Shown here: positions 1 through 25,064 of the stretch, in pieces | Layout of the letters: each line of letters starts with the position of its first letter | How positions within the stretch are numbered: position 1 is the stretch's first letter | IMG/VR virus record: IMGVR_UViG_3300010297_000077 | Location: 1 to 25,064 of that record | Length of the DNA: 25,064 nucleotides | DNA from: a virus | Direction: 5' to 3' (one strand) | Notes under the pieces: model-generated | Seen by the model: only the letters and a program-made list of their open reading frames with translations | What the model was told of the DNA's origin: nothing | Database searches by the model: none | Program-made: the position numbers and the translations under genes

Positions 1-3000
1 CTGTAACAGGATGTGTATAATAATCAACCACTGGTCCCATACCTTCCAAGCCGAGTTGATTTTGAATTAAAATTGTGATTTCATTTTTTGTTGTGAAATC
101 TGTAGATATTGCAAATAGCCTGAGTAAATACCCATTTTTGCTGGCAGGTAGATCATTGACATTGTAACCAATACTTACAGAACCTTCGCCAGCAGGTATC
201 ACTATACCTTTTTTATATCGGTAACTGTCAGAAACATTGGCTATTCCCATCGAACCGGTAATAGTATGACTTCCTACACCATACCAATTATCAAACCCAC
301 TTTGAACGTTTCCATTCGTCAAAAGAGAAACTTGATCAGGATACGAATCATAATAATACACTTTTCTTTTATAGCACGCATTTGATCTTGGGTCTTTAAT
401 AACGGTATATACTTTACTGTCATCAAGAGCACCTGATGGTGAAAATCCTAAATATGCATCTAACACTTGAATACTACCGGTATCATTTACTTTAGGTTGA
501 ATATCAACATCACATATGTTTGTTAAACTACCAGTGTAATAAACATATCTATAATCAACATCTTCCACTAATTGAACAGATCCTGTGTTATACTTGTATG
601 TAATACCAGCATCTGGTTCATGATCAATATCTGCATCATATACCGGATATTTACCACTCTGTGATACTGGATACGGAATAGTATCTGAATATTGCGGGTT
701 TGTTACTGTTGGCCTTTTACTTAATTTAACTTTTGATCGATGTAATAAATCGGGCTCAATTAAAATACCCGCAATTAAATCTGCTCGGCCTGGTACTAAT
801 TGTTTTATTTGTTCAAAGAAAGTATAATCATACAGACTTAAGATTCGTATAAATGCATTAATATCATTTCGTGACTGATATTTTTGATAATACTCATTAC
901 TTCGATTTTTTAATGTATTGTATTCAGAGTTAAATTCTTCTTCCGGATCGCCTACCCAATTATGCAAATTCGCATAACCCATATGATTAATAATCTCACG
1001 ATTTATTTGATCAGTTTGTGAAAAAACAATAGCGAGTCTTGAACTATCTGTCGGTTTGTCATCATACTGCGATGTTTCACCTCGTGCACTTGGCGATAAA
1101 TCAAATTTCAATGAATTATCTTCCAATCGTATTTTTTCTGATCTGAACGTATTACCAACAGTTTTCGGTGCTACGGCATAATACGTTTCATTCACAACTG
1201 TATATTGCGATTCTTGATCTCCTACAAAACCAGAAAATGAAACTGCTGTTGGTAGAATACCTGTTTGGTTAGGATGACTTGACGATTGCGTAACTGAATT
1301 GTTTGTGCTGTGGTTCCATCGTTGATTATCTAACCCAAACGGATGATATCGATACAAAGAATAGAACGACCCAGATAGCGAGTTTACATGATACGCAGCT
1401 GGATTTTTTACGTGTTGATTAAACGTGGTGTTATTATATGTTGTATAATATTCTTTATATGCTTGAACTTGCCCAGAAAATCTGTAAACGTCAGTTCCGG
1501 AGCCGCTTAGTGTATAACCTGCACTTGAGCTTGCGTTTAACTCAGACAGCACTGATGCTGGTGAACCTCCTAAATATGCAACGTTATAAGTCGTATTATG
1601 ATTATTTGTCGCTGCTAAGCTTGAAGAAAAATTAATTACACCGTAAGAACAATCCAAAGATTGTGCGATATCAACATACCACTGACCCGTTGTTGGGTCA
1701 GAATCCCAACTCTTATACAAACGAACAGTCCACAAATCATCATTAAATAGTGGCAAGTATTCAGAATATTCAATTTGACTTGAGCCGGTAGTATTTGTAA
1801 AGTTTTCGATCATCAGTTTTCCATATTCAGTAGATCCAGAAATGCTTGCTGATGATTCTAGGGCTACTGATGATACTAATGATAGTGCAATTACAGGTGA
1901 ATTATCTGTCCTTGCTATTGTGAATAAATTCCTTGGATTAGTTGATCCGGTGGTATTTGTAGAAAAACGAAACTCATATGTATCCGGGTATCGATTGTAT
2001 GTTGTTGAACCTGTTGTTGCATTGCACCATTTTCCATCGCCAAATCCATAAGTAGCTACATCGTTTAAAGTCTGTGGGATTTCTACATATGAGCTTGTTT
2101 CTGTATTTAATTTATACCCAAATCGATCTTCGATAAATACTGGCATATCTACATCTTCTATACCAGGACCACCATATTCCTTTATTGATAATAAAGTATT
2201 TGGTATTCCATATATTGATAATAGTGCCTTTACTGATCTTGAGGTTCCTTTAGTTTTTAGCAAGTATGGTAAGTTATTTACAATTCGTTTCCAAACCTGT
2301 TGTGTTTGCTCCTCATGAGATATTACTCGCATATTAGAGCTTGTTTGGAAACTACCCGACTGATCTGTTCCTAATTTATATTTCCAAAGATTGGATAATG
2401 ATCTCGTGTTTTGTAAATCCCAACCAAAACTCTTTGCAATTTCAAATAACAACTCTTTTGGTGCACCTCGTTCCGGATGTTCATCTTTATCATGGATTGA
2501 TGTTAGAGCATCGATATATGAATACATATTATCAAAATGCTCCCCGATCATGTTTACAAAAGTAACATAATCACTGTTATTTGAATCCATTAATATATGC
2601 TCTGGAATTGTCCACCACAAACTATTGTAATTACGAGCATCATAAAAAGAAGCTGTTGCAAGGTTGTTTGAATACCATGTTTCAGCAATAGAAGATGTGT
2701 ATGAATGTAGGATATATTTATCACCTGACTCGTATTTAGGCCATGGTGTTAATGAACCTGATATGTCGTGTGTGAATAATGAACCAGACTGTTGATAATA
2801 TAACCATCTTTCAAATGGATCAAAGTTGGATACTAATTTATCAATTCTATTTTGAATTGTAGTAATTGCTGCTTCTGTTGTATTTGCTAATGATTGTGTC
2901 GTGGTTGAATTAAGAGTCTTCTTATCTGCGTTGTAGCTTTCAATTAATTGTATTTTGTATTTGAAATTTTCCAATCGATTTTCAGCACGGCTATAGAAAA

Positions 3001-3889
3001 CAAAATTATTGTAATCCGTATAATCTATGTTAAGAGTAACATTGGAAGATCCTGTAATGACACTATCAAGAATTCTTTGAGTGGTTGGCAAATCCGCATC
3101 TAATAAATCATTCCAACTTTTATAAACAGTTTCTTGCGATTTCCAATCATCAACATCAATATCAAATCTTGGACCTCTAATTGTATATTGATCCGGTATT
3201 AGTTTCTTACCAGCATCTAATAAAACAGTATCAGTATAAGAATCAATAACTTGAATACCAAACCACGCATCAGAAAAATCTGGTATTTCTTCAGATATTG
3301 GATTATATGTCTTTATATAAAATACGTTCTGATCTAATTCATCAAACCTGACGTTTAGGACTTTATATATTTCATTTTCACCGAAATTTACAATGAAATT
3401 ATTCAACATATCGATTGGTGATAGCGAGAATAAAAATTCTCTAAATTGTTGCAATGCTACACCAAATGTCTCCGGATTTGAAATTGTAAATTTTATCTCG
3501 TTTCGTTCTGGAGAAACCTCTTGTATAAATGCCGGTTTTAATTCACCCTTTCGCGCAGATCCAAAGACAGGAGATATAATATTAGTAACAATTTTATAAC
3601 TCCCTTTCTCTATACCTAATACTGCAAAAACTTCTCGGGCATCTATTAAAATGCTATTTGAATCGATATCACGCAACAATGTTGCATCATATGTTGATCC
3701 TATATAATCGCCGTTAAATGTATAAACATGAACTTCGGTAAATAAAGATCCGTCTTCCACCGTGGGTATTTGTGCAGCATACTGCTCATACCCCATATTC
3801 TCTAAATCATCATTCTTGTAAACCACACCGTATTGTGGTGTATTGGTAGACTTGATAGTTTCGACGTTTATATATCTTTCTAAACTCAT
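1..3889 (-). CDS. Giant baseplate wedge protein, gp7/P2 gpI-like with LamG-like insert (partial, C-terminus off window)
   Basis: The reading frame opens with ATG at 3887-3889 and stays open to the window edge, giving at least 1296 residues. The start lies 3 nt after the stop of the upstream gene. Residues about 533-575 (PYLLKTKGTSRSVKALL, then YGIP and a KEYGG run) resemble the segment of gpI-type tail proteins that introduces the strand before the wedge core; gpI/Afp12 proteins correspond to T4 gp7. Residues about 310-350 look coiled-coil. Residues about 615-835 look like a concanavalin/LamG jelly roll, with FSGQVQAYKEYY followed by NQHVKNPAAY near its end. Following gp25 and gp6 in the same operon supports a wedge role. 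It is larger than T4 gp7 (1032 aa), so a host-binding decoration or fibre-network role is possible. The gp7 assignment is inferred from order and the short gpI-like segment. Confidence 0.72.
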   Translation of the reverse strand, partial: MSLERYINVETIKSTNTPQYGVVYKNDDLENMGYEQYAAQIPTVEDGSLFTEVHVYTFNGDYIGSTYDATLLRDIDSNSILIDAREVFAVLGIEKGSYKIVTNIISPVFGSARKGELKPAFIQEVSPERNEIKFTISNPETFGVALQQFREFLFSLSPIDMLNNFIVNFGENEIYKVLNVRFDELDQNVFYIKTYNPISEEIPDFSDAWFGIQVIDSYTDTVLLDAGKKLIPDQYTIRGPRFDIDVDDWKSQETVYKSWNDLLDADLPTTQRILDSVITGSSNVTLNIDYTDYNNFVFYSRAENRLENFKYKIQLIESYNADKKTLNSTTTQSLANTTEAAITTIQNRIDKLVSNFDPFERWLYYQQSGSLFTHDISGSLTPWPKYESGDKYILHSYTSSIAETWYSNNLATASFYDARNYNSLWWTIPEHILMDSNNSDYVTFVNMIGEHFDNMYSYIDALTSIHDKDEHPERGAPKELLFEIAKSFGWDLQNTRSLSNLWKYKLGTDQSGSFQTSSNMRVISHEEQTQQVWKRIVNNLPYLLKTKGTSRSVKALLSIYGIPNTLLSIKEYGGPGIEDVDMPVFIEDRFGYKLNTETSSYVEIPQTLNDVATYGFGDGKWCNATTGSTTYNRYPDTYEFRFSTNTTGSTNPRNLFTIARTDNSPVIALSLVSSVALESSASISGSTEYGKLMIENFTNTTGSSQIEYSEYLPLFNDDLWTVRLYKSWDSDPTTGQWYVDIAQSLDCSYGVINFSSSLAATNNHNTTYNVAYLGGSPASVLSELNASSSAGYTLSGSGTDVYRFSGQVQAYKEYYTTYNNTTFNQHVKNPAAYHVNSLSGSFYSLYRYHPFGLDNQRWNHSTNNSVTQSSSHPNQTGILPTAVSFSGFVGDQESQYTVVNETYYAVAPKTVGNTFRSEKIRLEDNSLKFDLSPSARGETSQYDDKPTDSSRLAIVFSQTDQINREIINHMGYANLHNWVGDPEEEFNSEYNTLKNRSNEYYQKYQSRNDINAFIRILSLYDYTFFEQIKQLVPGRADLIAGILIEPDLLHRSKVKLSKRPTVTNPQYSDTIPYPVSQSGKYPVYDADIDHEPDAGITYKYNTGSVQLVEDVDYRYVYYTGSLTNICDVDIQPKVNDTGSIQVLDAYLGFSPSGALDDSKVYTVIKDPRSNACYKRKVYYYDSYPDQVSLLTNGNVQSGFDNWYGVGSHTITGSMGIANVSDSYRYKKGIVIPAGEGSVSIGYNVNDLPASKNGYLLRLFAISTDFTTKNEITILIQNQLGLEGMGPVVDYYTHPVT

Positions 3890-3892
3890 ATC

Positions 3893-5185
3893 TTAACTTA
3901 GATCCCGCACCAGATCAAATAATTCATCTATTTGATCTTGTACATTGTCATAAAAATCATTTATCTGCTCTGTTTGTTGTTCCTGTTGCGATCTTGCGGC
4001 ATCTGCCAATACTGTTGCTTGTGCAATCGAACCTTCTGCTGCTGTTTGGAATGCTTCTGCTTGTGCTAACGCAGCTGCTGCGGCTGCTCGTTCTTGTTCC
4101 ACTTCATTATTTAATGCATTGAATGTTTGATCTACTGACGCTTGGAATGAATCCATGGCTCCACACGCTGCACCTACTGTATCAGATAATTGTGAAAATG
4201 ATTCACCGAATGGTGTTATAGCCATTTCTTCAGTAAATTCCGAAGATCTATCAGCGCTAACAGTTCCGCCACCAGCACCACCACCTCCTCCGGCACCGCC
4301 ACCTGATCCTCCAGAACCACCGCCTGAACCACCTCCGCTGCCACCTGAACCACCTCCGCTTCCACCAGTGCCACCTGAACCACCACCGCTACCACCACTA
4401 CCACCACTACCACCGCCGCTTCCACCAGTGCCACCTGAACCACCAGAACCGCCTGAACCACCGCCTGAACCACCGCCTGAACCACCTCCTCCGGCACCGC
4501 CTGGTGGTGGTGTCATTATATTATTCTGAACACTTGGGGGAATTGGAATAGACGGTTCATTTCCTAATTGTATTTCAGCTGCCACTTTTTCTGCATCCGT
4601 CGGTGTGAACCCACCATTAATGAGTATATTAGTGTTTGATTGTCTAATTAAATCTGCATATTGTGATGGCTCAATTACTCTAATTGATTCGTAAATTTGC
4701 CCTTTTTCTGCTAATAATACCTGTACTGTTTTAAAGTTAGGAATTTGTGTGGTAATACCATTTATAATAGTGTGGTATGTGTAATTTTCTGGTTTCTGTA
4801 CACCTTGACCAACAACTCGAAAGATTGTCCCGTCATCAAAAACAAACGGATCACCTAAAACAGATATTGACTCTCGTGGGCTGAAATATTCGAAATTCCT
4901 ATTGACTTTATATATAAAATTTGCATCATTTAAAAACACTTTCAACGGTAATAGATTTATAAAAGACTTTGATTCTTTTATTGGTATTATTGCGGTTTGA
5001 CTAAAATTCCGCTGAGAAATTTTGCTTGCAATTGGATGTTTTGCAATCATTTCAGCCTTAGTTTCTTTTGTAATAGATTCACTATCGCCCGGAAATCCAT
5101 TCAAAATAAACCGCATTTGCCCTGCTTCAGGTGAACCAGGTACTGCATATTTAATTGGTGCAAAAATTGTGTTTATACTTTTCAT
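3893..5185 (-). CDS. Virion protein with N-terminal domain, 79-residue Gly/Ser linker and C-terminal coiled coil
   Basis: A 430-aa protein with three parts. Residues 1-220 form a mixed, probably beta-rich domain (for example VFDDGTIFRVVGQG) that I do not recognise. Residues 229-307 are almost only Gly with Ser, Thr and a few Ala. Residues 315-430 are helical and rich in Ala, Gln and Glu, ending in a heptad-like acidic tail (DNVQDQIDELFDLVRDL). Its ATG overlaps the upstream stop by 4 nt (ATGA), and the giant wedge gene follows after 3 nt, so it is translated with the baseplate set. A long flexible linker between a folded domain and a coiled coil suggests a tethered tail or baseplate appendage. 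Gly-rich tracts also occur in T-even gp38 adhesins, but these are linker-like rather than the motif-type loops of gp38. Structural role likely, precise function unknown. Confidence 0.7.
   Translation of the reverse strand: MKSINTIFAPIKYAVPGSPEAGQMRFILNGFPGDSESITKETKAEMIAKHPIASKISQRNFSQTAIIPIKESKSFINLLPLKVFLNDANFIYKVNRNFEYFSPRESISVLGDPFVFDDGTIFRVVGQGVQKPENYTYHTIINGITTQIPNFKTVQVLLAEKGQIYESIRVIEPSQYADLIRQSNTNILINGGFTPTDAEKVAAEIQLGNEPSIPIPPSVQNNIMTPPPGGAGGGGSGGGSGGGSGGSGGSGGTGGSGGGSGGSGGSGGGSGGTGGSGGGSGGSGGGSGGGSGGSGGGAGGGGGAGGGTVSADRSSEFTEEMAITPFGESFSQLSDTVGAACGAMDSFQASVDQTFNALNNEVEQERAAAAAALAQAEAFQTAAEGSIAQATVLADAARSQQEQQTEQINDFYDNVQDQIDELFDLVRDLS
4265..4501 (-). repeat. Coding repeat: Gly/Ser linker tract
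   Basis: This tract encodes residues 229-307 of the overlapping virion protein. The DNA is made of short GGN/AGC-type units. A 30-nt block at 4357-4386 recurs exactly at 4417-4446, a 60-nt period, which points to recent unit duplication or slippage. It is strikingly GC-rich against the AT-rich surroundings because glycine codons are GGN. Long open frames on the other strand and in another minus frame are side effects of this composition. Confidence 0.9.
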
Positions 5186-6285
5186 CGCTCAACTTTAAAA
5201 TTAATACCGCTGTCAATAATTTCTGTTCCATTATCATCCACTACTTTTATCAGCACTTTATAATAACGAACTGGTAAAAAGTTCGCTAAATCTAACGTTA
5301 TAAAATGCCCATCATCATCCAAATCTATCTTAGTTCCGACCGTATTATATGGAACTATTGAAGTACCTGTTACATAATCCACAACTGAATAGTATGTCGT
5401 TTCTGGAAATCGTAATGGTGTAATATTTCTAACTGACCGACTATAAGATTTAGTTGGATATTTTTCACGAACACCCAACCGCAATTTTATATTTTCTCCA
5501 ACTCGATAAAACGATTTCAAGTTTTTACAATACACCGTATAATTGTTATCTACAAAACTCGCTGTTGAAAAAGAGCCAGTATAACCTGAGTGGTTATCCC
5601 AAAATATTTCCAACCTTGGTATGTAAATTGTGTGTGTATCTTTACCGAAAAATTTCAAACTACCATACACATTTGAATCACCCTCACTACCAGAAGAATG
5701 CTTTAATATAAAACCATTATTAGTAATTGATCCGCTTACCCATTCTTGAACAATTGGTGTTACATTCATCCTAATATCTGGGCTTTGGAACGAGAATGAT
5801 TGCGATGCTACATAATTTGAGTTCCAACTTCCACCACCCGATACAGATGTATATTCAACAACATAAGAAGCGGAATTCCATTGATCTGCAGCATCTTTTG
5901 ATGACTTATATGCCCAAGAAACGCCATTTGTTACTTCAGGCCTATCATTATAATAACCGTTACCATTTACCCAGCTTTCTGCTATTGGATGTGCATATAA
6001 CGTATATTCATTTGCAACAGCAACTGAATCAATTGAATACAAATTTAAATAATATTGAGCAGAACCGGTATCGATTGTTTGTGAAGTAACACCACTTAAA
6101 TCAAAATCAAGTAATATTCTTGAATTATATGTAGAGCCCCATTCGGCATATAAATCAGACTCATCATCCCGGGTTTGACCTTCTGCAAACTTAGTTATTT
6201 CAATAATCTGATCCGCTCCTGTGTTTCTATACTGAGCTTTTTCATATATTGTTGCATCACGCTTTGGATAAAGTATTTTATACAT
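5182..6285 (-). CDS. DNRLRE/CBM96-like beta-sandwich virion protein
   Basis: A 367-aa protein. The N-terminal 235 residues follow the DNRLRE/CBM96 pattern: an opening DATIYE, a LLDFDLSG strand, W-x-N-G after ESW, a GVSW strand, then DIRMNVTPIVQEWVSG and NGFILKHSSG before a closing strand with PRLEIFWD. This fold is known from secreted carbohydrate-binding and adhesion proteins. The last 130 residues look like a second beta-rich domain. The start is well supported by GGAGG 8 nt before ATG, and the gene overlaps the 74-aa gene upstream by 8 nt. Its place between gp6 and the giant wedge protein argues for a peripheral baseplate component, perhaps glycan binding (inference). A gp8 or gp10 analogue is possible but I see no direct similarity. 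Confidence 0.7.
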   Translation of the reverse strand: MYKILYPKRDATIYEKAQYRNTGADQIIEITKFAEGQTRDDESDLYAEWGSTYNSRILLDFDLSGVTSQTIDTGSAQYYLNLYSIDSVAVANEYTLYAHPIAESWVNGNGYYNDRPEVTNGVSWAYKSSKDAADQWNSASYVVEYTSVSGGGSWNSNYVASQSFSFQSPDIRMNVTPIVQEWVSGSITNNGFILKHSSGSEGDSNVYGSLKFFGKDTHTIYIPRLEIFWDNHSGYTGSFSTASFVDNNYTVYCKNLKSFYRVGENIKLRLGVREKYPTKSYSRSVRNITPLRFPETTYYSVVDYVTGTSIVPYNTVGTKIDLDDDGHFITLDLANFLPVRYYKVLIKVVDDNGTEIIDSGINFKVER

Positions 6286-6502
6286 TCATAGCCTCCAAGC
6301 AATTAAAAGCTTCACGAAAATGAACTAATGCTTCGTTAAACTTTTTTTCATTATCTATATTTTGATCATTTTTTACAATAACTGAGATATTTTGTATAAT
6401 TTCGTCGATTTCTTCGATATAGTTATTCAGATCGTCTTGTGATGACTCTGGTTCGTAGAAATTTTCTAAAATATCTCTTAATCTTTTATTTTGTTTCATC
6501 AT
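6278..6502 (-). CDS. Small hypothetical protein in the baseplate operon
   Basis: A 74-aa acidic, apparently all-helical protein (NNYIEEIDEIIQNISVIVKN) with no recognised family. It starts with two consecutive Met codons; either could be used. It sits between gp6 and the DNRLRE-like gene, 21 nt after the gp6-side gene boundary and overlapping the next gene by 8 nt (ATGTATAA), so it is a true member of the operon. A small chaperone or wedge linker would fit the position, but nothing in the sequence proves it. Confidence 0.65.
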   Translation of the reverse strand: MMKQNKRLRDILENFYEPESSQDDLNNYIEEIDEIIQNISVIVKNDQNIDNEKKFNEALVHFREAFNCLEAMNV

Positions 6503-6523
6503 TTTACTTCAAATTTAAATTCA

Positions 6524-8413
6524 TTACAGGTCAATCACCCTCCCTTTAATATCTTCGCGAGGATATTTAACTTCAAATACTGATGGATCGAGTGATGGAT
6601 ATATTATATTATTCCGTGTGGCATCTTCAATTGAATATACATTTCCGGAATAACCGAGCGTAGTATCTGATAAATTCGTTACTTTAAAATTATCAATTGT
6701 TTGCACGCCATCAATCTTATCTAATTCAATAACAATATCTGTTATTTGGATTGGTGCGTTTATTTGCATATTATCATTATTAAATAATTCAATCAATCGA
6801 TTATTACACTTCAATAAAACCTCATACGAATTGAAATTCGGGCGTGTAATTATATCATATTCTATGCCAATATTAATGATGAATGGATCCTTTATATTGA
6901 TAGCATCAGTCATTAATCGATATTGACTTAGATAATTTCTTAAGTTTTCTTTAATTGCATCATTAGCAAATGTAAATTGACCAGCCGCGTTTTTTGTTAA
7001 TATATACAAATTTAATGCATATGGGTTTGGTATAGTCTCTTGCGAATTCCATCTCGATGTTTGAAAATCCTGCTCGATATATGCTGCTGCTATAGAACCA
7101 TATTTATCTGGCATAGTGAAGCAACGCAATATATAATCTTCACGAGTTACAGATCTGTTTTGAGCAGCAAAATTTGCCATTGCTTCTTCACGAATTACAT
7201 CGATATCTTTTCTATTCATACCACCATATGCCGGATGTGGATTATTTGCAGTTACAGAATTCTGTATTTCCGTCAATACGACTTGGTCTACGCCTGCTAA
7301 TTGAGATCTAAAATTGATTGTATCAATTGTATTTAATGTATTTGCTTTTACGTTTCCATCAAGGCCATTCGATACTGCATATTTTACGGTCAATGTAGTG
7401 TCGTTTGGTGCTAATCCATATGTCTTTGTATAAAGAAAATTTGTAGGATCAATACCAACATCTTCTGCTCTTGCAAAGTAATCCAAACCTAAACCAACAT
7501 TCATAGGATTTGGTATAATTTCCTCATCAGCTTCACTATTTAATCCTGCTCCAAATTGTATTTCCAAAAAATCATCATTTCTCCGCCTTGTTATAAATCG
7601 TTTCTCTGTTTGTTTATAACATAGCATATACGGTACTGTTGAAGCATATTGTGTATAATTTCGATTATTGAATTCTGTATTTCTGATCGATATTGGCACC
7701 AAATCTTGAGCTAAATATGGAACCTCATACCATATATTATTATCAGAGTCTGTAATTGATACAACTTCGGAAATATTTGAATTGCGTAAAACAATCTTGT
7801 CATATTTTTTTGCATCCGTAAAATCGTATGTTTCAGTAAATAGCTCACCCTCAACACCCTTTACACATTTTTTCAACAAATAATATTCTATAGAACCGTC
7901 CTCAAGAACACTATATACAGAAACGTCAGTTTTATCGTAACTGCTACTAAATCGAAAATTTACTGCATCAATTGTTCTAAACGATACACCATCTTCATTA
8001 GATACAATCATTTCCGGTTCGATTTCTAAAGCGTAATCCCAATTTGGTTTTGTATTTGTGCCGGTACCTGTTGATGGAATTAGCTGCATTATATCAAACT
8101 CAACTTGTGCTGGCACTAATGTTTTTGGTTTATACCCTAATCCTTGTGATAAATTATACAAATTTTTTCTTTCTTGTACTGTATACAAAAATGATTCTTG
8201 TAATTGCACATCTGCATAGAAATTTAGTACATCACCTACATACGCTGCCATTTCGATCATATGCATACCAGGAGATGTTTCATTAAAATCACTGTACGTA
8301 TTGGGAAAATAATTTTTCGTATGGTTAATTAGCGAATTACGAAGATCGCCAAAATCCTTTGAAGTATATTTTATATCACGTTTTATTTTATCGGTTAACG
8401 ATCGTCTAGCCAT
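6524..8413 (-). CDS. 6: Baseplate wedge subunit gp6 (gpJ-like)
   Basis: A 629-aa protein, close to T4 gp6 (660 aa). The N-terminus has the typical opening of marine T4-like gp6 proteins (SLTDKIKRDIKYTSKDFGDL) and a conserved stretch ETSPGMHMIEMAAYVGDVL at about residue 44. A mid-protein segment with EEAMANFAAQNRSVTREDY (about 415-435) matches the baseplate J-like core that is conserved from P2 gpJ to T4 gp6. In the virion, gp6 dimers join neighbouring wedges into the inner baseplate ring. The ATG overlaps the gp25 stop by 8 nt (ATGGCTAG). The gp25-gp6 neighbourhood is a hallmark of contractile baseplates and makes the call firm. Confidence 0.93.
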   Translation of the reverse strand: MARRSLTDKIKRDIKYTSKDFGDLRNSLINHTKNYFPNTYSDFNETSPGMHMIEMAAYVGDVLNFYADVQLQESFLYTVQERKNLYNLSQGLGYKPKTLVPAQVEFDIMQLIPSTGTGTNTKPNWDYALEIEPEMIVSNEDGVSFRTIDAVNFRFSSSYDKTDVSVYSVLEDGSIEYYLLKKCVKGVEGELFTETYDFTDAKKYDKIVLRNSNISEVVSITDSDNNIWYEVPYLAQDLVPISIRNTEFNNRNYTQYASTVPYMLCYKQTEKRFITRRRNDDFLEIQFGAGLNSEADEEIIPNPMNVGLGLDYFARAEDVGIDPTNFLYTKTYGLAPNDTTLTVKYAVSNGLDGNVKANTLNTIDTINFRSQLAGVDQVVLTEIQNSVTANNPHPAYGGMNRKDIDVIREEAMANFAAQNRSVTREDYILRCFTMPDKYGSIAAAYIEQDFQTSRWNSQETIPNPYALNLYILTKNAAGQFTFANDAIKENLRNYLSQYRLMTDAINIKDPFIINIGIEYDIITRPNFNSYEVLLKCNNRLIELFNNDNMQINAPIQITDIVIELDKIDGVQTIDNFKVTNLSDTTLGYSGNVYSIEDATRNNIIYPSLDPSVFEVKYPREDIKGRVIDL

Positions 8414-8873
8414 TTAATACCTCGATATTTAAATTAAGTTCAGCATCTGTAAAGAAAGAGAGTTGAACATTTGCACCTGATTCAGATACTTTAAATGAAA
8501 TTAATATGTTTAATGCGTTTGCATCATCTTCATTTTCAGTAACTTGGACATTTAGGAGTTGGATATATGGTAACCAACGATTAATTTGATCTTCTATCCG
8601 ATTTTTTAAATTTGTTATGCCAGATTTCGTAATCTGTTCGAATACATAATAATATAAACCAACTCCTAGATCTGGTTGCATTACTCGCTCTCCAGAACGA
8701 GTTAATATTAAATTAATTAAATTTGAAATTGCTTGTTCTTCAGTCGTTCTTGACTGGCTGAATGTAGATTGCGTTGACGTACTATTTAAAGGTAACTTTA
8801 GAGCCAAGTATCCGTCATCTTTTCCGGAATCACTTGGGTAGATTTTACCATCAATAAATACTTGTCGAGCCAT
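8406..8873 (-). CDS. 25: Baseplate wedge subunit gp25
   Basis: A 155-aa GPW/gp25-family protein. The family signature is clear: ILTRSGERVMQPDLGVGLYYYVFEQ at about residues 56-80, followed by an amphipathic helix with IEDQINRWLPYIQL and a C-terminal beta pair. Length is near T4 gp25 (132 aa) with a short N-terminal extension (DGKIYPSDSGKDDGYLALKLP), common in marine T4-like phages. gp25 links the wedge to the first sheath ring. It is cotranscribed with gp6, overlapping it by 8 nt. No strong Shine-Dalgarno is visible before the ATG. Confidence 0.93.
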   Translation of the reverse strand: MARQVFIDGKIYPSDSGKDDGYLALKLPLNSTSTQSTFSQSRTTEEQAISNLINLILTRSGERVMQPDLGVGLYYYVFEQITKSGITNLKNRIEDQINRWLPYIQLLNVQVTENEDDANALNILISFKVSESGANVQLSFFTDAELNLNIEVLNG

Positions 8874-8891
8874 TACATTATTCCATTCTTA

Positions 8892-9311
8892 CTATTTGAA
8901 AAAATCCTGTCCGGTTTTGTTCATTTTATCAATAAAAGCTTTATTTCGATTTGGATCTAATATCTTTGACCATAAATCATCTTGACCTGTTTTTTCTACG
9001 TTATCTAGGATAGATTCTGCGTTAACTTTGGGTGAATTACCGGCATATGCCGTTTCATTAAGCTCATCTGGATGATATGGTTCAACATTTAGATCTGATA
9101 ATGTTGAAAATAAACCTGCAGGTTTAAATGATTTTTGTTTACTTTGGTATTTTTCTGTTAAATTATCATCAGCGTTATTATGAGAACGATATTGATTTGA
9201 TTGTTGGTTATTATTTGATTTTAATTCTCTGATCTCATTACGTAATGTTTGTATATCAGTTCGTAATGCCAATAAAGCCTCGAATAATACTTTCTTTTCT
9301 TGTGGTTTCAT
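8892..9311 (-). CDS. Hypothetical protein with N-terminal coiled coil (baseplate operon)
   Basis: A 139-aa protein with no family I recognise. Residues 4-32 form a likely coiled coil (ALLALRTDIQTLRNEIREL), followed by an Asn/Gln-rich linker (about 33-55) and a conserved-looking C-terminal part with TGQDDLWSKILD and KMNKTGQDFF. It lies between the hub gene and gp25, where T4-like phages often carry small baseplate or assembly factors. Its ATG is preceded at 9322-9337 by an AT motif also found upstream of the gene starting at 18699. Function unknown. Confidence 0.65.
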   Translation of the reverse strand: MKPQEKKVLFEALLALRTDIQTLRNEIRELKSNNNQQSNQYRSHNNADDNLTEKYQSKQKSFKPAGLFSTLSDLNVEPYHPDELNETAYAGNSPKVNAESILDNVEKTGQDDLWSKILDPNRNKAFIDKMNKTGQDFFK

Positions 9312-9321
9312 AACGTATCAC

Positions 9322-9337
9322 TTTTTATATAAATATA
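9322..9337 (-). promoter_or_regulatory. AT-rich upstream motif shared with 18703-18718 (possible late promoter)
   Basis: The minus-strand 16-mer TATATTTATATAAAAA occurs here, 11-26 nt before the ATG of the 139-aa gene, and exactly again at 18703-18718 before the 316-aa gene. It contains TATAAAAA, near the T4 late element TATAAATA read by gp55-type sigma factors. AT richness makes chance matches likely, so this is tentative. Confidence 0.3.
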
Positions 9338-9358
9338 TGGTAATATAGATTTCTATTT

Positions 9359-10420
9359 TTATGCAGGTGTTTTAAACGTTTTTGGAAAATCTGCGGTTAG
9401 TATTTTTGTGACTTGACTTGAATTTGTTGCTGGGCCTGTTGGTCCCATTGCTGTTGTGTAGTTTGCTGATGCTGTGACTGTTTTATGAAACTCAGCGTAT
9501 GATTTGTTTAACCAATCCATTAAATCATCAAGATCTACGGAATATTTATCACTTTGTAATAACACCTTTTTACCTGTAACTACTACTTGCTCTTTCCCAA
9601 TAATAAAAGCTCGCTCTTCTTGTGCGTTTACAATCACTCTACCTGAATTGATTACGATTTGTGATGAATCAGACCAATTTGCCATTGCTCGGGTAGCGCT
9701 ATGCTTATTGAAACCTGGTTTAAATTTTAATAATTTATGTGTAGATGTTAAATAGATGCTAGATTCATCTTTACCAATATCTTCAATATCATAACTATTT
9801 CCAGAAGAGGGTGTTTTTACTTTCAATATCATTAACGGATCATCAATACCTTTACCTTTCCAATATTGTACACCTTTTTGTTCATATACACCTTTACCAG
9901 GAGAATTAACTGTATCGTAATGCCGAGTAAATCTGATTGATTGTCCAAATCGCCCTTCCCATATATCATCACCCTCAAATGGTTGAAGTGGTTTTGTTTG
10001 CGATGGCTCCTTTTTTATAGTATACCCTAACTCCTCATAATCTGCCAATATTTTTGGCTTATTACCCTCTACTAAATTGGGTGAATATTCTTGATCGAAT
10101 AATCTTGGAAAATTGTGCTGCGTAACATCATCAATTGAATTGACTGTTGAAAAATAATAATAGCGGGATTGTTTATTGCCTCTACTACTTTCTTCGGTAT
10201 GTGGTGCTTGAAATACAATTACTTGCTCACCTATTAGCGGAATGCGTTTATTAAATACGCACGGAGCTGCATATCTTGCTTTTCTTCGCGTAAATATACC
10301 ACCGGTTGCATTTAATTTTACGAGAATAGATCCATTAAATAATGCATCTCCATTCTCATCTTTTTCCCCACTTTTAAATGCCTTTTTTGTGTCTATAACT
10401 TCAGCAATTGTAAAATTCAT
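9359..10420 (-). CDS. Baseplate hub/spike protein, gp5-like OB-fold domain
   Basis: A 353-aa protein. Residues 1-110 resemble the N-terminal OB fold of T4 gp5 and other base-V/VgrG proteins: a strand NGSILVKLNATGG, then APCVFNKRIPLIGEQVIVFQAP, typical of a small barrel passing through the hub. The middle part has the motif RFGQSIRFTRHYD (about 155-170) common in phage hub proteins. Residues about 240-300 are repetitive beta strands (QIVINSGRVIVNAQ, RAFIIGKEQVVVTGK) that could start a trimeric spike. There is no lysozyme domain between the OB fold and the spike, unlike T4 gp5. The gene starts 1 nt after the stop of the 126-aa gene. Hub identity is good; the lack of cell-wall enzyme implies that lysis at entry is done elsewhere. 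Confidence 0.75.
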   Translation of the reverse strand: MNFTIAEVIDTKKAFKSGEKDENGDALFNGSILVKLNATGGIFTRRKARYAAPCVFNKRIPLIGEQVIVFQAPHTEESSRGNKQSRYYYFSTVNSIDDVTQHNFPRLFDQEYSPNLVEGNKPKILADYEELGYTIKKEPSQTKPLQPFEGDDIWEGRFGQSIRFTRHYDTVNSPGKGVYEQKGVQYWKGKGIDDPLMILKVKTPSSGNSYDIEDIGKDESSIYLTSTHKLLKFKPGFNKHSATRAMANWSDSSQIVINSGRVIVNAQEERAFIIGKEQVVVTGKKVLLQSDKYSVDLDDLMDWLNKSYAEFHKTVTASANYTTAMGPTGPATNSSQVTKILTADFPKTFKTPA

Positions 10421-10421
10421 A

Positions 10422-10802
10422 TTAGCTGGTTTTCATTTTAATTACTTTATTTCCAGCATCCTTACTGTTTTCAATAATCTCTGCTATTTCACTCTCAGTT
10501 AAACCTACACTATCTGAATTAGATGTGGATGTTTGGTTTTGATTTGCTTTTATGACTCTTTGAATAATTGCAGCTAATTTAATTAATTGATCATCGTTTT
10601 TTACACCAACCTCCAAGTATGTTGCAACTAATGGTACAAGCATTGCTGCATCATCTGGATTTTTTATAAAAGCAGTCAATTTTGTTACAAGGGATGTAAT
10701 TTGCTCAGATTTTTCTTCTGAGTTTATGTGTATTTGTTTCAGTAATTGATCAAACGTTTTGCCTTCATATATCTCAATTTCACTAAAATCAATCTTTTCC
10801 AT
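10422..10802 (-). CDS. Conserved-type hypothetical protein next to hub gene
   Basis: A 126-aa acidic helical protein (EIEIYEGKTFDQLLKQIH, then KNPDDAAMLVPLVATYLEVGVKNDDQLIKLAAIIQRV). I associate this arrangement with a small unnamed protein found near baseplate genes of marine T4-like phages, but I cannot name a function. AGGA lies 9 nt before the ATG. It sits between the gp55-like sigma gene and the hub gene. A gp33-like co-activator is conceivable from the neighbourhood, but there is no sequence support, and a tail-assembly role is equally possible. Confidence 0.7.
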   Translation of the reverse strand: MEKIDFSEIEIYEGKTFDQLLKQIHINSEEKSEQITSLVTKLTAFIKNPDDAAMLVPLVATYLEVGVKNDDQLIKLAAIIQRVIKANQNQTSTSNSDSVGLTESEIAEIIENSKDAGNKVIKMKTS

Positions 10803-10822
10803 AATAAAATTCCTATCATTTA

Positions 10823-11536
10823 TTATAAATATTCACGCCCATCAATTATACCTTCTTTTTGATAAATTTCAAACATCGAGAAAAACATCTCTTTAAAAAT
10901 TTTAACAACTTTTGTTATATGTTGAGTTTCTACGCCTGCACGTTCTCGTATAAGAACATATATTATTTTCTTATTGTAAATATCCAAATCATTACTTGAC
11001 CGCATAATTTCAATTAATGAATCTGCAATTTTTTTATCTCGTGTTGAGTTAAACAAATATTCTAAATTTGTGTCTGCCCATGAACACCACAGTTTTAGAA
11101 AATCCTTTAATGATTCAGTGTAATTATCCCGGGAAATTTCGTTTGCAATATTTCGATCCGGGTCAACTAACGTTAAATCTGTAGTCTGCTGTTCTCTTTT
11201 ATAGTTTTCTTTTACGAGTGCGAGTAGATAATTCTTGCAGACAATAGTAAAATAAGAATATGCTTTACCTTTGTCTTCCTGATATTTTGGCATCTTTTCA
11301 AGCAAAAAAGCAACTGCATCTATTTGTAAATCATGGAACGATGTGTCGTACCTATAATATTTTTTTGTATTAATTATGTTTTCCGCCAACTTCATAAAAG
11401 CAGGATATATTAGATCTGAAAACAATGCGTTCTTCTCAGCCAATTTATAATTTTCTTGCTTGTCCAATTCATTATAACGAATTATCGCAGCTTGCACTTC
11501 TTTACCAAAATACGGCTTTCTTTTTGTTTTACTCAT
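10823..11536 (-). CDS. 55: Late-transcription sigma factor, gp55-like
   Basis: A 237-aa protein resembling T4 gp55 (185 aa) and small group-4-like sigma factors. The best region is about residues 66-116: YDTSFHDLQIDAVAFLLEKM, KYQEDKGKAYSYFTIVCKNY and a basic LVKENYKREQQ. This matches the order of sigma70 region 2, with core-binding helix, then the -10 recognition helix. No convincing region 4 is visible, as expected for gp55, which uses the sliding clamp and gp33 instead. It overlaps the upstream membrane-protein gene by 8 nt (ATGAGTAA) and directly precedes the baseplate operon it presumably helps to switch on. Confidence 0.8.
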   Translation of the reverse strand: MSKTKRKPYFGKEVQAAIIRYNELDKQENYKLAEKNALFSDLIYPAFMKLAENIINTKKYYRYDTSFHDLQIDAVAFLLEKMPKYQEDKGKAYSYFTIVCKNYLLALVKENYKREQQTTDLTLVDPDRNIANEISRDNYTESLKDFLKLWCSWADTNLEYLFNSTRDKKIADSLIEIMRSSNDLDIYNKKIIYVLIRERAGVETQHITKVVKIFKEMFFSMFEIYQKEGIIDGREYL

Positions 11537-11861
11537 TATTATCCAATTCGTCTGTGGTGTTTATTTTAGAATTTATATATTTTAAGTCATCAACTAAATC
11601 AGCAATGGTGTTTTTAATAGCTTTAAAAACAAAACCAACTTCATCATCCGATTCGAACCCACCTAACCTGTCGATTCGCTTTAATGACGTGTGTATTTTT
11701 ACATATCTTTCAAGTAGTGATTTAATTACTCGTTCTATAGTATTAGTGGAGTCACTTATCATATCCTCCATTATAGAATTCTTCTTATTTAAATTAAAAA
11801 TGATAAAAAGAAATACTAAATTAACAAAAATGCTCACTACTAATGAGATTAAAACAATCAT
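11529..11861 (-). CDS. Small N-terminally anchored membrane protein with coiled coil
   Basis: A 110-aa protein. Residues 2-25 are a strong transmembrane helix (IVLISLVVSIFVNLVFLFIIF), followed by a charged, helical cytoplasmic or periplasmic part with VIKSLLERYVKIHTSLKRID and a C-terminal acidic tail. Proteins of this layout are frequent next to gp55 in marine T4-like phages, but I cannot give a function. It starts 9 nt after the HD-hydrolase stop and overlaps the sigma gene by 8 nt, so translation of the two is probably coupled. Confidence 0.65.
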   Translation of the reverse strand: MIVLISLVVSIFVNLVFLFIIFNLNKKNSIMEDMISDSTNTIERVIKSLLERYVKIHTSLKRIDRLGGFESDDEVGFVFKAIKNTIADLVDDLKYINSKINTTDELDNNE

Positions 11862-11870
11862 ATACTTTAA

Positions 11871-12680
11871 TTATTTAGAGTTTCCAAATATATCATCGAA
11901 TGCAGACACGAGTTTTTCACCCTCTTCTTTTTTCTTCTGCTTTTGTGTTTTTATTGGATCAGTTACAGTAGCAGATGGTTCAAATCTTGATGTCTCTAAG
12001 CGTTCACAATTTAATGAATTTGTCGATTTTACCCATCGCTCGAATTCAAAGCGGGTTGCTGCCATATCTGCTTGGTGTAATAATTGCGGCATATAATTTC
12101 GTTGTTTTGATTCTAAACTGCGACTAAAATAATATGCTTTATTGGCATCGTCATATACGCCATCGTGAATTCTAATTGCTAAATACTCATTCCAAGTACA
12201 AGAAATATTAAATGATTGTAATAGAAATAAAGATGCATCTTGAACTAATCTAAATGGTATATTGTTGTTTGGTTTATATATTTTCCCTAGCTTCTCTCTG
12301 TGCCAGCTCGAGTCATTAAAAACATATCCATCTTTTCCTTCCCCAACAAAACCAAGTTTCCCTAGATCGTGATTAAGGGCTGCAAACATAAGCTCTTCAA
12401 TAGTGAAGCCAGAAACATCGATGCCAATTTCTTGAGCTTTTTTATATTCGATTAATGAAAAATCCATTACTCTTAATACATGATCAACATATCCACCAGG
12501 AATTGCATTATGATAATAATTTGTTCCAGAGGCGGGTGCAAACATTAATCGTTCTTCACCAAAAGCATCAAGCATTCGTAGAATGGCATCAGACCTTGTT
12601 GGAAATAATTTACTAATTCTGGCACGTAATTTTAAGTAATTCTCTTGAATTTGTTTTGCAGTTAAAGAAAATTCTGACAT
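11871..12680 (-). CDS. HD-domain metal-dependent phosphohydrolase
   Basis: A 269-aa HD-superfamily protein. The metal ligands are visible in order: H67 (GGYVDHVLRV), H104-D105 (ALNHDLGKLG), H172-D173 (RIHDGVYDD) and H202 with D205 (LLHQADMAATRFEFE). The C-terminal 50 residues are charged and low-complexity. The substrate cannot be read from sequence; HD proteins in phages include nucleotidases and cyclic-nucleotide or oligonucleotide hydrolases, so nucleotide recycling or counter-defence are both possible. The ATG has no Shine-Dalgarno but a run of A, and this junction closely resembles that before the gene starting at 15145. Confidence 0.82.
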   Translation of the reverse strand: MSEFSLTAKQIQENYLKLRARISKLFPTRSDAILRMLDAFGEERLMFAPASGTNYYHNAIPGGYVDHVLRVMDFSLIEYKKAQEIGIDVSGFTIEELMFAALNHDLGKLGFVGEGKDGYVFNDSSWHREKLGKIYKPNNNIPFRLVQDASLFLLQSFNISCTWNEYLAIRIHDGVYDDANKAYYFSRSLESKQRNYMPQLLHQADMAATRFEFERWVKSTNSLNCERLETSRFEPSATVTDPIKTQKQKKKEEGEKLVSAFDDIFGNSK

Positions 12681-12716
12681 TTTTTTGTTTTTTATTTTAA
12701 AATAATTAATTTTTTC
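12681..12716 (-). repeat. Repeated gene junction, copy 1 (A-rich leader)
   Basis: The minus strand reads through the end of the 183-aa gene (codons for KLIILK and stop) into AAATAAAAAACAAAAAAATG. Almost the same stop-leader-start block lies at 15146-15180, where the methyltransferase ends in KLILLK. There is no Shine-Dalgarno; A-rich leaders of this kind are typical of hosts that initiate without one. Low complexity makes descent from a common copy plausible but not certain. Confidence 0.45.
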
Positions 12717-13243
12717 GAAATGTATGCATCTTTGTTTGTTGGAAGATCATCTGTTGGAGTATTGATGCTATTAAGAAAAGATACGAGTAATTCTTCCTGT
12801 CTCCTTCCGGCTGCATCCACTCCTGTATGAAATAGTGTATTTTTACTTACTAAAACCGGCACATTTAAATACAGTAAAGGTTGAAAATAAATTGGGAAAT
12901 TTCCACGAACCATTATCGTTATCGAAATCGACTCATCTATACTTTTGATATTATGTAAATACTCAGCTAATGTAATATAATTCTGATATAATTGAATGCT
13001 ATTCAGATCCCTTTCAATCATATACGAAATACAAAAATTTAATACAACTTCTGGATTTACTGATGATGATTTGCATGATAAAATATATTGACGCACTTGT
13101 GTCATTACTTTACCAACGCTAGGCGTTAGTAAATCATCAAAAGTCAATATCAACTGTTTCGGGTATTCAATTTTTTCAGAAGGCGCTTTTTTATTGATGC
13201 GATCTGGTATTTCTTCTCCATAAATATTTTTATCACTACTCAT
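12692..13243 (-). CDS. Hypothetical protein (183 aa)
   Basis: I do not recognise the family. The first 25 residues are polar and probably disordered. The middle has a mixed alpha/beta pattern: strand LILTFDD, helix TPSVGKVMTQVRQYILSC, then helix NPEVVLNFCISYMI, strand SISITIMVRGNF and strand VPVLVSKNTLFHTG, followed by AAGRRQEELLVSFLNS. It is expressed from its own promoter (13268-13296), with a predicted leader of under 20 nt and no Shine-Dalgarno. Strand-helix alternation suggests a compact globular enzyme-like fold, but no catalytic motif can be pointed out. Confidence 0.65.
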   Translation of the reverse strand: MSSDKNIYGEEIPDRINKKAPSEKIEYPKQLILTFDDLLTPSVGKVMTQVRQYILSCKSSSVNPEVVLNFCISYMIERDLNSIQLYQNYITLAEYLHNIKSIDESISITIMVRGNFPIYFQPLLYLNVPVLVSKNTLFHTGVDAAGRRQEELLVSFLNSINTPTDDLPTNKDAYISKKLIILK

Positions 13244-13267
13244 TTAGATATTCTTTGTATTAAATAC

Positions 13268-13296
13268 AATATAGGGAATATTGTTAAGAATTCCAA
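13268..13296 (-). promoter_or_regulatory. Sigma70-type promoter (TTGGAA-17-TATATT) for the 183-aa gene
   Basis: On the minus strand TTGGAA lies at 13296-13291 and TATATT at 13273-13268, with a 17-nt spacer ending TTCCC. The same architecture and much of the same sequence occurs before QueD (20759-20787). The palindrome TTGTATTAAATACAA at 13255-13269 covers the end of the -10 and the start site and could be an operator. A 12-bp palindrome TAAAATATTTTA lies just upstream at 13304-13315. Confidence 0.7.
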
Positions 13297-13313
13297 ACAT
13301 TTTCTAAAATATT

Positions 13314-14453
13314 TTACTGGTCCTGTAGATATTCTTTAATTGCTTGACTTGACATATTTCGCATTTGACTTGGGGATAGAATCTTTTTTTTCTTTGGTGC
13401 TGGTTGTTCTTTCTTTATCACTTCTTCCGTAATAACATCACCGTCTGGTAACACTTGAACGACTTTTCGCAATCCCGTAATTTCATCTGTGTTATTATTT
13501 TTGTCATTATTATCCGTCTTCTGTTCGTTGGGTTCTTTTGCTTTGTTTTTTATTAATTGTTTCTCTGTTAGTTTTTTTGCTTTTTGAAACAATTGGTCTA
13601 CGCTTAGTGATGTAGTATCAGATTTTACTTTTTTTTTACCAAATTCCGAATTGTGTAGTGCTTTTGAAAATGCAAAATTTGCAGCTAACACAAGCGCAAT
13701 TGCTAACGGATCAAATACAAAAATTATAGTAAGTAATAAATAATTAACTACCATATCCATTGGAATATTAGTTACACTACTTACATATTTTAAAGGTCCT
13801 AATTCAGCAGCAGTGTCTGCAGAATTCAGCAATTCAATTTTTTTAATTTCATATTTTCCAATGGAATCTGTCGCGTTTTGTATTTTTTCACTAATCGCGT
13901 TTCTATTTTCTACAGCTTCTTTTAGTTGATTTTCTAAAGAGCGCCGCGCTGCTGCTGATGTTGTGGTAATCTTCTCCCCTGTTTCGCGATCTATATACTG
14001 TATTTGACCTGGTTTAGATAATCCCTCTCTTAATTCTGATATCGATGCAACTAATTGATTTTTTTCAATTTGATATTCTGATTTTTGATCTTCAAACACC
14101 TGTTTCCTTGTATCAACTAATTCAATTTGTCTGGTTGTTATTTTATCAGCGTTAGCAGTTTCTTGATATGCTGCACTTAGAAATCCGTAAATCCCAATGC
14201 TGGTTATGATTATTAAAATAGCTGTTGCTAATACAAGATAGAATTTTAAAAATCCATGCAATGTTTTCCAATAATGATGAAGAAGGGTTGCAGTGACAAT
14301 TTTTGAAATTTCCAAGCTCGAAGCCATAATTATGACTTGTAATGAAGCCCCGGAAAATAATTTAGATAATCCAAATACTGAATAAAATGCTGCTGATCCA
14401 CTAACTGAAATTGCTGTTAAGAGGATTATAGAGGGTAAGAAATACTTTTTCAT
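13314..14453 (-). CDS. Polytopic membrane protein with large central coiled coil
   Basis: A 379-aa protein from ATG at 14451-14453; an in-frame TTG six codons earlier (14469-14471) is less likely. Predicted helices lie at about residues 5-30, 38-60, 70-95 and 236-262. Between the third and fourth is a 130-residue charged coiled coil with one short break (GKPGQIQYIDRETGE-like). The C-terminal 110 residues are hydrophilic, with an Asn/Asp/Lys-rich linker and a Lys-rich end. The motif MASSLEISKIVTATLLHHYW in helix 2 is shared with membrane proteins I know from marine T4-like phages, whose function is unknown. It is transcribed alone, from the promoter at 14671-14699, through a long leader. Host-membrane remodelling or superinfection exclusion are possible roles, not demonstrated. 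Confidence 0.75.
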   Translation of the reverse strand: MKKYFLPSIILLTAISVSGSAAFYSVFGLSKLFSGASLQVIIMASSLEISKIVTATLLHHYWKTLHGFLKFYLVLATAILIIITSIGIYGFLSAAYQETANADKITTRQIELVDTRKQVFEDQKSEYQIEKNQLVASISELREGLSKPGQIQYIDRETGEKITTTSAAARRSLENQLKEAVENRNAISEKIQNATDSIGKYEIKKIELLNSADTAAELGPLKYVSSVTNIPMDMVVNYLLLTIIFVFDPLAIALVLAANFAFSKALHNSEFGKKKVKSDTTSLSVDQLFQKAKKLTEKQLIKNKAKEPNEQKTDNNDKNNNTDEITGLRKVVQVLPDGDVITEEVIKKEQPAPKKKKILSPSQMRNMSSQAIKEYLQDQ

Positions 14454-14664
14454 AATTATACATATTTTCAACTCGTGATTTATCCGATCTCACTATGTAA
14501 GTTTTGAAAATTATAAAATAAGTAAATAATTAAATAATTAAGTGATAATAATTTAAATTTTTAAATAATAGTAATTTTATTTTTCAATTTCAATTAACTG
14601 TATAAATGAATTTAAATAATAAACTTTGTATCTGGATGTGAATTTATTCACTTCCGAAATAATT
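14454..14664 (-). other. Long AT-rich 5' leader (about 210 nt)
   Basis: This is the predicted untranslated leader between the promoter at 14671-14699 and the ATG at 14453. It is extremely AT-rich, with repeated TAATTATTTA-like runs around 14515-14580. Near its 5' end GTGAATAAATTCAC (14638-14651) could form a short hairpin. No open frame, tRNA or known riboswitch is recognisable. No strong Shine-Dalgarno precedes the ATG. Confidence 0.5.
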
Positions 14665-14670
14665 TTTATA

Positions 14671-14699
14671 AAGTTACCGAAAATTTTTGAGAAAGTCAA
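14671..14699 (-). promoter_or_regulatory. Strong sigma70-type promoter (TTGACT-17-TAACTT)
   Basis: On the minus strand TTGACT (14699-14694) and TAACTT (14676-14671) are separated by exactly 17 nt. The spacer TTCTCAAAAATTTTCGG is strikingly close to the spacer of the QueD promoter (TTCCCAAAAATTTTCCC), and both continue with TATAAAAA after the -10. It follows the terminator at 14810-14845, so it starts a new transcription unit. Confidence 0.75.
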
Positions 14700-14737
14700 G
14701 GATTTTTTTCATTTTTTCATTTTTTTTGTAAATTATC

Positions 14738-14799
14738 TAATTATAATAATATTTATCAGGATATTATTTAATTATAATACTATTTATCAGAATATTATT
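14738..14799. repeat. Two tandem 31-bp repeats in intergenic region
   Basis: Copies at 14738-14768 and 14769-14799 differ at two positions. Each unit carries, on the minus strand, TGATAAATA followed by TATTATAATTA-like sequence; TGATAAATA is one base from the T4 late element TATAAATA. They lie between the terminator and the sigma70-type promoter, so they may be paired late-promoter or regulator-binding sites. Confidence 0.75.
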
Positions 14800-14809
14800 T
14801 AATAATATA

Positions 14810-14845
14810 CACAAAAAGAAAGAGTATAATAAAACATTATACTCT
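14810..14845 (-). terminator. Rho-independent terminator
   Basis: On the minus strand AGAGTATAAT (14845-14836), loop GTTTT and ATTATACTCT (14830-14821) form a perfect 10-bp stem followed by TTCTTTTTGTG. It lies 34 nt beyond the stop of the gene at 14879-15145 and closes the methyltransferase/amidase transcription unit. Confidence 0.8.
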
Positions 14846-14878
14846 ATATTCTTGAAAAAATACAATATGATTATAATA

Positions 14879-15145
14879 TTAATATCGCATTTGTCCCATG
14901 CGATACTTTTTCCGAAGCGACGCCTCTGCAGATTGTGCTGTCTCTAGAATCCTTTGTAATTCTTTAAACGTAACATTGAATTTTTTATTACCGATGCAGA
15001 AAGCGCCGATCGGTTTAATCTCAGACTTTTTTTGGTAATCGTCAACTGTCAATTCTTCAGATAATTCAAAATCTATGCTACTAAACAATGCACCATATCG
15101 TCTAGTCCTCTTCTGGTCGTATCCATATCTATGATTTATTCCCAT
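14879..15145 (-). CDS. Small conserved-type hypothetical protein
   Basis: An 88-aa protein if started at ATG 15143-15145 (MGINHRYGYDQKRTRR). A longer frame reaching 15202 would overlap the methyltransferase by 46 nt and has a less likely N-terminus. The C-terminal part, CIGNKKFNVTFKELQRIL plus a helix ending KYRMGQMRY, is a pattern I have seen in small marine phage proteins without known function. A basic N-terminus hints at nucleic-acid contact. It is the last gene before the terminator, and its leader is the A-rich junction copy 2. Confidence 0.65.
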   Translation of the reverse strand: MGINHRYGYDQKRTRRYGALFSSIDFELSEELTVDDYQKKSEIKPIGAFCIGNKKFNVTFKELQRILETAQSAEASLRKKYRMGQMRY

Positions 15146-15180
15146 TTTTTTTGTTTTTATTTTAATAAAATTAATTTGAA
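15146..15180 (-). repeat. Repeated gene junction, copy 2 (A-rich leader)
   Basis: On the minus strand AAATTAATTTTATTAAAATA runs from the methyltransferase end over its stop into AAAACAAAAAAAATG. It matches the junction at 12681-12716 with a few differences, including the last codons of two unrelated upstream genes. Confidence 0.45.
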
Positions 15181-15861
15181 AAATGATGTAGAATCTGTGC
15201 AATCAATTGCGTAAGGTACTCCTATCGCATTGATAATTTCTACGATTCTCGATCTTTTATAAAATATGTAATCTGATTCATTATTATTACTTGTTTCAGG
15301 TAATAACATAAAAACTGAGCCAACATTACAAATATTTAGAGATTTTCTAATCATCATTTCTAGATATTCGTATTGATCAGTTTGTATATTTCCATAATTC
15401 ATAGTAATATTCGTATTATGGAATACCCAATCATATTTTGTAGTTTCATCATAGTTTTCATCAAACACTTCAGATTTTAACGCAAATTCAAAAAACTCTG
15501 AGTTACTTTCTTCTATAAGAAAATCGTATTTGTATTTCCCTACTTCTATCATTAATGGATTACTATCAATACCTGTATATTTAATCTTCTGGCAATTCAT
15601 ATCCATCAATAAATAACGGCCAAAATCCCCTCGCCCACATCCAACATCTAAAACAGTTGATGTAACATCAGGGTGCACAGTACCAACAATTGCAGAACTA
15701 TATATCAAATTTTGCAAGTCTTCTGTTTCGTAACCAACTGTCAAACTATCAGTAATCATATAATCAGGAAATGCCTCTTCAGTACGAGTCTCTGAAACTG
15801 GAGTATCTTCTATACTATCAATAGTATTCGTTTCATTAAAAACTTCTTGAATTCTTTTCAT
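15157..15861 (-). CDS. Class I SAM-dependent methyltransferase
   Basis: A 234-aa protein with a clear motif I, LDVGCGRGDFG at residues 71-81, preceded by a hydrophobic strand. GIDSNPLMIEVGK follows as motif II with the acidic residue that binds the SAM ribose. YDWVFHNTNITMNYG is a plausible motif IV region, without the NPPY or DPPY of DNA N6-adenine/N4-cytosine enzymes. The target is therefore not readable and could be a small molecule, protein or RNA. The first 40 residues are acidic and probably disordered. It lies between the amidase and a small gene ending at a terminator. Confidence 0.82.
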   Translation of the reverse strand: MKRIQEVFNETNTIDSIEDTPVSETRTEEAFPDYMITDSLTVGYETEDLQNLIYSSAIVGTVHPDVTSTVLDVGCGRGDFGRYLLMDMNCQKIKYTGIDSNPLMIEVGKYKYDFLIEESNSEFFEFALKSEVFDENYDETTKYDWVFHNTNITMNYGNIQTDQYEYLEMMIRKSLNICNVGSVFMLLPETSNNNESDYIFYKRSRIVEIINAIGVPYAIDCTDSTSFFKLILLK

Positions 15862-15891
15862 TAAAAACTATTTACAATATATATGAAAAAA

Positions 15892-16845
15892 TTAAAGGCT
15901 TTTTAGCATTTCAAGCATTTCTTTTTGTGGAAATATATCACTCTTATCCTTTCTTACGTTTGTGTGTGATAATAATCCCTTAACTTTACCAGAAACTGCA
16001 TCTGTTTTGTAACCAAATGCATCTTTGTCATTTAAAATCCACTCTTTCAAGCCAATTTCTAAATCGATGTCAAATCGCTTAGATAAATGCTTCAATAAAA
16101 AATATGTGGAATTAATTTGTGCGTTACTATATTTATGCCAATAACGATATCCTCGAAAATCATAACCTAAATCAACAATTTGATCGTCATCAGCTCGAGT
16201 ACCAACATATGTATAAAATGCGCCGTTTTTTTCCTGTAACCAACCGAAGTTACATATTTCTATACCAATTGAATGTTGGTGCATATATGAATCAATACCG
16301 TGTTTTGTTTTGCCACCTAAATGAAATGCAAAATACTCATCAGGAATACATTTTAAAACTATACCATCATATTCAGAATCGCCATTATTAATTTTTTGTC
16401 CTCCAATTACAAAATGGGTGCCAATTCGCCCCCTATTATCAGCATTCCAATAATCAATCGTTGAATATGGATTATTTCCACCAGCAGTATGATGCAAAAA
16501 TATATAATCCTTTTCACGCTTTTCACCATACGTAACAACATATTCATCTGAGTCAAGCATATGTTCTTGAATTTCAAAATCACCCTCACACAAATCAGTA
16601 GTACAATCAAAATCATCAATTTCATTATATAAAGACGATTCTACTGAGCTACCATACCGATTCATTATTTTTGTATATGTGTCAAGATTTAAATCAGAAT
16701 TACTTCCATTACCTAACGTCAAATTAAAATTACGTACGGCTGATTTTGTAATGCTGTCATATACACCTGTTTCAGGTACACCTAAACAACTTTGTAGATT
16801 TTTTATTAAACTTGCATCAAATGTAAATTCTTGTAATGGCATCAT
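15892..16845 (-). CDS. Endolysin: peptidoglycan-binding domain plus N-acetylmuramoyl-L-alanine amidase
   Basis: A 317-aa protein. Residues 12-65 resemble a peptidoglycan-binding type 1 domain (LIKNLQSCLGVPETGVYD, then AVRNFNLTLG). Residues about 112-310 are an amidase type 2 domain: IFLHHTAGG (H118/H119 zinc ligand), THFVIGG, the HSIGIEICNFG strand (191-201) and LLSHTNVRKDKSDIFP with H294 and D303 in the places of the remaining zinc ligands. It cuts the MurNAc-L-Ala bond, for lysis or entry. There is no signal peptide, so a holin or spanin would be needed. AAAAGG lies 2 nt before the first ATG and 5 nt before the second (16842), so the second may be the real start. A late-type TATAAATA lies at 16858-16865. 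Confidence 0.88.
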   Translation of the reverse strand: MMPLQEFTFDASLIKNLQSCLGVPETGVYDSITKSAVRNFNLTLGNGSNSDLNLDTYTKIMNRYGSSVESSLYNEIDDFDCTTDLCEGDFEIQEHMLDSDEYVVTYGEKREKDYIFLHHTAGGNNPYSTIDYWNADNRGRIGTHFVIGGQKINNGDSEYDGIVLKCIPDEYFAFHLGGKTKHGIDSYMHQHSIGIEICNFGWLQEKNGAFYTYVGTRADDDQIVDLGYDFRGYRYWHKYSNAQINSTYFLLKHLSKRFDIDLEIGLKEWILNDKDAFGYKTDAVSGKVKGLLSHTNVRKDKSDIFPQKEMLEMLKSL

Positions 16846-16857
16846 AACCTTTTATAA

Positions 16858-16865
16858 TATTTATA
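16858..16865 (-). promoter_or_regulatory. Possible T4-type late promoter (TATAAATA)
   Basis: The minus strand has the exact T4 late element TATAAATA 12 nt before the amidase ATG, in TTTATAAATATTATAAAAGG. The predicted start site would leave a very short leader that still keeps the AAAGG ribosome site. A late lysis gene and an encoded gp55-like sigma make it plausible; AT richness keeps confidence moderate. Confidence 0.45.
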
Positions 16866-16888
16866 AACCAAATTCCATTTCCGGAAAC

Positions 16889-17746
16889 TCAAGGAAATTC
16901 AATCAACTCAATATCACGAAATGCATCGCCAGGTGATGGCACGGGCGGAAAGTTAGGAGTTACAGGTGACGGTGGTAGTGGTGGTGCCGGAAAGTTAGGC
17001 GGCGGTGGTACGGAACTTATAGGAACGGCAGGCATCCCTGCAGGCAAACTTGGTGGTGTAATAGGTGGTGCAGTAGGATATTGAACTTCCGGTGGAAATG
17101 GTGCGTATTGTGAAGGTAATGGCGGTAATGGTGGAACAGCACCAGATAATAAGTCCCCAGTTGATATAGGTGGAACTGGTGGCAATCCAGTCGGTAACGG
17201 TGGTAGTGGTGGTAGCGGTGCAGGAGGCATTCCAGGTACTATTCCAGCAACAGGGCAAGGTGAAAGAAATACGCCAAGCCACGGAAAAGAAATACCAGGA
17301 AAGAAATTTGTAAATATGCCAGTTAGTGACTGAAAATGTGCAGCTAAAACACTGGATAACATATTTAACCAAAGATTATAGTCTAGATTTTCTGGAATTG
17401 GTGGACCTTGTAATATCCCAGGAAACGTTACAGCAACAATACCAATCGGTCCTACAAATATCTGACCTGTCCAATATTGTATAATTAATGGATTTAATTG
17501 TTGCCAAAAATTCAGTTTATTAAATCCTGTTTGGCGATTTGTATTAAATATCTGCTGTAACCCAGCTAATAATGCAGGAGTCCGAGCAGGAGCTTGAACT
17601 GCTGTACCTCCTCCTGACATTTTCTCAAAATGCCGCAATACACAATTTGTATACGCTTGTGCAATTACTCGAGCTTGTTTAGAAGGATCTGTATGTGGTG
17701 GCACTAATTGTGACAATATCTCTTGCCGCATTAGTGGAAAACTCAT
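16889..17746 (-). CDS. Proline-rich hypothetical protein
   Basis: A 285-aa protein. The N-terminal 170 residues look folded: helix RQEILSQLVPPHTDPSKQARVIAQAY is followed by moderately hydrophobic segments such as GQIFVGPIGIVAVTFPG and NFFPGISFPWLGVFLSP. Residues 171-273 are dominated by Pro with Leu, Val, Ala and Phe (PLPPLPPLP, PPPPNFPAPPLPPSP), a polyproline-helix tail, ending in a short acidic segment. It begins 2 nt after the stop of the beta-helix protein and precedes the amidase. I recognise no family. A rigid Pro-rich stalk on a structural protein, or an envelope-spanning lysis factor, would both fit; neither is shown. Confidence 0.7.
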   Translation of the reverse strand: MSFPLMRQEILSQLVPPHTDPSKQARVIAQAYTNCVLRHFEKMSGGGTAVQAPARTPALLAGLQQIFNTNRQTGFNKLNFWQQLNPLIIQYWTGQIFVGPIGIVAVTFPGILQGPPIPENLDYNLWLNMLSSVLAAHFQSLTGIFTNFFPGISFPWLGVFLSPCPVAGIVPGMPPAPLPPLPPLPTGLPPVPPISTGDLLSGAVPPLPPLPSQYAPFPPEVQYPTAPPITPPSLPAGMPAVPISSVPPPPNFPAPPLPPSPVTPNFPPVPSPGDAFRDIELIEFP

Positions 17747-17748
17747 AG

Positions 17749-18699
17749 TTAATTAGCAACTATTTTAGTTTCTAAAGAACTCTCAACAGATAAATGAACA
17801 CTATCATTCTGGCCTTCGCCGATTACTGATCTGTTTTCCAATATTGAGTTTTTAACTACCGCATCATTATGCACTTGTGATGTATTTAGTAAAATAGTAT
17901 TACTGATATTTGAATTATCACGCGCTATTGTGCCATCTTTCATAATACAATTCTCAACTGAAGCTTGACCAAAACACATAGCTGAATTATCCAAAACAGA
18001 TTTGTCGATACACGCCTTACCTTTAACTTCAGATAATCCACCGACTATAGAATTGGAAATTGTACAATCTTCATGTATTTTAGAGTAACCACTAATTTTA
18101 GACGATGATATTACAGAATTCCCAAATACAATAACATTATCAGAAACGATACTATTATTTAATATCTTAGCATTGTCAAAAATGCGCGATCTATTATCAA
18201 CCCAAACAACATTATCTGGATCTAAATTTTCTAAAGATTCAACATATCCACCAATTGTATGAATTGGAATTGATATTGGCGCCGCTTCACAATTTCCTGA
18301 TGCTATTTCTTCATATTTAGATATTTCACTGCGAATTTTTCGAGTCTTGTATTGAATTGAAACTATATCCGCATCATACTTGCGAATTTCTGTTTCTAAT
18401 GCCAAAATCTCATTTTTATCATTTTTATCTTTTGCACGATCTAATGCAGCTTTTTTATTATTTAGTAATTCAGCCAATTCCATTTTTTCTGATTCGTAAT
18501 CACTTAATAATTTAGTATTGAGTTCAATATACGATTCCGCAACAGACGATTCATCTAATCCAGGATTTTTCTCTGGATGTATTTGGAAGCTTTTTAATGC
18601 AATCACTCGATATAATTGCCTTTCTTTGTTTGTTTTCGGGTGCCTAATTAAAATTCTGTCGTTTTTTAAGAGACCAATATAACCGTTATTTTCCATCAT
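17749..18699 (-). CDS. Coiled coil plus hexapeptide-like beta-helix protein
   Basis: A 316-aa protein (double Met start; 18696 is the alternative). Residues 1-45 form a small domain (YIGLLKNDRILIRHP). Residues about 55-130 are a charged coiled coil (EKMELAELLNNKKAALDRAKDK). Residues about 165-300 are repeats of about 6-18 residues with the I-x-N-S-x-V pattern (NAKILNNSIVSDNVIV, NSVISSSKISGYSKI, KNSILENRSVIGEG), as in left-handed beta-helix or YdcK-like proteins. Trimeric beta helices on coiled coils are usual in tail spikes and fibres, so a host-recognition or structural role is inferred. It could instead be a cytoplasmic polymer-forming protein. Confidence 0.7.
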   Translation of the reverse strand: MMENNGYIGLLKNDRILIRHPKTNKERQLYRVIALKSFQIHPEKNPGLDESSVAESYIELNTKLLSDYESEKMELAELLNNKKAALDRAKDKNDKNEILALETEIRKYDADIVSIQYKTRKIRSEISKYEEIASGNCEAAPISIPIHTIGGYVESLENLDPDNVVWVDNRSRIFDNAKILNNSIVSDNVIVFGNSVISSSKISGYSKIHEDCTISNSIVGGLSEVKGKACIDKSVLDNSAMCFGQASVENCIMKDGTIARDNSNISNTILLNTSQVHNDAVVKNSILENRSVIGEGQNDSVHLSVESSLETKIVAN

Positions 18700-18702
18700 G
18701 TA

Positions 18703-18718
18703 TTTTTATATAAATATA
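18703..18718 (-). promoter_or_regulatory. AT-rich upstream motif, second copy
   Basis: Exact minus-strand copy of TATATTTATATAAAAA seen at 9322-9337, ending 4 nt before the first ATG of the 316-aa gene (7 nt before the second). The closeness to the ATG would imply an almost leaderless transcript if it is a -10 element. Confidence 0.3.
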
Positions 18719-18815
18719 ATTTTAGAATCAATTTTTGTAAACTACTAACCCACCTATTAAACGAGGTTCTTAATATTCCTTTAAAAACTTTTTAAATGTA
18801 TAACTATGCGATAGT

Positions 18816-19370
18816 TTATCCTATTCCAAACGTATTTTTAACTGTTCTGAATATAGATGCAGATTCTACACCTTTAACAGATGTTTTTAAACCCTTCAAC
18901 ATACCTTTACCCCAGTCCGAACCCTTAACTGCAGATATAGTTTCTGATCCTCCTTGCATTGCCATTGCTAATATAATAAACCCGTATATTGCTTCAGTTA
19001 TTGCATCAATGTATTTTGCCGATTCTCCCTTTAAAAATAGTGCTAATACCTTTTTAATCGGGGCTTGAAACGCTTTTTCATTTTTATGAGACCAGTCATA
19101 TATCTGCTTAGCAACATTACCTGTTTTATCCCATTCGTATTTATCCGCCACCTTTTTTGCAATTTTGGAAACCATATTAGCAACCGCATTTGATAAAAGC
19201 ACATATCCTAAAACCCCAACAACACTTAATGCTTCATCTAAATTACTCTCCTGGTCTTCTAATTCATCGGCAATCTCATCAGCAATATCATTAGCCAAGC
19301 CAGATTCCACATCAAAATCAGGCAACTCTTCTTCATTCATATATTCAACAAAAATTTTTTTAATTTTCAT
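18816..19370 (-). CDS. Possible internal virion protein with N-terminal tag and hydrophobic helices
   Basis: A 184-aa protein beginning MKIKKIFVEYMNEEELPDF. Acidic residues 10-45 are followed by hydrophobic helices at about 47-68 (LSVVGVLGYVLLSNAVANMV) and 130-142 (AIYGFIILAMAM) with a basic amphipathic stretch between, and a basic C-terminus. The tag MKIKKIF-x-E is shared with the 140-aa protein at 23381-23803 and lies in a duplicated 60-nt cassette. Many marine T4-like phages carry proteins with a short basic-then-acidic N-terminal tag and a similar hydrophobic body, and in T4 such tags (capsid-targeting sequences, cut after x-E by the prohead protease) send proteins into the head. The assignment is an inference. 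AGAGG lies 7 nt before the ATG. Confidence 0.65.
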   Translation of the reverse strand: MKIKKIFVEYMNEEELPDFDVESGLANDIADEIADELEDQESNLDEALSVVGVLGYVLLSNAVANMVSKIAKKVADKYEWDKTGNVAKQIYDWSHKNEKAFQAPIKKVLALFLKGESAKYIDAITEAIYGFIILAMAMQGGSETISAVKGSDWGKGMLKGLKTSVKGVESASIFRTVKNTFGIG

Positions 19371-19414
19371 AATATACCTCTTTCATGGTAACAGTATTGC
19401 ATATTAATATATAT
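19355..19414 (-). repeat. Duplicated start cassette, copy 1
   Basis: This 60-nt block aligns without gaps to 23788-23847 with about 53 identical positions. It contains 44 nt upstream of the ATG (including AGAGGTATATT) and the first codons of the 184-aa gene. Its upstream half corresponds to the coding end of the 79-aa gene in copy 2, but here it is non-coding and reads IY, stop, YAILLP, stop in the matching frame, like a decayed gene end. Confidence 0.8.
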
Positions 19415-19419
19415 TATTC

Positions 19420-20085
19420 TTAAATACCATTCAATAATTTCAAGACCTCTTGCACTGCTTCATGTCTATGATTTTGTGTTAATTCTGTAACAAACACATA
19501 TTTTGAATTTTTGATGCGTGCGATGTCTTCTGTTGCTGAATATATCCGGTCTTTAAGGTCGATCTGTTCAGTATCCCCGCAAAATATCATGATACTATTT
19601 TTTCCTATTCTACCAACTGCCATTTGTAACTGTGATCTGGTGAGATTTTGGTATTCATCAACAATTACAACTGCGTCATCAAATGTTCGTCCGCGAAAAT
19701 GTGAAAGTGAAATCATTTCGATTTGTTCATTATCGTACATCGATATTATTTTTTTAGAATCGTATAGCTTCAGCATATTACTCTTCAACGGAACCATCCA
19801 AGGTTCCAATTTTTCTTTTAATGAACCTGGCAAGAAACCGTTATCTTCAGTACCAACTGTAGGTCTGGTTATGATTATTTGATTTTTTTCCCGCTTAAAT
19901 ACTAAATCTAATGCTATTTGTACAGATAATAATGTTTTACCTGTTCCAGCAGCACCATGAATGAAACTAAACGCATGATTTAAAATTTCTGCCTTTGCTA
20001 TTTTTTGCTCTTCATTAAGTGACAGTTTATAATTAATCTGCCCCTTTCGCTGTTTTTTCACACCGGTGTGATTGTTCTCACTCAT
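19420..20085 (-). CDS. phoH: PhoH-like ATPase
   Basis: A 221-aa PhoH-family P-loop protein. Walker A is GAAGTGKT at residues 44-51, Walker B is AVVIVDEYQNLT around 137-148, followed by the family's QLQMAVGRIGKNS and the sensor-like FCGDTEQID and TELTQNHRH. Length is typical of phage PhoH. In bacteria PhoH relatives act with RNA helicase or nuclease partners. In marine phages the gene is widespread, and its link to phosphate stress is debated. AAGGGAAATTA precedes the ATG, a good ribosome site. It follows the small membrane gene and precedes the tagged 184-aa gene. Confidence 0.93.
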   Translation of the reverse strand: MSENNHTGVKKQRKGQINYKLSLNEEQKIAKAEILNHAFSFIHGAAGTGKTLLSVQIALDLVFKREKNQIIITRPTVGTEDNGFLPGSLKEKLEPWMVPLKSNMLKLYDSKKIISMYDNEQIEMISLSHFRGRTFDDAVVIVDEYQNLTRSQLQMAVGRIGKNSIMIFCGDTEQIDLKDRIYSATEDIARIKNSKYVFVTELTQNHRHEAVQEVLKLLNGI

Positions 20086-20148
20086 TAATTTCCCTTGTTA
20101 TTCTATGGAACGTCTTCCCTTGTTAATAAATATCTAGGAGATCTGAAA

Positions 20149-20334
20149 TTACGGGTTGAAAATTATATAGATTAGCCACACAAAGGCAATAAAATTAATA
20201 CATAGAATAAGATAGTATATTGTAAATGCAGTGATTAATATAGATTTGAGAACCTTAAAATACAGTTTAGGATTGAAACCACCACTTTTTTTGCTAGAAT
20301 GGATTAATGTAAATTTGTATAGATTGCGGAACAT
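20149..20334 (-). CDS. Small single-pass membrane protein
   Basis: A 61-aa frame whose residues 27-59 are strongly hydrophobic (SILITAFTIYYLILCINFIAFVWLIYII), a likely transmembrane helix after a basic N-terminus (KKSGGFNPKLYFK). Its ATG overlaps the end of QueD by 31 nt, with GAAGAA 8 nt upstream. The overlap and shortness leave doubt, but the gap between QueD and PhoH is otherwise empty and the positive-inside layout is protein-like. Confidence 0.5.
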   Translation of the reverse strand: MFRNLYKFTLIHSSKKSGGFNPKLYFKVLKSILITAFTIYYLILCINFIAFVWLIYIIFNP

Positions 20335-20738
20335 TTGCGCGTTTCTTCAATTTTACATTCAACAAGAATACAACCAGTCCCAGATAATAGATCAACACTA
20401 ACCTCTTCTACTAAATATTCAGCCATATTTTCAGCTGTTGGGTTAAATGGAACTACAACAATATCGTCAGGTACTAACTTTTTTAAATCAGCACATAATG
20501 GGTCGTTTTCCCAAATAAGCATTTTATGATCCCAATTATCTTCAAGCCACATACATAACTTCGATTTAATGACTGAAAAATCAAGAACTCGGCCAACACC
20601 ATCTAATTTTGGTGCACCAACTTTAAAATGTGTTCGGTAGTTGTGTCCATGCAAATGAGCACATTTGTTTTCATGACCAGCTACTCTATGGCCTGCACTG
20701 AAATCGTGATATCGTTCGGCAAACGTCATACCTTTCAT
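20304..20738 (-). CDS. queD: 6-carboxytetrahydropterin synthase (QueD/PTPS family)
   Basis: A 144-aa QueD/6-pyruvoyl-tetrahydropterin-synthase protein. The zinc site is H17 (FSAGHR), H30 and H32 (HLHGHNY); the catalytic Cys is C26 and the Asp-His pair is D70-H71 (NWDHKML). NPTAENMAEYLVEEV is the family's conserved C-terminal helix and the VECKIEET strand carries the pterin-binding Glu. QueD converts dihydroneopterin triphosphate to 6-carboxytetrahydropterin, the second step to preQ0. Phages use this for tRNA queuosine or 7-deazaguanine DNA modification. It has its own promoter (20759-20787), a leader of about 14 nt and no Shine-Dalgarno. Confidence 0.9.
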   Translation of the reverse strand: MKGMTFAERYHDFSAGHRVAGHENKCAHLHGHNYRTHFKVGAPKLDGVGRVLDFSVIKSKLCMWLEDNWDHKMLIWENDPLCADLKKLVPDDIVVVPFNPTAENMAEYLVEEVSVDLLSGTGCILVECKIEETRKCSAIYTNLH

Positions 20739-20758
20739 AATAAATTTATTTTTTTATA

Positions 20759-20787
20759 AGTATAGGGAAAATTTTTGGGAATTCCAA
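20759..20787 (-). promoter_or_regulatory. Sigma70-type promoter (TTGGAA-17-TATACT) for queD
   Basis: On the minus strand TTGGAA (20787-20782) and TATACT (20764-20759) flank the 17-nt spacer TTCCCAAAAATTTTCCC. The -35 and both spacer ends match the promoter at 13268-13296. The spacer core matches that at 14671-14699. AT-rich inverted sequence AATAATTATT lies just upstream of the -35. Confidence 0.72.
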
Positions 20788-20809
20788 ATTTTTTAATAAT
20801 TATTTTTTA

Positions 20810-21109
20810 TTAATTCATTTCCGGTGGAATGTCATATTCCTCTTTTTTAAATGATGTATATGAATCAACAAGGGCGTATCTTGCATAAGTTCGTTGGCCG
20901 TTTGGAAGTTCTCTTACAATTTCTAAATCCTCAGGAATACCTGGAGTTACATCTTCACCCAAATCAGAAACCCACAACGCTGAAAAAATATCAGCTTCAA
21001 AAATATCAACATCTGGACAATCAGATATAAATAACGGAAAATGTACACATCCTTCAAGAATGTTTGATACCTGCTCGTCACTAAAAACTTTTTTATTTTT
21101 ATTACTCAT
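20810..21109 (-). CDS. Hypothetical acidic protein (99 aa)
   Basis: A 99-aa acidic protein with an N-terminal basic stretch (SNKNKKVFSDEQ) and a beta-rich remainder (DVDIFEADIFSALWVSDLG, then LEIVRELPNGQRTYARYALVDSY). No family recognised. AGAGGGC 7 nt before ATG is a clear ribosome site, and a 9-bp hairpin separates it from the upstream gene. Last gene before the QueD promoter. Confidence 0.6.
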   Translation of the reverse strand: MSNKNKKVFSDEQVSNILEGCVHFPLFISDCPDVDIFEADIFSALWVSDLGEDVTPGIPEDLEIVRELPNGQRTYARYALVDSYTSFKKEEYDIPPEMN

Positions 21110-21119
21110 ATCTGCCCTC

Positions 21120-21143
21120 TTTATTAACTTCGTTGTTAATAAA
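21120..21143 (-). other. Intercistronic hairpin
   Basis: On the minus strand TTTATTAAC (21143-21135), loop AACGAA and GTTAATAAA (21128-21120) form a perfect 9-bp stem. The stem contains the stop codon of the upstream 96-aa gene and ends one base before the AGGG ribosome site of the next. No U-tract follows, so it looks like an mRNA-processing or translation-control element, not a terminator. Confidence 0.6.
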
Positions 21144-21426
21144 TATCCAGAAATGGTATTATTTTCAATCTATCATTTGCGTAATTTTTGTAATGATTCA
21201 CATATACATTTTCCAATATCTCTTTACAATATGCAGATTTCCTAAATTGGCTTGAAAGTAAATTTCGAAGTCGCTTATTGTATCTTTCAGTTTTTTCTTT
21301 CAACTCCTGTTTACCAATCTGAAAGTATTGAGCACTCTCTGGGTATTGTGTTAGAACCAATAATCCATTTTTAACAAAACCCACAGTATCTCCGGCGTAA
21401 TTAACACATTTAAATCCTATCTTCAT
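21136..21426 (-). CDS. Hypothetical basic protein (96 aa)
   Basis: A 96-aa protein from ATG 21424-21426, chosen because it overlaps the upstream stop as ATGA, typical of coupled genes. An earlier in-frame start at 21459 would overlap by 37 nt. The N-terminus forms strands (MKIGFKCVNYAGDTVGFVKNG); the rest is helical and rich in Lys, Arg and Tyr (ELKEKTERYNKRLRNLL). Function unknown; nucleic-acid binding would fit its charge. Confidence 0.62.
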   Translation of the reverse strand: MKIGFKCVNYAGDTVGFVKNGLLVLTQYPESAQYFQIGKQELKEKTERYNKRLRNLLSSQFRKSAYCKEILENVYVNHYKNYANDRLKIIPFLDIY

Positions 21427-21668
21427 TTTGATAATTCTTCGATCTTTTTCTCGTACCATAACGCCTTTTCAATATCATCATGAATTGAATTTCCTGGTTT
21501 CTTACCGGCGCGCATTCTATATTTAAATGCGTTTATTTTACAATATATAATAAATTGTTCAGGCCCCCAAATACGAATCATCTGTTCCCAAACTTCAACA
21601 TCTGATTGATAATGTGCCGGACGAATTATATCGGTTTGGTTTTTGGTATCTGCGTTGTTTTTTTTCAT
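21423..21668 (-). CDS. DUF3310 (SaV-like) protein
   Basis: An 81-aa protein matching the DUF3310 pattern: RPAHYQ near residue 16, EVWEQMIRIWGPEQFIIYCK, NAFKYRMRAGKKPGNS and DDIEKALWYEKKI near the C-terminus. This small family is common in phages that infect many hosts and is linked to nucleotide-metabolism neighbourhoods, but its biochemical role is unknown. Coupled to the next gene by an ATGA overlap. Confidence 0.8.
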   Translation of the reverse strand: MKKNNADTKNQTDIIRPAHYQSDVEVWEQMIRIWGPEQFIIYCKINAFKYRMRAGKKPGNSIHDDIEKALWYEKKIEELSK

Positions 21669-21671
21669 ACA

Positions 21672-21902
21672 TTATTTTCTATCAAGACTTCTCAAATCGT
21701 CTCTGGTCTCTTTTTCTTTATTGTTATTGATAGTTGTTCCGGACAGTATTAAAAACACCGCTAAAATAAAAGATGATATTGCAAAAAACAATTCTGACAA
21801 TGGATCATGGAATTCGATAATTTGACATATATTACCTGTGGCGGTGGTGTAAAATATAACAAGTAGTAAAACTGCGAATATAACATTTAGGATATTTATC
21901 AT
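21672..21902 (-). CDS. Small two-helix membrane protein
   Basis: A 76-aa protein with hydrophobic helices at about residues 3-20 (ILNVIFAVLLLVIFY) and 37-57 (LFFAISSFILAVFLILSG), a short loop between and a charged C-terminal tail (NNKEKETRDDLRSLDRK). This layout is seen in holins and in superinfection-exclusion proteins, but no family is recognised and it is not next to the endolysin. It lies 3 nt upstream of the DUF3310 start region. Confidence 0.6.
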   Translation of the reverse strand: MINILNVIFAVLLLVIFYTTATGNICQIIEFHDPLSELFFAISSFILAVFLILSGTTINNNKEKETRDDLRSLDRK

Positions 21903-21911
21903 AATTCTTTT

Positions 21912-22157
21912 TTAATTTTCTAAAATCATTTTCAAAATCTGCAATTCAGATTCTTGACTCTTCATCTCATTGATAATATTCTCGGAAAGAGCATCAATGA
22001 ATTCAGCTGTCGGCAAATAATGTGGTTGTATATTTTGGAAATCTTCCAATATTTGCTTGAATCTCGCACAGTTTTCAGAATACTGCTTTTCCAAAACCGC
22101 TTTATGGAAAATTGGAAATGTAATAGTATCCGATGTCGTGTTCATGTTATTTATCAT
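21912..22157 (-). CDS. Hypothetical helical protein (81 aa)
   Basis: An 81-aa mostly helical protein (HKAVLEKQYSENCARFKQIL, then AEFIDALSENIINEMKSQESELQIL). A second Met at codon 5 is an alternative start (22145). No family recognised. It sits 9 nt upstream of the two-helix membrane gene, in a run of small accessory genes. Confidence 0.55.
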   Translation of the reverse strand: MINNMNTTSDTITFPIFHKAVLEKQYSENCARFKQILEDFQNIQPHYLPTAEFIDALSENIINEMKSQESELQILKMILEN

Positions 22158-22186
22158 TAGAAAAGTATATTAAAATGTTTGTTTAA

Positions 22187-22510
22187 TTAAGCTGCTTCTT
22201 CGAGTTGGTACAACTTCTGAATCTCTCCCTCCAAACCTTCAACTAAGGTAGGTTCACTAATAACCAACTCATGTTCACAATACTCAAATCGTCCAGCGAT
22301 TGAGTTTTGAGATTCCACCAAATTTTTGATGGCTTGAATGAGTTTATCCTCATCTGCATAAAATACCATATCCGCATCAACCGGCATCTTAAAGGTGTGT
22401 CCACCTTTGGGTTTCCAATGAGGAAGCCCATCCCCACAGGTGTTGAACCCATCAGGTCCAACATTATAATTTTCGTAATACTGACAATGTACTAATAAAT
22501 TAGATTTCAT
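22187..22510 (-). CDS. Conserved-type phage protein with YENYN / WKPKGGH motifs
   Basis: A 107-aa protein if started at ATG 22508-22510 (MKSNLLVHCQYYENYN). An earlier ATG at 22570 falls inside the promoter spacer of 22559-22587, so it cannot be on that transcript. The motif pair YYENYN and PHWKPKGGHTF, then DEDKLIQAIKNLV, recurs in small proteins of marine T4-like phages; their function is unknown. A GGAAGGA lies about 20 nt before the ATG, further than usual. Confidence 0.65.
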   Translation of the reverse strand: MKSNLLVHCQYYENYNVGPDGFNTCGDGLPHWKPKGGHTFKMPVDADMVFYADEDKLIQAIKNLVESQNSIAGRFEYCEHELVISEPTLVEGLEGEIQKLYQLEEAA

Positions 22511-22558
22511 AGTTTTAGGAATTTTAGTTATCCTTCCCTCTCTTTCTCTTACTTTACT

Positions 22559-22587
22559 AATATAGGGCATTTAGGTGGAAGATCCAA
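22559..22587 (-). promoter_or_regulatory. Sigma70-type promoter (TTGGAT-17-TATATT)
   Basis: On the minus strand TTGGAT (22587-22582) and TATATT (22564-22559) are 17 nt apart. It keeps TTTGGA at the -35 and CCCTATATT at the -10, as in the promoter at 13268-13296. It drives the 107-aa gene and decides its start. Confidence 0.65.
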
Positions 22588-22608
22588 ATCTAAAATGTTA
22601 AAATTTTG

Positions 22609-23034
22609 TTAAAATTCGGAAATATCTTTTAGAATTTCTTTGAGCGCCTTCTCTTCTTTAGCTTTTTTCCTCTTATGAGAATTAGATATTCTCTTTTTTA
22701 ATCTCAAAATTCGAGCACATTGCTCATAATGCTCATGTTCTTCAAAGTTCTGTAAATTAACATTCAAAATATGATCGATTTCTGATTTTGATATTTGTAT
22801 TCGAACAATTTGAGTAATATCAGATATTTCAATTCCGATTGTAAGGTCACTTTCTGTACATCTTGATAAACCTTTGCGTTGGGCTGATTCGATGGTAGTT
22901 ATAATAATATCAGAAAAAATACAATCACGTGAACTTAGTAAATTACGAAATTCATCGACTGTGTCCAAGCAGATAATTGTTTTTGGTTCATTTGAACCTG
23001 GTTGCATTTCAATATATTCGTGTTTGTAATTCAT
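22609..23034 (-). CDS. Hypothetical protein (141 aa)
   Basis: A 141-aa protein without recognised family. The N-terminal 100 residues look alpha/beta (KTIICLDTVDEFRNLL, SDIIITTIESA, IGIEISDITQIVRIQI). The C-terminal 35 are very basic and helical (RLKKRISNSHKRKKAKEEKALKEIL), suggesting nucleic-acid or membrane contact. It is expressed from the promoter at 23046-23074 with a predicted leader of only about five bases, so it would be translated nearly leaderless. Confidence 0.62.
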   Translation of the reverse strand: MNYKHEYIEMQPGSNEPKTIICLDTVDEFRNLLSSRDCIFSDIIITTIESAQRKGLSRCTESDLTIGIEISDITQIVRIQISKSEIDHILNVNLQNFEEHEHYEQCARILRLKKRISNSHKRKKAKEEKALKEILKDISEF

Positions 23035-23045
23035 TATCTAGTTGT

Positions 23046-23074
23046 AATATACGAAAAAAAATCTAGATAACCAA
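23046..23074 (-). promoter_or_regulatory. Sigma70-type promoter (TTGGTT-17-TATATT)
   Basis: On the minus strand TTGGTT (23074-23069) and TATATT (23051-23046) are 17 nt apart. The palindrome TGTAAAATTATTTTACA (23081-23097) lies just upstream of the -35, resembling the palindrome upstream of the 13268-13296 promoter. Confidence 0.6.
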
Positions 23075-23165
23075 ATATGATGTAAAATTATTTTACAATA
23101 GAGATTGCATTGTGATCTTGGTCATCTGTACAATCTTTATGATTTTTCAAAGAAGTGCACAATTT

Positions 23166-23366
23166 TTACATCGTATCCTCTATGTCGAAATTTCTTTTAA
23201 GTTCACGAAGTATCAAATTTAAATCACTATCGCTAAGTTGCCTGAGGGCTTCATCCAACGTTTTTTCAAATCCAACCATTTCACCAATTTCCATTATTTG
23301 ATCAAATGCATCATTTGATGAGATTCTTTCTGTTAAATGACTTTTGTAAATATTTCGTAGATTCAT
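23166..23366 (-). CDS. Small hypothetical acidic protein (66 aa)
   Basis: A 66-aa helical protein beginning MNLRNIYKSHLTERISSNDAF. CAGGA lies 9 nt before the ATG. The basic start followed by an L-T-E triplet is loosely like the MKIKKIF-x-E tag of its upstream neighbour, but similarity is weak. It follows the tagged 140-aa gene after 14 nt. Function unknown. Confidence 0.58.
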   Translation of the reverse strand: MNLRNIYKSHLTERISSNDAFDQIMEIGEMVGFEKTLDEALRQLSDSDLNLILRELKRNFDIEDTM

Positions 23367-23380
23367 AATTTTTTCCTGTA

Positions 23381-23803
23381 TTAAATATCATCCAATCCAT
23401 ATACCTGCTTCATAGTTGCAGTAAAATCTTTCCATTTCTTAATTGGCACCTTTTTATAAGTATCCCTTATATAATCATACAATATATCATTAAAATCGAC
23501 AGTATATTCAAAATCTATTAATTGGTTAGAATCTATTTTGTCATCTAAATAATCATCCAACCAATCTAATATAGAATCCCCACTTATCGAAACAACATCA
23601 GAATCACCCAATTCTTCTTTATAGAAGTTTTTATCGTGTATAATTAACACATCGATATCAGAATCATATAAATCATCGCTATTTTTTGGGGGATTATAAA
23701 CATCCTCGATATAAAAATGCGTCCAATCACCGTTAATTGTATCTTCGTTTAAGTCAAATAATGACCGATTTTCAACTTCACTAAATATTTTTTTAATTTT
23801 CAT
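23381..23803 (-). CDS. Tagged acidic hypothetical protein (140 aa)
   Basis: A 140-aa very acidic protein, many Asp (YDSDIDVLIIHDKNF, DSILDWLDDYLDDKID), beginning MKIKKIFSEVENRSLFDLNED. The first nine residues repeat those of the 184-aa protein at 18816-19370 save one (S for V); the bodies share nothing obvious. The shared part is inside a duplicated 60-nt cassette that includes AGAGG 7 nt before ATG. A head-targeting tag is the working idea. Strong acidity would also fit a DNA-mimic or internal-head protein. Confidence 0.62.
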   Translation of the reverse strand: MKIKKIFSEVENRSLFDLNEDTINGDWTHFYIEDVYNPPKNSDDLYDSDIDVLIIHDKNFYKEELGDSDVVSISGDSILDWLDDYLDDKIDSNQLIDFEYTVDFNDILYDYIRDTYKKVPIKKWKDFTATMKQVYGLDDI

Positions 23804-23847
23804 AATATACCTCTATCATGTTAAACGTAGTGTATATTGATATATAT
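23788..23847 (-). repeat. Duplicated start cassette, copy 2
   Basis: This block aligns without gaps to 19355-19414 with about 53 of 60 positions identical. It covers the last codons of the 79-aa gene (ending QYTLRLT), the 12-nt gap with AGAGG and the first codons of the 140-aa gene. Because one half is coding here, this is likely the ancestral arrangement. Confidence 0.8.
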
Positions 23848-24025
23848 CTTCAGGTGGTGTATATTTTTTAGATAATTGTTCTACAATCGATTTCCAAGCA
23901 ATAATTTTTTGATCTTTTTTCGTAGGAGCACGTTTCTTTTGAATAAAATATATAAAATCAATTAAATCCTCGGGATTGTTTTTCCACCACTCAGATTCCC
24001 CATATTTTATTTTTATTCTATGCAC
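23816..24025 (-). CDS. Small hypothetical protein with SEWWKNNPEDLIDF motif
   Basis: A protein of 69 aa if started at GTG 24023-24025, which shares its G with the TAG stop of the oxygenase gene (TAGTG), a typical coupled arrangement. A TTG at 24053-24055 would add 10 residues and overlap by 31 nt. There is no ATG in the frame. The sequence is basic and rich in aromatics (KIKYGESEWWKNNPEDLIDFIYF, then KKRAPTKKDQKIIAWKSIVEQL). Function unknown. Its 3' end forms part of the duplicated cassette. Confidence 0.58.
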   Translation of the reverse strand: MHRIKIKYGESEWWKNNPEDLIDFIYFIQKKRAPTKKDQKIIAWKSIVEQLSKKYTPPEDIYQYTLRLT

Positions 24026-24636
24026 TATTGGTGTATTTGCTTCTCTCTTACCCAAATAACAAGTATATATTTTTCACCTGATATTACTGGTTGTCCAGCA
24101 TGTAGACTGTTTTCTAGTGGCTTTCCAGTTGCATCTAAATTTCTCCAAAACACTGATTTACCTGTCTGCGGAGTTACTGTTTTGCCAATATTTGGAAATG
24201 CTGTTTCTCCGCCTACACAATCTTCGTTTAAATAAATTAAAAACGTAGAAGTTCTATTACCCCATTCATTGAAATTGGCTTCCGAATACGAGTTACCCTG
24301 TTCCTCTGTGAACCAATCCCAATGCGGTTCATACTTACCACCCGGTCCATATTTTACAATGTGTATATATTCAAAATGTCGATAATCTAAACCTGACAAT
24401 GATTTTAGGGCCTGGTTTATTTTCAACCGAATAGGATGTGTAAGTGGTAACTGATAATCCGATAACCAGGTGCCAGTAGCATCTCTTACATCTTCTTGTA
24501 CCTTTTGATCAGCGACGACACCAGACGTTTTTAAAGTAGGCGATGCCAGTTCAATTAAATACTTGCATTCCTTAGCAGTGAGTGTCTGAGGAATAGTTAT
24601 GAGATCGATATCATTGATTCTATTGATATTATTCAT
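24025..24636 (-). CDS. 2-oxoglutarate/Fe(II)-dependent oxygenase, prolyl-4-hydroxylase-like
   Basis: A 203-aa P4H-alpha-type double-stranded beta-helix enzyme. The iron triad is H105 and D107 (YEPHWDWF) with H179 (SLHAGQPV), and K189 (SGEKYILV) is the 2-oxoglutarate-binding Lys. TFLIYLNEDCVGGETAFP (131-148) is the characteristic strand, and the GKSVFWRNLD segment is typical. It hydroxylates a prolyl or similar side chain of an unknown substrate, using oxygen and 2-oxoglutarate. Such genes are common in marine T4-like phages. AAAAGGAATTAAA precedes the ATG, a good ribosome site. The window also encodes a Pro-rich protein (16889-17746), a possible but unproven substrate. Confidence 0.9.
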   Translation of the reverse strand: MNNINRINDIDLITIPQTLTAKECKYLIELASPTLKTSGVVADQKVQEDVRDATGTWLSDYQLPLTHPIRLKINQALKSLSGLDYRHFEYIHIVKYGPGGKYEPHWDWFTEEQGNSYSEANFNEWGNRTSTFLIYLNEDCVGGETAFPNIGKTVTPQTGKSVFWRNLDATGKPLENSLHAGQPVISGEKYILVIWVREKQIHQ

Positions 24637-24689
24637 TTTAATTCCTTTTAAGTTAGTGAGGGTCTTCTACTTTCATTTCTTTTATGTTT

Positions 24690-24839
24690 TTATAGTCTCC
24701 AACTTATATTAAGAGTTTTATCTTCATCAATGCTTTGCTCATTACTACACCAATCACACCACAAATGGTCGTGCCTTTCTTCCATGTCAGGGCATCCACA
24801 GTTATTGCAGATTTCCGATAGCTTGTTTATCTCTTTCAT
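24690..24839 (-). CDS. Small zinc-ribbon protein (49 aa)
   Basis: A 49-aa protein starting at ATG 24837-24839, three bases after the stop of the upstream Ala-rich gene, with GGTAGGGAAA as ribosome site. It contains CNNCGC (residues 11-16) and CDWC (33-36), two CxxC pairs spaced as in a zinc ribbon, with HDH between. The C-terminal part is acidic. Small zinc ribbons of this type in phages may bind nucleic acid or RNA polymerase; no specific role can be read. Confidence 0.7.
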   Translation of the reverse strand: MKEINKLSEICNNCGCPDMEERHDHLWCDWCSNEQSIDEDKTLNISWRL

Positions 24840-24842
24840 TGT

Positions 24843-25064
24843 TTATTTCCCTACCTTTTTAAATAGTGATTCTGTCAATACCTCCCTGCATATATCAGCA
24901 CACTCTTTAAGGGTTTCTTTTCGAGCAGCATCAGCAGCATTAGCAGCATTAGCAGCAAAAGCAGCAGCAAAAGCAGCAGCATCATAAGCATTAGCAGCAT
25001 CATAAGCAGCATCATAAGCAGCATAAGCAGCAGCAGCATTAGCAGCATCATAAGCAGCATCATA
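24843..25064 (-). CDS. Ala-rich YDAA-repeat phage protein (C-terminal 73 aa; N-terminus off window)
   Basis: The frame enters from the right edge and ends at TAA 24843-24845. The visible part has repeats of YDAA, NAA, FAAA and AYAA type over 47 residues, then a non-repeat end (ARKETLKECADICREVLTESL). Phage proteins with such Ala/Asp/Tyr coils followed by an ADICREVL-like tail are common and have no known function. The repeat should form helices. Long frames in other phases here (runs of Met and Leu on the minus strand, Ser and Ala on plus) are shadows of the repeat. Confidence 0.75.
   Translation of the reverse strand, partial: YDAAYDAANAAAAYAAYDAAYDAANAYDAAAFAAAFAANAANAADAARKETLKECADICREVLTESLFKKVGK
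24924..25064 (-). repeat. Short tandem coding repeats (GCTGCT/TATGAT units)
   Basis: Minus-strand units of GCTGCT with TATGAT, AAT or TTT between fill this stretch, encoding the Ala-rich tract. Unit order is irregular, as expected for repeated slippage. The repeat continues past the window edge. Confidence 0.85.

Follow-up and report, generated by a model that had tools for sequence, protein, structure and literature searches.

The window analysed here is a virus record of 25,064 bases, a 25-kb fragment without head genes, in which the genes of a 184-aa and a 140-aa protein open with the same short cassette. The features of the locus are the following.

18816-19370, minus strand: gene of the 184-aa tagged protein, putative cargo, predicted all-helical, with homologues in IMG/VR loci and in Flavobacterium phage immuto
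19344-19414, minus strand: start cassette, copy 1, with leader, AGAGGTATATT, ATG and MKIKKIFVE of the 184-aa gene; upstream half resembling the end of the 79-aa gene
19344-19370, minus strand: tag codons, copy 1 (MKIKKIFV-E); predicted prohead-protease site after E9, by motif comparison with the N-termini of relatives' major capsid proteins (MCPs) and proteases
19371-19381, minus strand: leader AGAGGTATATT, copy 1, with Shine-Dalgarno-like AGAGG
23381-23803, minus strand: gene of the 140-aa acidic tagged protein, putative cargo; weak, sub-threshold nucleotidyltransferase match
23777-23847, minus strand: start cassette, copy 2, with the last 32 nt of the 79-aa gene, AGAGGTATATT, ATG and MKIKKIFSE of the 140-aa gene
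23777-23803, minus strand: tag codons, copy 2 (MKIKKIFS-E); predicted site after E9, by the same motif comparison
23804-23814, minus strand: leader AGAGGTATATT, copy 2
23816-24055, minus strand: 79-aa gene, probable donor, contributing its last ~11 codons to copy 2 as the upstream half

The blocks at 19355-19414 and 23788-23847 match without gaps at exactly 53 of 60 bases on recount, where the preliminary description had given about 53. This pair is the top-scoring 60-nt repeat of the whole window and its best non-simple repeat, since nearly all other pairs with at least 47 identical bases fall within low-complexity stretches. Local alignment extends the likeness to 19344-19414 and 23777-23847, through the E codon (codon 9), so that each block holds the last ~11 codons of an upstream gene, an AGAGG leader, the ATG and the nine codons of MKIKKIF[VS]E. 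The combination AGAGGTATATT-ATG-AAAATTAAAAAAAT is present in both blocks and occurs just twice in the record. Conservation is uneven, with 27/28 identical bases in the leader-plus-tag half and 26/32 in the upstream half (next best site in the window, 21/32); codon identity between the two tags is 7/8 against 4.8 expected. The final codons of the 79-aa gene (DIYQYTLRLT*) make up the upstream half of copy 2, and the corresponding frame of copy 1 reads NIY*YAILLP*, with one in-frame stop, for which the earlier wording of a decayed copy is fair. Outside the block the 184-aa and 140-aa proteins are dissimilar, as had been noted. The same arrangement and sequences recur in near-identical contigs from other samples (L005, L008 and L010), and because L010 contains both copies, an assembly error is unlikely.

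The preliminary description had looked ahead to further copies of the block and further proteins starting MKIKKIF-x-E. The record holds two copies, and neither the record nor the IMG/VR pattern search yielded a third gene with the exact tag. Within IMG/VR, the exact leader pattern was found in the window's own species and otherwise in unrelated matches, while the clear genes with the MKIKKIFxE codon pattern were the two proteins of that species, accompanied by one 40-aa frame.

The wider picture emerged from the family of the 184-aa protein. An alignment-based search returned 49 IMG/VR matches, among which are three contigs from the window's own species and immuto itself, whose gp095 is 37% identical over residues 61-170 and begins MKKSELVKLIKEEL, not MKIKKIF. 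Across the family the body is conserved, whereas the opening 10-20 residues represent at least four tag classes with no relation to one another: MKIKKIFVE or MKLSSIILE; MKRSQLVKLIKEE; M(D/E)NFDLKKFLVENKLT; and xxRxQxLAGIITE. Nearly all complete homologues open with such a tag-like segment. A tree built from the body only implies eight changes of tag class, or six when unclassified tags are left out; for example, L062 (FDLRKFLTE) clusters with L044 and L051 (AGIITE) at support 97/93. The AlphaFold model of the 184-aa protein is helical (pLDDT 70) and has no fold match at E <= 0.001. Searches for relatives of the 140-aa and 79-aa proteins found none beyond the species, which leaves the tag as the sole tie of the 140-aa protein to the head; its AlphaFold model (pLDDT 38) was unusable.

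A short N-terminus common to otherwise unrelated proteins within one phage is seen in the window pair, in immuto and in other relatives. In immuto, MKKSxLxxxIxxEL also opens gp094, gp080 and gp072; MENFDLKKFLVENKLT opens gp003, gp076 and gp092, with a variant form on gp077; and MKKQILSEQFxRMQxLAGIITES opens gp230 and gp083. Immuto is the sole cultured phage found with the two long tags. Across contigs, the KIKKIF, FDLKKFL, KKSxL and AGIITE classes occur on 11, 16, 8 and 5 cargo families, respectively, and all four are represented in the 184-aa family. The families come from single linkage at E 1e-3, which may have lumped or divided cargo. With ATG taken as the start codon in gene calling, some N-termini may be misassigned. 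N-terminal matches to the KIKKIF, KKSxL, FDLKKFL and AGIITE patterns number 14, 46, 53 and 12, against about 0.1, 0.01, 0 and 0 expected from internal positions. These patterns were drafted after inspection of the data, and the out-of-sample check consists of the counts at loci not used in building them, namely three for KIKKIF and ten for KKSxL against 0.02 and 0.01 expected. Searching for FDLKKFLVENK with a strict pattern at the DNA level retrieved 94 IMG/VR sites, 90 of them within 3-4 residues of an ATG and together spanning 32 cargo families; as these loci were fetched by the pattern itself, their frequency is uninformative, and it is position and cargo variety that inform. As a positive control, the same scan applied to T4 recovered the IPII/IPIII tag and additionally picked up gp61.1, and the four tag patterns matched no T4 gene. 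The MKIKKIF class is short and less distinctive than the longer classes, and a pattern of this type also matches once in Flavobacterium phage 11b, whose head system is a different one. Pfam and PHROG scans of ten tagged cargo families returned no known function, and none could be assigned to the 184-aa or the 140-aa protein.

Copying at the DNA level is visible beyond the window. Two adjacent genes of contig L047 share 47/48 tag bases, and three consecutive genes of L033 share 42-44/48, with unrelated flanking DNA on both sides in each case. An excess of identical codons characterizes L033, L047 and the window pair and is hardly found in immuto; part of the spread of tags is thus due to recent DNA copying, and otherwise they are retained at the peptide level. 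Among relatives, similarity begins at the ATG; the upstream DNA is not conserved and the tag residues are. The window pair is unusual in that the leader was copied along with the tag. As for direction, the 184-aa gene lies in the window between PhoH and the gene of a 316-aa protein, and in the related contig G001, whose gp6 is 70% identical to that of the window, PhoH adjoins the homologue of the 316-aa gene directly. Relatives of the 184-aa gene in L020 and L060 carry other tags. Both observations agree with the 140-aa gene as source of the cassette and the 184-aa gene as a newcomer that received it, as the preliminary description had supposed, but with neither the 79-aa nor the 140-aa gene having relatives beyond the species, this direction is tentative.

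A connection to the phage head is provided by the relatives. Immuto is a T4-like phage whose genes include those for a gp20-type portal, a prohead serine protease and a gp23 capsid protein, and the window phage is probably likewise T4-like, with a host among the Bacteroidetes, judged by this cultured relative. The window record, being a fragment without head genes, contains no prohead protease; relatives encode a Peptidase_S77 (gp21) protease and a gp23-type capsid protein, the former in 12 of 19 relative contigs, G001 included. The 184-aa homologue stands directly behind the Peptidase_S77 prohead protease in L020, L040, L050, L052 and L060, with scaffold and major capsid genes coming next in L020, L040 and L060 (protease and capsid of L020 being Pfam-confirmed). 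Two of these head-operon contigs have tags of the KIKKIF type, MKLSSIILE in L020 and MKLHDILLE, with a GTG start, in L060. In other contigs the homologue sits in islands together with further tagged genes, and many cargo genes are located away from the head operon.

The ends of the tags are also candidate cleavage sites. Relatives' tags usually end in hydrophobic-x-E, like the candidate sites in their capsid proteins and the sites in T4, most of them as LVE, LTE, LAE, ITE or LLE; the window tags end F-V-E and F-S-E, so that P3 is F and not the usual aliphatic residue. The MCPs of eight relatives share (I/L)-(V/I)-x-E, a candidate site, at the position of F-L-T-E in T4 gp23. A looser N-terminal [ILF]xE enrichment (z 3.8-5.5 in G001, G009 and G018, 1.5 in the window and none in several others) is too weak to serve as standalone evidence.

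In T4, gp21 cuts nine residues off its own N-terminus (PMC9958956) and trims IPI-III and Alt, and a capsid targeting sequence (CTS) of ~10 residues suffices for packaging foreign proteins (PMC9958956, PMC3012670). The leader is the sole common part of the T4 internal proteins, which block host restriction enzymes (PMC12373910). The tags described here are similar to the CTS of IPI-IPIII in that about ten N-terminal residues are common to otherwise unrelated small proteins, start with M-K and proceed through hydrophobic residues to x-E, in that a gp21-family protease is encoded (here by relatives), and in that genes are exchanged as modules. MKIKKIFxE is nevertheless not homologous to the T4 CTS MKTYQEFIAE; the common elements are M-K, a hydrophobic residue and a late x-E (N-termini from NC_000866). 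Further differences are that one genome can hold several unrelated tag classes (immuto has three), that one cargo family switches class and that dozens of cargo families are tagged. The N-termini of T4 gp24, Alt and gp21 (MAKINELLRE, MELITELFDE and MNEPQLLIE) have the length and shape of MKIKKIF-x-E and end hydrophobic-hydrophobic-x-E, but apart from the alt duplication they are not common to several proteins, as the tags here are. The polymorphic internal-protein loci of T-even phages, as summarized from Repoila et al. 1994 in PMC12373910, encode variable injected anti-defence proteins with an N-terminal leader as their sole common part; the present case concerns another phage lineage and other hosts (Bacteroidetes, judged by the cultured relative).

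We favor the reading, at a probability of roughly 0.7, that a copied start cassette gives two unrelated proteins of a T4-like phage one tag resembling the T4 CTS, and that such tags are interchangeable modules in this phage group. The MKIKKIF-x-E tag would recruit its protein into the prohead core at assembly, a Peptidase_S77 (gp21-type) prohead protease would cleave after E9, and the freed cargo would remain in the head with the DNA and then be injected into the host. One cargo family bears different tag classes in different phages, and each class recurs on many unrelated cargos. The mobile, T4-like capsid-targeting N-terminus that the preliminary description had proposed thus finds strong comparative support in tag swapping and reuse, in the relatives' protease and in the five contigs with cargo in the prohead operon, whereas the leader is not supported as a regular component of the module, given where the relatives' similarity starts. 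The conditions for refutation named there were checked in the relatives, the window record being a fragment without head genes.

Mobile regulatory cassettes, short repeats with expression signals that move between genes, are known in T4-type phages, as are mobile promoter cassettes. It is accordingly conceivable, though unlikely, that the duplicated unit serves expression and consists of a leader, its strong ribosome site and perhaps a promoter, with the first codons as passive passengers. The ~45 nt conserved before the ATG would suit such a module, as would the AGAGG motif, which is uncommon in the window (within 22 nt of the start in 3 of 32 minus-strand genes) and lies within those bases. 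However, the known cassettes are intergenic, whereas here the coding tag is the conserved part: it persists in relatives that have not kept the upstream DNA, and within the window itself it belongs to the half with 27/28 rather than 26/32 identity. Moreover, immuto tags recur as protein with ordinary codon variation, which marks the peptide as the conserved thing.

An even less probable account is a neutral, recent partial duplication by which the 184-aa gene gained a foreign start, functionless as a tag, on insertion behind PhoH. The gene is indeed an insertion relative to G001, and T4 offers a comparable case in the duplicated first part of alt (alt.-1/alt.-2, per a note in the T4 record); yet T4 Alt is itself a packaged, processed protein, and a functionless start sits poorly with tag-like openings on almost every complete 184-aa homologue and with reuse of the segments on other genes of the group. 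Improbable to a marginally greater degree is that the shared N-terminus addresses proteins to the membrane, portal or tail rather than to the prohead core. The basic-hydrophobic start MKIKKIF, the helical and hydrophobic 184-aa body and the many cargo genes outside the head operon are compatible with such an address, but the tag is not followed by a hydrophobic stretch, five contigs place cargo directly behind the prohead protease, and the tagged immuto genes gp072 and gp069 adjoin prohead core and protease genes.

Interchangeable targeting tags, then, make the system on present comparisons a likely variant of T4-type capsid targeting. Among the papers searched, none brings together capsid targeting sequence and Bacteroidetes as terms. 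Recognizing injected phage proteins is difficult, because a short leader is their sole common part; here, sequence alone shows that several classes of leader recur on dozens of families in T4-like phages with a cultured relative that infects Flavobacterium. Should the tags prove to be packaging signals, candidate injected anti-defence proteins could be listed directly in uncultured phages. A more speculative extension, for which the odds are somewhat unfavorable, is that several tags exist side by side as mobile coding modules that turn captured genes into head cargo, that they may correspond to different prohead addresses or copy numbers, and that the injected repertoire could be read from sequence. 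Immuto offers a system for testing tag function.

Two further proteins of the window may tentatively be added as having starts of similar kind:

23166-23366, minus strand: 66-aa protein adjoining the 140-aa gene; its start (MNLRNIYKSHLTE) may be related
15157-15861, minus strand: methyltransferase-like 234-aa protein, with a possible tag of like shape, MKRIQEVFNE

An extra domain separates the tag, the short N-terminal start common to otherwise unrelated proteins, from the body in several homologues of the 184-aa protein encoded on IMG/VR contigs (L020:3929-4717, L037:9746-10504, and L043:9155-10525), an arrangement resembling the insertion of a second cargo behind the tag. L178:5093 and gp093 of the T4-like Flavobacterium phage immuto encode homologous cargo whose short tags, MKLVTILKE and MISIYNILKE, differ slightly.

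A further common N-terminus, M(A/P)xWKK(L/V/I)(V/I)(V/L)SGS, opens a number of proteins that differ in their bodies and are putatively tail-fibre or structural components. This start probably serves for attachment to the virion and not as a packaging tag. It was located in immuto and two relative contigs:

136229 and 137955, immuto (NC_055915)
35914 and 36941, G018
4966-6228, G001

Additional features of the window comprise the following:

3893-5185, protein containing low-complexity repeats and a long Gly/Ser-rich stretch
16889-17746, Pro-rich protein with low-complexity repeats
20304-20738, 6-pyruvoyl-tetrahydropterin synthase/QueD-like gene (PF01242)
24025-24636, 2OG-Fe(II) oxygenase gene (PF13640)
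24875-25063, minus strand, low-complexity record end with a repeated Met/Leu reading (MMLLMMLL)

Given the QueD-like gene and the presence in immuto of a 7-deazaguanine gene set that includes a DpdA-like gene, the window phage, like immuto, may modify its own DNA.
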